From NCBI GenBank assembly GCA_013697245.1, contig JACCXH010000010.1, positions 1 through 64,000 on the forward strand: a DNA stretch of 64,000 nt. The letters run 5' to 3'. The position numbers and the translations under genes are program-made. Shown one piece after another: positions 1 through 64,000 of the stretch (positions within the stretch are counted from its first letter, which is position 1; the number at the start of each line of letters is the position of its first letter). Below the pieces are notes generated by a model. It was not told the DNA's origin, did no database searches, and worked only from the letters and a program-made list of their open reading frames with translations. This stretch comes from Bacteroidota bacterium. Lineage in GTDB: Bacteria; Bacteroidota; Bacteroidia; B-17B0; Aurantibacillaceae.

Positions 1-29
1 GGTATGCTCTTAAAACAACCCTTTTTAAA

Positions 30-122
30 GTGGCCTATTTTGAATGAGAATCAATGGTACACTTTGGTGAGAATGAGTGGCCTATTTTGGATGAGTACAG
101 GTGGCCTATTATGATGAGAATC
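30..122. mobile_element. Repeated ends of a probable IS21-like insertion sequence
   Basis: Three near-identical direct copies of a motif beginning GTGGCCTATT and continuing to GATGAG lie at 30-52, 77-99 and 101-122. A related degenerate stretch lies at about 55-74. Multiple internal terminal repeats of this kind are known for IS21-family elements (istA/istB). No transposase is inside the window, so the body of the element would lie to the left of base 1. The repeats stop where a T9SS sorting-domain reading frame begins, as expected if the element has inserted into that gene. The family assignment is inferred from repeat architecture only and is moderately uncertain. Confidence 0.45.
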
Positions 123-259
123 TACAAGAAGTAACTTTCAGTAATTCAAACAAACAGCATGAACTTAATACTTCTACTTTAATTAACGGAATATATTTTG
201 TAACTTTAAAAGTAGACAATGGAAAATCTAAAACTTTTAAGCAAATAATCGCCCATTAA
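95..259 (+). pseudogene. 3' remnant of a T9SS cargo gene cut by the insertion sequence
   Basis: The frame is open from 95 and clearly protein-like from about 119 to the stop at 257-259. It encodes the last part of a T9SS type A sorting domain: LINGIYFVTLKVDNGKSKTF, then KQIIAH. This matches the usual G-x-Y-x-x-x-L plus basic-tail pattern of such domains. There is no start codon or upstream part of the gene, because the sequence to the left is the repeat array described at 30-122. The stop is 2 nt before the ATG of the next T9SS gene, so the two were probably co-transcribed before disruption. Confidence 0.6.
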
Positions 260-261
260 AA

Positions 262-918
262 ATGAAAAAATTAATTTACATTTTTGTTTTGTTAATTTGT
301 TTTGGCAAAACAAAAAGTCAAGGAATTGCTTCTATTACACTTATCAATGGTAGCTTTATAACTACCATTGATACTGTTTATTTAAAAATAGTTGCTGGTT
401 TTGCAAGTGCAGGAGGCACAACGGGTAATAATTATAGCTTTATAGGAAGCGTTATTTCTAACACAATTAATGGCTGTACAGGTGGGTTATCAAGTTACAC
501 GGCTATTGAAGAAAATTTCAAGATTAACCCTTTAGTTCAAGGCACTTATAAATTTAAAGTAACATTAAACGAGTATGATAATTTTATTTATCCGGGTTGT
601 AACATTCTAAAATCGCATAATGTAGATTCAATAAGCATAAATATAGTTACATATACAGGTATTAAAGAAAATCTAAAAAGCATAAATGATGTGATAATAT
701 ATCCTATTCCATTATCGGATAAATTGAAACTGGATTTTGCAATAGAACCTTTTGATACGAAATTAAATATTATAAATAATTTAGGTCAAGTGGTTTATTC
801 ACTAAATAGCCTTTCTAAGAATGAACAGATAGATCTTAGTTTTTTAGCGAGTGGGCTATATTATTTAAAACTTTCCAATCAAGATGCGCAAAAAACTTCA
901 AAAATATTTAAACACTAA
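262..918 (+). CDS. Secreted protein with T9SS type A sorting domain
   Basis: A 218-residue protein. Residues 1-19 form a signal peptide (basic MKK start, hydrophobic core, cut near KSQG). The middle (about 20-130) has no recognisable family. The last ~75 residues are a T9SS sorting domain, visible as IYPIPLSDKLKLD, the NNLGQVVYSL strand and the SGLYYLKL turn before a basic tail. Such domains direct transport across the outer membrane and anchoring by the type IX system. The ATG is 2 nt after the stop of the disrupted upstream T9SS gene, and the end overlaps the next T9SS gene. The specific function of the mature part is unknown. Confidence 0.8.
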   Translation: MKKLIYIFVLLICFGKTKSQGIASITLINGSFITTIDTVYLKIVAGFASAGGTTGNNYSFIGSVISNTINGCTGGLSSYTAIEENFKINPLVQGTYKFKVTLNEYDNFIYPGCNILKSHNVDSISINIVTYTGIKENLKSINDVIIYPIPLSDKLKLDFAIEPFDTKLNIINNLGQVVYSLNSLSKNEQIDLSFLASGLYYLKLSNQDAQKTSKIFKH

Positions 919-1852
919 ACGGTACAGTAGAAAATTAGAAACATTATTCATTTTATTATTTCTTTTTTCTTTTGAACAAATGTTTTCACAGTATAAAAAA
1001 GTCCCTATTGACACTAATCATTACTGGCGTCAAGGATCTGTTGCAAATGCAAGTGTATCAAACTGTTCTTATGAATACCAAATCAGATATGTAAAAGATA
1101 CTGTTATTGCCTCTAAGACGTATAATAAGTATTCTGAATTTGGAGCTGCATTTGGCAATACACTTAGCCCTTGCAGCCCCAATCATATTAAAAATGGTTT
1201 TTTAAGGCAGGATACAATTAACAAACGTGTTTTTGTTTTAGATAATAGCTTTAATGAAAGACCATTATATAATTTCACAAAAATTGCAGGTGATACCATG
1301 TTAGTTTACCAAAATAATTTAAATGCAAATATAACGGTAACAGTAACAACCATTGATAGCATTCAATTTACTGATGGAAAATATCACAAATATCAAATAG
1401 TGGTAAGGGGTTCAACATATCAAAATTCTTTTATTCAAGGCTTAGGAGCCGTTAAAGGTGGGTTATATGCAAATCAGGGCGTGGGTTTTTTAAGTTCTGC
1501 CGATGAATTTTATTGTTTTGGTACAATCCTACCGTTTTCTGTTCTTTACACTACAAATCAAAAACCCTGTTTTCTTAGTAATGTTGGATTAAAGGGAAAC
1601 TCGGAAGAAAATGAATTTGCGAAAATATACCCAAATTCTGTAAAAGATAAACTAACAATCGAATATCTGAATAATTATAATAACTCGGAAAATAAAATAA
1701 GTATTTCTAACTCTTTAGGACAAGTTGTATTTTCATTAAAAGATTTTGCTTCTAAGAACGAATTAGATTTAAGTTTTCTTTCAAGCGGACTTTATTATTT
1801 AAGAATCAAAAATGCTTCCGAACAAAAAGCGTTTAAGATTATTAAAGAATAA
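884..1852 (+). CDS. Secreted protein with T9SS type A sorting domain
   Basis: A 322-residue protein with a C-terminal T9SS sorting domain (IYPNSVKDKLTIEY, then SNSLGQVVFSL and SSGLYYLRIKN). The domain is clearly similar to that of the preceding gene, so the pair probably arose by duplication or shares an export route. The first ATG (884) overlaps the upstream gene by 35 nt and gives an unusually long basic leader. The real signal peptide is the stretch LETLFILLFLFSF ending near MFSQ, so a downstream non-ATG start is possible. The central region has no family I recognise. Secretion is well supported, the function is unknown. Confidence 0.75.
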   Translation: MRKKLQKYLNTKRYSRKLETLFILLFLFSFEQMFSQYKKVPIDTNHYWRQGSVANASVSNCSYEYQIRYVKDTVIASKTYNKYSEFGAAFGNTLSPCSPNHIKNGFLRQDTINKRVFVLDNSFNERPLYNFTKIAGDTMLVYQNNLNANITVTVTTIDSIQFTDGKYHKYQIVVRGSTYQNSFIQGLGAVKGGLYANQGVGFLSSADEFYCFGTILPFSVLYTTNQKPCFLSNVGLKGNSEENEFAKIYPNSVKDKLTIEYLNNYNNSENKISISNSLGQVVFSLKDFASKNELDLSFLSSGLYYLRIKNASEQKAFKIIKE

Positions 1853-1895
1853 AACAGTCCTCTATAAAATCACATCATTTATCGAAGATTACACA

Positions 1896-1926
1896 TTGCT
1901 CCCCAACCCCTCCCTAAATAGTTTAG
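1896..1926 (+). promoter_or_regulatory. Possible promoter for the 1939 gene
   Basis: TTG at 1896-1898 is followed after 20 nt by TAGTTTAG at 1919-1926. This is close to the Bacteroidota consensus (TTG, 19 nt, TAnnTTTG). The ATG of the 111-residue gene is 12 nt downstream. One box position and the spacing deviate. Confidence 0.35.
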
Positions 1927-1938
1927 AAAGTTTCACAA

Positions 1939-2274
1939 ATGGCGTACAAGACAATGCAACATATTCTATATAAAGAGCAGGTAACCCTACTACCGAACAA
2001 GCCGTGGTTTTATGATCTTACGAAAACAATCGATAGCGACAAATTGCTTTACGAGATTGTCTATAACCTTGCTGATAAGCAAAAAGTTGTTAAAGCTGAG
2101 TTAAGTGGCGAAGGAGCAACCAAGATCATACTGATTGATTTTGACCTAAGCGAAGGTGTAAAATCGGGTCTCTTTATTTCAAATAAAACCTTCGCCAATA
2201 TTTTTTTTAAGGTGGAAAGCATCAAATTATTCTGTGATACTGAAATTACTTTTAAGTTAATTCTGTTTCACTAA
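1939..2274 (+). CDS. Hypothetical protein, 111 residues
   Basis: A small soluble protein that I do not recognise. It has no signal peptide, membrane segment or obvious motif. The predicted pattern is alternating beta-strand-like stretches (KIILIDFDLSEG, SGLFISNKTFANIFFKVES). It is the only plus-strand gene next to the integrative element, and its stop lies 13 nt before the left arm of the palindromic inverted repeat at 2288-2368. A plausible promoter precedes it. Whether it belongs to the element or to the flanking chromosome cannot be told. Confidence 0.6.
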   Translation: MAYKTMQHILYKEQVTLLPNKPWFYDLTKTIDSDKLLYEIVYNLADKQKVVKAELSGEGATKIILIDFDLSEGVKSGLFISNKTFANIFFKVESIKLFCDTEITFKLILFH

Positions 2275-2287
2275 TTATTATTCACTT

Positions 2288-2368
2288 AAAATTAATCGAT
2301 TAATTAATCGCTTAACACCCCATTTAATCGATTAATAACCGATTAATCGGATAATTAATCGATTAATT
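2288..2368. repeat. Left arm of an inverted repeat built of ATTAATCGATTAAT palindromes
   Basis: The arm contains the perfect palindromes ATTAATCGATTAAT (2291-2304), TTAATCGATTAA (2324-2335), CCGATTAATCGG (2339-2350) and ATTAATCGATTAAT (2354-2367). The whole arm aligns in reverse complement with 4183-4253 with the same order and spacing, except that this copy carries about 11 extra bases around 2322-2332. The two arms flank exactly one gene, the zinc-ribbon ATPase at 2463-4163. The possible roles are terminal repeats of a nested mobile unit, a replication or partition site, or operator arrays. Confidence 0.9.
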
Positions 2369-2414
2369 TCCCTGCTAATAGGGGATTGCAGCGTTTACCT
2401 CAGTTCAAGGCAAG

Positions 2415-2448
2415 AAAAAAGGGCGGTAACAACCACCCGCAATTTTTT
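2415..2448 (-). terminator. Terminator of the zinc-ribbon ATPase gene
   Basis: Read on the minus strand, the stem GGGTGGT/ACCGCCC (plus-strand 2421-2438) is followed by a run of six T. It lies just after the ATPase stop codon at 2463. A-rich and T-rich flanks on both sides would allow function in either direction. Confidence 0.7.
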
Positions 2449-2462
2449 ATGGAAATCTTATT

Positions 2463-4163
2463 TTAATCAATACTATCCAAGTCTTGCTGATGGTTGCCTT
2501 TGCCTCCATTACCATTTTTATTCCCAGTAAAGTCGGCAGTTTTAAAAGAAACACCCTTCGCTTTAAAACGGTTCTTAGTTGTTTCAGCGGTATAATCTTT
2601 AACGTTGACTACAATATCTACGAGATGCTTTTTTTCGTTTGCACCTAAAAGATCACCTTTTTTATTGTTTTGGTCGATACAAATAAAGGCGGTGTTTTTA
2701 TACCGTTCAAAAATCGCTTTTAATTTTTTAGAATCTATTTCCATGTCGTGCAGGCTGTCTAAAATGATAAAATTAAATTCATTTACGCCCACCTCTTTTA
2801 TTAATTCATCGCCTGTTCTAACATCCAATACATAAAAATCTTCTACCTCTGCCTTGCAATATTTTAACTTATCCTGAAAGGTTTTGTTTAAACCTTCCTC
2901 ACCGCTAACATAAAGTACCAAGCCAAAATTTTCAGCAAGATAACGGGCAAGCCACATACTAAAGGTTGATTTGCCTTCGCCAGAATTGCCGTGTATTAAA
3001 GCATGAAAGTTAATGGATGGGCAGCCGAAAAATTCTTTCCATAAGCCATCAAAACTAAAAGCCTTGTAATCTATTTTAGCCAGATCGGTGGCCGGTATAA
3101 TTTTATCGCTTTTAAATGTGGCTGGCTTTTTTGGCTTAGACCCTTTTTTTGAAGTGCCGTTTAAGTTATTTTCCGGCTTGATATTTTCAACCGCCCTGTT
3201 CAAGGCTTTTTCATAAGCCGGATTAATTACCTTTTGAACAAGGATCGTGTATTGAGTTGTTTTGGCTAATACTGTTCTTGTGTTATTAATGCCGTCCATA
3301 CAGTTCTGATAGTTTTGTTTGGCGGTAATTATTTTATTTTTTATCGCAGCGATTTGTACTAGCTTATCTTTTTCCCTGCTATCCTGAGTTAAAACCTGTG
3401 TGCCTTTTCCGATGGCTGCCCCAACAATTGCAAATTTAAACACATCCCACCAGACTGATTTTTGTTGTTTTTTTATTATTTTTTTTTGGTAGTCTTTCGC
3501 ATCCTTGTTAATTTCCGTATCATTGCTTTTAACCAAACCTATTAGCCCTCCAACACCTGCACCAAGTCCAATTAAGTCATTGCCATTGCGACCCGCCTGG
3601 AATTTTAGATCAGCCTCTAATTTCCTTAGTTCCTGCTCTAATTTTTGCTTGCCTTCTTGTTGTGATTTTAAGGTGCTTAGAATTAAATTGTAAAATGGAT
3701 TTTCTGTTTTAACCTCTTTATTGATATACTTTTCGGGCAAAATAGTCTTAACAGGATTGTCTTTTGTTTCTTTTGTCCCGATACCTTGTTCCTGATTATT
3801 ATCATTTTGGTTATCGCTTGACTGCTCCAATTTATTATCAACGTTAAAGACTGTTTCGTTAATTAACTCGTTAAAAAAAATTGAATCAATCGTTGGATTT
3901 TGATTTTTAAAATTAAAAAGGGGCTTATTACTTACCTGCTCATGTTTTTGTTCGGGTTCATTATCGATTACCCTCCTTAAAGATTTTTCCAGCGGGTTTT
4001 CTTTTTCGGGTTCTTGTTTAGTTTCTTTTATAATTCCTTTTAATTGCCCTACACGTTCTTTATAGCTGTATTTATTTTTACAATGTAAAGAGCAAAATCG
4101 TGCGCCATGTCTCTTATCAGACAATAAAGCGCCACACATTAAACAATACTTTTTCATGGTCAT
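2463..4163 (-). CDS. Zinc-ribbon protein with C-terminal RecA-like ATPase domain
   Basis: A 566-residue protein. Residues 7-28 carry a C-x2-C...C-x3-C zinc ribbon (C7, C10, C24, C28). Residues 40-150 are polar and low complexity. Residues 160-190 look like a coiled coil. Two glycine-rich hydrophobic stretches (about 196-212 and 238-256) could contact or enter a membrane. The C-terminal ~200 residues form a RecA/AAA_25-type ATPase with Walker A GNSGEGKST (392-400) and Walker B FIILDS (465-470). Such ATPases act as replicative helicase loaders or RepA-like helicases on mobile elements. No primase or nuclease motif is visible. The gene has its own terminator and is flanked by long inverted repeats, one in its promoter region. 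Replication or maintenance of the element is an inference. Confidence 0.75.
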   Translation of the reverse strand: MTMKKYCLMCGALLSDKRHGARFCSLHCKNKYSYKERVGQLKGIIKETKQEPEKENPLEKSLRRVIDNEPEQKHEQVSNKPLFNFKNQNPTIDSIFFNELINETVFNVDNKLEQSSDNQNDNNQEQGIGTKETKDNPVKTILPEKYINKEVKTENPFYNLILSTLKSQQEGKQKLEQELRKLEADLKFQAGRNGNDLIGLGAGVGGLIGLVKSNDTEINKDAKDYQKKIIKKQQKSVWWDVFKFAIVGAAIGKGTQVLTQDSREKDKLVQIAAIKNKIITAKQNYQNCMDGINNTRTVLAKTTQYTILVQKVINPAYEKALNRAVENIKPENNLNGTSKKGSKPKKPATFKSDKIIPATDLAKIDYKAFSFDGLWKEFFGCPSINFHALIHGNSGEGKSTFSMWLARYLAENFGLVLYVSGEEGLNKTFQDKLKYCKAEVEDFYVLDVRTGDELIKEVGVNEFNFIILDSLHDMEIDSKKLKAIFERYKNTAFICIDQNNKKGDLLGANEKKHLVDIVVNVKDYTAETTKNRFKAKGVSFKTADFTGNKNGNGGKGNHQQDLDSID

Positions 4164-4182
4164 TATTTTTAATCGTTTACTG

Positions 4183-4253
4183 AATTAATCGATTAATTAT
4201 CCGATTAATCGGTTATTGCGGGGTTTAATCGATTAATTAATCGATTAATTTTT
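4183..4253. repeat. Right arm of the palindromic inverted repeat
   Basis: The arm contains ATTAATCGATTAAT at 4184-4197, CCGATTAATCGG at 4201-4212, TTAATCGATTAA at 4225-4236 and ATTAATCGATTAAT at 4236-4249. Its reverse complement matches 2288-2368 over nearly its full length. It ends 20 nt upstream of the ATPase start codon (4163), so it covers the gene's probable promoter. A further half-site (TTTAATCG) lies at 4169-4176. Confidence 0.9.
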
Positions 4254-4262
4254 ACTTGCCTA

Positions 4263-4293
4263 AAAAGGGGCGGTGTTTCCGCCCCTAGTTTTT
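4263..4293 (-). terminator. Terminator of the small acidic gene
   Basis: The perfect 7-bp stem GGGGCGG/CCGCCCC (4267-4273 with 4279-4285) has a 5-nt loop and is followed on the minus strand by a T run. It starts 16 nt beyond the stop of the 76-residue gene. Confidence 0.75.
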
Positions 4294-4308
4294 GTTAGCA
4301 AGATGGGT

Positions 4309-4539
4309 TTACTTTTCGTCCTCGTCTTCTTCCTCTTCTTCGATGTTATCGATCAGTTCTTCAAGATACTCCTCAAGCTCATCTATGATAGCTGCCTCGT
4401 CTTTTTCATAATAGACCTCGATTTCGATTTCATCGTCTTCGTTTTTTCCTAAAACGCGGTTGTTTAAACCTGTTTCTGTTAACTTTTCTGTGAAGGCACC
4501 GAATACTTCGGTGGGTACTTCAAACTCTACTTTACGCAT
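4309..4539 (-). CDS. Small highly acidic protein, 76 residues
   Basis: The N-terminal ~35 residues are mixed (VEFEVPTEVFGAFTEKLTE). The C-terminal half is dominated by Asp and Glu and ends in a near-continuous acidic tail (EEEEEDEDEK). There is no signal peptide or known domain. It sits between the HTH gene and the ATPase gene of the integrative element, on the same strand, with its own terminator. The charge would fit a DNA-mimic or chaperone-like accessory protein, but that is only a guess. The gene is probably real because of its spacing and terminator. Confidence 0.65.
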   Translation of the reverse strand: MRKVEFEVPTEVFGAFTEKLTETGLNNRVLGKNEDDEIEIEVYYEKDEAAIIDELEEYLEELIDNIEEEEEDEDEK

Positions 4540-4565
4540 GTTTTTTGTTTTTATGGGTTTATACT

Positions 4566-4919
4566 TTATTTATTTTTGCGGTTATTTTTGTTTTTTTTAG
4601 TTAATAGATAGCTAACCGCATTACCTTCTATTTCCTGTTTGGTTTTTACTTTTCCTGTTTTTATCCATTCTTCTAATTCGTTACGATTGAAATAAAGTTT
4701 ATTGCCCTTTTTAAAATGAGGGATTATTTTTTGCGAAGTTTTTTCGTACAGGGTGGTGATCTTTAATTTAAGAAAGGCGGCGGCCTCCTTAATATTTAGA
4801 ATATCAGGCAGAGACGATTTTAGCTTGGCTAAATCATCACCAATGATTTCTTTAATAGCGGATTTAAGGAACTCCTTAAATTCCTGTTCGCTTAGGCTGG
4901 TTAGAAATGATGCGCTCAT
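4566..4919 (-). CDS. Excisionase-like helix-turn-helix protein
   Basis: A 117-residue protein. Residues ~40-90 form a MerR/excisionase-type winged HTH (helix_turn_helix_17 family), seen as LNIKEAAAFLKLK, TTLYEKTSQ and the wing YFNRNELEEWIKTGK. The tail is basic. Proteins of this type bind DNA as excision or directionality factors, or as regulators of mobile elements. Its promoter region contains a 24-bp element at 4973-4996 that is also found at the same distance upstream of the integrase gene, which suggests co-regulation. DNA binding is well supported, the excisionase role is inferred from the neighbouring integrase. Confidence 0.8.
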   Translation of the reverse strand: MSASFLTSLSEQEFKEFLKSAIKEIIGDDLAKLKSSLPDILNIKEAAAFLKLKITTLYEKTSQKIIPHFKKGNKLYFNRNELEEWIKTGKVKTKQEIEGNAVSYLLTKKNKNNRKNK

Positions 4920-4972
4920 AGTATAAGATTTTATCTTTATACTACAAATTTCGGAAGTTAGTTGGTGAGGTT

Positions 4973-4996
4973 TTGGGTTCCTGAACCCTCATGCAA
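4973..4996 (-). promoter_or_regulatory. Shared operator/promoter element, copy 1 (HTH gene)
   Basis: A 24-bp element containing the dyad GGTTCCTGAACC and then TCATGCAA. It matches 7216-7239 at 21 of 24 positions. It lies 54 nt upstream of the HTH start codon, and copy 2 lies 62 nt upstream of the integrase start. The similar placement suggests a common regulator. Confidence 0.6.
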
Positions 4997-5008
4997 GGCT
5001 TTGGCAGC

Positions 5009-5863
5009 CTACTTTTTTCGGACGTGAGTTCCTATTAAGTCAGCTAATCGCATGATAGCGTCATGTAGCTCTTTATAATCTTCGTGTTTTACACCCGCTA
5101 TATCTCCTTTAGTGCCTAGCTGTTGCCTTAAAGTGTGTGAGCTGTATCCTGTAAGTATGTTAAATGCTTTTCCTGCATTTGTATAGGTGAGATCATCGCC
5201 TTTTAAAATAATTTTTGCTTCCTGCATGAACTGGATTAACAAGGCTGTTTGTGTCAGGTTTAATGAAGTTAATTTATCTCCTGCCTCCCGTTGCATTCTG
5301 CCTTTTATTTTTTCGGGCTTATCGTTTTCTGAAGTTTCAGTTATTTTTTCAGTGCTAACAATCCATTCTTTAATCGTATCAATTATTTTATGAGTTAATA
5401 ATTTTTCATCGTATTTGCGAACGGAAAGATTTAAAAACCTGATAAATTTTTGTTTATCGTTTTCAAAGCTATTTTCTAAATGGTAGGTTAAATAATTGTC
5501 CACTTCTAATAAATCGAGATGCCTAATTTTAATTATAAAAAAATAATCAAAAAAATCATCATTTACCTCGATATACTCTACGCCATAAATGTCGTACCAT
5601 GTCTTCACCATCTCATCTCCCTTTTGAACATTCGAGCTTTGCATAAAACGCCCTTGATGTTGTGAGAATACCTTTTCCAAAGTCATTCCTTCGCTGTAAC
5701 GGCTTAAAATATTTTCTTCTGTAAGATACTTTCTCTTGTGATTTAAAAATAAAAAAACCATCTGTTTGTAATCTCTAAATATCTCCTCATCAAGCCTTGA
5801 ATAAATAGATTCATGAGAAGTGAGTTGATTTAAAAGCAGGTCATATCGTTCGTTGTATTCCAT
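5009..5863 (-). CDS. Uncharacterised element protein, possibly RteC-like
   Basis: A 284-residue soluble protein without signal peptide or catalytic motif that I can see. It lies between the integrase and the excisionase-like gene. The C-terminal third has a helical pattern (LTQTALLIQFMQEAKIIL, then NAGKAFNILTGYS and LRQQLG) that vaguely recalls the C-terminal region of RteC, the excision regulator of Bacteroides conjugative transposons. The resemblance is by eye and weak. The position and orientation support a role in the element's regulation. The N-terminal 180 residues are not recognised. Confidence 0.7.
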   Translation of the reverse strand: MEYNERYDLLLNQLTSHESIYSRLDEEIFRDYKQMVFLFLNHKRKYLTEENILSRYSEGMTLEKVFSQHQGRFMQSSNVQKGDEMVKTWYDIYGVEYIEVNDDFFDYFFIIKIRHLDLLEVDNYLTYHLENSFENDKQKFIRFLNLSVRKYDEKLLTHKIIDTIKEWIVSTEKITETSENDKPEKIKGRMQREAGDKLTSLNLTQTALLIQFMQEAKIILKGDDLTYTNAGKAFNILTGYSSHTLRQQLGTKGDIAGVKHEDYKELHDAIMRLADLIGTHVRKK

Positions 5864-5911
5864 AAAACAAATATAATTATTTAAGGGTTAAAACATCTTT
5901 GGGTTATAACG

Positions 5912-5941
5912 AATAAAGCCCGATTTTATTCGGGCTTTATT
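5912..5941 (-). terminator. Terminator of the integrase gene
   Basis: A perfect inverted repeat, AATAAAGCCCGA / TCGGGCTTTATT with a 6-nt loop, lies 17 nt beyond the integrase stop codon and upstream of the 5863 start. It is symmetrical, so it could act in both directions. Confidence 0.8.
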
Positions 5942-5957
5942 CGGTTTATGATTTTAA

Positions 5958-7154
5958 TTAAGCAGCCTTTTTAGGTTTTAATGGCTTGTCTTTAGTTTGC
6001 TTTTTTGCGGCTGGTTTAACTACAAAATTAAAATCAATTTTAGGTAGGGCTTTTACTGCCGCTATTTTTCGTTTATCTCTTACGTGAGCGTAAATTTGTG
6101 TTGCCATGATGTTCTTATGTCCTAATAATTTTGAAACCGTATAAAGGTCGCCGCTGTCGCTACTTTCTAACACATTTGTAGCGAAACTATGCCGCCCACT
6201 ATGAAAGTGCAATTTCTTTTGTTCAATTTTAGCCGCCTTTGCCCATCTTTTTAATCCTCTTTTAATTCTTTGATAAACTATTCGTGTTCCTTCAATTTCT
6301 TTTATGTCGGAAAACACATACACACTTTTTTCTTCTGATAGGGCTTCTTGTTTTCTTTCTTTTATTATATCAACTGCATTATCTGAAAGTGGTAAGTATT
6401 CGATACCTTCTGTTTTCTCCTGTTCAAAATAAAGCATATAGGTTTCTTTACCTTCAATTTCCTTTACAATAATTTCATCCCATCTTAAAGGGTTGACATC
6501 ACTCCATCGTAATCCCGTAAAGCATGAAAAGAAATAAGCCTGTCTAATTTGTTTGTTTATTTTGCAGGGGGTGTTTGCTAAATGTTGCAGTTCGCTAATA
6601 GAAAAAGAACTTCTAAATATATCCTGCTTTTTCATGCGTTGCTTATGTGGTACATCATGCCAAGGGTTGCTGGTCATAATCTTTTTCCGAATGGCATCAT
6701 TAAAGGCTCCATTTATAACGTGCAAATATCTTAGGGTGGTATTGTTACTTATATGACCTAACATATAACGCTCAAAATCTTTCATCCATTGAGCGCTTAA
6801 TTTTGAAAACGGCACAGGTTGTTTGCCAGTGAATTTTTTTAGTCGTGATAATACACCATAATATAATCCGTTGTAATTTCTTTCTTTGCAATACTGTTCA
6901 AAGAAGGTAACAAAGCAACCCAGTTTTTTCTTTTTATTCTGCAAGCCATTATCATCTATAATTAATTCATGTTCTCTTTTTGCTCTTATTTCCTGTGCTA
7001 ATCTCTTTTTTTCTTTATCATCACTACATGGCCGGTTTTTGTTAATATGAATTTCTAAAAATTCATACCACCTTCTTTTTGCATGGTAAATATCCAAGTA
7101 AAAGGATATTTGTCCACTTTTCAGTTGTTTTTCTCTCAATTTTACACTCATCAT
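5958..7154 (-). CDS. Tyrosine recombinase (site-specific integrase)
   Basis: A 398-residue integrase of the Bacteroidota mobile-element type. It has an N-terminal arm-binding domain (about 1-75), a SAM-like core-binding domain (about 75-170) and a C-terminal catalytic domain. The catalytic residues are visible: R216 in TGLRWSD, H318 and R321 in HSGRHSF, H346 in LLGHKN and the nucleophile Y355 in TQIYAHV. The length is typical and the set is complete, so it should be active. It transcribes toward the rest of the element. Upstream it has the 24-bp element shared with the excisionase-like gene, and GTAACA direct repeats that could be arm-type binding sites. The basic, lysine-rich tail is common in this family. 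Confidence 0.93.
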
Positions 7155-7529
7155 TTCTTGTTTTTAAGGTTAATAAATACCCCAATACAAAATTCTATAT
7201 ATAATAGTTATGCTATTGGGTTCATGAACTATCATGCAACCCTTTGAGTGTTTTGGAGTAACAAACAGGTAACAAAAATGTCAGAAAGTAACATAAATGC
7301 ACCTAAACAAGCCTAAATCAATATCCCTTAAAACCCTTATAGATTAAGGTTTTTTTAGCTTTTGTTCCGGTTTGTTTCAGGAATGAACTTTAAGGAATTT
7401 CTTTGAGGCTGGTTTGCGATGTGTGCTTATGCGGATTGGATTGCGGAAGCAAACGGAAAGTCTGCAGAATTAGAAAATAAATTTTATATACTAAGAAAGG
7501 ATTGTAAATCTTTAGGCGGCGTATTTCCC
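7155..7529. other. Gene-free region with candidate integrase arm sites and attachment core
   Basis: This 375-bp stretch has no convincing gene. It holds the integrase promoter region, three direct GTAACA repeats (7258, 7269, 7288) that could be arm-type integrase sites, and an interrupted inverted repeat AAAACCCTTA / TTAAGGTTTT around 7330-7356 that has the shape of a recombination core. I found no matching copy of this core on the left side of the element, so the attachment site is unproven. The remainder (7360-7529) shows nothing I recognise. Confidence 0.35.
7216..7239 (-). promoter_or_regulatory. Shared operator/promoter element, copy 2 (integrase)
   Basis: The second copy of the 24-bp element, containing the perfect palindrome GTTCATGAAC followed by TCATGCAA. 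It differs from copy 1 at three positions and lies 62 nt upstream of the integrase start codon. Confidence 0.6.
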
Positions 7530-7916
7530 CTAAAGTTTAATCTCAAAAAATTCTCTATTAGATTTTTTTATGCAAACTAAAACAGCTACCAATTCTACAA
7601 TAATTTCCGGTATTGGATATATAAAACTCAATAGCCCACCCCAATTTGCACCACTATTTTCGGTTAACATTATATAAAACGAAATTAAACTAATCGAACC
7701 AAGAGTTAAATTATATATTGAATAAAATGTGGCCATATACCAACCAGTAATTTTACCTTTAAAAAGTAATATAATTGTAACTGCAACATATGCAAAAGTC
7801 AAAAAACTTTTTGGACCGCCAATATAAATACTTCCAAAAAAATATTTAATTAAAAGGTCAAGTGCAAACACTATTAAAATAATAATCGCAAATCTATTTT
7901 TTTTAGGATCTTTCAT
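7530..7916 (-). CDS. Small integral membrane protein (third gene of the tip/lipoprotein unit)
   Basis: A 128-residue protein starting MKDPKKNRF with about four hydrophobic segments (near residues 9-28, 38-54, 60-85 and 95-115) and a charged C-terminus. I do not recognise the family. It starts 9 nt after the upstream lipoprotein gene. The first 11 codons of a second copy (MKDPQKAKFIK) survive at 8759-8791 right after the other lipoprotein gene, so lipoprotein plus membrane protein is a repeated unit. A role beside the lipoprotein, for example protection against the large secreted protein, is an inference. Confidence 0.65.
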   Translation of the reverse strand: MKDPKKNRFAIIILIVFALDLLIKYFFGSIYIGGPKSFLTFAYVAVTIILLFKGKITGWYMATFYSIYNLTLGSISLISFYIMLTENSGANWGGLLSFIYPIPEIIVELVAVLVCIKKSNREFFEIKL

Positions 7917-7925
7917 AATTAAATT

Positions 7926-8597
7926 TTAGGGTAAACTATTGATTTTTGCTGGTAATTGTTTTATAGGTTGTGTTGTATCCCTTTGCAGCCAAAGTGTTTT
8001 TACATTTTCTAATCGCGATTTTTGAAAATCTTCTGTAGTTTTACAAGTCCCACACCAACCAACATTTTCGAAATGATAGGTGAACCATGCTTCGTTTATT
8101 TCTCCATTACTTTTTAAATAACCACCATACACCTCTTTTAAAGCTATTTGGTGGAGCTGTTGATAGGTTAAAGGAATCTTGACGTTTTCTTGATACAACG
8201 AACGGGGTAAAACTAAATCTGCTCCTTTGAAAAAATACCAATTACTGTTTATTTTTTCTCCATAAAACCAAATTAAATCATCACTAGTTGAATTAAACTG
8301 ATTTCCAAATATATGAATACAAGAAATTAATCTATCTACTTTCGTGTTAAAGCAAATTAAGCTATCTATATCATAATTATATGTGTATGCCGCTTCATAA
8401 CGCCTTATTTTATTTAATACCCATAAATCTAATGAATCCCTCATTTTATTATATACATCATAATACCGTGCTTTTTCACTAACTAAAATCGATTTTTGAT
8501 AAAAATCTTTTCCATAGTTTTTATTTGAGGTTGTCTCTCCGCATTTAGCGAAGATAAAAAAAATAAAAAATAAAAATAGTTTATCTCGGCCTAACAT
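7926..8597 (-). CDS. Lipoprotein B, candidate immunity-type paralog
   Basis: I prefer the start ATG at 8597 (MLGRDKLFLFF), giving 223 residues, over the longer frame from 8639. This start produces a proper hydrophobic signal ending at Cys (FAKCGE), and the equivalent start is used by its paralog. The protein is clearly homologous to the gene at 8803-9510. Shared blocks include YQQLHQIALKEVY, GYLKSNGEINE and W-FFKG. No known domain is recognised. The start codon overlaps the end of an orphan copy of the large protein's C-terminal tip, exactly as the paralog overlaps the real one. This context resembles effector/immunity pairs with lipoprotein immunity proteins, as an inference. Confidence 0.75.
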   Translation of the reverse strand: MLGRDKLFLFFIFFIFAKCGETTSNKNYGKDFYQKSILVSEKARYYDVYNKMRDSLDLWVLNKIRRYEAAYTYNYDIDSLICFNTKVDRLISCIHIFGNQFNSTSDDLIWFYGEKINSNWYFFKGADLVLPRSLYQENVKIPLTYQQLHQIALKEVYGGYLKSNGEINEAWFTYHFENVGWCGTCKTTEDFQKSRLENVKTLWLQRDTTQPIKQLPAKINSLP

Positions 8598-8760
8598 ATC
8601 CATCCTTTCCTGGGGTCCTCTCGGTAAAAATCCATCCATAATTATATATACTGTGACTGCCCAAAAAATCTTTTGTAGTTACCGATTTTGGTATAAAAAC
8701 TCTACCGTCATTTGATATGTTTTCAATACCTTTTACAGGACTTTTTGGTGCAATACCCTT
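8581..8760 (-). pseudogene. Orphan C-terminal tip of the large secreted protein
   Basis: About 58 codons that are homologous to the last ~55 residues of the 9491-13255 protein. The shared blocks are GRVFIP, the GSHSI-NYGWIF stretch (here FLGSHSIYNYGWIF) and the G-Y-V-(K/R)-P-R end. It has no start of its own, and a stop codon in frame lies immediately upstream (8761-8763). It is followed by lipoprotein B with the same overlapping ATG as in the intact locus. The conserved His in GSHSI may be the catalytic His of the hydrolase domain. It is either a reservoir cassette for recombination or the leftover of a duplicated gene. Confidence 0.8.
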
Positions 8761-8791
8761 TTATAAATTTGGCTTTTTGAGGATCTTTCAT
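8759..8791 (-). pseudogene. 5' remnant of a second MKDP membrane-protein gene
   Basis: Eleven codons (MKDPQKAKFIK) and the preceding spacer match the start of the membrane gene at 7916. The lipoprotein-to-ATG spacing is nearly the same. The frame then runs out of homology at the junction with the orphan tip. This marks the deletion or recombination breakpoint between two tandem units. Confidence 0.65.
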
Positions 8792-8802
8792 TTTTTAAAG
8801 TT

Positions 8803-9510
8803 TTAAGGTAAATTATTTTTTGGAGGGAGTTGTTTTATAGAATCTTTATTTACACTATTCCAGTTTGCTTTAACAACCATTAAGTGCATAAATTCAAAAA
8901 ACTCTTTTTTTGTTTTGAATCGTTTTCCTTTAATTAAAAAATCGCTTCCGGCCTGGTTATTAAAATTGCCCCAGCCCGGCCCTTCAAATTGGCTAGTGAA
9001 CCAATCCTCGTTTATTTCTCCGTTACTTTTTAAATAGCCACTGTATACTTCTTTTAAGGCTATTTGATGAAGTTGTTGATAGGATAAAGGAGAGTGAATC
9101 GGATGACCTTCTATCATTGAACGAGGAATTACTATAGAAGGGCCTTTAAAAAAATACCATTGATCATTTATTTTTTCACCACAAAAATAAATTAATCCAT
9201 CGTTATCAGACTCTTTAACTATTACTCTTTCTAAAAGACATGCAACTATTCGGTTGTTTAACGTATTAATACAAAAAAGTGAATCTAACTGATATTCAAA
9301 CTTACCTTTTTCGAAACCATATGAATTAAGTTTATTTAAAGTCCAGAGCGTTAAACTATCATTTGCTTTTTGATAAATTTTGTTCATTTCGCTTTTAGTG
9401 ATTACTTTCAACGTGATGGCATTAATTTTTATTTGCATTGAGCTTTCATCAGTGCAAGCCTGAAGAAAAATAAAAAAAAATATCAAAAATTTAATTCCTT
9501 GGTTTAACAT
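8803..9510 (-). CDS. Lipoprotein A, candidate immunity-type partner of the large secreted protein
   Basis: From the ATG at 9510 (MLNQGIKFLIFF) this is a 235-residue lipoprotein with lipobox LQAC, so it is probably acylated and envelope-bound. The upstream ATG at 9555 lies in the large gene in another frame and would spoil the signal peptide. It is paralogous to 7926-8597 (shared YQQLHQIALKEVY and KSNGEINE). It overlaps the 3' end of the large gene by 20 nt, which suggests translational coupling. No family is recognised. Lipoprotein partners are known for secreted phospholipase effectors (Tle/Tli pairs), which is the basis for the immunity suggestion. There is no direct proof. Confidence 0.75.
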   Translation of the reverse strand: MLNQGIKFLIFFFIFLQACTDESSMQIKINAITLKVITKSEMNKIYQKANDSLTLWTLNKLNSYGFEKGKFEYQLDSLFCINTLNNRIVACLLERVIVKESDNDGLIYFCGEKINDQWYFFKGPSIVIPRSMIEGHPIHSPLSYQQLHQIALKEVYSGYLKSNGEINEDWFTSQFEGPGWGNFNNQAGSDFLIKGKRFKTKKEFFEFMHLMVVKANWNSVNKDSIKQLPPKNNLP

Positions 9511-12500
9511 ATCCGCCCTTTGGATCACCGCTAATAATACTAAAAATCCATCCATAATTATCTATACTGTGGCTACCGACAAAACTTTTTGTTTTAACAT
9601 CTGAAGGAATAAAAACTCTACCTGTTTTGATAGCCTTCCCGTTTCCACTGTTAATTTGTCCGTTTGAACTTTTCAAGTTTGTACACTCACATTGGGGCGC
9701 AACACCATCTTGTTCTTTAATTGGATCAGCGTTTTTTTCATTTAAATTGCTTCCATATTGCCATGTTTCCGTAAATTTTGTCCAATCACAAGTTCCTGTA
9801 CAGGCATTTTCAGGGGCTAAAATATAAAATCTGCCAAACTTAACACCACTTCCATTTAATGCATCTATTATACCAACGGCATAAGCGTAGCCCATACTAT
9901 GCGATACAATATCCAAAGTATCTGTAGTTTTATTAAAAGTAATTGTATTGTTATTTAATTTGGCGATGAGATCATAACCTGCTACTTTTCCATAATTATA
10001 TCTTACCTGGTAGCCTGAAACATTTGGAATTGTATTTAAAACAGTCAAAGCGGTTGGATCCATAGACGACCCCATGCTTGCCAAAAAATTAGCTTGCGAT
10101 AAATGATTAGCAGTAGCTACACTATGGTGTCCATCGGCATAAATCGCATTTTTTGTCCCAATGCGATTCATGAACATTCCATCAATGCCAGCCCAATAAC
10201 CATTAACATCACCGGAATATATTTTATTTAAACTGTTTGGTTTTTCTATGAGCGAAGGTGTATTTGGTCTATAACCATTTACAAAAAGTATTAAATTTTT
10301 ATCTTGAGGACTTTTTAAATAAAGTTCCATGTTAATGCGGCAATTCGCAGGCACTTCAACATACATTGCATTGTCAATTTTTATTAAACCATAACCAACA
10401 AGGCCTATTGTGCTTTTTTCTTCTGAAGTAATATTGTTATAGGGGTTCAAAGTTGTTTTTTGAAGATTCGTTCCAAGATCTTTATAAATGTAAATATAAT
10501 CATATTGTATGCCGCCAACATAAGTATTCTTTATTTGATATCCCAAGGTCCTTCCGTTTGAGAATTGAGTCATTGGCATAGAAACATGAGCATTATAACA
10601 TTTTTTTATCATTTTTAATGTTTCAAAAATTATAACGTTGGCGGCCGTTTGGTAAACACAATATTGTGCATCCTCTTTATCATCCCTCCAATTTAGTTCA
10701 AATTTTTCAGATTGGATAGACGTCCATTGTTCTTTTATTAACTGAGAACCGTTGGTATAATCCATTAAATTATTACAGCTGCTTTTTTCGATTTTTGGAA
10801 AAGTGTGTTCCAAGGCGAAGCCTCCATGGCATAACTCGTGCGCTAATTCTTTGCCTGCGGCTGTCGCACTTATAAAGCCTAAAGCCCGACCACGCGGCAT
10901 ATATCCTTTTAGCTCCTGATTATTAAAACTAGGGACCACAAATACATAATACGCATTTTTATCATATAAGCTATCAAACTGTTTGTATGCGTCTCTAAGC
11001 TGTCTCATTTCACCACTATACTTACTCATCAATTTTGCATCAGCTGCTTCTAAACCATCGCTACCCAAAGTAAAATTAAAATTGGGTGCTGTTGAAACAG
11101 ACCAGGTGACATTGGCCTGCTTAAAAATACTATTTAGATCGTTTGCTGTTATAGAAACATTTGAATTATTAACAGGAACTAATACCACTTTTTTTGCAAT
11201 GGCTTTTAAACTTACCACATTTAATTTGCCAATTTTTTTATTGTTATACCAGGCATATACACTAATTGCATTCGCCGGAATGCCGGTTATTTTAACCTGG
11301 TTAGCAGTATTTGTAGATACAAAAGATAAGTCTGTTCCTCCATTTGTTTTAAAACTTAGTTGATTGGCATTATATCCTGTAATCTGCAATTGTGCTAACA
11401 CTTCGTCTGTTTGATCTAATCCAATACTTTTATTGGGTACAAAATAATTTTTGCCGTTTCGCAATTTTATGGCTTCGTAATTTTTTATAAAGGCGGCGTA
11501 TTCTTTTTTGTCAAAACCATAATTTTGCCCGGCGCTTGCCGTAAAAAAAACAATCTCGTTTTCGCCGGCCTCTAAACTATCACTGCTATAATTTAAATAA
11601 TTACTTGGCCCGGTAATTTTTGGTGGCGGTGGAACAAAAGTAATACTGTATTGGTTCCCTTCTCCATCGCGTATTACCATCATGTTAGTGCCGGTTGGTG
11701 TGGGTACGCATATTGGGCCGGTGCTTCCCTGCAAGGTATAACACACCTGGTTACCATTTACAAATACGCTATCAATCGTTCCATTTACATAGGTTGCATT
11801 TTGTTCAGCCATGGCCATATCCCATTGGCTCATCCATTTATCTATTCCATTTGTCATTGCTTCTATCACGCCCTGTTGCTGGCGGTTATCTGCGTCAATA
11901 AAAATATTATTCCATCTAACAGCAACGGGTAATGCACCAAAAATTAAAGCATAGCCTTTTCCTTTATACCAACCCGGCGGACCGCTTGGTTCAATTTGTG
12001 TGGTCATTATTTCAAATTGTCCGCTTTGAATTACTAAACCAGTAACCGCTTTATTTAAAGGTAAGGGTTGCGAAGGAGAAGTGTTGTTAGGCATTGTTTG
12101 ATCATTGCAAGCAAAGTTTGGAGGGCCTGCCGTTGTAAAACTCGCCGTGTTACTCCAGTTACCTGTTAAATTAGTCCCCTCGCCCCTAACCCTAGCCTGG
12201 TAAGTAGTGTTGGGCTCTAAATTACTTACACGTTCAATTCCTATAGTGTTAGGGTAATCAAACCAAGCCGTTGTGCCTTGCTTACGCACTTGTAATAAAT
12301 AATTCGTAAAAGCGCTGTTCATGGTCCAGTCGCATTGCCCTGTGCGGTGGCTTATTGTTTGTGCATTTAAAGTTAAGTTCAACGCATTGCCAATAACGTT
12401 TGTGAGGTTGCCATAAGTAAATGTGCAGATTTGACTATAACCACTATTTTTAAACCAATCGCGCCCGGTAATATCTTTTACTTTAACCCGCCAAACATAT

Positions 12501-13255
12501 TTCATATATAAATTAAGCGGCGTTTCTGTTATACCATAATTTATAAATGGTTGTTGAGTTGTTTTACTAAAAACCGGAGCCGCACTTAAAACAATTTGAT
12601 TAGGGTTTGCACTACTGTCCGGCCGAACTTCCCATAACGCAAACTCATACTCTGTATTCATAGCACTATTAGGACTTCCAAGATTTATAGGCGTCCACTG
12701 AAATAAAACATTTTGCGGTGTTTGTGGTGTAATAACCGAATTACATATTGGTAAATTTAAAAAAGGCGGATCGCTTAGTGTAAACCACGCTTGCGTACAA
12801 GACTCATTACTTACCTGAATATTTGTATTGTTATAATAATCATAAGCTTTTACGCAAATAGAATAATACCCTTCTGGCAAAGCCATACGTTGCTCATATT
12901 GATTTTGATTGATCCCAATAAAATCTAAATTGTTACTGTTTAAATAAGGTGCCAGATCTATACTACTTAATAACAAAGGTTGCCCCGGCAATAAAGTAAT
13001 AGGCGGAGGATTATAAAATGTTTTGGTACTTAAGGTAAAACCATTTCCTTTTATCTCAAATTTTAATTTTAAATTATATTGCGCTACACTAAAGTCGTTA
13101 AATTGAAGGATCACTTTTAATTTTTCAGCACTTGGGTCGGCATAATCGGGTAAATACCCGCTATAAGGTGGAACCAATTGAGTAGAGATCTGGATAGGAT
13201 AGGTTTGACCAAAGAGCACATTGCTCTTCCAAAAAAAAGAAGAGAATAGCAACAC
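9491..13255 (-). CDS. Large secreted protein with FN3, zinc-metallopeptidase and hydrolase-like regions
   Basis: At least 1254 residues. Regions in order: signal peptide, an Ig-like N-terminal part, and an FN3 domain at about 290-378 (NLEPNTTYQARVRG, then WSNTASFTT). A metallopeptidase-like site follows with HELCH at 806-810, a further His at 817, and a Met-turn-like NLMDYTNG. Last comes an alpha/beta-hydrolase-like C-terminus with nucleophile elbow SHSMG (Ser1120) and a conserved GSHSI near the end. There is no T9SS sorting domain. The listed start is a GTG. The basic n-region of the signal (KTHNKIII) lies upstream in frame, so translation may start at about 13294 on ATT. It overlaps lipoprotein gene A. 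Together these suggest a polymorphic effector/toxin-like protein. The enzymatic assignments are by motif only. Confidence 0.8.
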   Translation of the reverse strand: MLLFSSFFWKSNVLFGQTYPIQISTQLVPPYSGYLPDYADPSAEKLKVILQFNDFSVAQYNLKLKFEIKGNGFTLSTKTFYNPPPITLLPGQPLLLSSIDLAPYLNSNNLDFIGINQNQYEQRMALPEGYYSICVKAYDYYNNTNIQVSNESCTQAWFTLSDPPFLNLPICNSVITPQTPQNVLFQWTPINLGSPNSAMNTEYEFALWEVRPDSSANPNQIVLSAAPVFSKTTQQPFINYGITETPLNLYMKYVWRVKVKDITGRDWFKNSGYSQICTFTYGNLTNVIGNALNLTLNAQTISHRTGQCDWTMNSAFTNYLLQVRKQGTTAWFDYPNTIGIERVSNLEPNTTYQARVRGEGTNLTGNWSNTASFTTAGPPNFACNDQTMPNNTSPSQPLPLNKAVTGLVIQSGQFEIMTTQIEPSGPPGWYKGKGYALIFGALPVAVRWNNIFIDADNRQQQGVIEAMTNGIDKWMSQWDMAMAEQNATYVNGTIDSVFVNGNQVCYTLQGSTGPICVPTPTGTNMMVIRDGEGNQYSITFVPPPPKITGPSNYLNYSSDSLEAGENEIVFFTASAGQNYGFDKKEYAAFIKNYEAIKLRNGKNYFVPNKSIGLDQTDEVLAQLQITGYNANQLSFKTNGGTDLSFVSTNTANQVKITGIPANAISVYAWYNNKKIGKLNVVSLKAIAKKVVLVPVNNSNVSITANDLNSIFKQANVTWSVSTAPNFNFTLGSDGLEAADAKLMSKYSGEMRQLRDAYKQFDSLYDKNAYYVFVVPSFNNQELKGYMPRGRALGFISATAAGKELAHELCHGGFALEHTFPKIEKSSCNNLMDYTNGSQLIKEQWTSIQSEKFELNWRDDKEDAQYCVYQTAANVIIFETLKMIKKCYNAHVSMPMTQFSNGRTLGYQIKNTYVGGIQYDYIYIYKDLGTNLQKTTLNPYNNITSEEKSTIGLVGYGLIKIDNAMYVEVPANCRINMELYLKSPQDKNLILFVNGYRPNTPSLIEKPNSLNKIYSGDVNGYWAGIDGMFMNRIGTKNAIYADGHHSVATANHLSQANFLASMGSSMDPTALTVLNTIPNVSGYQVRYNYGKVAGYDLIAKLNNNTITFNKTTDTLDIVSHSMGYAYAVGIIDALNGSGVKFGRFYILAPENACTGTCDWTKFTETWQYGSNLNEKNADPIKEQDGVAPQCECTNLKSSNGQINSGNGKAIKTGRVFIPSDVKTKSFVGSHSIDNYGWIFSIISGDPKGGYVKPRN

Positions 13256-13370
13256 AACGGTAGAATAGATGATTATTTTATTATGCGTTTTAATTGACTC
13301 TGCTTTTGTTCCGGAACAATGACCCTATTTGTAATTTTGTAAAAAAATTAGCATAAATATAAAAAAAAAT

Positions 13371-13392
13371 CTTTCCTGCAATAACAGGAAGG
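13371..13392 (-). terminator. Hairpin after gcvP-like tail 3
   Basis: The stem TTCCTG/CAGGAA, with flanking pairs, spans 13371-13392 around a 6-nt loop. On the minus strand a run of T follows. It lies just past the orphan gcvP-like tail at 13410, as the hairpin at 15672-15699 follows the real gcvP. Confidence 0.65.
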
Positions 13393-13409
13393 AAGAAAAA
13401 TTTATTTTT

Positions 13410-13457
13410 TTAGGCCTTTACCGATTCTTCCATATAGGCTTCGATCGTTATACATGC
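13410..13457 (-). pseudogene. Orphan gcvP 3' end, copy 3
   Basis: The minus strand encodes ITIEAYMEESVKA and then a stop. The real GcvP ends PIEAYMEEAINA. The match is at protein level, with several silent or conservative changes, and fades upstream of the Ile. There is no gene attached. It is followed by its own hairpin. It probably marks an old insertion at the gcvP 3' end, where the incoming element supplied a replacement tail. Confidence 0.65.
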
Positions 13458-13461
13458 TGTA

Positions 13462-13491
13462 TTGTAAAATAATTTAATTTTTTTAACTTCG
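13462..13491 (+). promoter_or_regulatory. Promoter of the 13510 lipoprotein gene
   Basis: TTG at 13462-13464, exactly 19 nt, then TAACTTCG at 13484-13491. This is one mismatch from the TAnnTTTG box. The ATG follows 18 nt later. Confidence 0.55.
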
Positions 13492-13509
13492 TGCTTTAAA
13501 TTAAAAACA

Positions 13510-14052
13510 ATGAAAACTAAAATGGGGATAACAGCACAACTCGTGCTAGCAGCAATATTGATATTGACTGCCTGCAAAAAGAAAGATGATAACAAAACAA
13601 GTGATCCGCCCCCAACAGCAAATCCAACACAACCAACTAACCCATTAACTGCCACGGTTAACGGCACTACTTTTTCGACCTATTATTCCGGCAATTATTT
13701 TAGCACTGTTTCTGCTAAAAATTCCGGATTAAACTATTACCTTTTAGCCGGTAACACGGCAAATCCTTATGAAACCGGATTTAGTTTTAACTTAAAATAT
13801 GGTGTAGGTACATATACATTATCTGCTTTAAGCAGTAGTAACTATAAAGCATTTTATACGTCGAAATATCCCGGTGGGGCGGATTCACTCTATGTCTTCA
13901 ATGTAAATACCGGCACCATAAATATTACGCAATTTGATACCGTGTTAAACAACATATCAAAACTTAAAGCTACGTTTAGTTTTACCACTCAAACTGCTAA
14001 AAATGTAACTTACAGTGTTACCGGTGGTGTGATTGATTATACAAATCCGTAA
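13510..14052 (+). CDS. Hypothetical lipoprotein (DUF6252-like)
   Basis: A 180-residue lipoprotein. It has a signal peptide with lipobox LTAC (Cys21), a Lys/Asp/Pro-rich linker, and then a beta-rich domain starting NPLTATVNGTTFST, the opening typical of DUF6252-type lipoproteins. A good promoter precedes it and a hairpin terminator follows. It is oriented opposite to its neighbours and sits between two orphan gcvP 3' ends, so it may be cargo of a past insertion. Its function is unknown. The lipoprotein call is strong, the family call moderate. Confidence 0.8.
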   Translation: MKTKMGITAQLVLAAILILTACKKKDDNKTSDPPPTANPTQPTNPLTATVNGTTFSTYYSGNYFSTVSAKNSGLNYYLLAGNTANPYETGFSFNLKYGVGTYTLSALSSSNYKAFYTSKYPGGADSLYVFNVNTGTINITQFDTVLNNISKLKATFSFTTQTAKNVTYSVTGGVIDYTNP

Positions 14053-14077
14053 TACAATTTCTGAACTTATTCCAAAA

Positions 14078-14104
14078 ATTCCGTCTTGTTTTACAAGAGG
14101 GAAT
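14078..14104 (+). terminator. Hairpin between the lipoprotein gene and gcvP-like tail 2
   Basis: A 12-bp stem (ATTCCGTCTTGT / ACAAGAGGGAAT, one mismatch) with a 3-nt loop, followed by an AT-rich stretch. It lies 26 nt after the lipoprotein stop and also just beyond the orphan tail on the other strand, so it could serve both directions. Confidence 0.65.
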
Positions 14105-14126
14105 AGAAAATTTAATTTTTGTATTT

Positions 14127-14192
14127 TTAAACCGTAATTACTTTTTCCACATAGGGTTCAGCAGGGGCGCAAGAGCAAACCACATTAGCCCT
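14127..14192 (-). pseudogene. Orphan gcvP 3' end, copy 2
   Basis: The minus strand encodes RANVVCSCAPAEPYVEKVITV and a stop. The true GcvP end is RNLVCSCAPIEAYMEEAINA. The run V-V/L-C-S-C-A-P and the E-x-Y-(V/M)-E pattern are shared. It directly abuts the stop of the truncated TPR gene (14192). The tail has diverged more than random drift of a recent duplicate would suggest, as if it came from another genome. Confidence 0.7.
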
Positions 14193-15655
14193 CAATTTTC
14201 TTTATTGTTTAATCTGTCAAAGGTTTTTTTAATAAAATGCTCATTTGGCATAAGCGCTTGTTGAATGCGTTTGGCATAATGTATGCTGTCTAAGATCTCT
14301 TTTTGCTTTTCTTCGATGGTTTCTTTTTGCAAATGAGTTTCTTTTTCTTTAGCTTCAATAATAGAATTTTGTTTTTGAGTAAGTTTAAAACGCCTGTACA
14401 GGAATATTGAAAAAACACAAACAATTGCTAAAACAATTACAACCGAAAAAATTATTATTTTCTGTTGCTTTTTTTCTTCGTTTGCAACAAGGGTGATCTT
14501 TTGTTTCTCGGCATCTGATTTTAATTTAAGTTCGGCTTCTTTTTTCTCTACCGCAAAATTTGTTTTTAACTCGCCGAATTGTTTACTGTTTTCAGAATTA
14601 AAAATACTATCGTGTAATAGTTTAGATTTTGATAAATAACCATAAGCTTTTTTGTAATCTCCCAAACCTTCTTCCGCCGAAGCTAAACCCGCGTAAACTA
14701 AATCCAGGTTATCGATTAAACCTAATTTTAAAGAAATATCTAATGATCTGATAAAATTTTGTTGAGCGCTTTTGAAATTTTTAAAAATATTATCATTTGA
14801 AGCAATGTTCATATACACAAGCGATAATCCATATTCATCGCCTGCCTCTTTAAATATTGGTAAAGCTACATTGTAATGTTTTACAGCCAGATCGTACTTT
14901 TTTAGCTCATCGTAGGTAAGGGCAATGTTTAAATTTACTATGGCAAATTGTATTGATCTTTTGTCTTTGTCGGCTATTTTTAAAGCGATCAATTGATATA
15001 TTAAAGCTGTATCAAAAATTTTAGCCTCGTAATACGTTAATCCTAAATTTGAATAAACGCCCACGACATCTCTTTTTTCATCTCCTAATGTTTGCTCTAT
15101 GCTAAGATTCTCTTTAAACGTATTTATAGCTAACCGGTAATTTTTTTGTCTTTTGTAAATTAATCCTAAAACATTTAATGATCTTGAGTATTGAACCATA
15201 TCCCCGATCTCTTTCGAAATTTTAAGTGCCATTTGGCTATTTTTCAGGGAATTAACAAAATCAGATTTATAATGTTGCGCCTGAGCTAAAAGGCTATAGC
15301 ACGAAACAACGTCCTTTTTATTGCTAATAGATTGAAAAGCTTGTATGGCTTTATTATAATTGGTAATTGCTTGTTTATATTCGTCGTTCTCTAAATAAAA
15401 TCTTCCAATAACTTTATAACACAAACCCTCTTGTTGTTTGTTTTTAATCTTAATGGCAAGATTTAAACTTTTAGTATAATAAAAAAGAGCGGAGTCGCTT
15501 TTTCTTTCTTCAAAAAAAAGTGCAGCAATTTTACGAAAATTTATTACCGCGCTTGTATCGTCTTTTACACTGTGTTTTCTTAAAGAATCAGTGGTTCTTG
15601 TTTGCGCAATTACATTAAATGACAAAAATAAAATGAAAATAATATGTTTTATCAT
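14192..15655 (-). CDS. TPR sensor protein, truncated before its phosphatase domain
   Basis: A 487-residue protein. It has a signal peptide (about 1-17), roughly seven TPR repeats (residues 40-340), one membrane segment near 400-422 (IIFSVVIVLAIVCVFSIFL) and a coiled coil. It then has the linker ILDSIHYAKRIQQALMP and stops 17 residues later. In the paralogs at 18683 and 28615 the same linker leads directly into a SpoIIE-type phosphatase domain, which is missing here. The stop falls at the junction with an orphan gcvP tail, so the gene was probably cut by a rearrangement. It could retain a sensing or scaffold role. It lies downstream of gcvP past a strong terminator. Confidence 0.85.
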   Translation of the reverse strand: MIKHIIFILFLSFNVIAQTRTTDSLRKHSVKDDTSAVINFRKIAALFFEERKSDSALFYYTKSLNLAIKIKNKQQEGLCYKVIGRFYLENDEYKQAITNYNKAIQAFQSISNKKDVVSCYSLLAQAQHYKSDFVNSLKNSQMALKISKEIGDMVQYSRSLNVLGLIYKRQKNYRLAINTFKENLSIEQTLGDEKRDVVGVYSNLGLTYYEAKIFDTALIYQLIALKIADKDKRSIQFAIVNLNIALTYDELKKYDLAVKHYNVALPIFKEAGDEYGLSLVYMNIASNDNIFKNFKSAQQNFIRSLDISLKLGLIDNLDLVYAGLASAEEGLGDYKKAYGYLSKSKLLHDSIFNSENSKQFGELKTNFAVEKKEAELKLKSDAEKQKITLVANEEKKQQKIIIFSVVIVLAIVCVFSIFLYRRFKLTQKQNSIIEAKEKETHLQKETIEEKQKEILDSIHYAKRIQQALMPNEHFIKKTFDRLNNKEN

Positions 15656-15671
15656 AAAGTAAAATAGATAA

Positions 15672-15699
15672 AAAGCTGCTCTGATATCAGAGCAGCTTT
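15672..15699 (-). terminator. Terminator of gcvP
   Basis: A perfect 14-bp inverted repeat, AAAGCTGCTCTGAT/ATCAGAGCAGCTTT, lies 6 nt after the gcvP stop codon. It is symmetrical and could end transcripts in both directions. Confidence 0.8.
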
Positions 15700-15705
15700 G
15701 TTTAA

Positions 15706-18567
15706 CTACGCATTAATTGCTTCCTCCATATAGGCTTCAATTGGCGCGCAAGAACAAACCAGATTACGGTCGCCATAAGCATTATCAACACGCGAAACGC
15801 TGGGCCAAAATTTATTTTCACGCACCCAATTAAGTGGAAACGCTGCTTTTTGGCGTGTATAAGGTTTTTTCCAATCATCGCTTACCACTAATCTACAAGT
15901 GTGGGGCGCATTTTTTATAACGTTATCGGCCTTGTCGTATTTACCTTCTTCTATTTCTTTAATTTCTTTTCTTATAGCAATCATGGCCTCACAAAAACGG
16001 TCCAGCTCGGCTTTGCCTTCGCTTTCGGTTGGTTCTACCATCAATGTATTTACTACAGGGAAGGCAACCGTTGGGGCATGAAAACCATAGTCCATTAAAC
16101 GCTTGGCCATATCTGCCACCTCAACACCTGTTGCCATTTTAAACTCATTGCAATCTAAAATCATCTCATGTGCGCAACGCCCGTTTTTACCGGTGTATAA
16201 AATTTTGTAATGGTCTTTTAAACATTCTTTAATGTAGTTGGCGTTTAGGATGGCCATTTCTGTAGCTTCTTTTACACCTTCATTACCCAGCATTTTTATG
16301 TAGCCATAAGAGATCAATAAAATCAATGCGCTACCATAAGGCGCTGCCGAAACTGCGGTAATACCTTTAGGTCCACTCGTGTTTACAATAGTGTGCGAAG
16401 GTAAAAACGGCACTAATTTTTCAACCACGCCAATTGGGCCCATGCCGGGACCACCACCACCGTGAGGGATAGCAAATGTTTTATGTAAATTTAAATGGCA
16501 AACATCTGCGCCAATATTACCCGGCGATGTTAAACCAACTTGTGCATTCATATTGGCACCATCCATATAAACCAAACCACCGTTATCGTGAATTAGTTTT
16601 GTAATATCCATAATAGATTCTTCGTACACACCATGTGTAGAGGGATACGTTACCATTAAACACGATAAATTATCTTTATGCTGTTCTGCTTTTTCTTTTA
16701 GATCTGCAATGTCAATATTTCCTTTGTCATCGCATTTGGTGATGATAATTTTCATACCTGCCATAGCTGCACTTGCAGGATTTGTACCATGAGCAGATGA
16801 AGGAATTAAAGCCACATTACGGTTTGGATGTCCGTTAGCGATATGGTACGCGCGAATAACCATTAAGCCTGCATACTCGCCTTGCGCGCCGGAGTTGGGC
16901 TGAAAGCTCATACGTGCAAAACCGGTAATTTCTGAAAGATCTTTATTTAATTGTTCGATCAATTCTGCATAACCCTGTGCCTGATCTACCGGCACAAATG
17001 GGTGAATGCTTGCAAACTCAGGCCAGGTAATTGGTAATAATTCTGAAGCTGCATTTAATTTCATAGTACACGATCCTAAAGAGATCATTGAGTGCACTAA
17101 AGAAAGATCTTTATTCTCTAAACGTTTAATGTAACGCATCATTTCACTTTCGCTGTGATATGAATTAAAAACAGGGTGCGATAAGAAATGAGAAGTACGG
17201 GCTAGTGCCGATGTGCTAATTGATTTTGAAGCAGGAATATTTTCGGCTAAAGTTTTAATTCCAAAACAAGATAAAATATCTACCAGGTCTTGTTGCTCAA
17301 CTGTTTGATCTAAGCTAATAGCAACATGTTTATCATCAACTTTTCTAAAATTAATTTCGCGGCTTACTGCTGCCGAAATAATTTTATCGGCATCGCATTC
17401 AATAACAATAGTATCAAAAAATAATTTGGTCTTTACAGTTAAGCGCGCTTTTTTTAATTCGTCGGCTACAAAATTGGTGGCCTTGTTTACACCTTCGGCA
17501 ATGGCTTTAATACCAGCCTGGCCGTGATACACCGCGTACATACTTGCCATAATAGCCAGTAGCGCTTGTGCTGTACAAATGTTTGAAGTTGCTTTATCGC
17601 GTTTAATATGTTGCTCGCGTGTTTGCAATGCCATGCGCAATGCCTGGTTACCTTCAGCATCAATTGATACACCAATGATGCGGCCCGGAATTAAACGTTT
17701 GTAATCTTCGCGACAGGTAAAAAATGCTGCATGCGGTCCACCATAACCTAATGGCACCCCAAAACGTTGTGAGTTACCAACTACACAATCGGCACCCCAC
17801 TCGCCCGGAGGCGTTAATAAAGCTAATGCTAAAAGATCGGTTGCAACGGCAATTTGTATATCTAACGCTTTGGCGTTTGCAGCAAATGTTTTGTAATCAC
17901 TAACCTCACCATTAATATCAGGATACTGAATTAATACACCAAAATAAGAATCGTCTAATTTAGTGGTGTTGGTATCGCCAATCACTAATTCGATGCCGTA
18001 AGGCACCGCACGTGTTTTTACAACATCAATGGTTTGAGGAAAAACTGTATTGCTTATGAAAAATTTATTGGCGTTATTTTTTACTTTGTCTTTACTGCGG
18101 TTACTGTAAAACATAAATAATGCTTCGGCAGCTGCGGTGGCTTCGTCTAACAAAGAGGCATTGGCAATTGGCATGGCGGTAAGATCCATAACCATGGTTT
18201 GAAAGTTTAAGATAGCTTCTAAACGGCCTTGCGCAATCTCTGCCTGGTAGGGCGTGTAAGCGGTGTACCAGCCCGGATTTTCTAAAACGTTACGTTGAAT
18301 AACAGCCGGTAAAACATTATTATAGTAGCCTAAACCAATATAAGAACGAAACACTTTATTTTTTTTACCAAGTGCTTTTAAATGTTTGGTATATTGAAAC
18401 TCGCTCATAGCATTAGCTATACGCAATGGTTGTTTTAAACGGATATTTGCCGGAACGGTTTGGTTTATTAGTTCATCAACAGATGAAACACCAATTTTTG
18501 CCAACATTTCTTTGATCTCGTTTTTGCGTGGCCCGTTGTGGCGGGAAGCGAATTTATCAGTAGTCAT
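15706..18567 (-). CDS. gcvP: Glycine dehydrogenase (decarboxylating), P-protein
   Basis: A 953-residue P-protein of the glycine cleavage system, the usual length of the single-chain form. It decarboxylates glycine with pyridoxal phosphate and passes the aminomethyl group to the lipoyl H-protein. The PLP lysine is K696 in HLNLHKTF, followed by the glycine-rich PHGGGGPGMG loop. The C-terminus ends CAPIEAYMEEAINA. Two degraded copies of this end lie downstream at 14127 and 13410. gcvT lies at 24157, not adjacent, and gcvH is not in the window. Confidence 0.97.
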   Translation of the reverse strand: MTTDKFASRHNGPRKNEIKEMLAKIGVSSVDELINQTVPANIRLKQPLRIANAMSEFQYTKHLKALGKKNKVFRSYIGLGYYNNVLPAVIQRNVLENPGWYTAYTPYQAEIAQGRLEAILNFQTMVMDLTAMPIANASLLDEATAAAEALFMFYSNRSKDKVKNNANKFFISNTVFPQTIDVVKTRAVPYGIELVIGDTNTTKLDDSYFGVLIQYPDINGEVSDYKTFAANAKALDIQIAVATDLLALALLTPPGEWGADCVVGNSQRFGVPLGYGGPHAAFFTCREDYKRLIPGRIIGVSIDAEGNQALRMALQTREQHIKRDKATSNICTAQALLAIMASMYAVYHGQAGIKAIAEGVNKATNFVADELKKARLTVKTKLFFDTIVIECDADKIISAAVSREINFRKVDDKHVAISLDQTVEQQDLVDILSCFGIKTLAENIPASKSISTSALARTSHFLSHPVFNSYHSESEMMRYIKRLENKDLSLVHSMISLGSCTMKLNAASELLPITWPEFASIHPFVPVDQAQGYAELIEQLNKDLSEITGFARMSFQPNSGAQGEYAGLMVIRAYHIANGHPNRNVALIPSSAHGTNPASAAMAGMKIIITKCDDKGNIDIADLKEKAEQHKDNLSCLMVTYPSTHGVYEESIMDITKLIHDNGGLVYMDGANMNAQVGLTSPGNIGADVCHLNLHKTFAIPHGGGGPGMGPIGVVEKLVPFLPSHTIVNTSGPKGITAVSAAPYGSALILLISYGYIKMLGNEGVKEATEMAILNANYIKECLKDHYKILYTGKNGRCAHEMILDCNEFKMATGVEVADMAKRLMDYGFHAPTVAFPVVNTLMVEPTESEGKAELDRFCEAMIAIRKEIKEIEEGKYDKADNVIKNAPHTCRLVVSDDWKKPYTRQKAAFPLNWVRENKFWPSVSRVDNAYGDRNLVCSCAPIEAYMEEAINA

Positions 18568-18682
18568 AAGTAAGTTTTAGAGACATTAAAGTTACGTAAA
18601 AAAGCTTGTATTTTACGCCAAATTTTTTTTAACATTTGTTCATAAAACGGCTCTGTTTCTGCTTTTTAAGGCTTTTAGAATT

Positions 18683-20782
18683 TTAGGAAACCTTTACTCC
18701 TATTAAGCAAACATCGTCTACTTGCTCGTAATCGCCTTTCCAGGTCTGGAAGGCGTCGTGAATCTTGGTTTTTTGCTCATCTACGGGCAAAGCAGAAATA
18801 CTTACCAGGATCTCTTTCATGAACTTGTACTTTAATTTTTTTCCGTTTGACCCGCCAAACTGGTCAGCAAAGCCATCCGTAAAAAGATAAACAATATCAT
18901 TTGCTTTTAAAGCAACTTTTTGAGAAGTAAAATTTTGTGGCTTATCTTCAATAAAGGCTCCAACCGGAAATTTATTTCCATTGTATTCGCTTAGAACAGA
19001 ATCAGAAACCACATAAATAGAATTCATGGCGCCGGCAAACATCACTTCTTTTTTCTTTTTATTAATTGCCAGCAAAGTAACATCCATACCATCTTTTACT
19101 GTATCCTCGTTAAAGCTTTGGTGCAAGGCTTGCGTGAGCCAACCGTTTACAGCATTTAAAATATCGGCGGGATCGCTTAGGTTTTTTTCGAGTACTGCTT
19201 TATTTAAAAGGTTGTAATTGATAATAGAGATGAGCGCGCCCGGAACTCCATGGCCTGTGCAATCGGCAACGGCAATAAAAATGTGATTAGCGGTTTCTTC
19301 TATCCAATAAAAATCGCCAGATAAAATATCTTTGGGTTCAAAATAAACGAAAGAGTTGGGAAGTATGGCTTTTACAAATTTATCCGGCGGTAAAATGGCG
19401 TGCTGAATGCGCTCGGCATATTTTATACTGTCGGTAATATCTTTGTGTTGTGCCTCTACAAGTTTGTTTTTTTCTTCGATGATGCTATTCTTTTCTCCCA
19501 GCTCAAGGTTGATCTTATTTTTTTGGCGGTTCTGCCTTATTAATACAAATACTACAATGGCAACGATCAATAAAATAACGCCAATTAAAAAAATAGTTAT
19601 TTGCTGGCGTGAACTTTCAACCTCGTTTACTTTTAGTTTTTCGTTCAGGATCTGATTCTCTTTTTCTTTTTCGCTGAGCTCGTATTTTTTTTCAAGTTCA
19701 GCAATTGTTAATTGCGTTTCTTCATTGAATACAGAATCTTTTATTTCAATATGCTTTAATATGTCCTCATAAGCCTCTTTATTTTTTCCAATATCAAAAA
19801 GTATTGCTGCTCGGTTTAAATATATAGTAGATAGGTTGCTCTTGTTTTCTCTTTGGGTTTCGTATTCAAAGGCTTTATTAATATAGCCAAGCGCCTCGTC
19901 ATACTTTTTTATACTTCTTGCTAACTCAGCCCCATTAGCATAGGCATTACTCAATCGACCGGCATCAATATTCTTAGAAAAGTACTCTATTGCCTTATTG
20001 TTATACTCTATTGCTTTCACAAGATTTTTTTTGTGATATTCTAATTTGCAATAGTTGGTATATGCGTTTGCCAATGCCACCGGTTGGTTCAATTCTTCAT
20101 CAATCGCAATGGCTTTTTTTAAAGCTATTTCTGCCTTATAAAAATTCTTAAGCTCTATATATGCTAATGATATATTTCCAAGATTAGCTGCCGCTTTACT
20201 TTTTTCGTTTTCAATCTCGTTAATTTCTATCGTTTTTTCCCAATACAGAGCAGCTTTATCGTAATAATGCAGATAATAATTGATCATACCAAGATCGCTA
20301 TAGCCAATTGCAATATTCTTCATATTACCCGTTTCTTTCCATGCTTTTAAAGCCTCATAATATAATTCTGCAGCCTTCTCATATTCGCCGGTATTGAGTT
20401 TAATAAGTGCTTTTGTTCTAAGACAATTGCCCTGACCGGTTATGTTTTTTATTTTAATAGTCTGAACCATGATCTTACTTATAGAATCATTTGCAAGTAC
20501 ATAGTTTTCCTGAGCAATTAATATGCTAACATATTCTATTGCTAAATTGATTTGCGCTTTTTTGTCCGACCGACAATACGTTTTTGCTATGTTGTAATAC
20601 TTGATTGCTTTTTCAAAATTACCCGCTTCTTTAAATGGCTGAATAACTTTGTTTACTATAATGGAAACTTTTTGGGAATCTGTCTTTATCGTGTTAAGGC
20701 TGTTTAATAAGGAATCTACATTCTGTGAAAATGCGCAATTAAATCCTAAAGATAATATTATTGTTAAATAAAGGTTACGCAT
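18683..20782 (-). CDS. TPR sensor with SpoIIE-type PP2C phosphatase domain
   Basis: A 699-residue protein. It has a signal peptide (1-19), TPR repeats over about 40-360, and one membrane segment near 395-416 (IFLIGVILLIVAIVVFVLI). A coiled coil and the linker DSIKYAERIQHAILPP follow. A SpoIIE/PP2C serine phosphatase domain spans about 470-699, with metal-binding motifs DFYWIEE, ADCTGHGVPGALIS and the terminal DDVCLIGVK. The architecture suggests that a periplasmic TPR region controls a cytoplasmic phosphatase, perhaps acting on anti-sigma-antagonist-type partners. None of those are encoded nearby. It is the intact counterpart of the truncated gene at 14192. Confidence 0.9.
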   Translation of the reverse strand: MRNLYLTIILSLGFNCAFSQNVDSLLNSLNTIKTDSQKVSIIVNKVIQPFKEAGNFEKAIKYYNIAKTYCRSDKKAQINLAIEYVSILIAQENYVLANDSISKIMVQTIKIKNITGQGNCLRTKALIKLNTGEYEKAAELYYEALKAWKETGNMKNIAIGYSDLGMINYYLHYYDKAALYWEKTIEINEIENEKSKAAANLGNISLAYIELKNFYKAEIALKKAIAIDEELNQPVALANAYTNYCKLEYHKKNLVKAIEYNNKAIEYFSKNIDAGRLSNAYANGAELARSIKKYDEALGYINKAFEYETQRENKSNLSTIYLNRAAILFDIGKNKEAYEDILKHIEIKDSVFNEETQLTIAELEKKYELSEKEKENQILNEKLKVNEVESSRQQITIFLIGVILLIVAIVVFVLIRQNRQKNKINLELGEKNSIIEEKNKLVEAQHKDITDSIKYAERIQHAILPPDKFVKAILPNSFVYFEPKDILSGDFYWIEETANHIFIAVADCTGHGVPGALISIINYNLLNKAVLEKNLSDPADILNAVNGWLTQALHQSFNEDTVKDGMDVTLLAINKKKKEVMFAGAMNSIYVVSDSVLSEYNGNKFPVGAFIEDKPQNFTSQKVALKANDIVYLFTDGFADQFGGSNGKKLKYKFMKEILVSISALPVDEQKTKIHDAFQTWKGDYEQVDDVCLIGVKVS

Positions 20783-20816
20783 GGCTTTGCCTGTGCTATA
20801 AATATATACAAATATT

Positions 20817-20846
20817 TTTTATTTAGAATTATATTTTTTATACTTG
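20817..20846 (+). promoter_or_regulatory. Promoter of the beta-helix repeat gene
   Basis: A T-rich -33 region (TTT at 20817-20819), 19 nt, then TATACTTG at 20839-20846, close to TAnnTTTG. The implied transcript start (about 20852) lies downstream of the GTG at 20848, so it supports the ATG at 20875 as the true start. Confidence 0.45.
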
Positions 20847-20874
20847 TGTGTATAAACAACTAAAACAAAACATT

Positions 20875-21483
20875 ATGGCATTAGGTAAAGTGGAGTCTAT
20901 TGACCCCAACAATAATACATTAGGCACCATTATAGAAGATGAAACAGGAATGAGTTATGGATTTGATGATACTAATTTTCCGAATACGGGTTTGGTTGTT
21001 GGTAGTCCTTGTACCTATGATATTGATTATTCGTCAAGGATACCGATAGCAACCAATCTTCAGGCTTATACGCCAACAACCAGAGATATAACAACAACCG
21101 TGCAAGGACCTCTTACGGTTAATGTTGGCGAAACCTTAAATGTAAAAAAAGGTGGTATGGTAAACGGCACTATAACTATTAATAATGGAAATTTATTTGT
21201 TGAAGATACCGGTACAGTGGTTGGTGAAATAACTATCAATTCTCAGGGAAGTTTTACAGTAAGAAAAGGTGGTATGGTAAATGGTAATGTAATGATTAAT
21301 CAGGGCAGCGCTTTAAAAGTTGTAAATAAAGGAGCTATAAAAGGAAATGTGATGATTAATTCCGCCAACCGTTTTATAGTTGGTAACGCTAATGGCGGTG
21401 GAATAATTACTGGCTCGATTACGGTTGACAAAATAAGAAAGGTAACTATTACCGCTACTTCAACGATTAATTGCGGAGCTTAA
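20875..21483 (+). CDS. Bactofilin-like beta-helix repeat protein with a cold-shock-like N-terminus
   Basis: From the ATG at 20875 this is a 202-residue protein. Residues 1-60 (GKVESIDPNNNTLGTI-EDETG-YGFDD) resemble the opening strands of a cold-shock-type OB fold, but the RNA-binding aromatic motifs are not complete. Residues 80-200 consist of short repeats (KKGGMVNGTITINN, RKGGMVNGNVMINQ, KGAIKGNVMINS), which suggest a beta-helix as in bactofilins. There is no signal peptide, so it is cytoplasmic. It stands alone between its promoter and a strong terminator. The function is unknown, and the combination of the two parts is unusual. Confidence 0.75.
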   Translation: MALGKVESIDPNNNTLGTIIEDETGMSYGFDDTNFPNTGLVVGSPCTYDIDYSSRIPIATNLQAYTPTTRDITTTVQGPLTVNVGETLNVKKGGMVNGTITINNGNLFVEDTGTVVGEITINSQGSFTVRKGGMVNGNVMINQGSALKVVNKGAIKGNVMINSANRFIVGNANGGGIITGSITVDKIRKVTITATSTINCGA

Positions 21484-21502
21484 TTATTAAATAATTTTAA
21501 TT

Positions 21503-21534
21503 AAAAAAGCCTTAGAAATTTCTAAGGCTTTTTT
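21503..21534 (+). terminator. Bidirectional terminator
   Basis: A perfect inverted repeat, AAAAAAGCCTTAGAAA / TTTCTAAGGCTTTTTT. It serves the plus-strand gene ending at 21483 and lies 4 nt past the stop of the convergent helicase gene. Confidence 0.9.
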
Positions 21535-21537
21535 GTT

Positions 21538-22851
21538 TTAAGTCGAGATCTCGACTTTAATTTTTTTGTTCTTTATTTTTTCTTCCCGAATTAATTTTAC
21601 TGTGTTTATTATTTTATCGGCGCTAATAGCCACGTAGGCCGAGTGGTCTAACACTTCTATCTTACCAACCTCGTCTTTTTGTAAATTACCTTTTTGCAAA
21701 AGCACACCAACAATATCCATTTTATTTATTTTATCTTTTTTACCCGCAGCAATATAAAGTGTTTTCCACTTTCCTGGTTTTGGCGTAATAAATTTAGCCG
21801 GTAAGGTTTCTTCTTCGGGAGTGATTTCTAAAAATGGCGGTAAATGATCGTCCACATCCAATAAAAAATAAACAGTACCTGTTGCGTTCATCCTGGCGGT
21901 TCTGCCGTTTCTGTGTATCATCGCATCTTCTGTGGTTGGCAACTGGTAATGTATTACCGCTTCAATCTCAGGAATATCAAGGCCTCTGGCGGCAAGATCG
22001 GTAGTAATTAATAAATTGGTGCTGCCATTGCGTAATTTAATAAGTGTTTTCTCTCTGTCGATTTGCTCAAGACCGCCATGATAAGTGCCGTGTTCTACTT
22101 TGTGAATTTCCAATTGCTCACTTATTCTACTCACCGCATCACGGTGATTACAAAACACCATGGTTGATTTATTTCCTGTTTTGCTTATCAACAACATTAA
22201 GGCTTCTAATTTATCGTCGCCTATAACTCTTACCGATTTTATTTTTAGTGCTTCTTTTTCTTGCTGTTTACCATTGGTGTAATCTAACTCTTCGTGTTTT
22301 TTTAATCCAACAAAAGATGGAATTTCTTTTAGCGGTGTGGCAGAAGTAAGTATGCGTTTTTTTATGCGCGCGCTGCTTTTAATAATGAACGACATCTCTT
22401 CATGAAAACCTGCCTCAAGCGATTTATCAAACTCATCTAAAATTAAAGTGTGCACTTCTTTGGTGCTTAGGTTTTGTTTTCTAATGTGATGGGCTATGCG
22501 GCCTGGAGTACCAATTAACAAAGCCGGTGGATGTTGCAGATTATTCTTTTCGATCTTTACATCGTGGCCTCCGTAACAGGTATTTACTTTAAAGCCTGTG
22601 GCCATTTGTTTAAACACCTGTTCTATTTGTAAAGCCAACTCTCTTGTTGGAACTAAAATTAAAACCTGCACGCCTTCTTTTTCTTTATCGAATAGCTCTA
22701 AAAGCGGAAGCAGGAAAGCCAATGTTTTTCCCGAACCTGTTGGCGAGATCAATACCACATCGTTTGGTTTTGAAATTGCATCAATGGTTTCGGTCTGCAT
22801 TTGGTTCAATGCAGTTATATTAAAAAGAGAAAGTACTTTTGTAAAACTCAT
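21538..22851 (-). CDS. DEAD-box RNA helicase, DbpA-like
   Basis: I place the start at the ATG at 22851 (MSFTKVLSLF), giving 437 residues. The longer frame from 22932 runs into the tRNA gene. All helicase motifs are present: Q motif (NQMQTETIDAI), motif I SPTGSGKT, PTRELA, a variant motif II DEFD instead of DEAD, SATP, then DLAARGLDIP and HRNGRTAR. The C-terminal ~70 residues, ending in a Lys-rich stretch, resemble the DbpA RNA-binding domain. DbpA acts in large-subunit ribosome assembly. The DbpA assignment is by C-terminal resemblance and is moderate, the helicase call is certain. Confidence 0.9.
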   Translation of the reverse strand: MSFTKVLSLFNITALNQMQTETIDAISKPNDVVLISPTGSGKTLAFLLPLLELFDKEKEGVQVLILVPTRELALQIEQVFKQMATGFKVNTCYGGHDVKIEKNNLQHPPALLIGTPGRIAHHIRKQNLSTKEVHTLILDEFDKSLEAGFHEEMSFIIKSSARIKKRILTSATPLKEIPSFVGLKKHEELDYTNGKQQEKEALKIKSVRVIGDDKLEALMLLISKTGNKSTMVFCNHRDAVSRISEQLEIHKVEHGTYHGGLEQIDREKTLIKLRNGSTNLLITTDLAARGLDIPEIEAVIHYQLPTTEDAMIHRNGRTARMNATGTVYFLLDVDDHLPPFLEITPEEETLPAKFITPKPGKWKTLYIAAGKKDKINKMDIVGVLLQKGNLQKDEVGKIEVLDHSAYVAISADKIINTVKLIREEKIKNKKIKVEIST

Positions 22852-22864
22852 AGTATAAAAATAT

Positions 22865-22891
22865 AAAAGCCCGGAGGTTAATTGGGCTTTT
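22865..22891 (-). terminator. Terminator between tRNA-Ala and the helicase gene
   Basis: The stem AAAAGCCC/GGGCTTTT has an 11-nt loop, with a T-rich tail on the minus strand. It lies 10 nt after the tRNA 3' end and 13 nt before the helicase start codon. Confidence 0.65.
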
Positions 22892-22901
22892 GATGAAATA
22901 A

Positions 22902-22978
22902 TGGTGGAGAATATCGGATTCGAACCGATCACCTCTTCACTGCCAGCGAAGCGCTCTAGCCAAATGAGCTAATCCCCC
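22902..22978 (-). tRNA. tRNA-Ala (GGC anticodon)
   Basis: The 77-nt sequence folds into a complete cloverleaf. The acceptor stem is GGGGGAT paired with ATTCTCC (two G-U pairs), the D-arm is GCTC...GAGC, and the T-arm is ATCGG-TTCGAAT-CCGAT. The anticodon stem is CTTCG/TGAAG, and the 7-nt loop CTGGCAG places GGC at positions 34-36, reading the Ala codon GCC. Discriminator A and an encoded CCA follow. It stands alone between two terminator hairpins. Confidence 0.93.
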
Positions 22979-23034
22979 ATAGTTTAAATAACAGACTGCA
23001 AAAATAAGATTAATTTTTAGAAAATAGTAGAAAT

Positions 23035-23062
23035 AAAAAAGGCGCCTTAAAGGCGCCTTTTA
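23035..23062 (-). terminator. Terminator of the MORN-like repeat gene
   Basis: An inverted repeat AAAAGGCGCCTT / AAGGCGCCTTTT with T runs on both ends. It lies directly after the stop codon at 23068. Confidence 0.85.
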
Positions 23063-23067
23063 ATTTT

Positions 23068-23964
23068 TTAATTCTCTACCTGCGTATCGCCAACGTAAAT
23101 ACCGCCTTTGTATACAGCTATACGGGTTAAGATACCGTTATCATCGTAGATATATGCTTTACCATCCATAAAACGGTTATCTTTAAATACCCCGTCTTTA
23201 GTAATTTGTTTGTTTTTGTTATAGAGTGTTTGTTGTCCGTTTAACACCATTGGGCCAGCACCTTTTTTAACTGCCTCGTTTGGTTTCTCATCAGCCTTAA
23301 CAATTACTTTTGGAGCATTTTCTGCTGGAACATCTGATTTTGCAACCAATGGTTGTTTAGGTTGGTATTCTTTAATAGACGCTACATCCACATTTCCATC
23401 AGCAAAGTTCTTTTCTGCTTTAATGTCACCGTTTTCGTAATATTCTTTTATTAAACCTGTCTCTTTACCTGCGGCGAAATTACCTTCGATAGCAAGCTGA
23501 CCATTATCGTAAAAATATTTTTGTGCGCCTTCGCGTTTTCCACTTGGGTTAAAGGCAAATTCGTGTTGAACCTGTCCATTATCATAATACAATTTGTAAT
23601 TACCCACCCAACGGTTGTTCTTCCAATTTCCTTCTTCACTTATTTTTCCGTTCTCGTGGTACATAATAGCATATCCATCCGGACGGCCATTTGTGAAAGT
23701 TAATTTGTTGCGCATGTTGCCATTGCAAAAGAACTCAACCCAAATACCTGCTTTTCTATTGTCTTGGTATTTTCCTTCTTCTACTTTTGCTTCAGGGGCA
23801 TAACATGTTCCCGGCTTATGTCGTCCAAAAAGGATCCATTTGCCTTGTTTTTTTCCTTCAGGGTCAATTTTGTTAATTGTATCCTTCCCATTTACTTCCC
23901 ACGTTTGAGATTGAGCGAGTCCTAGAGAAGAAATAAAGATTAAAATGAGTATAAATTTTTTCAT
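23068..23964 (-). CDS. Secreted MORN-variant repeat protein (YwqK-like)
   Basis: A 298-residue protein with a signal peptide (MKKFILILIFISSLGLAQS). Five to six MORN_2-type repeats cover about 30-190, in the form G-x-W-x-x-(Y/F)-x-x-N-G-x, e.g. GNWKNNRWVGNYKLYYDNG and GKETGLIKEYYENG. An Ala/Lys-rich spacer (205-240) and one more repeat pair follow at the end. This family is often labelled 'toxin-antitoxin system YwqK family antitoxin', but no toxin gene is adjacent and the signal peptide argues for an envelope role. The exact function is unknown. Confidence 0.82.
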   Translation of the reverse strand: MKKFILILIFISSLGLAQSQTWEVNGKDTINKIDPEGKKQGKWILFGRHKPGTCYAPEAKVEEGKYQDNRKAGIWVEFFCNGNMRNKLTFTNGRPDGYAIMYHENGKISEEGNWKNNRWVGNYKLYYDNGQVQHEFAFNPSGKREGAQKYFYDNGQLAIEGNFAAGKETGLIKEYYENGDIKAEKNFADGNVDVASIKEYQPKQPLVAKSDVPAENAPKVIVKADEKPNEAVKKGAGPMVLNGQQTLYNKNKQITKDGVFKDNRFMDGKAYIYDDNGILTRIAVYKGGIYVGDTQVEN

Positions 23965-24156
23965 GGGTATATCAAATTTATTAATAATTCTCGTTAATTT
24001 ATCACTTTTTAGATTAAAAACATAAAATATTCGATAAATGGCGAAAAAACATAATTGAACGCTAAATCCCAGTATTATTGAACATTTATTGTAATTAGTA
24101 CACTAATTTTTACGGCACAAAAAATAAAAAGTTTCAAAATAACAGGGGAAAAATCT

Positions 24157-25239
24157 CTACTTTTTTAAAAACGGGATCTTACATACCCGTGCTTTAATAG
24201 GTTTATCGCGGATCATAACAAAAATCTCGGTATCAGATTTTGAAAATTCGGTTTTAACATAGCCCAAACCAATGGCTTTATTTAAAGTAGGCGATTGCGT
24301 ACCCGAGGTTACTTTTCCAATAACGGCGCCACTTGCATCGGCAATTGGATAATCGTGACGAGGAATTCCACGATCGATCATTTCAAAGCCAACGAGTTTT
24401 TTTGTAACACCCTGCAACTTATGTTGTTCGATACTGGCCTTGTTGGTGAAGTCTTTGTTAAATTTTGTTATCCAGCCTAAACCTGCTTCAATCGGCGATG
24501 TAGTGTCATCAATATCATTACCATATAAACAAAAACCCATCTCTAAACGTAAGGTATCGCGGGCACCCAAGCCAATTGGCTTAATATTATATTCTGCTCC
24601 CGCCGTAAAGATCTCATCCCACATTTTTTCGGCATGTTTGTTATCAAAATACAATTCAAAACCACCTGCGCCAGTATAACCGGTGTTGCTTATCACAATA
24701 TTGTCTATGCCTGCAAATTTGCCTTTAACGAAAGAATAATAAGGAATATCGGACAACTTAATATCTGTTAGTTTTTGTAATACATTAATGGCTTTTGGTC
24801 CCTGCACAGCTAATAAAGAAGTTTCTTCAGAGATATTCTTCATATCTACGCCCCAGGTATCGTGTTTTTTAATCCAGTTCCAGTCTTTTTCAATATTACC
24901 GGCGTTTACAACCAATAAATAGGTTTGTGCATCGATCCTGTAAACCAAAAGATCATCTACTATACCGCCATCGCTATTTGGTAAACAGGAATATTGCGCT
25001 TTGCCATCTGTTAAAACAGCCGCATCATTGCTGGTAACCTTTTGAATAAGATCTAAAGCATGAGGGCCTTTTAAAATAAATTCGCCCATGTGGCTAACAT
25101 CAAAAACCCCAACACCGGTGCGCACAATTTGATGTTCTTCGTTTAAACCGGTATATGATACCGGCATATTATATCCTGCAAAAGGCACCATTTTAGCACC
25201 AAGAGCAATGTGTTTGTTTGTTAAGGCTGTGGATTTCAT
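24157..25239 (-). CDS. gcvT: Aminomethyltransferase, glycine cleavage T-protein
   Basis: A 360-residue protein from the ATG at 25239 ([10 protein letters not shown]), the usual length and start of GcvT. The longer frame from 25332 adds an unlikely hydrophobic leader. It transfers the methylene group from the H-protein-bound aminomethyl to tetrahydrofolate. Family landmarks include the N-terminal [17 protein letters not shown], the [11 protein letters not shown] folate-site region, [11 protein letters not shown] and the C-terminal [12 protein letters not shown]. It lies apart from gcvP (15706), in the same orientation. Confidence 0.96.
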
Positions 25240-25314
25240 GTTAGAGATTCTAAGTTTTATATAAGGGACTAAATGTAAACAAAAATGCATAAAAAAGCAT
25301 TTTATATAAAAATA

Positions 25315-25349
25315 AAAGAACCCTTCCGGCAATACCGAAAGGGCTCTTT
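25315..25349 (-). terminator. Terminator of the thiolase gene
   Basis: An imperfect stem of about 14 bp (AAAGAACCCTTCCGG / CCGAAAGGGCTCTTT) with a 5-nt loop, 15 nt after the thiolase stop and upstream of gcvT. Confidence 0.75.
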
Positions 25350-25363
25350 AAAAAAATTATTTT

Positions 25364-26542
25364 TTAATTCACATTTTCAATTACCATAGCGCTGGCACCG
25401 CCACCGCCATTGCAAATACCGGCAGCGCCGTATTTTGCATTATTTTGTTTTAACACATTAATTAATGTAACGATTATACGTGCGCCGCTGGCGCCTAATG
25501 GATGGCCTAAAGAAACAGCCCCACCGTTAACGTTTACTTTAGAAGCATCTAAATTCATCATTTTAATATTTGCCAAACCAACTACGCTAAACGCTTCGTT
25601 TAATTCGTAATAATTAATATCGCCCATTTTTAAACCTGCTTTTTCTACCGCTTTTGGCACCGCTAAACTTGGCGTGGTGGTAAACCATTCCGGCGCTTGT
25701 TCTGCATCTGCAAAGCCTTTAATTTTTGCTAATGGTTTTAATCCTAAAGCATCAGCTTTTTCTTTGCTCATTAAAACAACCACCGCAGCGCCATCATTCA
25801 TGTTACTGGCGTTAGCTGCAGTTACAGTACCATCTTTTTGAAATACCGGTTTTAATGTTGGGATCTTATCAAAAATTACATTTTTATATTCTTCATCTTC
25901 CGCAAACTCTACGTCGCCTTTTTTTGTTTTTACAGTAACAGGTACAACTTCGTTCTTAAACTTACCAGCTGCCCATGATGCTGCTGAGCGCTTGTAAGAT
26001 TCAATAGCAAATGCATCTTGTTCTTCGCGAGAGAATTTATGATCTTTAGCACAAAGCTCCGCGCAATTGCCCATTGGTACATTACCGTAAACATCTGTTA
26101 AACCATCTTTTGCCAAACCATCAATTAATTTTGCATCACCATATTTTGAACCCCAGCGTGTGCTGTCAGAATAAAAGGGTACAGAACTCATGTTTTCCAT
26201 ACCACCGGCTACAATAATATCAGCATCGCCCAACATAATACTTTGCGCGCCCAACATAATTGATTTCATACCACTTGCGCAAACTTTATTTACCGTGGTG
26301 CATATGACACCATCGGGTAAACCGGCAAATTTAGCAGCCTGACGAGCGGGGGCTTGCCCAAGATTTGCCTGGAGAACCGAACCCATATAAACTTCGTTAA
26401 CTAATTTAGCATCTAAATTAATTTTTGCCAACGCGCCTTTAATTGCTGTTGCGCCTAATTGTGTTGCCGATACACCGGCTAATGTTCCGCCAAAAGAACC
26501 CATTGCTGTTCTTACTGCAGAAACTATATATACTTCCTTCAT
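25364..26542 (-). CDS. Acetyl-CoA C-acetyltransferase (thiolase)
   Basis: A 392-residue thiolase of the degradative/biosynthetic acetoacetyl-CoA type. The nucleophilic Cys is C88 in NKVCASGMKS. The other catalytic motifs are NEAFSVV (His replaced in the usual place by the family's NEAF motif), GGAVSLGHPLGASGAR and the C-terminal CNGGGGASAMV. It condenses or cleaves acetyl-CoA units. Whether it works in beta-oxidation, ketone body or mevalonate metabolism cannot be told, because no other gene of those pathways is adjacent. Confidence 0.93.
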   Translation of the reverse strand: MKEVYIVSAVRTAMGSFGGTLAGVSATQLGATAIKGALAKINLDAKLVNEVYMGSVLQANLGQAPARQAAKFAGLPDGVICTTVNKVCASGMKSIMLGAQSIMLGDADIIVAGGMENMSSVPFYSDSTRWGSKYGDAKLIDGLAKDGLTDVYGNVPMGNCAELCAKDHKFSREEQDAFAIESYKRSAASWAAGKFKNEVVPVTVKTKKGDVEFAEDEEYKNVIFDKIPTLKPVFQKDGTVTAANASNMNDGAAVVVLMSKEKADALGLKPLAKIKGFADAEQAPEWFTTTPSLAVPKAVEKAGLKMGDINYYELNEAFSVVGLANIKMMNLDASKVNVNGGAVSLGHPLGASGARIIVTLINVLKQNNAKYGAAGICNGGGGASAMVIENVN

Positions 26543-26660
26543 TTTATTTAATCGTTTTAGTTTTTTTGAACGCGCCTAAATTAGCATTTTAATTATAAGA
26601 ATTACGTTAAATGTTGTAAACAGTTTTTAAAGGATTTTTAAGTATTTTCGCCTCTGTTAA

Positions 26661-27596
26661 ATGATTCAGGGAACAGTAATAAAATCAACAGGTAGCAACT
26701 ATTTAGTTAAAGTAAATGACGCCGTTCATTTATGCCGGCTAAAAGGAAAAATAAGGATGGAAGGTAGAAAAACCACCAATCCTATTGCCGTTGGCGATAC
26801 CGTAGATATTGAACTGGAAGATAACGACGAAGCAAATATTGTAAAGATCCATCCCCGCAAAAATTACATTATTCGTAAATCTATTAACCTGAGTAAACAA
26901 GCGCAAATTTTAGCCAGCAATTTAGACCAGGCAGTTTTAATTGCCACTTTGGTTTCACCAAGAACGAGTTTAGGATTTATTGATCGTTTTTTAATTACTG
27001 CCGAAGCGTACCGCATACCTGCAAAAATTATTTTTAATAAATGTGATCTGTTGAATGAAGAGCTTTTAGAAATTCAAAAACAAACCATTGACATTTATAA
27101 AAAAATTGGTTACGACTGTTTTGAAGTGAGCAGTTATGACGAAAAACAAATAAAAAAATTAGAAAAATTATTTAAAGATAAAACTACTTTAGTTGCCGGC
27201 CATTCGGGTGTTGGTAAATCTACTTTTATAAATGCCTTGCAACCGGGATTAGATCTTAAGACGGGAGAAATTTCTTCAGCACACGCCAAAGGAATGCACA
27301 CTACAACTTTTGCAGAATTACATCAGTTAAGTTTTGGCGGAAGTATTATTGACAGTCCTGGCATAAAAGAATTGGGGTTGGTGGAAATGAAAAAAGAAGA
27401 AGTTGGTCATTACTTTCCGGAAATTCGCGATCGCATGAACGATTGTAAATTTAATAACTGTTTACATGTGAACGAACCTAAATGCGCGATAATGGCCGCA
27501 GTAGAAAGCGGTGAGATAAGCGAAGAACGTTACCACAGTTATTTGGGCATATTAAACGGCGAAGAAATGGATTGGAAAGAATGGGAAGTTAAATAG
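26661..27596 (+). CDS. rsgA: Ribosome small subunit-dependent GTPase A
   Basis: A 311-residue circularly permuted GTPase that helps maturation of the 30S subunit. It has an N-terminal OB fold (1-70), then G4 (NKCDL) before G1 (GHSGVGKST, near residue 180) and G3 (DSPGIKELG). A C-terminal zinc finger has Cys and His in CKFNNCLHVNEPKC. The length is typical. A TATTTTCG box sits only 10 nt before the ATG (26643-26650), which would give a very short leader if it is the promoter. It is divergent from the thiolase gene. Confidence 0.96.
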   Translation: MIQGTVIKSTGSNYLVKVNDAVHLCRLKGKIRMEGRKTTNPIAVGDTVDIELEDNDEANIVKIHPRKNYIIRKSINLSKQAQILASNLDQAVLIATLVSPRTSLGFIDRFLITAEAYRIPAKIIFNKCDLLNEELLEIQKQTIDIYKKIGYDCFEVSSYDEKQIKKLEKLFKDKTTLVAGHSGVGKSTFINALQPGLDLKTGEISSAHAKGMHTTTFAELHQLSFGGSIIDSPGIKELGLVEMKKEEVGHYFPEIRDRMNDCKFNNCLHVNEPKCAIMAAVESGEISEERYHSYLGILNGEEMDWKEWEVK

Positions 27597-27648
27597 TTTG
27601 TAGTTCTTTACTAACAAGAGAATTAACAGAATTTATAATTACCAAATT

Positions 27649-27900
27649 GTGAGGCTGTTTTTTTTATTTTACCTTAGTATTACAATGTCTTTAGTATTAA
27701 AAAATATTTGGCAGGTTATCAATAAAAAACTGTCTGTTATAAATGCCATTATTTGGGGTGCAATTACTTTTGACGGTTCCTTACTAAAAACGGCTAAAGA
27801 CAAAAAGATCCCACTTCCATTTAATGTACTTCTTTTCGTATTGTTATTGTTCGTTTTAGTGATTATGACTTATGGTTCTTATCGCCGCCAAATAATTTAG
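27649..27900 (+). CDS. Hypothetical small membrane protein
   Basis: An 83-residue frame. A better start may be the second Met (27685, MSLVLKNIW). The last ~25 residues are a clear membrane segment (LLFVLLLFVLVIMTYG) followed by a basic end (YRRQII). The middle is a short polar stretch. It lies in the short gap between rsgA and the convergent rdgB. No family is recognised. The coding status is uncertain. Confidence 0.4.
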   Translation: MRLFFLFYLSITMSLVLKNIWQVINKKLSVINAIIWGAITFDGSLLKTAKDKKIPLPFNVLLFVLLLFVLVIMTYGSYRRQII

Positions 27901-27928
27901 ATAATATCGAACAAGCCTTCGGTCAAAC

Positions 27929-28519
27929 TTATTTCATTAAAAGAAAATCTATTAGTTTTTTTACCGCTAACGCACGATGACTAATTGTGTTTTTTGTTTC
28001 GGAACTTAATTCGGCAAATGTGCTCCGGTAACCTTGCGGAATAAATAAAGGGTCGTAGCCAAAACCGTTAGTTCCCCTTTTTTCATAAGAGATGGTTCCT
28101 TTTATTTCTCCTTCAAAATAATGGATCTCTCCGTCTAAAATTAAAGTAATTACAGTTAAAAAACGTGCTTTGCGATCTGTTATCAATTTTAATTCTTCCA
28201 ATAATTTTGTATTGTTGTTTGCGTCACTTTTTGGAATGCCGGCGTAACGCGCGCTGTAAACTCCCGGCACATTGTTCAATGCTAAAACTTCCAATCCGCT
28301 ATCGTCAGCAAATACTGCAATACTCTCATTCTTTTGTTTTAAAAAATTTAAAACGTATTGTGCTTTTAAAAAAGAATTCTCTTTGATGGTTTCTCCGGGT
28401 TCGGGAATATCTTCGGTAATCCCAACGTCTTCTAAACCCAACAGTTCAAAATGAGAAGGTAATAAGGCTTTTATTTCTTTTATTTTATTCTTGTTTGCAG
28501 AAGCGAAGATCAGTTTCAT
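27929..28519 (-). CDS. rdgB: XTP/dITP diphosphatase (HAM1/RdgB family)
   Basis: A 196-residue house-cleaning nucleotide pyrophosphatase that removes dITP and XTP. Family signatures are the N-terminal FASANKNKIKEI, the FADDSGLEV motif with the catalytic Asp, PGVYSARYAG, the G-x-NGFGYDPLF loop and the C-terminal SHRALAVKKL. The length is standard. It is convergent with rsgA and the small membrane ORF. Confidence 0.96.
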   Translation of the reverse strand: MKLIFASANKNKIKEIKALLPSHFELLGLEDVGITEDIPEPGETIKENSFLKAQYVLNFLKQKNESIAVFADDSGLEVLALNNVPGVYSARYAGIPKSDANNNTKLLEELKLITDRKARFLTVITLILDGEIHYFEGEIKGTISYEKRGTNGFGYDPLFIPQGYRSTFAELSSETKNTISHRALAVKKLIDFLLMK

Positions 28520-28537
28520 TCTAAATTATTTTTTTGC

Positions 28538-28614
28538 TTCTCCCGATAGCTATCGGGATCGCTGATTTACGGAGATAAATTTTTCTGCGCGAATCTGTGA
28601 TATTTGCGGCTATA
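28538..28614. repeat. Intergenic palindromic/REP-like repeat
   Basis: Contains the palindrome CCCGATAGCTATCGGG near 28543-28558, a near copy of the one inside the hairpin at 61458-61475. Next to it is a block ending CGAATCTGTGATATTTGCGGC that resembles the repeat at 60331-60413 (TGAATCTGCTAAATCTGCGGC). These look like dispersed intergenic repeat families of the genome. Confidence 0.55.
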
Positions 28615-31600
28615 TTAATTCACCTTGAGGCCAATTACTAAGAGGTCATCTACCTGTTCGTGCGGACCCATCCAGGTATTTATCTTATCTGCCACAAGTT
28701 TTTTTTGTTTTTCTGATGGAAGCGTAGAAATTTCCTGTAAAAATGTTTTCATGTTTTTGGCCATGAATTTTTTTCCATCCTTGCCGCCAAACTGATCAGG
28801 GAAACCATCACTCGTCAAATAGATCGCATCATTAACATCTAAAATCATTTCGTGTTGTTGATACTCGAAATTATATTCTGTAAAACTGGCCACACTGGCT
28901 TTGGTTGGTTTTACCTCTACAAATTCTTTGGTACCTGCTTTGATGATCCACATTGGGCGGTGTGCCCCTGTATAAGAAACCTTTTTTTCTTTGATGTTAT
29001 ATTTAATCAGCGCAATTTCCATTCCGTCTTTTGATTTACCATCCGACTCTACATTTTGTTTTAAAACATCTTTAATGGCGTTATTGGCTAAGAATAATAT
29101 CTTGGCCGGTTCGTTTGTTTCAAAACAGGCTTCAGATAATTTATTAGAACAGATCATACTCATAAATGCGCCGGGGACACCGTGGCCTGTGCAATCGGCG
29201 CAGGCAATTAAAAACTCGTTATTATTTATTTTATAGAACCAATAAAAATCGCCGCTCACAATATCTTTTGGCTGGAAGAAAATAAAACCTTCGTGATAGG
29301 TGTTGTCAATTTCTTTTAGAGAGGGTAAAACAGACTCCTGGATACGCTGCGCATAATTTATACTGTCTGTAATTTCTTTTTTCTGATCGGCCAATAAATG
29401 CACTTGTTCTTCGATAGTTGCCGTGCGCAATTTAACGGTCTCTTCAAGTTTTATGTTCTGGTTCTTTAACCGTTTGGTGTAAAGCCTTACAACTATATAG
29501 ATGAACAAACAAAAAACAATAAAATAAAAGATATAGGCCCAGTAAGTTCGGTACCAAGGCGAAAGAATGGTGAATGAAAAATTGATCTCTTTAATGTCGT
29601 TTGAAAAAGCGTTACGTGCTTTTAAATAAAAAGTATAATTTCCTTCATGTAAATTATCGTATTTAAATTCCTTGCCTCTTTTCCAATCACTGTATGTGTC
29701 TTCTTTACCTTTTAAATAATAACTAAACTCGGTTAAGTTATTGTCTTCAAAACTGGTAAAGCCAGGGTAGATCCTGATGTCATTCTTTGAGTAATCGATC
29801 TTCAAGTCAAGGATTTTATTTGATTCGAAAATGTTCTGTATAACGGTATCTGTTTTTGCCTCTACGTTACTTATAAAAAGGTTGTAGTCTTTTTTTAACT
29901 CGTTCAATTCACCATTCAATAAGAATAGACCTTCATCGCAGGAAATAAATAATTGTTTTCCAACGCTATCATAACTTATTAAATTAGCTTTAATGTATTT
30001 TAAGTGATTTAAGCTGCCGTTTATTTTTATAAAACCATCGCCTTGTTTTTTAAGGTAAATGCTTTTGTGCGAATAATCGCTTGTTACAGAATTTTTATCG
30101 TTGAGGTTACAAATAATATCACCGTGAAACTCCGATGCCCTGAATATTTGCCCTGTGTTTGTAAGGTTCCAGAGCTGCGGATCTTTTATACAAACATATT
30201 TATTGTGCGGTTTTTCTTTTAATGAATAAATGCCGGCATCTGTTCCTATTAATAATTTTTTATCGTAACTAAACACATAATTCTCTTTAAGATCGGGCAA
30301 ACTATCCACCAACTGTAATGAATCGAGCAAGTAAGAGTTCTTATAATTTAAAAAGTAAATGCCTTTATCGCTAGTACCAAAATAGATGTTTTTATTGTCG
30401 TCGCTGGCTAAACTTCTTACATCGGTATTAAGAATATAACTTTTTATGTAGCTGGTATTCTCTCCCGAAATATTTAACACATCAACTCCATTATCATGCC
30501 CACAATACAATACGTTTGGCTGATACGGATCGTTAAGCATGTAATAAATTGTTCCGTATTCGCTTTGATGCGCGCTTTTTATTGTTTTACCATTATAAAC
30601 ATACAAACCACTGTTGGCAGAAAAGAATAATTTATTCTGGTAATTTAAAATGTACCAGGTTTGCTCGTTAAAATTATTCAGCTGTTTAAAAAGATAATCT
30701 TTTGAGTCGAAGTAAAAAACACCTTTGTCGGTGGCAATGTATAAGACATTATTATAAACTGCCGATGACTGAACAACCCCGTTTATACCATTTTTACGTG
30801 TAAATTTTCTTAACGGCGATTTAACCTCAACAAAACAAACGCCATAGTTCAAGGCTAACCAAATATTACCGTTAACGTCCTCATATCCACCCTTCACATT
30901 CTCGTCGTAAATTCCGGTTTTGCTGTTTAACCTGTTAATGATCTCGAGATCTTTATTAAGAATAAAAGCGCCGGCTTTATTGGAGGTTACTACGAAGTTG
31001 CCATTGCTTAACGGAAATCCGTTCACAATCTCGGCTTCAATCAACTCACTATTACATGCTGCATTTGGTAATGGCTTAAATTCTGTAAGCTCCGGACTTG
31101 CAGCATTAAATTTAACGGTATAAATTCCAAGCCCCCTAAACCCTATAGCATATTTTGTATCGCTTATTTTGTAAGTAAAATAATATTTATGCGCCGCCAA
31201 TTCTTCGCTTTTAACAACAGGTTTTAAAATTCCCGCATTAAGCACTAAAAAATTATTATCAATGTCTTCTACAAAAAGATGGCCGTCCATTATTATTGGC
31301 CGAATGTGGAAGCGGTTTACCGGCATAAAGGTTTTAAATTCGCCTTTGGCGTATTCGATCAGAACCTCTTCTGATAAAAAATAAATTTTATCGCCAAGTG
31401 GATAAATAAATTTTATGGGCTTGCTCGGTTTAAATTTGCCCGGTAAATTATCTCTGAAAGAATAAAAACGATAGATCCCTCTTGCATCGCGGTTAAACAT
31501 TCCAAAATCACCATTATCACAACCAATAAAAATTTCGTTTTGTTTAGAAATGGAGATACTTGTAACCGTTGGCTCGTTTTTATTTAGTTTTACAGTGCGC

Positions 31601-31845
31601 CAGCCATAACCATCGTAAATCAATACACCGGCACTATTTGCAGAAAAAATAAGACCTTCTTTATTTTGAACAATTCCAAAATTTGTATTGCCGGCATTAT
31701 ATTCTTTTGGTAAATAATTATTTATAAAAAATTCGCCTGTTTGAGGTAATACTTTTAGGCTAACCGTTAGGCAAATAAAAATTAAATATTTTTTAAACCA
31801 ATTCAATCTGTTTTTTAGAACACTAAAAATAGATAAAAAAACCAA
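28615..31845 (-). CDS. Two-component-regulator-type propeller sensor with SpoIIE phosphatase
   Basis: A 1076-residue protein. It has an N-terminal signal/anchor (about 15-35) and a periplasmic beta-propeller (about 40-690) with repeats such as IWLALNYGVCF and LYIATDKGVFYF. A Y_Y_Y domain follows near 715-780 (YYLKGKED...NLHEGNYTFYLKARN), then one membrane segment (YIFYFIVFCLFIYIVVRL), a coiled coil and linker DSINYAQRIQESVLP. A SpoIIE/PP2C phosphatase domain (about 860-1076) has ACADCTGHGVPGAFMS, TSDGFPDQFGG and DDLLVIGLK. The histidine kinase usual behind such propellers is replaced by a phosphatase. It probably senses envelope ligands. Confidence 0.9.
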   Translation of the reverse strand: MVFLSIFSVLKNRLNWFKKYLIFICLTVSLKVLPQTGEFFINNYLPKEYNAGNTNFGIVQNKEGLIFSANSAGVLIYDGYGWRTVKLNKNEPTVTSISISKQNEIFIGCDNGDFGMFNRDARGIYRFYSFRDNLPGKFKPSKPIKFIYPLGDKIYFLSEEVLIEYAKGEFKTFMPVNRFHIRPIIMDGHLFVEDIDNNFLVLNAGILKPVVKSEELAAHKYYFTYKISDTKYAIGFRGLGIYTVKFNAASPELTEFKPLPNAACNSELIEAEIVNGFPLSNGNFVVTSNKAGAFILNKDLEIINRLNSKTGIYDENVKGGYEDVNGNIWLALNYGVCFVEVKSPLRKFTRKNGINGVVQSSAVYNNVLYIATDKGVFYFDSKDYLFKQLNNFNEQTWYILNYQNKLFFSANSGLYVYNGKTIKSAHQSEYGTIYYMLNDPYQPNVLYCGHDNGVDVLNISGENTSYIKSYILNTDVRSLASDDNKNIYFGTSDKGIYFLNYKNSYLLDSLQLVDSLPDLKENYVFSYDKKLLIGTDAGIYSLKEKPHNKYVCIKDPQLWNLTNTGQIFRASEFHGDIICNLNDKNSVTSDYSHKSIYLKKQGDGFIKINGSLNHLKYIKANLISYDSVGKQLFISCDEGLFLLNGELNELKKDYNLFISNVEAKTDTVIQNIFESNKILDLKIDYSKNDIRIYPGFTSFEDNNLTEFSYYLKGKEDTYSDWKRGKEFKYDNLHEGNYTFYLKARNAFSNDIKEINFSFTILSPWYRTYWAYIFYFIVFCLFIYIVVRLYTKRLKNQNIKLEETVKLRTATIEEQVHLLADQKKEITDSINYAQRIQESVLPSLKEIDNTYHEGFIFFQPKDIVSGDFYWFYKINNNEFLIACADCTGHGVPGAFMSMICSNKLSEACFETNEPAKILFLANNAIKDVLKQNVESDGKSKDGMEIALIKYNIKEKKVSYTGAHRPMWIIKAGTKEFVEVKPTKASVASFTEYNFEYQQHEMILDVNDAIYLTSDGFPDQFGGKDGKKFMAKNMKTFLQEISTLPSEKQKKLVADKINTWMGPHEQVDDLLVIGLKVN

Positions 31846-31886
31846 GCTAATGAAAGGCTTATTGTTAAGGGGAAATGAACAGAAAT

Positions 31887-32612
31887 TTACTTTCTTAACT
31901 CAAAATTCTGGCCAAGGTAGACTTTTCTCACTTGTTCGTCGTTTGCAAGATCATCAGCACTACCACTTTTAATAACGCTGCCTGAATAAAGTAAATACGA
32001 CCTATCTGTAATGTTTAATGTTTCGTGAACATTATGATCAGTTATTAAAATGCCAATATTTTTTTCTTTTAATTTTCTTACAACGTTTTGAATGTCTTCT
32101 ACAGCAATGGGGTCAACCCCGGCAAACGGTTCATCCAATAGAATAAATTTTGGGTCGGTAGCCAAAGCCCTTGCTATTTCTGTCCTGCGTCGCTCACCGC
32201 CACTTAACTGGTCGCCAAGATTTTTGCGCACATGATGTAGGGCAAATTCATCCAGTAAGCTTTCAACTTTTAATTCCTGTTCTTTTTTGGTAAGTTTTGT
32301 CATTTCAAGAACCGCGCGTAAATTATCTTCGATACTTAGCTTACGAAAAACGGAAGCCTCTTGTGGCAAATAACCAACACCAAGTTGCGCGCGACGATAC
32401 ATGGGTTCTTTTGTGATATCAAGGTCGTCTAAAAATATTTTACCGCTGTTGGGTTTTACCATGCCCACAATCATGTAAAAAGAAGTTGTTTTGCCTGCCC
32501 CGTTTGGCCCAAGTAAACCAACGATCTCGCCTTGCTGCACCTGAACTGATACATTATTGGCAACAGTTCTGTTCTTATATTTTTTTACTAAGTTTTCGCT
32601 ACGTAAGATCAT
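31887..32612 (-). CDS. lptB: LPS export ABC transporter ATP-binding protein
   Basis: A 241-residue ATPase of the LptB2FG complex, which drives lipopolysaccharide transport to the outer membrane. Walker A is GPNGAGKTT (35-43), the ABC signature is LSGGERRR, Walker B is [12 protein letters not shown], and the switch His is in TDHNVHE. The [15 protein letters not shown]-loop region is characteristic of LptB rather than of other ABC ATPases. LptF and LptG are not in the window. Confidence 0.95.
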
Positions 32613-32684
32613 TTATTCAAAGGTAATGAGATTTTTGAGAACTGGTTTTTGTTGAATGTTAAACAAAGTAAATGCAACTTTTAT

Positions 32685-35156
32685 CTATAATGCTAACTGG
32701 AAGCCAAATTTAAATCCAAAATTATCAATTGCCCGTGGTAATTGATAATTAAGGCGCCAGAAAGCATCTATTCTAAATACTTTAAATATATTTTCAATAC
32801 CTAAACTTGCTTCGGCATAAGGCCCTTTATCTAATGATGATAAAGTGCTTGGAAATAAAAGTGGTTTTCTGTTCTTTTCATTTACAGTTCCCCAAACGGC
32901 TTTAACCGTAGCCACTTCGCGCCATTTTAGTTTTCGCAGCAGCGGCACTTTATTTAAGAAAAGTCCTTCAAAGTGATGAAACAAGGCGGCTGAAACAAAT
33001 TGATCGCTAACAAATTCATAATACTTCATCATATTAAATGCGGCATAATCGTATATGTAAGTTTGATTTCCGCCGTGCAATTCCATGATCGGATAAGGCA
33101 CTACGCCCCAAATTTTTCCACCTTCAATAATATAATCCGTATATCCCAATATTGGGGTGATCCTGATCCTATCGCTTACGTTAACTACCAATTTTTGATA
33201 ATCGTACTCGCCTTTAAAAGCATTTTGTAACGATTTGGCATAATTTACCTGCAGTATTGGAAATCTTGTGCCAATAGAAACTCTTTCAAAGCCCTCGCCA
33301 ACATATTTTTCTTTCCATGCAAACCTTACATTTAACCTGGCCTCAGTATTATTAATGCTTTCTCGTTCTGCAACAGCGCCATCTTTTTTCAAGTATTGAT
33401 ATTTGTTTGTTCCTAATGCTGTAAATTGCCTGCCCGTTATACTTGCTTTTGTGGTAAGGCCCGGAAACCATTGTCTTTCATAATACCCTTCCACTTTATC
33501 TACACGCGTTAAATTAGTAAGTGGGCTCGACCTGAAGAGCGATGCTAAAACGTTATCCTGCGAAAAGCCATTGGTGCTTTGGCCCAGGATCTCGTTATCG
33601 CTTCTATAATTCACACCAACTATTTGCCGCGTTGGTTTTTTAGAGAGAAAACTTTTAAAACCCAAAGCATACTTCCATTTTTCATCCAACAAACCGTAAG
33701 CTACATAACCATTAAGTTCGTACCACCTGCTGAAGAGCGCGCTGGTTCGCCCGCCAAATCTTAAACGCGTGCCCTCTACCCTATTATAAGAAACTAAATT
33801 AGAGTAAGGTCCTATTTCGAAATTATTTACTTTTTTATACCCTGCTATCAACAAATAAAAAACATCTAACCATGTTTTATAAACCGGTAATGATTGAATG
33901 GTATCTATCATTTTGAAGATCTTTAGTTCGCGCTGTGTTAAACTATCGTGGCGGTTTTCGGCCCAAAACTCATCTGATTTTTTTAATGCTTCATCTTGCA
34001 CTTCTATCTTATCTGCAAACTCGTAAAATTTATCTTCTTTAGGTTGGTTTAATTTTATTTTTTTATAAGACGTTGTTTTTCTGCCGTAAAAACCAATTGC
34101 TTTTTTTGTTGGAGCAAAATCTATCACCAGCCTATCTTTACTTAACATCCAAACACTATCGGCTAACGAAAACTCTTGTATTACATTTACACTATTAATA
34201 AAATTAATGTTTGCATCTTTTGGCAGGCTCATCTCTAAACGTTTAGCGCCCCAGGTTGTATCGGCTATCCAGATGTTACCAGTAAAACTTAATTCCTGAA
34301 CGCGCTTGGGTTTAAAACGGATATGATAAATGTATTGATTGCCCTCAAAAGCACTATCTACTAAATAATATTTGTAATAGAATAAACCGTTTTCGCTAAC
34401 GGGGCTTGGCATTTGTTTATTAAACACTAAAATATTATTGTCGTAAATGTTTATGTTTTGGTACATATCACCTAAAACCTGCGATACGCTCGCGTTTTCG
34501 AGGCCCGTAATTTTACTGCCAATGACAATTTCTTTTTTTCGCGTTGGATTTTTTTTGTAATAGAACTGCGATAAATTTTCGATAATGAAAAAAGGCAACG
34601 AAGGTTTTTCGCCACTAAAACTACTGTCAACATTATCAAATACAAAAGCAATTGGCTTAAGAATCTTTTTTTCGCGCATTTCTTTTGGAATGCGGTTAAG
34701 ATCAAACTCTAGTTTATTATACGTTTCGTATTCGTAAGAAGTTAAATTGTTCTTATCGTTCTTGGGTTTAAATTTTACACAATTTCTTATAATGCGGTGC
34801 GCCGGATTTTCGCCGGCTTTTACAACAACTTCATCCAAAGCAAGCCCACCAACGCTTTGTAAAGGAAAGTTTATTTCCTGTTCCATTAAATTTTTATTTA
34901 TTGGTCGCGCAAGACGTTTGTAACCAACGTAAATAGCTACAACAGAATCGCTAAGCTTGGATGTTTTAATAATAAAGTTGCCATCAAAATCTGCCTGGGC
35001 GCCAATAGTGGTACCTTTTATAAGAACAGGCACAAATGGCAATGCTTCTTTATTATCGGCAGCAAAAATTTTTCCACGAATAGTGTACTGGGCGTTTAAA
35101 ACAAACGGAAAGACAAATAAAAAAAATAAGCTCTTTGTAAGAGTTCTAAATTTCAT
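32685..35156 (-). CDS. DUF5686-type outer-membrane protein with carboxypeptidase-like domain
   Basis: An 823-residue protein with a signal peptide and a CarboxypepD_reg-like beta-sandwich at about 24-110 (YTIRGKIFAADNKEALPFV, FDGNFIIKTS). A long DUF5686 region follows, predicted to end as a beta-barrel (the last ~350 residues alternate aromatic strands). It resembles TonB-type receptors only in its N-terminal domain. No plug domain is seen. Its function in the outer membrane is unknown. It follows the peptide-binding lipoprotein gene on the same strand by 14 nt, so the two may be co-transcribed. Confidence 0.85.
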   Translation of the reverse strand: MKFRTLTKSLFFLFVFPFVLNAQYTIRGKIFAADNKEALPFVPVLIKGTTIGAQADFDGNFIIKTSKLSDSVVAIYVGYKRLARPINKNLMEQEINFPLQSVGGLALDEVVVKAGENPAHRIIRNCVKFKPKNDKNNLTSYEYETYNKLEFDLNRIPKEMREKKILKPIAFVFDNVDSSFSGEKPSLPFFIIENLSQFYYKKNPTRKKEIVIGSKITGLENASVSQVLGDMYQNINIYDNNILVFNKQMPSPVSENGLFYYKYYLVDSAFEGNQYIYHIRFKPKRVQELSFTGNIWIADTTWGAKRLEMSLPKDANINFINSVNVIQEFSLADSVWMLSKDRLVIDFAPTKKAIGFYGRKTTSYKKIKLNQPKEDKFYEFADKIEVQDEALKKSDEFWAENRHDSLTQRELKIFKMIDTIQSLPVYKTWLDVFYLLIAGYKKVNNFEIGPYSNLVSYNRVEGTRLRFGGRTSALFSRWYELNGYVAYGLLDEKWKYALGFKSFLSKKPTRQIVGVNYRSDNEILGQSTNGFSQDNVLASLFRSSPLTNLTRVDKVEGYYERQWFPGLTTKASITGRQFTALGTNKYQYLKKDGAVAERESINNTEARLNVRFAWKEKYVGEGFERVSIGTRFPILQVNYAKSLQNAFKGEYDYQKLVVNVSDRIRITPILGYTDYIIEGGKIWGVVPYPIMELHGGNQTYIYDYAAFNMMKYYEFVSDQFVSAALFHHFEGLFLNKVPLLRKLKWREVATVKAVWGTVNEKNRKPLLFPSTLSSLDKGPYAEASLGIENIFKVFRIDAFWRLNYQLPRAIDNFGFKFGFQLAL

Positions 35157-35170
35157 GAAAAGTTATGGTT

Positions 35171-36880
35171 TTACTTTTTTTCCTCAGCCTTTTTGTCTTC
35201 AATAATTACCTGCGTAAAATCAAAAAAACGTATTGGGTTTACATGAAAGTTCTTTAAACGCGTTTTTATTAAGCGGCAATTGCTTTCGTACCACAAAGCA
35301 ATAATTGGCGCATCGTCCATTAAGATCTGCTCTGCTTTTAAGAAATAAACCGCGGCAGTATCCCTATCAAAAGCATCGCGACCCATTTTATAATATTTAT
35401 CGTATTGGGAATTTTTATATTTTATGGTATTTGGGTACGACATGCGGCTTGTATCGCTAGTTACAGGCTCGCCATAAAAAATTGAAAGGAAAGATTCAGG
35501 ACTTGGATAATCGGCCACCCAGCCGTCTCTAAAAATATCGCCTTTACCTTTTATTTGAAGATCAAACTTTTCCGGATTTGGCAGGGATTCAAACGTAATA
35601 TTGATGTTGAGGTTATTCTTTAATTGTTTTTGGATCTCGGCAGCAACCGTATTATTTCTTGAGTTGCCCGAGTTTACAATTAACTGGATCTCGGCAAGGC
35701 CTTTGCCATTAGGATAGCCCGCTTCGGCCAATAATTTTTTAGCTTTTTCAAGGTCAAGGTCATAGCCTTTTACCGTATATGATTTATAAAAATCAAACGT
35801 TGGCGGCACAATACCATTAATGGCGGGGCCATAAGCCTGTCCGTTCAACACCCTGTCAATAATCTTACTCCTGTCAATCCCATAATTAATAGCTTGTCTT
35901 AGCTTAAGATTGTTGAATGGCGCACGATTCACATTAAAAACGTAATAGGATGTACCCATTTCAGGACGTTGATCCAATATAAACACCGGTGGGCTGCCTT
36001 TAAATGATTTAATATTTTCTTCGACCACTTGTTTAAGCTGGTTGCTTGGCACAGAGCCTATAAAATCAACATTCCCATTTTGAAATTTTTGAAGCGCCAC
36101 CTCGGTAGAAGGCACGATGTCAATGATCACCGAGTCTATATATGGCAAGGCTTTTCCATCTTTATCTTTTGCATAATAATTCGCATTTTTAAATAAGGCG
36201 TAATGTGTTTTAGTAGATGTTTTTTCATCTAACATGAACGGGCCCGCGCCAATAAAAGAGTCCTCTTTTTTGGATTTATACGCTTCCTCGCTAAGAATAG
36301 CAGCTACGGGGTTGGCCAAAATCTCTAAAAAAATGCTGGTAGAGTTTAATAACTCGATAGAAAAGCTAAGCTCATCAATTATCTTAAAGCCTGTTAATTG
36401 TGTCTTCTGGCCTTTCATACTGGACTGGTAATAATCGTTTGCGCCAACTATGCGGTCTTTACAAACTGTATGAAAATGAACATTGCCAGGTCTATCGGTG
36501 CAAAGCAGTTCAAATGTGAACTTTACATCTTTACTGGTTATTTCGTCATTATTTTGAAATTTTAATCCTTTTCTAAGGTGAAAAGTGATGGTTTTACCAT
36601 CCGGATTTATCTCCCATTTTTCGGCCAAACCCGGCATGAGAGTAAGGTCTTTAGGGTTTATTTTCACTAAACCTTCGTGTATTTGCGAGGCAATAAGCCC
36701 TTCAACTACATTGGTGATCCTGTGAGGAAAAATGCTTACAGGAGTAATAACCTCTGCTATCCTAACCACTTTGTTTCCGCCCTTAAACTCGGTAGAATCA
36801 GTGCCTGAGCCTTCACTTTTACATGATCCTAAAAATAGTGCAAAAGCCAGTGAAATAGGGTAAAACAGCGAAATTCTCAT
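35171..36880 (-). CDS. Oligopeptide-type ABC transporter substrate-binding lipoprotein
   Basis: A 569-residue SBP_bac_5 family protein with a lipoprotein signal (LFLGSCKSEGSG, Cys20). Family landmarks are the N-terminal EGLIASQIHEGLVKINPKDL, the LAEKWEINPDGKTITFHLRKGLKFQN stretch, and the C-terminal DYPSPESFL. It would bind peptides or similar ligands in the periplasm. No permease or ATPase partner is adjacent. It is probably followed in the same transcript by the DUF5686 gene. Confidence 0.9.
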   Translation of the reverse strand: MRISLFYPISLAFALFLGSCKSEGSGTDSTEFKGGNKVVRIAEVITPVSIFPHRITNVVEGLIASQIHEGLVKINPKDLTLMPGLAEKWEINPDGKTITFHLRKGLKFQNNDEITSKDVKFTFELLCTDRPGNVHFHTVCKDRIVGANDYYQSSMKGQKTQLTGFKIIDELSFSIELLNSTSIFLEILANPVAAILSEEAYKSKKEDSFIGAGPFMLDEKTSTKTHYALFKNANYYAKDKDGKALPYIDSVIIDIVPSTEVALQKFQNGNVDFIGSVPSNQLKQVVEENIKSFKGSPPVFILDQRPEMGTSYYVFNVNRAPFNNLKLRQAINYGIDRSKIIDRVLNGQAYGPAINGIVPPTFDFYKSYTVKGYDLDLEKAKKLLAEAGYPNGKGLAEIQLIVNSGNSRNNTVAAEIQKQLKNNLNINITFESLPNPEKFDLQIKGKGDIFRDGWVADYPSPESFLSIFYGEPVTSDTSRMSYPNTIKYKNSQYDKYYKMGRDAFDRDTAAVYFLKAEQILMDDAPIIALWYESNCRLIKTRLKNFHVNPIRFFDFTQVIIEDKKAEEKK

Positions 36881-36961
36881 AGTTATCCAGTTTAATTAAC
36901 AAATTTAATTAAATTACTTCATTAAAAAGTAAATAAAGTGTAATTTTCCTAAAAATATATT

Positions 36962-36991
36962 TTGTAATTCAAAAAAATGATTATAATATTG
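36962..36991 (+). promoter_or_regulatory. Promoter of the 37018 gene
   Basis: TTG at 36962-36964, exactly 19 nt, then TAATATTG at 36984-36991, close to the TAnnTTTG box. The ATG follows 27 nt later. Confidence 0.55.
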
Positions 36992-37017
36992 CAACGTTAA
37001 GAATTGAACTATTTTCG

Positions 37018-37836
37018 ATGAAAAAATTTATACTTTATTTCCTTTTTTGTTTTACTGGCGTAAACTTTGCTAGCGCCCAAGGCGGTGTAATAATTTTAGA
37101 AGGTAATTACCAAGGAAAAAACATATACATACAAAATCCATTTGGAAGTGGTGGCGTTGGTTTTTGTGTAACTGAGGTTAAGGTTAATGGCAATATTACT
37201 ACGGATGAGATCAACTCGAGTGCTTTTGAGATAGACATGAAGCCTCACAAATTAAATATCGGTGATAAAGTAGAGATCAAAATTTTCCATAAAGAAGACT
37301 GCAAGCCTAAAGTATTAAATCCTGAAGTTTTAAAACCAAAAAGCACTTATGAAGTTGTTAGTATGACAGCTGATAAAGACGGAAATGTTAAATGGACCAC
37401 TAAATCCGAGACCGGTAAATTAGCTTTTGCAGTTGAACAGTTCCGTTGGAACAAGTGGGTAAAAGTTGGTGAGGTTGATGGTGTTGGTACGCCAACAAGC
37501 AATGAATATTCTTTTAAAGTGGTGCCACACAGTGGTAAAAATCAGGTGCGTGTTCGTCAAACCGATTACAGTGGCCAACCACGTTTAAGTAAGCCAACTG
37601 AGTATATGAGCGAGGTTCCTGAAATTGAGTACGCTCCAATGAAAGCAAGTAAAGACATTACTTTTTTCCAAAAAGGAAAATCAGATAAACAAATTGAGAC
37701 CATGTACGAGATCTATGATCAATACGGTAACATCGTTAAAAAAGGATTTGGCAGTAAGTTAGATGTTAGTAATCTTCCTAAAGGTGGTTATTTCCTTAAC
37801 TTCGATAATAAAATGGGTGAATTCGTAAAAAAATAA
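37018..37836 (+). CDS. Conserved secreted protein with T9SS-like C-terminus
   Basis: A 272-residue protein with signal peptide (1-20, cut after ASAQ). The middle contains a beta-rich domain (EQFRWNKWVKVGEVDG and VVPHSGKNQVRVRQTD, FN3-like spacing). The last ~60 residues (YEIYDQYGNIVKKGFGSKLD, NLPKGGYFLNFDNK) resemble a short T9SS sorting domain. Proteins of this layout are common in the phylum, but I know no specific function. It is monocistronic, with its own promoter and terminator. Confidence 0.75.
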   Translation: MKKFILYFLFCFTGVNFASAQGGVIILEGNYQGKNIYIQNPFGSGGVGFCVTEVKVNGNITTDEINSSAFEIDMKPHKLNIGDKVEIKIFHKEDCKPKVLNPEVLKPKSTYEVVSMTADKDGNVKWTTKSETGKLAFAVEQFRWNKWVKVGEVDGVGTPTSNEYSFKVVPHSGKNQVRVRQTDYSGQPRLSKPTEYMSEVPEIEYAPMKASKDITFFQKGKSDKQIETMYEIYDQYGNIVKKGFGSKLDVSNLPKGGYFLNFDNKMGEFVKK

Positions 37837-37857
37837 GCCCGCACAAAAGAAATTTTT

Positions 37858-37890
37858 AAAACCCTTTTCCAAAACGAAGAGGGTTTTTTT
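37858..37890 (+). terminator. Terminator of the 37018 gene
   Basis: The stem AAACCCTTTTC/GAAGAGGGTTT has a short loop followed by seven T. It lies just upstream of the start of the biotin carrier gene. Confidence 0.8.
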
Positions 37891-37903
37891 ATTTTAATAA
37901 TTA

Positions 37904-37911
37904 TAAATTTG
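37904..37911 (+). promoter_or_regulatory. Perfect -7 box very close to the biotin carrier start
   Basis: TAAATTTG matches the TAnnTTTG consensus exactly, but it ends 4 nt before the ATG and has no clear TTG 19 nt upstream. If used, it would give a leaderless transcript for the biotin carrier/sod pair. Confidence 0.3.
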
Positions 37912-37915
37912 TACC

Positions 37916-38425
37916 ATGTATTCTATAACCATAAACGGAAACCAAACACTTAAAACAAATTTAAATACTTCAGGTAAGGAGTTTGAAGGCACATTAAATG
38001 ATGCTTTAGTGAAAGGAAATTATGAAAAGATAAATTCATATCAATACCATTTTTTAATGAATGGTAAATCTTATAATGTAGATGTAATAAAATTAAATGC
38101 CGAAGAAAAAACCATGGTGGTGAAAATTAATTCGGTAAAGTTTAATTTACAATTAAAAGATAAATACGATGAGTTGCTTCATAATTTAGGTCTTGATAAT
38201 TTAGCCAGCAAAAAAATAAATGAAATAAAGGCACCAATGCCGGGCATGGTGTTAAATATTTTAGTTAAAGAAGGCGATGTTGTGAGCAAAGGAGATGCTT
38301 TAATTGTTTTAGAAGCAATGAAGATGGAAAATATTTTAAAAAGTCCAAGTGAAGGAACAATTAAAAAAATTGCTATCACTAAAGGAACTGCAGTAGAAAA
38401 AAACCAAATATTAATTCATTTTTAA
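37916..38425 (+). CDS. Biotin carboxyl carrier protein-like
   Basis: A 169-residue protein. The C-terminal 75 residues form a biotinyl/lipoyl domain with APMPGMVLNILV and the biotin motif EAMKMEN, whose second Lys is the attachment site. The first ~90 residues are a separate beta-rich region, as in carrier subunits of acyl-CoA carboxylases. No carboxylase subunits are next to it, and the gene directly after it encodes a superoxide dismutase. Whether it serves an acetyl- or propionyl-CoA carboxylase elsewhere is unknown. Confidence 0.88.
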   Translation: MYSITINGNQTLKTNLNTSGKEFEGTLNDALVKGNYEKINSYQYHFLMNGKSYNVDVIKLNAEEKTMVVKINSVKFNLQLKDKYDELLHNLGLDNLASKKINEIKAPMPGMVLNILVKEGDVVSKGDALIVLEAMKMENILKSPSEGTIKKIAITKGTAVEKNQILIHF

Positions 38426-38426
38426 C

Positions 38427-39170
38427 ATGAGCGATAACAGGCGTGATTTTTTAAAAAAAGGTACCTTGCTTGGCCTCTCGGGTTTAGCAAGTGCATTACT
38501 TGGTAAAGATAAACTTAACCAAATAGAAGAAGTAAGCAACCAGTTAGAAAGTGTAGCGCCATTTATTATGCCAAAGCTACCATATGCTTTTGATGCGCTG
38601 GAACCCTATATTGATAAGCAGACCATGGAGATCCATTACACCAAGCATCACCAGGCCTATGTAAATAAATTAAACGATACACCTTCAACCAATCTTGATT
38701 TTGGAGTGAGTGATGCTGCAAAGTGTAAACAGTTAGATACAACAAGCTCAACAGTTGTAAGAAATAATTTAGGCGGACATGTTAACCACTCTTTATTCTG
38801 GACCCTATTAAAACCGAATCCAAAAGGAGAACCAAATTTACCTAGCGGAGAACTTAACGAAGCCATTAAGAAAAACTTTAACTCTTTCGATGATTTTAAA
38901 AAACAATTTAGCGAAGCGGCTACAAAAATTTTTGGCAGCGGCTGGTGCTGGTTGATATTGCAGGATGGTAAATTAAAAATTACCACAACCCCTAATCAGG
39001 ATAATCCATATATGAAATTTGCCACTGAACAAGGCACGCCTGTGTTAGCATTGGATATATGGGAACACGCCTATTATTTAAAGTACCAAAACAAACGCGT
39101 GGACTATATTAATAATTGGTGGAACATTATTAACTGGCAAAAGGCTGAGGAACTATATACTAAGAAATAA
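38427..39170 (+). CDS. Superoxide dismutase (Mn/Fe) with Tat-type signal
   Basis: A 247-residue protein. Residues 1-30 carry a twin-arginine-like leader (NRRDFLKKG then LLGLSGLASALLG). A complete Mn/Fe superoxide dismutase follows: MEIHYTKHHQAY (first metal His), NHSLFW (second His) and DIWEHAYYLKYQNKR (Asp and His ligands). It would remove superoxide in the periplasm or at the envelope. Metal choice cannot be told by eye. It begins 1 nt after the biotin carrier gene stop. tatA is present at 58642. Confidence 0.92.
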   Translation: MSDNRRDFLKKGTLLGLSGLASALLGKDKLNQIEEVSNQLESVAPFIMPKLPYAFDALEPYIDKQTMEIHYTKHHQAYVNKLNDTPSTNLDFGVSDAAKCKQLDTTSSTVVRNNLGGHVNHSLFWTLLKPNPKGEPNLPSGELNEAIKKNFNSFDDFKKQFSEAATKIFGSGWCWLILQDGKLKITTTPNQDNPYMKFATEQGTPVLALDIWEHAYYLKYQNKRVDYINNWWNIINWQKAEELYTKK

Positions 39171-39183
39171 AACGAATGACTTA

Positions 39184-39205
39184 CGAATAGATACAAATCT
39201 ATTCG
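39184..39205 (+). promoter_or_regulatory. Hairpin in the sod/KdnB-like spacer
   Basis: A perfect 9-bp stem CGAATAGAT/ATCTATTCG with a 4-nt loop in the 44-nt spacer. No T run follows, so it is more likely an operator or attenuator-like structure than a terminator. Confidence 0.4.
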
Positions 39206-39214
39206 CCTACAACT

Positions 39215-40297
39215 ATGACGCACAAAAATTTTAAGAACATTGATAAAGTTACTTACGGAAGAGGTTCTTTTTCGCAGCTAACCGAAACCATTGAACCTAT
39301 TAGAAAAGAAAATAAAAATTATTTTGTTTTTGTTGTAGACAATTATTTTAAAGGCAAACCTTTAAGTACAAAGCTTCAGAACAAACCGGAAGATCTTGTT
39401 TATTTTATTGACGTTGATCCTTATGAACCAACCACGCAACAAATAGATACATTGCGCGATGAGATCCTTCCAAAAAAAGGATTACCAAGTGGTGTAATTG
39501 GCATTGGCGGAGGAAGCATTATGGATATTGCAAAAGCATTATCGTTAATGTTAACCAACGAAGGCTCTTCTACTTTATACCAAGGTTTAAATTTAATTAA
39601 GAAGCCGGGCATTTATCATTTAGGTGTGCCAACAATTTCCGGAACCGGTGCAGAGGTGTCGATGACCGCAGTATTGACAGGCCCTGAAAAAAAATTAGGA
39701 TTAAAATGTGATTGGACCGTTTTTAACCAGGTGATATTAGATCCTGAATTAATTGCTAGTGTGCCTACAGACTGGTGGTTTTATACCGGCATGGATACAT
39801 ATATACATTGCATTGAATCGCATGGCGGCATTCGTAATAACGCTTTTAGTTTAGCGTATGGCGACCAGGCTTTAAATTTGTGCCGCGAAGTTTATTTGAA
39901 TGACAAAGCAGGACAAACACCGGAGAACGACGATAAATTAATGGTGGCTTCTTTAATGGGTGGTTTAAGTTTAACCTATAGCGAAGTTGGCGTTTGTCAT
40001 GCCATAAGCTATGGCCTCTCTAAAATTCACGGTACGCGTCATTGTTATGCCAACTGTATCATCTTTCAGCATTTGGGAGATATTTATCCTGAAGGCCATG
40101 CAGAATTCATGCAAATGATCAAGAAGCATAAAATTAATTTACCACAAAATTTAAGTAAAGATTGGAACGAAGAAACATTAACCAAAATGGCAAACGTTAG
40201 TTACAATTTACCCTTTATGTGGAACCATGCACTTGGCGATAACTACAAAGAAATTGCAACCATGGATTATATTAAAGATCTGTTTAGGAGGTTGTAA
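39215..40297 (+). CDS. Iron-containing alcohol dehydrogenase, KdnB-like
   Basis: A 360-residue group III (iron-containing) alcohol dehydrogenase. Motifs are the NAD-binding GIGGGSIMDIAKA, GTGAEVSMTAV, and the metal His residues in IHCIESHGG, VCHAISYGLS and ISYGLSKIHGTRHCY. The N-terminus (FKNIDKVTYGRGSF-L) and length agree with KdnB, the 3-deoxy-D-manno-octulosonate 8-oxidase that starts 8-amino-Kdo synthesis. The partner aminotransferase KdnA is not nearby. Enzyme class is sure, substrate is probable. Confidence 0.75.
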   Translation: MTHKNFKNIDKVTYGRGSFSQLTETIEPIRKENKNYFVFVVDNYFKGKPLSTKLQNKPEDLVYFIDVDPYEPTTQQIDTLRDEILPKKGLPSGVIGIGGGSIMDIAKALSLMLTNEGSSTLYQGLNLIKKPGIYHLGVPTISGTGAEVSMTAVLTGPEKKLGLKCDWTVFNQVILDPELIASVPTDWWFYTGMDTYIHCIESHGGIRNNAFSLAYGDQALNLCREVYLNDKAGQTPENDDKLMVASLMGGLSLTYSEVGVCHAISYGLSKIHGTRHCYANCIIFQHLGDIYPEGHAEFMQMIKKHKINLPQNLSKDWNEETLTKMANVSYNLPFMWNHALGDNYKEIATMDYIKDLFRRL

Positions 40298-40810
40298 TTA
40301 ATCCTTTGTCAAAATAATTTTATAATTGTTTGTTAATTGACATGTTAAAATGCACTCTTTGTCTTTTAACTTCTGAATCTTAAAAATTATTTCAGCTATT
40401 CCTTCAGGATTAAATATGTTTCGTTGGCAACTTGTTCCTGACTGTGAATTTATACATTGATCCGGCCCTCCACGCGCTGTAATGAACGAAATTTCAGAAT
40501 TTTTATTAATAAATCTCGTTCCATAAGAATAATTGTGGTTACTGCAAAAAATTAATTTTCCATATTCTTTTTTATCCGGATAAGTACTTGATAAAAAACC
40601 TTTATAAAAATTTCCACTTGTAAGAGGCGTTTGAATTAAATAGGTACTGTCAATGCCATTAACTTCATAAAGTGCCAGACTCCAAAGTGCTTTTTTATCT
40701 GTAATAAATGTTTTAGGGCCTTGTTTGCGAAAATCACCTTCAGGATATTTTTTGCAACCTGAATGTGAAAGCCCAACAATAAAAAGTAATATGTAAATCT
40801 TGTTTTTCAT
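40298..40810 (-). CDS. Hypothetical lipoprotein
   Basis: A 170-residue lipoprotein with signal peptide and lipobox SHSGC (Cys19). The mature part has four further Cys residues (in FCSNHNYSY, DQCINSQ, SCQRNIF and ECILTCQL), perhaps forming disulfides. The family is not recognised. Its stop directly abuts the stop of the convergent KdnB-like gene. It lies 65 nt downstream of nuoN on the same strand and could be read with the end of the complex I operon. Confidence 0.75.
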   Translation of the reverse strand: MKNKIYILLFIVGLSHSGCKKYPEGDFRKQGPKTFITDKKALWSLALYEVNGIDSTYLIQTPLTSGNFYKGFLSSTYPDKKEYGKLIFCSNHNYSYGTRFINKNSEISFITARGGPDQCINSQSGTSCQRNIFNPEGIAEIIFKIQKLKDKECILTCQLTNNYKIILTKD

Positions 40811-40875
40811 TTTACATTTTTATTATCAGAAGAGTTAATGCAGTCGCATCAACTTTATGTACAGAAAGAAATTTA

Positions 40876-42267
40876 CTAGAACTCAAACATCTCGGCCACA
40901 ATCCCCGGCACTATTCCAATAGCAATAGTTGCAGCTGTTGTTAGAACTATAACCAATATGTTCGATCGCTCAATGGTTATTGGCTCGTGCGTGTCTTGTT
41001 TTTTAAAGTACATGGCAATTACAATGCGTAAATAATAATATACACCAACGGCCGAAGTTAATACGGCAATTATTAATAACCATTTGTATTGTGTGCCTAT
41101 CATTGCCGTAAACACAAAATATTTTGCAAAGAAACCGGATGTGATTGGAATACCTGCTAACGATAACATGGCAACTGTCATGCACAACGCTAAACTTGGA
41201 TTACGTTTTGCTAAACCGTTAAACGCGTCAACATTCTCGTTTCCTTTTTTAGTTACGTTGTAAACTATTCCAAAAGCGGCAATACTTCCTAATGAATAGG
41301 CAAGAGAATAATAAATTAATGCGTTAACCGATAAATTGCTTCTAACATTTGCCAAAATTACCATTAACATAAATGCAGCATGACTGATACTTGAATATGC
41401 TAAAATACGTTTTACATTATTTTGCATAGCAGCAGAGAAGTTAGCGATCACTAATGATAAGGCAATAATTCCTGCTAAAATTCCTGTCCATACAGAACTT
41501 ATTTCTGCAAAGCCAACCATAAACAAACGCATAAAAGCGGCAAAGGCTGCGGTTTTTACAACCGTGCTCATTAACGCTGTAATTAATGTTGGTGAACCCT
41601 GGTAAACATCCGGTGCCCAAAAATGGAAAGGAGCAGCAGAAATTTTAAAACACATAGCAATTAACATAAATACAACGCCTACATAAAAGAATAACGGCAT
41701 ATCTGCACCGTGCTCAGAAATAAATGAACGGATCTGCATCAGGTCAAAACTTCCGGTGGCACCATAAACCAAAGCAATACCAAATAATAAAAAGCCGCTG
41801 GCAAAAGAACCCATTATTAAATATTTAAATCCGGCTTCGTTACTTTTAATGTCTTTCTTTTTACTGGCAGCTAAAACGTAAAGGGGAATACTCATGATCT
41901 CTACACCTAAAAATAAAGTAGTCATGTTCTTAAATGAGGTTAACATTAAAGCGCCAACCAAAGCAAACAATACTAAAGCAAAATGATCTACAAGACTTGT
42001 TTCTTCTTCAAAATAATCGTTGGCTAAAATAAACCAGAAAAAAGCAGTAGCAATTATAATTCCAGAGAAAGCGATACCCAGTTTATCAAAACCTATCATG
42101 TTATCAAAATACGGTATGCTCATGCCTGTTTTCCATTCCATAAAATTAAAGGCGTAAGCAGCAACAATGCCAATCAACACCATTGGAAATAGTAATTTCT
42201 TAAACTTGAAGATCTCAGCCAACATCGCTAAAATCCCTAGTCCGCTTATAATTAATAGTCCTTTCAT
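40876..42267 (-). CDS. nuoN: NADH-quinone oxidoreductase subunit N
   Basis: 463 residues with about 14 membrane helices. It is one of the three antiporter-like proton-pumping subunits of complex I. Landmarks are FKISAAPFHFWAPDVYQGSPT and the ILAYSSISHAAFML stretch. It is the last gene of the nuo cluster and is separated from nuoM by 78 nt of AT-rich repetitive sequence. Confidence 0.95.
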   Translation of the reverse strand: MKGLLIISGLGILAMLAEIFKFKKLLFPMVLIGIVAAYAFNFMEWKTGMSIPYFDNMIGFDKLGIAFSGIIIATAFFWFILANDYFEEETSLVDHFALVLFALVGALMLTSFKNMTTLFLGVEIMSIPLYVLAASKKKDIKSNEAGFKYLIMGSFASGFLLFGIALVYGATGSFDLMQIRSFISEHGADMPLFFYVGVVFMLIAMCFKISAAPFHFWAPDVYQGSPTLITALMSTVVKTAAFAAFMRLFMVGFAEISSVWTGILAGIIALSLVIANFSAAMQNNVKRILAYSSISHAAFMLMVILANVRSNLSVNALIYYSLAYSLGSIAAFGIVYNVTKKGNENVDAFNGLAKRNPSLALCMTVAMLSLAGIPITSGFFAKYFVFTAMIGTQYKWLLIIAVLTSAVGVYYYLRIVIAMYFKKQDTHEPITIERSNILVIVLTTAATIAIGIVPGIVAEMFEF

Positions 42268-42345
42268 ATTCTTTGTTTACAATTTTATGATTTACGATCT
42301 ACACTTGAAAAATTGTCAATTGTAAATTTATAAATCGTCAATTTT

Positions 42346-43806
42346 TTATTTTAGGTTCAACATTATCGTTTTAACAGCTTCTTCAGCAATGTCGTTTAAT
42401 GGTTTTGGGTATATTCCAAATGCAACTACTACTACACAAATAATACTTAACACCACTTTATCTGTTGTTGCTAATGGTCCAAATGCTACGTTAGAATCAT
42501 TGCGCTCACCCAACATTATTTTTTGGTAAGAGCGTAACATATATACTGCTCCTAAAATAACCGTTAAGCCTGCCAATGCCGCCATTGTTGCACTGAACTG
42601 ATAAACCCCATTGATCAATAAAAATTCTCCTACAAAACCATTTGTTAATGGTAAAGCTACAGAGCCTAATAAAATAATTAAGAATAACACAGCGAAGTTG
42701 CCATTCATGCCGCGAATGCCTCCTAATTTATCCATCTCACGGGTTCCGGTATGACGGAATAAAATATCTGCAATAAAAAATAATCCAACCACATTTACAC
42801 CATGTGCTAACATTTGCATAATAGCGCCTTGTATACCCTGTTGATTGGCAGAAAGAATTCCGGCACTTATTAAACCAACGTGCGCAATAGATGAATAAGC
42901 AATTAAACGCTTAAAATCTTTTTGGCTAATGGCAATGATGGAGGCATAAATTATTCCCGTAACAGAAAGTGCAATCGCCGTTCCGCCCCACTTCTCTAAT
43001 CCTAATGGCACAACAGGTAATAACCATTTAATAACCCCAAAAGTTCCCATTTTTAGCATGATACCTGAAAGAAGCATAGTGCCTTGTGTTGGCGCAGTTA
43101 CATAAGTATCAGGTTGCCACGTGTGTAAAGGAAAGATCGGCATTTTAATAGCGAAGGCGATAAAGATCATCCAGAAAACGGCGCATTGCTGGTTCTCTGC
43201 TAAACTTCTGCCGGCAGTATAAAGATCTTGTACGGCCCATGATTTTAATCCTTCTACATTGGTGTGGTTGTATAAATAAATTAAGCCCACTAACATAAAT
43301 AAAGACCCGAATAAAGTGTAAACGAAAAATTTAAATGTAATTCTTCCGCGATCTTCTCCACCCCATAACAAACAAATAAAATAAATTGGAATTAATGCTA
43401 ACTCCCAGAATACGTAGAACAAAAATCCATCGTTAGCCATAAACACACCAACCAAGGCCATTTGCATTAACAATATTAAACCGTAAAAATTATTTGGTTT
43501 GCTGTAATCGTTTGTAAAAGAAGAAAGGATGATAAGCGGAACTAAAAAAGTAGTAAGCAGAATCATTAAAAGGGCCATGCCGTCGATACCAACAGAAAAG
43601 TGAATGCCAAGCGATTTAACCCATACATGGTCGAAGCTTAACATACAGGCATTAGGGTCTTTTTTAAATAAAAAGAATGCTCCTAAAGCAAGCCCGAATT
43701 CAATTATTGAAAAACCGAGCGCCAAATTACGTGCAGCGTTTCCTTTTACAAAGAACACTAAAAGGCCTGCAAGCAAGGGGAATAAAATTAATAAAGCTGC
43801 TAACAT
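42346..43806 (-). CDS. nuoM: NADH-quinone oxidoreductase subunit M
   Basis: 486 residues, antiporter-like proton-pumping subunit. Landmarks are FWELALIPIYFIC, FAIKMPIFPLHTWQPDTYVTAP and KRLIAYSSIAHVGL. The lysines and glutamate of the proton channel (WEL and KMP) are in place. It starts 15 nt after nuoL. Confidence 0.96.
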   Translation of the reverse strand: MLAALLILFPLLAGLLVFFVKGNAARNLALGFSIIEFGLALGAFFLFKKDPNACMLSFDHVWVKSLGIHFSVGIDGMALLMILLTTFLVPLIILSSFTNDYSKPNNFYGLILLMQMALVGVFMANDGFLFYVFWELALIPIYFICLLWGGEDRGRITFKFFVYTLFGSLFMLVGLIYLYNHTNVEGLKSWAVQDLYTAGRSLAENQQCAVFWMIFIAFAIKMPIFPLHTWQPDTYVTAPTQGTMLLSGIMLKMGTFGVIKWLLPVVPLGLEKWGGTAIALSVTGIIYASIIAISQKDFKRLIAYSSIAHVGLISAGILSANQQGIQGAIMQMLAHGVNVVGLFFIADILFRHTGTREMDKLGGIRGMNGNFAVLFLIILLGSVALPLTNGFVGEFLLINGVYQFSATMAALAGLTVILGAVYMLRSYQKIMLGERNDSNVAFGPLATTDKVVLSIICVVVVAFGIYPKPLNDIAEEAVKTIMLNLK

Positions 43807-43821
43807 AAATCCTGGATACTA

Positions 43822-45708
43822 TTAAATTAAAAAAGTTACTAATACTATAAATACAATGCCTATTACCATGCTTATGACATAAAAGCCAATGTTGCCCGTT
43901 TGTAAAAGCCTAACGCCGGAACCAATTCCTTTAACCGCGCTACCAACACCATTAACAATGCCGTCAATGATCTGGATATCGAAAAATTTATGAAAAGCAA
44001 CAGATAACACGTCTAACGGTTTACGAATTACCGCATCGTAAAATTCATCAACAAAATATTTATTATAAACCAGTTTTTGAAAGCCCGGCATTTTATCGTT
44101 TTCTTTAAGCGGAAGCGTTTTCTTTTGCATGTAAACAATGTATGCAAAATAAATAGTTGCAATAGCAGCTAACACGGCAATGCCCATTAACATCCATTCT
44201 GTTTCGTGCGGCATAGTACTTGGGTTCTTCCTAAGAATAACAGTATCTAAATTGTTAGCCATCCAGTTTGGCATGTGCCAGAATTCAGGTAAACCTAATA
44301 AGCCGCCAACAACCGAAAGAATTGCCAAAACAATTAACGGAAAGGTCATTGATGAAGGCGACTCATGTAAATGATGTTCCTGATCGTGCGTGCCTCTGAA
44401 TTTTCCGTAAAATGTAAGAAACAATAAACGGAACATATAAAATGCGGTTAGCATAGAAGTTACCTGGCCAAAGAACCATAATAAAGGGCTGTGCTCATAG
44501 GCATGTGCTAAAATTTCGTCTTTAGAAAAGAAGCCGCTGAAAGGAGGTAAACCGCTGATTGCAATTGTACCTATTAACATGGTAACGAATGTGATCTTTA
44601 TTTTTGAACTTAAGCCTCCCATTTTGCGAATGTCCTGTTCGCCACCCATAGCGTGAATTACAGAACCTGCTCCTAAGAATAATAAGGCTTTAAAAAATGC
44701 GTGTGTTGTAACGTGAAAAACAGAAGAGCTATAAGCACCAACACCTAAACCTAAGAACATTAAACCTAATTGCGATACCGTTGAGTAGGCAAGGATCTTT
44801 TTAATATCATTTTGAAAGAGGCCAATTGTTGCGGCAAATAATGCGGTGATAACACCAACAATAGCAACCGTTTCGCTAGCCACATCGCTGATAGAATAAA
44901 AGATGTTAGAACGAACAATCATGTAAATACCTGCAGTAACCATTGTAGCAGCATGGATCAAGGCAGACACAGGAGTTGGACCGGCCATTGCATCAGGCAA
45001 CCACGTGTATAATGGAAGTTGCGCTGATTTACCCATGGCACCCACAAATAATAAAAGAGCAATACAAGTTATTGTGCCTGTTGAAACTGTTCCCGCTTTT
45101 AAGAATACTTCATTGTAAGAGATACTTCCAAAAGTGATCAAAATTAAAATGATCCCTAATAAAAATCCAAGGTCACCAATACGGTTCATTACAAACGCTT
45201 TTCTTGCTGCATTATTGTAAGCTGTATTTTTGAACCAGAAACCAATTAATAAATAAGAACATAAACCTACACCTTCCCAACCCACAAACATTATTAAGTA
45301 ATTATTTCCTAAAACCAACAACAACATAAAGAAAACAAATAGATTTAGGTAAGTGAAGAAGCGTGAGAAACCTTCGTCATCATGCATATATCCGATAGAA
45401 TAAACATGAATTAAAAAACCAATACCGGTGATGATCAATAAAAATAAAGCAGAAAGTGGGTCAACTAATAACTCGAAAGGAACAGTAAGTGTGCCTGAGT
45501 TGATCCATGAAAACAAATTAATAATGTGAGATTTTTCTGTTGAACCGTTTAGTTCAATAAAAATTAAAACAGATAAAATAAAAGAAGCTAAAATACTTAC
45601 AGAAGCAATAATGCCGCTTAAGCTTTTACTTATCTTTTTTCCAAAAAATCCATTTATTAAAAACCCTATGAGGGGAAATAAAGGAACTAAACCGATCAAC
45701 TTAATCAT
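43822..45708 (-). CDS. nuoL: NADH-quinone oxidoreductase subunit L
   Basis: 628 residues, the largest antiporter-like subunit. It includes the C-terminal lateral helix region (about 500-628). Landmarks are GWEGVGLCSYLLIGFW, GKSAQLPLYTWLPDAMAGPTPV and KKILAYSTVSQLGLM. It starts 10 nt after nuoK. Confidence 0.97.
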   Translation of the reverse strand: MIKLIGLVPLFPLIGFLINGFFGKKISKSLSGIIASVSILASFILSVLIFIELNGSTEKSHIINLFSWINSGTLTVPFELLVDPLSALFLLIITGIGFLIHVYSIGYMHDDEGFSRFFTYLNLFVFFMLLLVLGNNYLIMFVGWEGVGLCSYLLIGFWFKNTAYNNAARKAFVMNRIGDLGFLLGIILILITFGSISYNEVFLKAGTVSTGTITCIALLLFVGAMGKSAQLPLYTWLPDAMAGPTPVSALIHAATMVTAGIYMIVRSNIFYSISDVASETVAIVGVITALFAATIGLFQNDIKKILAYSTVSQLGLMFLGLGVGAYSSSVFHVTTHAFFKALLFLGAGSVIHAMGGEQDIRKMGGLSSKIKITFVTMLIGTIAISGLPPFSGFFSKDEILAHAYEHSPLLWFFGQVTSMLTAFYMFRLLFLTFYGKFRGTHDQEHHLHESPSSMTFPLIVLAILSVVGGLLGLPEFWHMPNWMANNLDTVILRKNPSTMPHETEWMLMGIAVLAAIATIYFAYIVYMQKKTLPLKENDKMPGFQKLVYNKYFVDEFYDAVIRKPLDVLSVAFHKFFDIQIIDGIVNGVGSAVKGIGSGVRLLQTGNIGFYVISMVIGIVFIVLVTFLI

Positions 45709-45718
45709 AAACCGAAAA

Positions 45719-46030
45719 CTAATTTTTTAAATTACTTAATATATCCGTATCAATAGTTTTTACATTTCTATAGATCATACTTAAAATAGCAAGACCAACT
45801 GCAACCTCAGCGGCAGCAACAGCCATAATAAAAAATACAAATACCTGTCCGCTTGCATCATTATGTAATGTGCTAAATGCAACCAATAATAAATTAACGG
45901 CGTTAAGCATAAGCTCAATACACATAAAAATAATAATAGAGTTACGACGCGCCATAACACCCACAGCGCCAATAATAAATAATACTGCACTTAGCAGTAA
46001 ATAATAATTTATAGAAATTCCGTTTATCAT
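45719..46030 (-). CDS. nuoK: NADH-quinone oxidoreductase subunit K
   Basis: 103 residues with three membrane helices. The conserved glutamate of helix 2 ([15 protein letters not shown]) and of helix 3 ([12 protein letters not shown]) are both present. The length is standard. These Glu residues lie in the membrane-arm proton path. Confidence 0.95.
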
Positions 46031-46063
46031 AATCCTTCGATTGTCAATCTTTTAAATTGTAAA

Positions 46064-46576
46064 TTATTTTATCTCCTTCTTACCTATCATAATTGATCCT
46101 ACTAGAGCCGCTAACAATAATATACTGGCGATCTCGAATGGGAATAAAAATTCGCTGAATAATACTTTACCCAAATTTTTTACCATCCCAATTTGAGAAG
46201 AACCATATTGAGAAATTCCTAATTGTTCGCTACCTTTTAAAGAACCAACTAACACACATAACAGCATACCACCGGCAATGCCTGCAATAATTTTAGTTAC
46301 CCAGGTTTTTTGCGGTTCATTATCATGATTTAAGTCCATTAACATGATAACGAATAAAAAGAGAACCATAATTGCACCTGCGTATACTACAATATGAACG
46401 ACAGCTAAAAATTGTGCATTCAATAATAAATAGTGACCTGCAATACAAAAGAAAGTAAGTACTAAATATAAAACAGAGTTTACCGGGTTACGGCTAAACA
46501 CTACCATTAAAGCAAACATGATGGACAGAAAGGAAAGTATCCCGAAAAGCCATTGTGTAATTGTGTATCCTAACAT
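46064..46576 (-). CDS. nuoJ: NADH-quinone oxidoreductase subunit J
   Basis: 170 residues with five membrane helices. The helix-3 motif VVHIVVYAGAIMVLFLFVIM is the hallmark of NuoJ/ND6, including its pi-bulge region. Its place between nuoI and nuoK is canonical. Confidence 0.95.
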   Translation of the reverse strand: MLGYTITQWLFGILSFLSIMFALMVVFSRNPVNSVLYLVLTFFCIAGHYLLLNAQFLAVVHIVVYAGAIMVLFLFVIMLMDLNHDNEPQKTWVTKIIAGIAGGMLLCVLVGSLKGSEQLGISQYGSSQIGMVKNLGKVLFSEFLFPFEIASILLLAALVGSIMIGKKEIK

Positions 46577-46593
46577 ATCTTTTTATTAATTGA

Positions 46594-47199
46594 CTAATGT
46601 TTATTTCCTTTATTCAAATTTTTGCCTTCCCACATTTCATTGTGTTTTAAGCCCGGTAATTTTTTAAACTCTGCAACTTCTAAGGTTTGGCGTTTTGACA
46701 CATCAATACGTTTATCTATTTTCTCGGTTAATTTACTTTTACCGTAAACAAAATCTTCTCTCTCATATTCTGTATCCACCAAGCGATCTGTTAAAAATAT
46801 GGCTTCTTTCGGACAAGCTTCTTCGCACAAGCCGCAGAAGATGCAACGCAACATATTTATTTCATAAATCTTTGCATATTTTTCTTCTCTGTATAATCCC
46901 TCTTCACCTTTTTTGCGCTCAGCACTTTCCATCGTAATTGCTTCTGCCGGACAAGCCACTGCACAAAGGCCGCAAGCCGTACAACGCTCCGCGCCATTTT
47001 CATCGCGCTTTAAAACATGCCATCCTCTGTATACTGCCGCAACAGGACGCGTCTCTTCAGGATATTTGACAGTGGCCCTGCGTTTAAACAAATGGCTTCC
47101 TGTAATTAACATCCCTTTTAAAATGCCGGGCAAATAAAGTTGCTCCATTGCTGTTTGCACTTTATTTGATACTACTTTGCTTCTGTTAGTTAACTGCAT
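46594..47199 (-). CDS. nuoI: NADH-quinone oxidoreductase subunit I
   Basis: 201 residues carrying two 4Fe-4S cluster motifs, CTACGLCAVACP and CIFCGLCEEACP (clusters N6a and N6b). These pass electrons toward NuoB. The N-terminal amphipathic part docks on the membrane arm. The C-terminal ~60 residues are a basic extension. Confidence 0.95.
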   Translation of the reverse strand: MQLTNRSKVVSNKVQTAMEQLYLPGILKGMLITGSHLFKRRATVKYPEETRPVAAVYRGWHVLKRDENGAERCTACGLCAVACPAEAITMESAERKKGEEGLYREEKYAKIYEINMLRCIFCGLCEEACPKEAIFLTDRLVDTEYEREDFVYGKSKLTEKIDKRIDVSKRQTLEVAEFKKLPGLKHNEMWEGKNLNKGNKH

Positions 47200-47205
47200 T
47201 TCTTT

Positions 47206-47298
47206 TTATTTAAATAATGATACGATTGCAAGAACAAAAAGAAAATAGATCTCTGCTCCTTCTATTAATCCAAAAAATATTTTAATTCTTTTTTTCAA
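47206..47298 (-). CDS. Possible 30-residue membrane protein between nuoH and nuoI
   Basis: The 103-nt gap between nuoH and nuoI has a frame starting TTG (47298), 4 nt after the nuoH stop. It reads KKRIKIFFGLIEGAEI, then YFLFVLAIVSLF and K. It would be a single hydrophobic helix after a basic start. There is no ATG and no homolog is recognised. It could be chance in AT-rich sequence. Confidence 0.25.
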   Translation of the reverse strand: MKKRIKIFFGLIEGAEIYFLFVLAIVSLFK

Positions 47299-47302
47299 TT
47301 TC

Positions 47303-48358
47303 TTAAAAAGTAATATGTCCCCTAAAAAATTCAACAACAACTGTTATTGCTAAATTTAAAAGTGAAAGTGGTAATAAAATCCTCCAACCTAAATTCATTA
47401 ACTGATCGTAACGGAAACGTGGTAATGTCCAACGGATCCACATGAATACAGAAATGAAAAGAAAAATCTTTGTAAAGTATGCTCCGAAACCTATCAAGGC
47501 TATCCATTTAGATCCATCTGCTAAGCCCATAGCATCATATAACTCGTGGGCAAACGGAAAATTATATCCGCCAAAATAAAATGCTGCCATTACTGCAGAC
47601 GAAATAAACATGTTAATGTATTCTGCAAATAAGAACAAACCTAATTTCATGGAAGAGTATTCTGTATGATATCCGCCAACTAATTCTGCTTCACATTCAG
47701 GCAAGTCAAACGGTGCACGGTTTGTTTCTGCCAAGGCGCAAACAAAAAAGATAATAAAGCCAAGAGGTTGCCACACAATATTTGCAAAACCTGCATCTTG
47801 TTGTTCAACAATTTCGCGCAAGCTTAATGTGCCGCCCGATGTAATAATTAAAGCAATTACAGCAATCCCCATTGCAATTTCGTAACTGATCATTTGGCTT
47901 GATGCGCGCATTGAACCTAATAAAGCATATTTATTATTGGATGCCCAACCACCGATCATAATGCCATAAACGCCAACGGAAACAACACCAAATAAATACA
48001 AGATGCCGATATTGATATCGGTAATTTGCATGCTGTATAATTTGCCTGCTACATAAGCATCTTTAGCCCAGGGAATAACTGCGCCTGTCATTAACGCCGT
48101 TAACATCACTAAACTCGGACCAAGAATAAATAAAAATTTGTTTGACACATTTGGAATGATCTCTTCTTTAAAGAACATTTTTCCACCATCAGCCAAAGGT
48201 TGTAATAAACCGAATGGCCCAGCTCTATCCGGACCTACACGATCTTGTAATAAAGCGGAAAGCTTTCGCTCCCATAATGTTGAGTATGCAGCAACTGCCA
48301 ATGAAAGGCCAAATACAGCTACACAAATAATTAATTTATAAATAATAAAGGTCAACAT
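47303..48358 (-). CDS. nuoH: NADH-quinone oxidoreductase subunit H
   Basis: 351 residues with eight membrane helices, holding part of the quinone-binding chamber. Landmarks are LQDRVGPDRAGPFGLLQPLADG, ETNRAPFDLPE and EYSSMKLGLFLFAEY. All the charged quinone-tunnel residues seem present. Confidence 0.97.
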   Translation of the reverse strand: MLTFIIYKLIICVAVFGLSLAVAAYSTLWERKLSALLQDRVGPDRAGPFGLLQPLADGGKMFFKEEIIPNVSNKFLFILGPSLVMLTALMTGAVIPWAKDAYVAGKLYSMQITDINIGILYLFGVVSVGVYGIMIGGWASNNKYALLGSMRASSQMISYEIAMGIAVIALIITSGGTLSLREIVEQQDAGFANIVWQPLGFIIFFVCALAETNRAPFDLPECEAELVGGYHTEYSSMKLGLFLFAEYINMFISSAVMAAFYFGGYNFPFAHELYDAMGLADGSKWIALIGFGAYFTKIFLFISVFMWIRWTLPRFRYDQLMNLGWRILLPLSLLNLAITVVVEFFRGHITF

Positions 48359-48372
48359 ACTTTTTTTCGTTA

Positions 48373-49356
48373 TTAAGGTTTTTTATCGATTGGCATAAAT
48401 CCTAAAGCTTTTTGCTGTTTCATTACCTGCACTTTTAATTCATTTAAATGTTGGTAATGATTTTGTGAGATCACAGAATTTCTATGAATTGGCGATGGCC
48501 CTTCAATAACCCAATCGCTTGTTTTTTTATGATCATAACGGCAAGAGTTACAAATAAATTCTTCTACTTCATCCCATTGATCTTTACGCGCGGTAACGCG
48601 CACTACTTCTTCGCCTTTTAACCACACACGTGTTTTGCCGCAGCACTTGTCGCATTTACGATGTGCATCAACCGGTTTGGTAAACCAAACGCGTTGTTTA
48701 AAACGGAAAGTTTTATCTGTTAACGCACCAACCGGGCAAACATCAATTACATTTCCTGAAAAATCGTTATCAATTACCTGCTCAATATAGGTTGAGATCT
48801 CTGAAGCATCACCCCGATGTACGACACCATGCAAACGTTTATCAGTAATTTGTTCGGCAGTTTTTACGCAACGGTAACAAAGTATGCAACGCGTCATGTG
48901 TAATTTAATTTTATCGCCAATGTCGATCATCTCGTATTCGCGACGTTTAAATTCGTAACGTGTTTTTGCAGAACCATTTTCGTAACCAAGATCTTGTAAT
49001 TTACATTCCCCGGCCTGATCACAAATTGGACAATCTAAAGGATGATTAATTAATAAAAATTCAACAACACCTTTACGCGCTTCTAATATTTCTTTATTAA
49101 TAAAATTCTCAACAACCATTCCGTCCATTACCTCTGTTCTGCACGACGCAACAGGTTTAGGCATTGGTGTAGGGTTAGCCGTGCTTCCTTGCGTAACTTT
49201 TACGATACAGGTACGGCAATAACCACCACTGGTTTTTAATTTAGTATAATAGCACATGGCGGGCGGCGCAACCTGCGGGCCTATCAATCGTGCTGCCTGA
49301 AGAATAGTGGTACCTTTTGGTACATCTATTTCTATTCCGTCTATTGTTACTTTCAT
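48373..49356 (-). CDS. nuoG: NADH-quinone oxidoreductase subunit G, short form
   Basis: 327 residues. It has an N-terminal 2Fe-2S ferredoxin domain (CYYTKLKTSGGYCRTC), the His/Cys cluster N5 region (HPLDCPICDQAGECKLQ), and a following CILCYRC...CPVG 4Fe-4S motif. A final CDKCCGKTRVW pair follows. The large molybdopterin-type domain of the E. coli protein (over 900 residues) is absent, which is usual for this phylum. The gene is intact, not truncated. Confidence 0.9.
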   Translation of the reverse strand: MKVTIDGIEIDVPKGTTILQAARLIGPQVAPPAMCYYTKLKTSGGYCRTCIVKVTQGSTANPTPMPKPVASCRTEVMDGMVVENFINKEILEARKGVVEFLLINHPLDCPICDQAGECKLQDLGYENGSAKTRYEFKRREYEMIDIGDKIKLHMTRCILCYRCVKTAEQITDKRLHGVVHRGDASEISTYIEQVIDNDFSGNVIDVCPVGALTDKTFRFKQRVWFTKPVDAHRKCDKCCGKTRVWLKGEEVVRVTARKDQWDEVEEFICNSCRYDHKKTSDWVIEGPSPIHRNSVISQNHYQHLNELKVQVMKQQKALGFMPIDKKP

Positions 49357-49394
49357 TATCTGTTCAGTAGTATTTTAATTTCTTACAATTCTTT

Positions 49395-49868
49395 TTAATC
49401 CCAAACCATTTTTTTCTTCCTGCTGGTAGATGCGTCCGGATCAGATTTAATTTCTTTCGCAAAATCAACATTAACCACCAAATAACTTTTAACCGTTTTG
49501 CCTTTTAATTTAGCCGGTGTAAAACCGGTCAGTGCTTTTGAAACTCTAATCGCTTCTTTATCACAATCACCACAAGCACTTGCGCTTCCATCAATTACAG
49601 CATCAGTTAATTTTCCGTTCTCATCTATTGTTAATTTTACAGGGCATTTTAATGTTGTACCTTCTTTAAGTGAAGCAGGCATTAAAGCATTTTTCTTTAA
49701 TAAATTTTGTAATGCATTATCGCCTTCATTAAAAACCGCTTTCTGATCAACAGTTGTGTAAATTGTTTCGTCAACTTTTTCTTTGCCTTTTCCTTTTTTA
49801 TCTTTTTGAGCCGCTACCGATAAACTCATTAAAAAGAAAACTGTAATAATTTTAAATGCTGTTTTCAT
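49395..49868 (-). CDS. Secreted TonB-C-like protein inside the nuo operon
   Basis: 157 residues. It has a signal peptide (1-20), a Lys/Gly-rich spacer, and then a TonB C-terminal-like domain (LKCPVKLTIDENGKLTDAVIDG and TGFTPAKLKGKTVKSYLVV). Two Cys in ACGDC may form a disulfide. It starts 1 nt before the 3' end of nuoF, so it is co-transcribed with complex I. TonB-C domains bind receptors or peptidoglycan, and a role in complex I is not known. Confidence 0.8.
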   Translation of the reverse strand: MKTAFKIITVFFLMSLSVAAQKDKKGKGKEKVDETIYTTVDQKAVFNEGDNALQNLLKKNALMPASLKEGTTLKCPVKLTIDENGKLTDAVIDGSASACGDCDKEAIRVSKALTGFTPAKLKGKTVKSYLVVNVDFAKEIKSDPDASTSRKKKMVWD

Positions 49869-49869
49869 A

Positions 49870-51216
49870 TTATGTGTTTACCTTATATAGTCTATTATAG
49901 TGACTCACATCCACAAATTTTTTGCTTCTTGCTACATCTAAAAACTCTTGTTTAAAATGACGGATAGCTGCTGCAACAGGCCATGCTGCCGCTTCGCCCA
50001 ACGGACAAATTGTTTTACCTTCTATTTTACTTTGAATATCCCAAAGCAGATCAACATCACTTTCGTTAGCTGTTCCGTTCAAAAATTTCTTTAATATTTT
50101 TTCCATCCAACCTGTTCCTTCGCGGCAAGGCGAACATTGTCCACAACTTTCGTGATGATAAAAACGCGTGAAGGTGAAAAGATTTTTTACAATGCTTGTG
50201 TCTTCATCCATGACAATAAATCCACCGGAGCCTAACATTGTACCGGTTACAAATCCACCATCGGCTAAACTTTCGTAGGTCATTAAACGAGGCTCGCCTT
50301 TTGCGGTTTTTAAAATTAATTCTGTTGGAAGAATGGGAACTGATGAACCACCGGCAACAACGGCTTTCATTTTTTTTCCGTTGCGAATGCCACCACAATA
50401 TTCTTCACTATAAATAAATTCTTCCACCGGAAGTCCTAATTCAATTTCATAAACACCGGGTTTGTTAATATGGCCAGATGCAGAAATTAATTTTGTACCT
50501 GTTGATTTACCAATGCCGATTTTCGCGTACTCTTCGCCACCCATATTTACAATTGGACAAACAGCTGCAATTGTTTCTACATTATTTACAACCGTTGGAC
50601 AACCCCATAAACCTGCAACTGCAGGAAATGGTGGTTTAATGCGTGGATTACCGCGCTTGCCTTCTAGTGATTCTAACAGTGCTGTTTCTTCGCCACAAAT
50701 ATATGCGCCACCACCAACCTGTACATAACAATCGTGCGTAAAGCCCGAGCCTAAAATATTTGCGCCTAACCAACCTGCAGCGTAAGCTTCGGCAATAGCT
50801 TTTTCCATAATGCGGGCTACATAAAAATATTCGCCGCGAATATAGATGTAAGAAGTTTTTGCGCCGAGAGCATAAGAAGAGGTGATCATTCCTTCAATTA
50901 ACGCATGAGGAATTACCTCCATTAAATAACGATCTTTAAAAGTTCCGGGTTCTGATTCATCCGCATTACAAACCAAATAGCGCGCTACGCCTTCGGGCTT
51001 TGCTAAAAAGCTCCACTTCAATCCTGTTGGAAAACCTGCACCACCACGACCACGCAAGCCCGATTTTTTTACCTCATCAGTAACCTGGTCAGGGGTCATT
51101 GTTTTTAATGCTTTTTCTACAGAGGCGTAACCGCCATGTGCACGGTAAACTTCCAGGGTTTCAATTCCCGGAACTTTATCGTTATGTATTAATAGTTTTT
51201 TGCCCATAAGCCTCAC
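49870..51216 (-). CDS. nuoF: NADH-quinone oxidoreductase subunit F
   Basis: 448 residues (probably from MGKKLL, 51207). It binds NADH and [16 protein letters not shown] and [16 protein letters not shown]. The N3 4Fe-4S cluster cysteines are in [12 protein letters not shown] and the later TICPLGE. It is the entry point of electrons and pairs with NuoE. A dispersed repeat lies just upstream of its start. Confidence 0.96.
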
Positions 51217-51220
51217 TTAA

Positions 51221-51250
51221 TGCCCCTTCGACTAGCTCAGGGTGACAGTG
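51221..51250. repeat. Dispersed REP-like repeat upstream of nuoF
   Basis: Carries CCCTTCGACTAGCTCAGGGTG, a dyad of the type widely dispersed between bacterial genes (CCCT...AGGG arms). It sits between nuoE and nuoF inside the operon. Whether other copies exist in this genome cannot be told here. Confidence 0.5.
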
Positions 51251-51260
51251 TTAGTTTGTT

Positions 51261-51842
51261 TTACAATGTATTTTTATAATCTAAGTCAGTATAACTTTTT
51301 AATTTTCCTTCACTTCTGTAATCTTCAATTAGTTTATCAACTTTATCGTAAGTTAAATTTTCGTGGTAACTGGCTCCGCATTGCAGCATTGGTGCTGTGC
51401 CACATGAGCCAAGGCACTCTGCTACTTTTAAAGAGAACATGCCGTCTTTTGTAGTTTCGCCAACTTTAATGTTTAATTTTCCTTCAATATATTTTACAAT
51501 ATCTTCAGCGCCATTTAACCAGCAAGAACTTGTTTGACAAACTTCTAAGATACATTTACCCATTGGCTTTAAATTATACATGGTATAAAATGAAGCCACT
51601 TCAAAAACTTCGATAGGTTTTATTTTTAAAATAGATGCAACATAATCCATTGCTTCGGGACTAAGCCATCCGCCAAACTCCGCTTGCGCAATATGTAAAA
51701 TTGGCAAAAGCGCTGATTTTTGTTTTCCATCCGGATAATGAGAAATAAGGTCTTCCGCTGTACGCATTGCTTCATCGCTGAACTTAAGCGCAGCGCGTTT
51801 GGTCTTATCAAAATGTTGTGTTCCGTGTACTTGACTACTCAT
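51261..51842 (-). CDS. nuoE: NADH-quinone oxidoreductase subunit E
   Basis: 193 residues, thioredoxin-like 2Fe-2S subunit (cluster N1a). The four cysteine ligands are in CQTSSC and CLGSCG. The helical N-terminus with FGGWLSPEAMDYVA is standard. It partners NuoF. Confidence 0.95.
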   Translation of the reverse strand: MSSQVHGTQHFDKTKRAALKFSDEAMRTAEDLISHYPDGKQKSALLPILHIAQAEFGGWLSPEAMDYVASILKIKPIEVFEVASFYTMYNLKPMGKCILEVCQTSSCWLNGAEDIVKYIEGKLNIKVGETTKDGMFSLKVAECLGSCGTAPMLQCGASYHENLTYDKVDKLIEDYRSEGKLKSYTDLDYKNTL

Positions 51843-51878
51843 TTAATTAAAAATTTATAATTAAAAATTTAAAAGTCT

Positions 51879-52250
51879 CTAATTTTTAATTGCTTTATGT
51901 TTATTCTTTAATTTTAATATTATTGTTGCTAAAACTTTTTGTAATTCCGTTAATTCTTTTTCGCATTCTTTGATTGTAATTGATTCGATCGCATAAGCAT
52001 CTTGAATTACTTTCAACCAGTATTCTGTTTCATTGGCAGATTTTAAAGAAATAGATAGATATCTTATTAATTCTTTTTCTGAAGAGCTGGATTTTCCTTC
52101 GTGAACATTTGCCCCAATAGAATTTCCAGACCTAAGAATTTGATTAATAATTGCGAAAGGAATTCCTTTATTTTCTAATTCTTTCGTTAATTTAACAATA
52201 GAAACAGAGAACGCAATTGTCCAACTTTTTATTTCTCTTTTATACTCCAA
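51879..52250 (-). CDS. Four-helix-bundle protein inserted in the nuo operon
   Basis: 123 residues, belonging to the four helix bundle/S23 (23S rRNA intervening-sequence) family. Hallmarks are LTKELENKGIPFAIINQILRS, GNSIGANVHEGKSS and the SLKSANETEYWLKVI stretch. Family members are often found as accessory genes scattered between others. It lies between nuoD and nuoE, flanked by AT-rich direct repeats (TTTAAATTATAA-like), which suggests insertion. Its role is unknown. There is no reason to link it to complex I. Confidence 0.85.
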   Translation of the reverse strand: MEYKREIKSWTIAFSVSIVKLTKELENKGIPFAIINQILRSGNSIGANVHEGKSSSSEKELIRYLSISLKSANETEYWLKVIQDAYAIESITIKECEKELTELQKVLATIILKLKNKHKAIKN

Positions 52251-52307
52251 ACAAAGAACGTTTTATTTTTTAATCTTTTAAATTATAAATTTTACATTAT
52301 AACTTAC

Positions 52308-53522
52308 CTATGCGTCTAATTCTCCTGCTATCACATTCATGCTACTCATAGTAATGATTGCATCGGAAAGCATAATACCTTTTACCATTTCAGAATAAGC
52401 CTGATAATAAATAAAACACGGCCTTCTAAAATGTAAACGATAAGGAGTTCTTCCGCCATCACTTACTAAATAAAATCCTAACTCACCATTTCCACCTTCA
52501 ACACAATGGTAAACTTCTCCTTTAGGAACTTCTGTTTCGCCCATCACAATTTTAAAGTGATAGATGAGGGCTTCCATATTATTGTAAACTTCTTCTTTTG
52601 GTGGTAAATAAAATTCAGGAAGGTCGGCATGAAAGGGTTGATCCTTCGGCATATTTTTTATTGCCTGCTCAATAATTTTTAAGCTCTGCCACATTTCTTC
52701 CTGGCGCACCATAAAACGATCATACGTATCGCCCGCAGTTCCAATTGGAATAATAAAATCAAAATCCTGGTAAGATGAATAAGGAGTTGCAACACGCACA
52801 TCATAATCCACACCGGCTGCACGAAGATTTGGCCCTGTAAAACTATATTCTAATGCCATTTTTGCAGAGATAGGGCCGCAGTTAACTGTGCGGTCCATAA
52901 AAATTTTATTGCGCTCTAATAAATTCGAAAATTCTTTTAATGCTTTTGGATATTCTTTTAAAAAGTTGTGGATCTTGTCCCAAACATCTTTACTCCACTC
53001 GCGTTCAAAACCACCAATGCGACCAATGTTTGTTGTTAAGCGTGCGCCACAAATTCCTTCGTAAATATCATAGATCTTTTCGCGCCATTGAAAGATGTAA
53101 AGAAAACCTGTCATAGCACCCGTATCAACACCAATAACCGAATTACAAACCAGGTGATCGGCAATACGCGCCAATTCCATAATAATAACACGCATATAAT
53201 CTACACGTTTTGGAACAGTGCAACCAATTAATTTTTCTACCGTCATATGCCATCCCATATTATTAATTGGCGACGAACAATAATTTAAACGATCGGTAAT
53301 TGGTGTAATTTGATTGTAGGGCCTGCGTTCTGCTAATTTTTCAAAAGCACGGTGAATGTATCCAACAGTTGGTTCTGCTTCATGAATAATTTCTCCGTCC
53401 ATTTTTAAAATGTTCTGGAAAATACCATGCGTTGCAGGATGCGTTGGGCCAAGATTAAGAATGGAATATTCTTTTTCTATTGTTTCTTCCGATTCAGGAA
53501 TAGTATTATCTTTTTTACTCAT
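52308..53522 (-). CDS. nuoD: NADH-quinone oxidoreductase subunit D
   Basis: 404 residues of the 49-kDa-type subunit, which lines the quinone-reduction site with NuoB. Landmarks are LGPTHPATHG (quinone-site His), GYIHRAFEKLAE, GFLYIFQWRE and the C-terminal R-P-x-F stretch. NuoC is a separate gene, not fused. Confidence 0.97.
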   Translation of the reverse strand: MSKKDNTIPESEETIEKEYSILNLGPTHPATHGIFQNILKMDGEIIHEAEPTVGYIHRAFEKLAERRPYNQITPITDRLNYCSSPINNMGWHMTVEKLIGCTVPKRVDYMRVIIMELARIADHLVCNSVIGVDTGAMTGFLYIFQWREKIYDIYEGICGARLTTNIGRIGGFEREWSKDVWDKIHNFLKEYPKALKEFSNLLERNKIFMDRTVNCGPISAKMALEYSFTGPNLRAAGVDYDVRVATPYSSYQDFDFIIPIGTAGDTYDRFMVRQEEMWQSLKIIEQAIKNMPKDQPFHADLPEFYLPPKEEVYNNMEALIYHFKIVMGETEVPKGEVYHCVEGGNGELGFYLVSDGGRTPYRLHFRRPCFIYYQAYSEMVKGIMLSDAIITMSSMNVIAGELDA

Positions 53523-53594
53523 TTTATATTTAAGATTTAAGATCGAAGATTTAAGATTTTTACTTCTTATATCTAAAACCTAATTTCTAATTTC

Positions 53595-54095
53595 TCAACG
53601 TCCAAACATTTTATCGTCCTTGTCATCACGCGCCTGATCTTCTAAAGGATATTCCTTTCTCATTGGAAAAATATCCATTTCATCAACATTTAAAATGCGT
53701 TTTAATTTTGGATGGCCTTTAAATCTTACGCCATAAAAATCAAATGTCTCACGTTCCATCCAGTTTGCACCCGGCCAAATATCAGTTGCAGTTGGGATCT
53801 CCGGCTTATTAATATCAAAATAAGTTCTAATCCTTACGCGATAATTTTTTGGCATGTTGTGTAAGTGATAGATCACACCTAATTGTTTTTCATCTGCTGT
53901 TTGAAAGCCTGTAAGGTCTGTTAGAAAATGAAAATTTAACTCTTCATCATTCTTTAAAAATTCCAACACTTCATGAATGTTGTCTTTCTTAATTGTATAC
54001 GAAGGAAAATCGTAAGCAAGGTCTGATGCTTCAATTGCATCAGGAAATTTTGCACTGATCTTTTCGTTTACTTTTTTAAATAACTCTTCGTTCAT
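53595..54095 (-). CDS. nuoC: NADH-quinone oxidoreductase subunit C
   Basis: 166 residues of the 30-kDa-type subunit. The signature region is VTDIWPGANWMERETFDFYGVRFKGHP (only the pattern is given) followed by MRKEYPLEDQ. It is unfused, as is typical of this phylum. Confidence 0.95.
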   Translation of the reverse strand: MNEELFKKVNEKISAKFPDAIEASDLAYDFPSYTIKKDNIHEVLEFLKNDEELNFHFLTDLTGFQTADEKQLGVIYHLHNMPKNYRVRIRTYFDINKPEIPTATDIWPGANWMERETFDFYGVRFKGHPKLKRILNVDEMDIFPMRKEYPLEDQARDDKDDKMFGR

Positions 54096-54105
54096 CTTTA
54101 AAATT

Positions 54106-54669
54106 TTATTCTAAACCGTAACTGTTAAGTAAACGCTTGTATTCATCTGAATTACGTCTTCTAAAAGATTCGTTCTTTGCTAATTCCTGGATCTTAATAA
54201 TGCCATCAATAATTTGTTCAGGACGTGGAGGACAGCCCGGCACATAAACATCCACCGGAATAATTCTATCTATACCCTGCAACACAGAGTAAGTATCAAA
54301 GATGCCGCCGCTACTGGCGCATGCGCCAACCGAAAGTACCCATTTTGGTTCTGCCATTTGATCGTAAACTTGTCTTAATGTTGGTCCCATTTTTTTGGCA
54401 ATGGTACCCATTACCATTAAAAGATCGGCCTGGCGAGGAGAAAAACTTAAACGCTCGGCTCCAAAACGGCCAAGGTCATAATTAGAGGCCATTGTAGCCA
54501 TAAATTCAATACCGCAACAAGACGTTGCAAAAGGCAATGGCCATAAAGAATTTGCTCTTGCCAAACCTATAACGTCTTCTAATTTAGAAGCAAAAAATCC
54601 GGGACCTTCAAGTCCTTCAGGACTTTTAGCGATCTCTAATTTTGTTCTTTTTATTATTTCTTTTGCCAT
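54106..54669 (-). CDS. nuoB: NADH-quinone oxidoreductase subunit B
   Basis: 187 residues holding the last cluster N2 before quinone. The tandem cysteines are in FATSCCGIEFMA, and the other ligands are in GACASSGG and GCPPRPEQI. The C-terminal tail is basic. Confidence 0.97.
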   Translation of the reverse strand: MAKEIIKRTKLEIAKSPEGLEGPGFFASKLEDVIGLARANSLWPLPFATSCCGIEFMATMASNYDLGRFGAERLSFSPRQADLLMVMGTIAKKMGPTLRQVYDQMAEPKWVLSVGACASSGGIFDTYSVLQGIDRIIPVDVYVPGCPPRPEQIIDGIIKIQELAKNESFRRRNSDEYKRLLNSYGLE

Positions 54670-54745
54670 CTTATGTATTTTAGATGTAAGGTTTTAGAAG
54701 TAAGAGGTTTAAATCTAAAATCTTAATTTTTTAATTCTTAAATCT

Positions 54746-55120
54746 TTACTCTTCCCACTTCAACGCTTTTTTAGAGAGCATGTAGTAAAAGCCCACTAAT
54801 AATAAAGCAATAAAGCTAAACACCTCTATAACTCCCAACATACCTAATTCTTTAAAATTTACTGCCCATGGATACATAAAAATAACCTCTATGTCGAAAA
54901 GCACAAATAAAATGGCAACTAAAAAGTACTTAATTGAAAAAGGTAAACGTGCGTTCCCCTGCGCTTCAACACCACACTCAAAAGAATCTAACTTAATTTT
55001 GGTTTTACGTTTTGGCCCCAATAAATGAGTGGCAACCATTGTGGTTACCACAAAACCCATTGCCACTAAAAACATTAATACAATAGGGATATATGCAACG
55101 GGAGATGAATCTGAGGTCAT
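54746..55120 (-). CDS. nuoA: NADH-quinone oxidoreductase subunit A
   Basis: 124 residues with three membrane helices, first gene of the operon. The loop containing the conserved FECGVEAQGNARLPFSIKYF and the FLVAILFVLFDIEVIFMYPW helix identify it. The operon promoter should lie in 55121-55212, but I see no clear consensus there. Confidence 0.95.
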   Translation of the reverse strand: MTSDSSPVAYIPIVLMFLVAMGFVVTTMVATHLLGPKRKTKIKLDSFECGVEAQGNARLPFSIKYFLVAILFVLFDIEVIFMYPWAVNFKELGMLGVIEVFSFIALLLVGFYYMLSKKALKWEE

Positions 55121-55212
55121 AAATATTATTGTTTTAGACTGTAAGATTAACGAATTTTATAGAAATCGTCAAACAATTCTATCTAAAAAACAACATTTAT
55201 TTATTGGCAATT

Positions 55213-58200
55213 TTATTGCTTGATAAATTTGTAAACCGCTTGTTTATTGCCCTGCGTTAAATTTAAAAAATAAACGCCGTTTGCCAAGCCCTGTGTGGCA
55301 ATTCTAGCCTCGTTACCGCTTCCGGATCTTATTCCGGATCTAACTATAGTTTTTCCCGAATTATCCTGAATTTCGTACATGATTTCTTCTTTTACAGAGT
55401 TTTCAAAAACTAATTTCAGCTCATCCTTTACCGGATTGGGTCCAATTGTAATATTTGAAAACACTGCGGAAAATTCTTTTAACCCGGCCACGGTTATTTG
55501 TATAGCCTGTGAAGATGATTGACAGTTTCCGTTAGCTACCCATATACTATAATACCCATCAACAGTAGGTACAAATGTGTTAGAGGTGGCGCCGGCTATA
55601 GGACTACCGTTTAAATACCATTGATAACTGTTTGCGGTTACAGTAGTACTAAGGTAGCCCGACATGGCAATAATAGTGGGCGTTTGCGGCGAAACACTTA
55701 CAAAAAGGGTTGAACTGCCTGTTGTATTGCAGGCTCCTAACGAGGCCGTAAAATTATAAATAGCATCAACCGTATTTGATACACCAATTGACAAGCCTTG
55801 CTGGCCGGTATCCCAGTTAACTAAAGTAGCGTTTGTATTGACACTAATATTTCCTGTTTGATTTATGCAAACAGAGGCTGATACCGGTGTTACGGTTGGC
55901 GCGTTTACAACAGAAACAGTAGTCGTATAAGGTGTGCTTGGACCATTAGCATTTGTTGATGTTAATGTTACAGTATATATACCTGTTGCGGCATAAGTAA
56001 CAATTGGGTTTTGAGCGGTTGAAGTGGAAGGTGTGCCGCCGGGAAAACTCCAGCTCCAGGAAGTAGGTGCGTTACCAGACACATCGTTAAATTGTAACGG
56101 CGTATTGATACAGCCTGGTGAAAAAAGCGTACTAAATGCTGCTACTGGCAAAGCTGTTGGGTTGCTGTAAATATCTGTTTCCCAAACACCACGCGCGTAT
56201 GTTGCTGCTCTTAGTTTGCCTGTTGGATAATAGATTTCCATATCCTGAACCACAATATTTGGCATACCATTAAAATAAGGAATCCAGCTCGACATGCTCG
56301 CTTCGCGATAATACACCCCAACATCTGTTCCAACGTATAATGCCTGCGCCGAGTTTTTTGTATATAAGATACAATTTGCAGGAATATTTGGTAAGCCTGC
56401 AGAGTAGTTTGTCCAGGTTGCACCTGCATTATTGGATGAAAATACTTTTGTGCCTGAGGTGTAACCCGATACAGTAACATAAATTTGATTTGGATTTAAA
56501 TTATCCATGGCCAAATCGGTTATTTGATTGTTTGCAGTTGGCAAACCACTTGAGATCAACGACCAGGTAGTACCGCCATTACTGGTTCGCCATACCCCAC
56601 CTGGCGAAGTGGCATAAATAATACTTGGATTAGATGGTGAAACTTTTATTTCATCCAATGTTGCGCCAATGGTACCCAATTGTGTCCATATAGTGCCTTG
56701 GTTGGTTGATTTAAATACGTGTTGGTATCCGCAATAAAAAGTGTTTTGTGTTTGCGGATCTTGCACTATTGGTGCTACCCAGGCAGCACTACCGGTTAAT
56801 CCATTTACAATATTTACAAAACTTGCCCCACCATTGGTTGATCTTTGAAAATCGCCATTTACATACGAAGCAATTATCAGGTTATTGTTATTCCAATCAA
56901 TAAAACAATCCATGCCGTCGCCGCCATAAACCTGGCTCCAGCTGGCGCCGTTCGATAAATTTGTTCCGTTATCCTGGTGTCCGCTTACGATTCTTGCAGG
57001 ATTCGTTGCAGAAAGTCCTAGTTTATAGATCTGGGCAATATTCATGTTACCGTTTATGGTTGTCCAGGTTGCACCGTTATTGGTTGTGCGGGCAATGCCA
57101 CCATCGGTTCCCAAATAACAGGTTGTGCCTGACGTATATAAAACGCAATGAAGATCGGCGTGTACGTATGGTTTGCCGCCACCGCCATACCAGTGTGTAT
57201 TTAATGTCCAGGTTGAACCGCCATTTGTAGATTTCCAACTATTAACGCCACCAACCGTTATTTCGTTTGCGTTTGTAGGCGAAGCGTCTATCGCTAAGTC
57301 ATACCAGGCCTGGCCACCAACGTCCGATCCATTTGTACTCCACCCCATAATGTTTGGAGATGTGCTCATGGATGTCCAGTTAGCGCCGGCATTTGTTGAA
57401 CGGTATAAGCCACCAAAACCATTGTTAGTAGCGCCAACCATAATGTATACATAATTATTATTTGCCGGAGTAACTGCCAATGATAAACGGGTGCTTGATA
57501 AAGAACTTGGCGAGATAGAAATATTGCTAAAAGAAGCGCCGCCATTGGTTGATTTCGAAAATCCACCATTCGTAACAAGGTATACTGTTGTTGTATCTCC
57601 GGGGCGATATTCTGCATCCACATAAGTACCGTTTGCTACAACACTCCATGTATTTCCGGCATCTATAGATCTGTAAGCGCCTGCATTGGTGGCAGCTATA
57701 AGGGTGTTTGGGTTTATTGGGTTTATTAATAAGCGGTATATTCTTCGTTGTTGCGATGTTTGCCACACTAAACCCGTTGGGCCCCATGTAAATCCACCAT
57801 CTCCCGACCTCAATATTCCTGTTGAATGTGTATCGCCGGCATCTTTATCGCCCGTAGCAACATACATAATGCTTGGTACCAAAGGGTTTACAGCAATGTC
57901 AGAGATCCCGCAAGAAGCAAATTGGTCGGTAGTTGTTGTATAACTTGTTCCGCCATTGTTGCTCATCCAAAAACCCCCGGCAGCCGTTCCTACATATATT
58001 GTATTTGGATCGCCGGGCTTTAGTTGAATACATTGAATGCGGCCTGCGTCTCCGCCAGTAGGCGAGCCAAAAGGCCCTAGTGGTACCCAATTAGCGGTTG
58101 TAGCAGTAACAGTAGCGTTGTTATTTAATTTTTGATCGGGATGCTCTTGTAAATGTTTTTGATATTGTTCAAATGCATAACCGCGGGCCGAAAATTTCAT

Positions 58201-58422
58201 ATCGCCTGTAGGATAAACACGAGGTTCTACAAACCATTGCCATCTTCTAAAAGCTTTATATCCTTTACCTCTTTCGTAAGTTTTATCTTTCCAATAACTT
58301 TCAAATTCTTTTACGATATCGTAATAATTCGCATTTGGATCACGCATCATCTCTGTCCATTTTTGGGCAAAAGAATTATTAAAAAATAATGCCGCTATAA
58401 AAAGAAGTATAAATTTTTTCAT
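55213..58422 (-). CDS. Large T9SS cargo protein with BNR/sortilin-type repeats and PKD domain
   Basis: 1069 residues. It has a signal peptide (1-19) and then a short lead-in. From about 120 to 760 there is a series of BNR-like propeller repeats (GGTSYTTTTD, GDGGFTWG, SIDAGNTWSV, TSNGGTTWSL) as in sortilin/VPS10-type propellers. A PKD domain follows at about 770-850 (WSWSFPGGTPSTSTAQNP), then an Ig-like SPRY of repeats, and a T9SS sorting domain in the last 80 residues (GPNPVKDELKLVFEN, ANGVYFLNL). It is a cell-surface or released protein. The substrate is unknown. Confidence 0.9.
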   Translation of the reverse strand: MKKFILLFIAALFFNNSFAQKWTEMMRDPNANYYDIVKEFESYWKDKTYERGKGYKAFRRWQWFVEPRVYPTGDMKFSARGYAFEQYQKHLQEHPDQKLNNNATVTATTANWVPLGPFGSPTGGDAGRIQCIQLKPGDPNTIYVGTAAGGFWMSNNGGTSYTTTTDQFASCGISDIAVNPLVPSIMYVATGDKDAGDTHSTGILRSGDGGFTWGPTGLVWQTSQQRRIYRLLINPINPNTLIAATNAGAYRSIDAGNTWSVVANGTYVDAEYRPGDTTTVYLVTNGGFSKSTNGGASFSNISISPSSLSSTRLSLAVTPANNNYVYIMVGATNNGFGGLYRSTNAGANWTSMSTSPNIMGWSTNGSDVGGQAWYDLAIDASPTNANEITVGGVNSWKSTNGGSTWTLNTHWYGGGGKPYVHADLHCVLYTSGTTCYLGTDGGIARTTNNGATWTTINGNMNIAQIYKLGLSATNPARIVSGHQDNGTNLSNGASWSQVYGGDGMDCFIDWNNNNLIIASYVNGDFQRSTNGGASFVNIVNGLTGSAAWVAPIVQDPQTQNTFYCGYQHVFKSTNQGTIWTQLGTIGATLDEIKVSPSNPSIIYATSPGGVWRTSNGGTTWSLISSGLPTANNQITDLAMDNLNPNQIYVTVSGYTSGTKVFSSNNAGATWTNYSAGLPNIPANCILYTKNSAQALYVGTDVGVYYREASMSSWIPYFNGMPNIVVQDMEIYYPTGKLRAATYARGVWETDIYSNPTALPVAAFSTLFSPGCINTPLQFNDVSGNAPTSWSWSFPGGTPSTSTAQNPIVTYAATGIYTVTLTSTNANGPSTPYTTTVSVVNAPTVTPVSASVCINQTGNISVNTNATLVNWDTGQQGLSIGVSNTVDAIYNFTASLGACNTTGSSTLFVSVSPQTPTIIAMSGYLSTTVTANSYQWYLNGSPIAGATSNTFVPTVDGYYSIWVANGNCQSSSQAIQITVAGLKEFSAVFSNITIGPNPVKDELKLVFENSVKEEIMYEIQDNSGKTIVRSGIRSGSGNEARIATQGLANGVYFLNLTQGNKQAVYKFIKQ

Positions 58423-58593
58423 TTTTAAAATTAATTATTACAAAATAAGTGAAGCAATAAAATTAAGCTATTTATATTAAAAAACACCTTCCGTTTATGG
58501 CGCCCTAACTACCATTTGTAGAAGTGTAAAAGTAAAAAAGCCCTAAATAATTTAGTATTTAAGGTCATTTACCGCCAAAACACCTGTTTATTT

Positions 58594-58623
58594 TTGCTTT
58601 TACCCCAATATTTAATACCTTTG
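58594..58623 (+). promoter_or_regulatory. Consensus promoter of tatA
   Basis: TTG (58594-58596), exactly 19 nt, then TACCTTTG (58616-58623), a perfect match to the Bacteroidota vegetative promoter. The ATG of tatA follows 18 nt later. Confidence 0.75.
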
Positions 58624-58641
58624 TGGTCAATAATTTAAAAC

Positions 58642-58836
58642 ATGACACCAACATTCATTTTAGGTATTTTAGGCGGCTTAGGTGCACCAGAGATCATTAT
58701 CATTTTAGTAATTGTTTTATTAATGTTCGGCGGCAAAAAGATCCCGGAATTAATGAAAGGCCTAGGAAGAGGCATAAAAGATTTTAAAGATGCCAGTAAA
58801 GGCACCACAGATAGTTCTGAAATAGAAAAAAAATAA
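58642..58836 (+). CDS. tatA: Sec-independent translocase subunit TatA
   Basis: 64 residues, with one N-terminal membrane helix ([23 protein letters not shown]), the FGxKKxPE hinge and an amphipathic helix ([14 protein letters not shown]). It forms the pore of the twin-arginine translocase, which exports folded proteins. tatC is not next to it. The window encodes one possible Tat substrate, the superoxide dismutase at 38427. Confidence 0.95.
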
Positions 58837-58855
58837 TTTTTTTATTTGTAGATTT

Positions 58856-58885
58856 AAAGCGTTATTCAATAATGAGTAACGCTTT
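58856..58885 (+). terminator. Terminator of tatA
   Basis: The stem AAAGCGTTA/TAACGCTTT (9 bp) with a 12-nt loop is followed by TTGTTGTTTT, 19 nt after the tatA stop. Confidence 0.6.
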
Positions 58886-58909
58886 TGTTGTTTTAATAAA
58901 CCAAACCAC

Positions 58910-60328
58910 GTGTATTCATTTTCCAACATAACTACTTTACATGCCGATCTTAAAGCCGGTAAAGTTACCTGCGCAACCCTTGTAGAACAAGCTATTGCAG
59001 CCATAGCAGAAAAAAAACATTTAAATGCTTTTTTAGAAGTGTTCGAGGCTTCGGCAAAAGAATCAGCTAAAAGAACCGATGAGAAAATAAAATACGGCAC
59101 CGCCGGAAAACTGGCGGGTGTAATTATTGGATTAAAAGATAATATTTGTTACAAAGGCCACAAAGTTTCGGCTTCTTCAAAGATCTTAGAAGGTTTTGAA
59201 TCGCTTTATTCTGCTACTGTTGTAGAAAGATTATTAGCAGAGGACGCTATTATAATTGGGCGTACCAATTGTGATGAGTTTGCCATGGGAAGCAGTAATG
59301 AAAATTCTGCTTTTGGAAATGTTTTAAATCCTATTAATGAAAAGTGCGTGCCCGGCGGATCATCCGGTGGAGCAGCAGTAGCAGTAGCTGCGGGAATTTG
59401 CCATGTTAGCTTGGGTTCTGATACCGGCGGATCAATTCGTCAACCAGCTTCGTTTACAGGCACTGTTGGTTTTAAGCCAACGTATGGGCGCGTGTCACGT
59501 TACGGTTTAATTGCTTATGCTTCTTCATTTGACCAAATAGGCCCCATTACCAAAACGGTAGACGATGCGGCCATTATTTTAGAAGTAATTGGCGGGCTCG
59601 ATAAAAATGATAATACCTCTTCATCTCAAAAAGTGGAAGAATACAGTAAAACACTTTTACAAGATAAAAAATATAAGATCGCTTATTTAAAAGAGTGTGT
59701 AGAGGCAGAAGGCCTTGACCCCGAAGTAAAAGTAGCGGTTCTAAAACAAATGGAATGGTTAAAAGGTCAGGGCCACAGCGTTGAAGCAGTAAGCTTTCCA
59801 TACCTTGAATACCTTGTGCCAACCTATTATGTACTAACTACAGCAGAAGCATCATCTAACCTTTCGCGGTTTGACGGAATACATTATGGCTACAGAAGCA
59901 AAAACGCTACGGACCTTGAAAGCACCTATAAAAAATCACGTAGCGAAGGGTTTGGCAAAGAAGTTAAACGCAGGATAATGCTTGGTACCTTTGTATTAAG
60001 CGCCGGTTATTATGATGCTTATTATAGTAAAGGCCAAAAAGTACGCAGGATCATCCACGAAAAAACAAACGCGATCTTAAAAGATTTCGATTTTATTTTA
60101 ACACCCTCTACACCCGGCACCGCTTTTGAGTTTGGAAAGAATAGTGCCGATCCTATTAAAATGTATCTGGAAGATATTTTTACCGTACAAGCCAATATTG
60201 CCGGCATTCCAGCTATATCTGTTCCTTGTGGTAATCATAGCAATGGTTTGCCAATTGGCCTGCAATTAATGGCAGGTTATTTTGAAGAGTCTAAATTGCT
60301 AAATCTGGCTTCGAAAATTGCGAAATAA
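58910..60328 (+). CDS. gatA: Aspartyl/glutamyl-tRNA amidotransferase subunit A
   Basis: 472 residues, start codon GTG (58910). The amidase transfers ammonia from glutamine to misacylated Glu-tRNA(Gln). The catalytic triad is visible: K76 in IIGLKDNI, and the two serines of GGSSGGAAVAV and SDTGGSIRQPA. The C-terminal FTVQANIAGIPAISVPCG is typical. gatB and gatC are not in the window. Confidence 0.96.
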   Translation: MYSFSNITTLHADLKAGKVTCATLVEQAIAAIAEKKHLNAFLEVFEASAKESAKRTDEKIKYGTAGKLAGVIIGLKDNICYKGHKVSASSKILEGFESLYSATVVERLLAEDAIIIGRTNCDEFAMGSSNENSAFGNVLNPINEKCVPGGSSGGAAVAVAAGICHVSLGSDTGGSIRQPASFTGTVGFKPTYGRVSRYGLIAYASSFDQIGPITKTVDDAAIILEVIGGLDKNDNTSSSQKVEEYSKTLLQDKKYKIAYLKECVEAEGLDPEVKVAVLKQMEWLKGQGHSVEAVSFPYLEYLVPTYYVLTTAEASSNLSRFDGIHYGYRSKNATDLESTYKKSRSEGFGKEVKRRIMLGTFVLSAGYYDAYYSKGQKVRRIIHEKTNAILKDFDFILTPSTPGTAFEFGKNSADPIKMYLEDIFTVQANIAGIPAISVPCGNHSNGLPIGLQLMAGYFEESKLLNLASKIAK

Positions 60329-60330
60329 AG

Positions 60331-60413
60331 CCGCAGATTTCACAGATGGCAAGTGTTTTCTTTTAGCATTGCTCAAAATAATATCTGTGTGAATCTGCTA
60401 AATCTGCGGCAAA
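60331..60413. repeat. Intergenic repeat with long inverted ends
   Basis: It begins GCCGCAGATTTCACAGAT and ends with its near-inverse ATCTGTGTGAATCTGCTAAATCTGCGGC. The outermost 11 bp (GCCGCAGATTT/AAATCTGCGGC) are perfect. A degenerate relative lies at 28560-28614. It may act as a terminator after gatA, but there is no T tract, so a dispersed repeat is more likely. Confidence 0.6.
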
Positions 60414-60437
60414 AATAATTATTAAAAGATTAGCTTC

Positions 60438-60467
60438 TTGTACTTAAATCTTTTAATTTTACCTTGA
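60438..60467 (+). promoter_or_regulatory. Promoter of mdh
   Basis: TTG (60438-60440), 19 nt, then TACCTTGA (60460-60467), close to TAnnTTTG. The ATG of mdh follows 18 nt later. Confidence 0.5.
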
Positions 60468-60485
60468 ATTTTAAAAATCAATCTT

Positions 60486-61424
60486 ATGAAAGTATCCGTT
60501 ATTGGTGCAGGAAATGTTGGAGCAACATGTGCAGAATACATCGCGCTTAATCGCATTGCAAGCGAAGTAGTTATTTTAGATATTAAAGAAAATTTTGCCG
60601 AAGGAAAAGCATTAGACCTAATGCAAACAGCAACCCTTAATGGTTTTAATACGCGCATTAGTGGCAGCACTAACGATTACGCAAAAACTGCAGGTAGTAA
60701 AGTGGTGGTTATAACCAGCGGCATTCCGCGTAAACCGGGTATGACGCGCGAAGAATTAATTGGCATTAATGCCGGTATTGTAAAAACAGTAACTGAAAAT
60801 GTGTTGAAACATTCTCCAGAAGCAATTATTATCGTTGTAAGTAATCCAATGGATACTATGACGTATTTGGCTTTGAAAGAAAGCAAAATTCCAAAGAACA
60901 GAATTATTGGAATGGGTGGGATCTTAGACAGCGCCCGTTTTAAAACCTATTTATCTTTAGCATTAAATGCGCCGGCAAGCGATATTAGCGGTGTTGTTAT
61001 TGGCGGGCATGGTGATATTACCATGATCCCATTGACCCGTTTAGCTTCTTACACCGGTGTGCCGGTTTCACAATTCTTAGATGCTGAAGCGCTTAAAAAA
61101 GTTTCTGCCGATACAATGGTTGGTGGTGCTACTTTAACAGGTATGCTTGGCACCAGCGCCTGGTATGCGCCGGGAGCTGCGGTTGCCCAATTAGTTAACA
61201 GCATTATTAACGATCAGAAAAAATTATTTCCTTGCTGTGTTGCTTTGGATGGCGAATATGGACAAAAAGATATTTGTTTAGGCGTACCTGTTATCATTGG
61301 GAAAAATGGTTGGGAAAAAATTGTTGATTATAAATTAAACGCAGAAGAACAAGCAGCCTTTAATAAAAGCGCGGATGCGGTTAGAGCTATGAACCAGGTT
61401 TTAGCAGATATGAAAACTGCTTAA
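60486..61424 (+). CDS. mdh: Malate dehydrogenase
   Basis: 312 residues, LDH-like type (MDH3 group). The NAD-binding motif is GAGNVGATCAEY. The active site is visible as R81-type residues in ITSGIPRKPGM, VSNPMDTMTYLA and the catalytic His in GGHGDITMIPL. The Arg/Gln selector loop (IPRKPGMTREEL) indicates malate rather than lactate. It interconverts malate and oxaloacetate in the citric acid cycle. Confidence 0.95.
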   Translation: MKVSVIGAGNVGATCAEYIALNRIASEVVILDIKENFAEGKALDLMQTATLNGFNTRISGSTNDYAKTAGSKVVVITSGIPRKPGMTREELIGINAGIVKTVTENVLKHSPEAIIIVVSNPMDTMTYLALKESKIPKNRIIGMGGILDSARFKTYLSLALNAPASDISGVVIGGHGDITMIPLTRLASYTGVPVSQFLDAEALKKVSADTMVGGATLTGMLGTSAWYAPGAAVAQLVNSIINDQKKLFPCCVALDGEYGQKDICLGVPVIIGKNGWEKIVDYKLNAEEQAAFNKSADAVRAMNQVLADMKTA

Positions 61425-61444
61425 TTTATTTTAAATTATATTTC

Positions 61445-61490
61445 AAAAACCGTTTCAATCCCGATGGCTATCGGGAGAAACGGTTTTTTT
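61445..61490 (+). terminator. Terminator of mdh, containing a CCCGAT palindrome
   Basis: An extended stem AAAAACCGTTTC...GAAACGGTTTTTTT encloses CCCGATGGCTATCGGG, with the T run at the end. The inner palindrome is nearly the same as that at 28543-28558, so a dispersed palindrome has become part of the terminator. Confidence 0.8.
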
Positions 61491-61529
61491 ATTTGCAACC
61501 AGTTTGTTTTGCTTATTTTTACCGGAGAA

Positions 61530-63131
61530 ATGATGAAAGCCCTTGCGGTAATATTTAGTTTGTTTTCACTATTATCTTTTGGGCAATACGACCAAATGGC
61601 ACGAAACGCTTTTATTTCAAGCAATATTGATCCGGCTTTTGAATACTGGAATATTTCAAAACCAACTTTAACCTTTCATTCTTCTTTTAAACCCTATTTA
61701 AGCAGCACCTTTGCTAACGCTAACGATTCGGCTATTCCCTTTAAGTTTTATGGGTTTAAGAATTTCTTTCTGAGCAAAACCTTTAACGAAAAACCGGAGA
61801 AAAGAAACTGGTACAATGTGCAAGTACATCCCATTCTGGATGCGGAAGTTGGTTATGATGGTTTAGCTAAACGCCCATTAACCGATTTTGTTGGCGGTAC
61901 GCATTTAAAAATAAATATCAATAACGATTTTACGTTTGCAGGAACTATTGTTGGGGGGAAAACTTTTTTGCCTTTTTATATGGATACGATCTTATCCAAT
62001 CAAAAGATAATTCCTAGTTACGGGCAAGCATATGGCAATAACAAAACCGGGTATTCTTTTATGGATTATACCGGTTATGTTTCTTATTCGCCCAACAATA
62101 ATAAAATATTTAATTTTCAATTGGGGCGCGATAAACATTTTATTGGCGATGGTTACCGCAGTTTATTGTTAAGTGATAATGCCCCTGCCTATCCCTTTTT
62201 CAGGATCAATACAAATATCTGGCGAATACAGTACAATGTTTGGTATGCCTGGATGTATGATGTGACAAATGCGAACGGCTTTCAAAAAAATTTCCAAAAT
62301 AAATTTGCGGCATTTCATTATTTAAGTTACAACGTTACCAAAGAGTTTAATGTTGGTTTGTTTGAAAACATTGTTTTTAGAGGAACCGACTCTAACCAGG
62401 TGCGGGGCTTTGAGGTTAATTATTTAAACCCAATTATATTTTTTAGGCCGCAAGAGTTTGCGGTTGGCTCGCCGGATAATGCTTTTATTGGTTTGAACTT
62501 AAATTACAAATTATTTAATCGTTTAAAACTATACGGACAACTGGGCTTGGACGAGTTTTATTTAAAAGAAATAAGGGCCCGCAAAGGTTGGTGGGGTAAT
62601 AAACAAGGTTGGCAACTGGGCGCAAAATATATTAATGCCTTTGATGTAAAAGGTTTGAGTTTGCAGGCGGAGTATAATCAGGTTAGGCCTTATACTTATT
62701 CTCATGGCGTAGTTGAACAAAACTATGCACATTATGGTGTCCCTTTAGCCCATCCGTTTGGCGCTAACTTTAAAGAGTATTTAGGTTTTTTATCTTATAG
62801 AAAAAATAATTGGGAGCTTAATTTTCAAGGTATGTATGCTATTATTGGAAAAGATTCTTTGAACGGAAAATCGAATTTAGGGCAAAATATTTTTTTAAGT
62901 TACACAACTCGTCCGTATGAATATGGTCACAAAACAACACAAGGCATTAAAACAAACATTATACAAAGCACTCTAAAATTTACCTATTATCTGGTGCCAA
63001 AAATGAATATGAGAATTGAAGTTGGTTATATACAGCGTTCAGAGTCCAATGCCCTGGGTTATATCTTGCAGAGCCCTTTTGTTTATCTTGGGATTAAGAC
63101 CAGTTTCTGGAATCGATACAGGGATCTTTAA
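61530..63131 (+). CDS. RemB-like/Wzi-family outer-membrane beta-barrel protein
   Basis: I use the start at 61530 (MMKALAVIFSLF), which gives 533 residues with a clean signal peptide. The longer frame from 61464 overlaps the mdh terminator. The sequence is rich in alternating aromatic beta-strands (WRIQYNVWYAWMYD, FHYLSYNVTKEFNVGLFENI, GLNLNYKLFNRLKLYGQLG). It resembles the gliding-motility protein RemB and capsule-assembly Wzi barrels. In Flavobacterium RemB influences surface attachment and gliding. The stop overlaps that of the convergent recO by 2 nt. The family is likely, the role in gliding is inferred. Confidence 0.75.
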   Translation: MMKALAVIFSLFSLLSFGQYDQMARNAFISSNIDPAFEYWNISKPTLTFHSSFKPYLSSTFANANDSAIPFKFYGFKNFFLSKTFNEKPEKRNWYNVQVHPILDAEVGYDGLAKRPLTDFVGGTHLKININNDFTFAGTIVGGKTFLPFYMDTILSNQKIIPSYGQAYGNNKTGYSFMDYTGYVSYSPNNNKIFNFQLGRDKHFIGDGYRSLLLSDNAPAYPFFRINTNIWRIQYNVWYAWMYDVTNANGFQKNFQNKFAAFHYLSYNVTKEFNVGLFENIVFRGTDSNQVRGFEVNYLNPIIFFRPQEFAVGSPDNAFIGLNLNYKLFNRLKLYGQLGLDEFYLKEIRARKGWWGNKQGWQLGAKYINAFDVKGLSLQAEYNQVRPYTYSHGVVEQNYAHYGVPLAHPFGANFKEYLGFLSYRKNNWELNFQGMYAIIGKDSLNGKSNLGQNIFLSYTTRPYEYGHKTTQGIKTNIIQSTLKFTYYLVPKMNMRIEVGYIQRSESNALGYILQSPFVYLGIKTSFWNRYRDL

Positions 63132-63835
63132 GCAGAACTTACTTCTTTTAAAACTTCGAGGCTTTTTATTGTATTAAAACCCGGAAAATGCAAACGATAA
63201 TATGCTAATAAGATCTCTAAAATAATTTGCCGTTGTTCGTTCGAGATCTTTGATTTTAACGCATTAACTTTTAAGAATTCTGAAAATAAAAAAGAATCTT
63301 CTTTATTAAGTCCTAACGGAAAAGCTAAAGCCATAGGCGAGAATTGCCCTTCGCGGCAATCAAAAAATGGTGCTTGTAAAGCGTAATTATTCTGCGGCTC
63401 TACGCCAAAATATTTTGTGAGTTCTATTAAAAAATACAAGTGTAAATTAATAAATTCAGTTTCGGTATCGTTCAAATAAGTTAAGGTCGATTCAATAAAT
63501 TCGTATAAATGTTTGTTGGTGGCACTTTCTTTAATAGCTTTAATTAAGATCTCGTTTAAGAATTGCGCTATGCTTAGCTTTGGTAATGAATTAGAAATGT
63601 TAGATAAAATATAATAGCTCGAGATCTCGGTAACTTGGTGTACTTCTTTATTTTGTTTTAAAATAAGCTCCACGTTTATTAAACTTAAAGGGAAAATATT
63701 GCTTGAACGGATATTTTTATTTAAAGCAACTGCGGCAGTTACAAGGCCGTTGTTGTTTGTATATAGTTTTAAGATAAATTTTTTATCACCATGTTTGATA
63801 GATTGTAAAACGATGGCTTTATCTGAAAGGCGCAT
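63128..63835 (-). CDS. recO: DNA repair protein RecO
   Basis: 235 residues. It has an N-terminal OB fold (DKAIVLQSIKHGDKKFILKLYT) and a helical domain. The zinc-binding Cys cluster of some RecO proteins is reduced here to one Cys (FFDCREGQFS). It helps RecF/RecR load RecA at gaps. Its ATG overlaps the stop of the upstream gene (TAATG), so it is translationally coupled to it. Confidence 0.92.
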   Translation of the reverse strand: MRLSDKAIVLQSIKHGDKKFILKLYTNNNGLVTAAVALNKNIRSSNIFPLSLINVELILKQNKEVHQVTEISSYYILSNISNSLPKLSIAQFLNEILIKAIKESATNKHLYEFIESTLTYLNDTETEFINLHLYFLIELTKYFGVEPQNNYALQAPFFDCREGQFSPMALAFPLGLNKEDSFLFSEFLKVNALKSKISNEQRQIILEILLAYYRLHFPGFNTIKSLEVLKEVSSA

Positions 63836-64000
63836 TAGTTTATTACAAGAATTTTTGAAACCGCTTTTTGGTCGCCGGTTGTTGTGGAGGCATAAACTAT
63901 ATAAACACCCGATGCCACGCGATTACCCGCTAGTGTTTTTACCGGCCATTCTATTTGGCCTCCTTGCGATTTGGTTTCCCAAACCAGATTGCCGTTTTGA
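63835..64000 (-). CDS. 3' end of a PorZ-like T9SS gene (partial)
   Basis: Only the last ~54 codons are in the window. They encode a sorting-domain-like end (SQGGQIEWPVKT, GNRVASGVYIVYAS, then KAVSKILVIN and a stop). The pattern SGVYIVYAS with KAV-KI resembles the C-terminus of PorZ, a T9SS attachment-complex protein. I believe the porZ-recO pairing recurs in this phylum, but I cannot confirm it here. The 5' part lies beyond base 64000. Confidence 0.55.
   Translation of the reverse strand, partial: QNGNLVWETKSQGGQIEWPVKTLAGNRVASGVYIVYASTTTGDQKAVSKILVIN

Follow-up and report, generated by a model that had tools for sequence, protein, structure and literature searches.

Introduction

SaPI Rep initiator helicases bind their own iterons, which lie directly beside rep, and PICI origins contain two sets of iterons (PMC7581432, PMC6092414). 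In the PICMI satellites int, alpA, and prim were shown to be necessary, and PF12728 is part of the PICMI model (PMC10803314).

The window analyzed here, a 64,000-nucleotide stretch of Bacteroidota DNA, carries an integrative element (called W) that resembles SaPI/PICI Rep-ori (and SCCmec Cch2) in that an element-specific array of short repeats adjoins its ATPase gene. Two sister elements, L006 and L007, are present in the same 4.44-Mb genome and the other relatives were drawn from Bacteroidia genomes. We found no published description of this element family in a literature search outside of subscription journals and preprints. We put at about 0.5 the probability that the palindromic arms of W are iteron-like arrays and that its zinc-finger/RadA-like ATPase is the origin-binding initiator of the element.

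Palindrome arrays flank the ATPase gene

Array 2, the downstream arm (2288-2368), contains three copies of TTAATCGATTAA (starting at 2292, 2324, and 2355) and one of CCGATTAATCGG (2339), plus an extra TTAATCGCTTAA (2304) in this left arm. Array 1, the upstream arm (4183-4252), contains three copies of TTAATCGATTAA (4185, 4225, and 4237) and one of CCGATTAATCGG (4201) and lies between the terminator of the acidic protein gene and the ATPase start. The arms match in two blocks, one of 35 nt with 100% complementarity (2334-2368 with 4183-4217) and one of 49 nt with 84% complementarity (2288-2336 with 4204-4252), which gave E=1.8e-16 in a blastn comparison within the window. The 14-mer ATTAATCGATTAAT occurs four times. 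The initial annotation described inverted palindromic arms that enclose only the ATPase gene and its terminator, and the coordinates, the blastn comparison, and the genome counts bear this out: the ATPase ORF and its terminator are all that lies between the arms.

In the 4.44-Mb genome TTAATCGATTAA was seen 19 times versus about 1.7 expected, and 18 of the 19 sit in arms, six in each of the three element copies. Hence, the arms are far above chance and the palindromes do not occur throughout the genome independently of the ATPase gene. The lone remaining copy (C33:59749) has no ATPase match and is thus taken as background.

The two other ATPase genes of the genome, on contigs C17 and C30, are 88% and 81% identical to that of W, and each lies between the same arrays, which hold three TTAATCGATTAA copies apiece. 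The three copies occupy three loci that have the element ends in common and different surroundings. W and L006 are alike from the acidic protein gene to the right end, but their integrase halves are unrelated, so modules have been swapped. In a comparison of these two copies, 0 of the 108 palindrome positions in the two arrays differ, against a divergence of 10.4% for the ATPase gene, 17.7% for the remaining non-coding sequence, and 24.2% for the gene of the acidic protein. The downstream array of L007 has undergone rearrangement and no longer matches the upstream array as an inverted repeat, yet its three sites are kept, so it is the sites that are conserved and not the inverted-repeat geometry. 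Hence, the earlier description of the arms as inverted copies holds for W but not as a conserved arrangement; the inverted appearance comes from the palindromic nature of the sites and from duplication of part of the array.

Positions 3-126 of the window are identical to positions 1-124 of L007, and this 124-bp sequence opens contigs C23 and C30. It is a genomic repeat, probably a mobile element, that interrupted the assembly.

Layout of the integrative element

W extends from about 1858 to about 7400 (approximate ends; about 5.5-6 kb). The right end was placed where similarity to L006 breaks off sharply at 1858, and the left end was set by analogy to L040 and L116, in which about 250 bp separate the integrase gene from the ORF6N attachment core upstream of it. 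GTTACC/GTTACT repeats upstream of the W integrase gene (7250-7280) are likely integrase arm-type sites, a role that we infer. The genes then follow on the minus strand: a tyrosine integrase having arm-binding, SAM-like, and catalytic domains (5958-7154; PF00589 7.5e-26, PF13102, PF17293); F5, a 284-residue core protein with homologues in eight other elements and no Pfam family above cutoff (5009-5863); an HTH_17 excisionase/AlpA-like DNA-binding protein (4566-4919; PF12728 E=6.3e-13, TIGR01764); and a small acidic protein of 76 residues (4309-4539), which is found family-wide directly upstream of the ATPase. A terminator-like hairpin in the gap between the acidic protein gene and array 1 (4266-4286) has the same order in relatives. 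The ATPase gene (2463-4163, minus strand, with the ATG at 4163 or 4157) encodes a zinc finger, a coiled coil, and a RadA/RecA-like ATPase and is followed by a terminator-like hairpin of its own (2421-2438, minus strand). Convergent with it is an ORF of 111 residues (1939-2274, plus strand) that is present in L006 as 106 residues, is absent from L007, and gave no matches in Pfam, NCBIfam, or PHROG.

The acidic protein and its relatives, which occur in nearly all of the elements, are very acidic with a Glu/Asp-rich tail; such a protein might control the zinc finger by mimicking DNA. Elsewhere in the window an imperfect direct repeat of about 21 bp (13424-13445 and 15720-15741; 19 of 21 positions identical) duplicates the 3' end of gcvP. 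The pair bounds a 2.3-kb stretch that encodes a 180-residue protein and a TPR protein and resembles an old insertion at the gcvP end.

Similar GTTACCC repeats, which most of the elements share, are also found upstream of the integrase genes of L040, L046, L047, L048, L051, L111, and L116. The integrase ends of L040, L044, and L116 lie inside an ORF6N gene at a palindromic core that is TTGAGGTCACAAAWTGTGACCTCAA or nearly so; a core resembling it occurs in L048, and the start of L050 adjoins a truncated ORF6N gene. The ORF6N genes interrupted at the integrase end or close to it are at 14683-14922 in L040, 12340-12704 in L044, 4220-4483 in L050, and 3994-4389 in L116, and in three of these elements the cut is at a palindromic TTGAGGTCACA..TGTGACCTCAA core, which is likely a recurrent attachment site. 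The C-terminal half of ORF6N was not found at the far ends of L040, L044, or L050. Neither an attR nor an empty site could be found, nor could long direct repeats at the element ends.

The ATPase is a RadA-like protein with an N-terminal zinc finger

Cysteines C7, C10, C24, and C28, the Walker A motif, and KNRF are invariant in alignment A1, with the final G of KNRFG lost in the clade of the window. A RadA profile was the best match in the PDB profile search (1.4e-9) and RadA (8rxc) was the top Foldseek match of the AlphaFold2 model, but the score against the NCBIfam RadA model was 26.6 bits versus a cutoff of 403. The protein ends about 33 residues past KNRF and the Lon-like C-terminal domain is absent. 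AAA_24 matches were obtained for 10 of 14 members. Confidence in the AlphaFold2 model is high only in the RecA core and the coiled-coil arm and is moderate in the zinc finger, in which a helix (residues 26-43) follows the last cysteine pair. The zinc-finger domain (about residues 1-45; 4029-4163, minus strand) is the predicted array reader, as judged from the covariation given below (partial Mantel tests) and the AlphaFold2 model.

The initial annotation also noted possible membrane-facing segments. A glycine-zipper hairpin is indeed present in the clade of the window and in some relatives; others have a non-hydrophobic tip instead and hence the hairpin is not essential. Together with the coiled-coil arm and the paired arrays to either side of the gene, the hairpin speaks for partition or copy control, in which the arrays would be centromere-like and the ATPase, through its coiled coil and the possible membrane hairpin of this clade, would tether, pair, or segregate excised copies. 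We consider such a role unlikely given that the core is RadA/RecA with a KNRF motif rather than ParA or ParM, that many relatives lack the hydrophobic hairpin, and that partition is rarely needed by an integrated element.

Related elements in Bacteroidia

The core gene order of the family is tyrosine integrase, a protein of about 280 residues, one or two HTH_17 proteins, an acidic protein of about 80 residues, terminator, array, and zinc-finger ATPase. The position of the 280-residue protein is filled by F5 or, in L006, L007, and L039, by an unrelated protein of 270 residues. In L046 and L051 the ATPase gene is followed by restriction-modification genes, and in L043 such genes are its neighbors. 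L114 pairs its zinc-finger ATPase with a separate Toprim/AAA_25 (helicase-primase-like) protein.

The array words are element-specific and most are CG-centered (TTAATCGATTAA, TTAAGCGCTTAA, AGACGTCT, ACACGTGT, and AAACGTTT among others). The word is TTAATCGATTAA in W, L006, L007, and L041, TTAAGCGCTTAA in L040, TTAAGYRCTTAA in L039, AGACGTCT in L042 and L111, TGACGTCA in L045 and L046, AAACGTTT in L047 and L113, GTACAGTAC in L109, and TTACCGTAA in L114, with words of the ACACGT or ACGCGT types in L043, L044, L048, L050, L108, and L116. Arrays of different words adjoin zinc-finger ATPase genes in other Bacteroidia genera, and the zinc-finger homologues do carry arrays, although weakly in a few. 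Palindrome coverage upstream of the ATPase gene was clearly greater than in shuffled sequences for the W clade, L047, and L109, marginal for L046, L048, L111, and L116, and not significant for L043, L044, L045, L050, L051, and L108, most of which have repeated half-sites. In genome G043 five of six TTAATCGATTAA copies and in genome G065 all three TTAAGCGCTTAA copies are in the element; the relatives searched that lack these elements have 0-2 copies of either word.

The placement of the arrays bears on the suggestion, made in the initial annotation, that the arms could delimit a nested mobile unit. The inverted geometry of W, L006, and partly L040 is what would suit a transposon- or MITE-like unit having the arms as terminal inverted repeats. 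However, the position and orientation of the arrays vary among the relatives. The second array starts 97 bp after the ATPase stop codon in W, L006, and L007, 252 bp after it in L040, and about 930 bp after it in L039, in which two small ORFs are enclosed. The array order of L007 is rearranged, the arrays are spaced 1.8-2.7 kb apart and in L039 enclose extra ORFs, the second array of L041 is on the other side, and L113 has a single array, downstream of the ATPase gene. Such a unit is absent elsewhere in the genome, outside of the element, and the enclosed ORF belongs to no transposase family. We therefore reject a nested transposon and give this reading almost no credence.

Another of the earlier suggestions, an autoregulated operator pair, may hold for the upstream array, which fills the gap from the terminator to the ATPase start where the promoter of that gene must lie. 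The palindromes would then simply be operators for the ATPase or another gene of the element. Array 2 of W and L006, however, is located where two convergent genes face each other with their 3' ends and hence operators are not the whole story; moreover, the array of L113 is only downstream of the ATPase gene, and L041 has two further arrays 1.35-1.55 kb upstream of its ATPase gene, directly after the integrase gene. Pure autoregulation thus seems very unlikely.

Full-length relatives of the ATPase were absent from viral contigs (IMG/VR) and phage records, and a genome-contig scan returned only the same three relatives. In a phylum-wide draw of 395 genomes only the genome of the window passed E<=1e-60, so the full-length family is rare outside of certain Bacteroidia lineages. 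Among more distant homologues, L117, L118, L119, and L120 encode RadA-like ATPases that lack the zinc finger and lie in phage-like regions, with adenine-methylase-like or amidase-like genes beside some and very long ORFs beside most; these are a different mobile-element family. In L043 and L108, from two species of one genus, an F5-acidic protein-ATPase module lies near dnaN with no integrase gene and is possibly a domesticated or decayed element.

The zinc finger covaries with the array

For 19 elements we compared the similarity of array content with the similarity of each protein by partial Mantel tests, in which the zinc finger was taken as the first 45 residues of the ATPase. Zinc-finger similarity correlated with array similarity with r values from 0.59 (half-site profiles) to 0.78 (repeated words) in these 19 related elements, whose word classes were first seen by eye, before the automatic tests. 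When the ATPase core was accounted for, the partial r of the zinc finger was 0.50-0.65 (p<=3e-4, with shared ancestry uncorrected); that of the core given the zinc finger was -0.05 to 0.14. Upon removal of near-duplicates the zinc finger retained partial r values of 0.44-0.59 given the core and the HTH signal was gone. F5 and the integrase had small, borderline residual correlations with the array in some settings.

The clearest single case for the link is L041. Compared with the other W-clade ATPases its whole ATPase has scores of 0.30-0.33 throughout, and its zinc finger scores 0.57-0.59 against those of W, L006, and L007 versus 0.42 and 0.37 against those of L039 and L040. The L041 array word is TTAATCGATTAA, the word of W, L006, and L007, which have the nearest zinc fingers. 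The HTH proteins have similarities of 0.76 (W and L040) and 0.87 (L044 and L046), yet the array words differ. The discordant gene histories and the partial Mantel tests disfavor the HTH_17 protein, the integrase, F5, and the acidic protein as array readers. The element core, the element-specific arrays beside the ATPase gene, and the covariation of array word and zinc finger are well supported, and these sequence comparisons suggest that the RadA-like ATPase reads the arrays of its own element through the N-terminal zinc finger.

An array-bound ATPase might instead be an accessory to excision or recombination, helping the integrase to synapse the element ends or repairing the excised circle in the manner of a RadA/Sak4 mediator. 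RadA is the closest fold and profile, AAA_24 was matched by most members, the downstream array is near one element end in W, L006, and L007, and arrays adjoin the integrase gene in L041. We nevertheless think this role quite unlikely: W and L006 have the identical array word and unrelated integrases, the tracking of array by integrase is weak once zinc-finger similarity is accounted for, and the likely integrase arm sites (GTTACCC) are separate from the palindrome arrays.

A model for the array and the ATPase

Of the options raised by the initial annotation, the comparative data favor a replication or partition locus whose ATPase would act on iterons, because the arrays accompany the zinc-finger ATPase, are element-specific, and covary with the zinc finger. 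An origin-binding initiator is the most economical model. In this model the zinc fingers would dock on the mostly CpG-centered palindromes and several ATPase copies would assemble on an array. The RecA-type motor would then open or remodel the DNA such that the putative excised circle is replicated, and ATPase bound at the upstream array would feed back on its own promoter. Physical binding of the ATPase to the arrays and autoregulation through the upstream array are predicted from the sequences, and replication initiation is the outcome expected by analogy with the SaPI/PICI and SCC Rep-iteron systems. Two points count against an initiator: to our knowledge RadA-like proteins are recombination helicases and not origin initiators, and most of the elements have no recognizable primase of their own. 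Given its separate helicase-primase-like protein, the zinc-finger ATPase of L114 would not be the sole replication motor.

More tentatively, and at somewhat less than even odds, these elements may be an undescribed class of self-specified Bacteroidota replicons, in which the zinc finger of a RadA-like motor reads an element-specific CpG-centered array. The residues after the fourth cysteine would be the recognition code and element identities would be kept apart in the manner of incompatibility groups. The code proposed would have CKNK read TTAATCG, CQN[KR] read TTAAG, CRWN read ACACG, and CKAxxW read GACG.

If these proposals are true, a RadA-family motor was turned into a site-specific initiator by an added zinc finger, with specificity that changes with the DNA array, which would be a new initiator superfamily for Bacteroidota integrative elements. 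There would also be a readable zinc-finger/palindrome code to exploit, and ATPase plus array would be a marker for finding defense-carrying islands. Such islands may escape the current satellite, IME, and ICE finders because they lack a primase or relaxase.

Comparison with known systems

Bacteroides NBU/IME elements presumably have similar integrase arm-binding and SAM-like domains and HTH_17 proteins. They differ in that a relaxase or mobilization gene is not recognized in W, the ORFs of which gave no relaxase-family matches when tested as an integrative mobilizable element. The tyrosine integrase and AlpA/Xis-like HTH protein of W (PF00589, PF12728) are features of PICIs and phage satellites, whereas family profile searches of the W ORFs found no primase or SaPI/D5-type Rep.

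PICMI satellites are similar in having a minimal set of int, an AlpA-type HTH gene, and a replication gene, followed by restriction-modification cargo, and the order integrase, HTH/AlpA, ATPase and array, defense cargo resembles that of PICI and PICMI elements (PMC10803314). The present elements differ in the absence of a DUF3987/DUF5906 primase and in belonging to another phylum, and they have no known helper phage.

The ATPase resembles RadA/Sms in its N-terminal four-cysteine zinc finger, Walker A motif, RecA core, KNRF motif, and best PDB match, but falls below the RadA cutoff, lacks the Lon-like C-terminal domain, and has an extra coiled-coil insert and a zinc finger that tracks specific palindromes. 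SaPI-type Rep and D5-type helicases have a C-terminal DNA-binding domain, whereas here a RadA/RecA-like protein has an N-terminal zinc finger, and in place of the short AT-rich core between the iterons of SaPI/PICI origins two arrays flank the gene. By analogy, the initiator proposed here would work on iterons as does SaPI Rep, but would belong to another protein superfamily.
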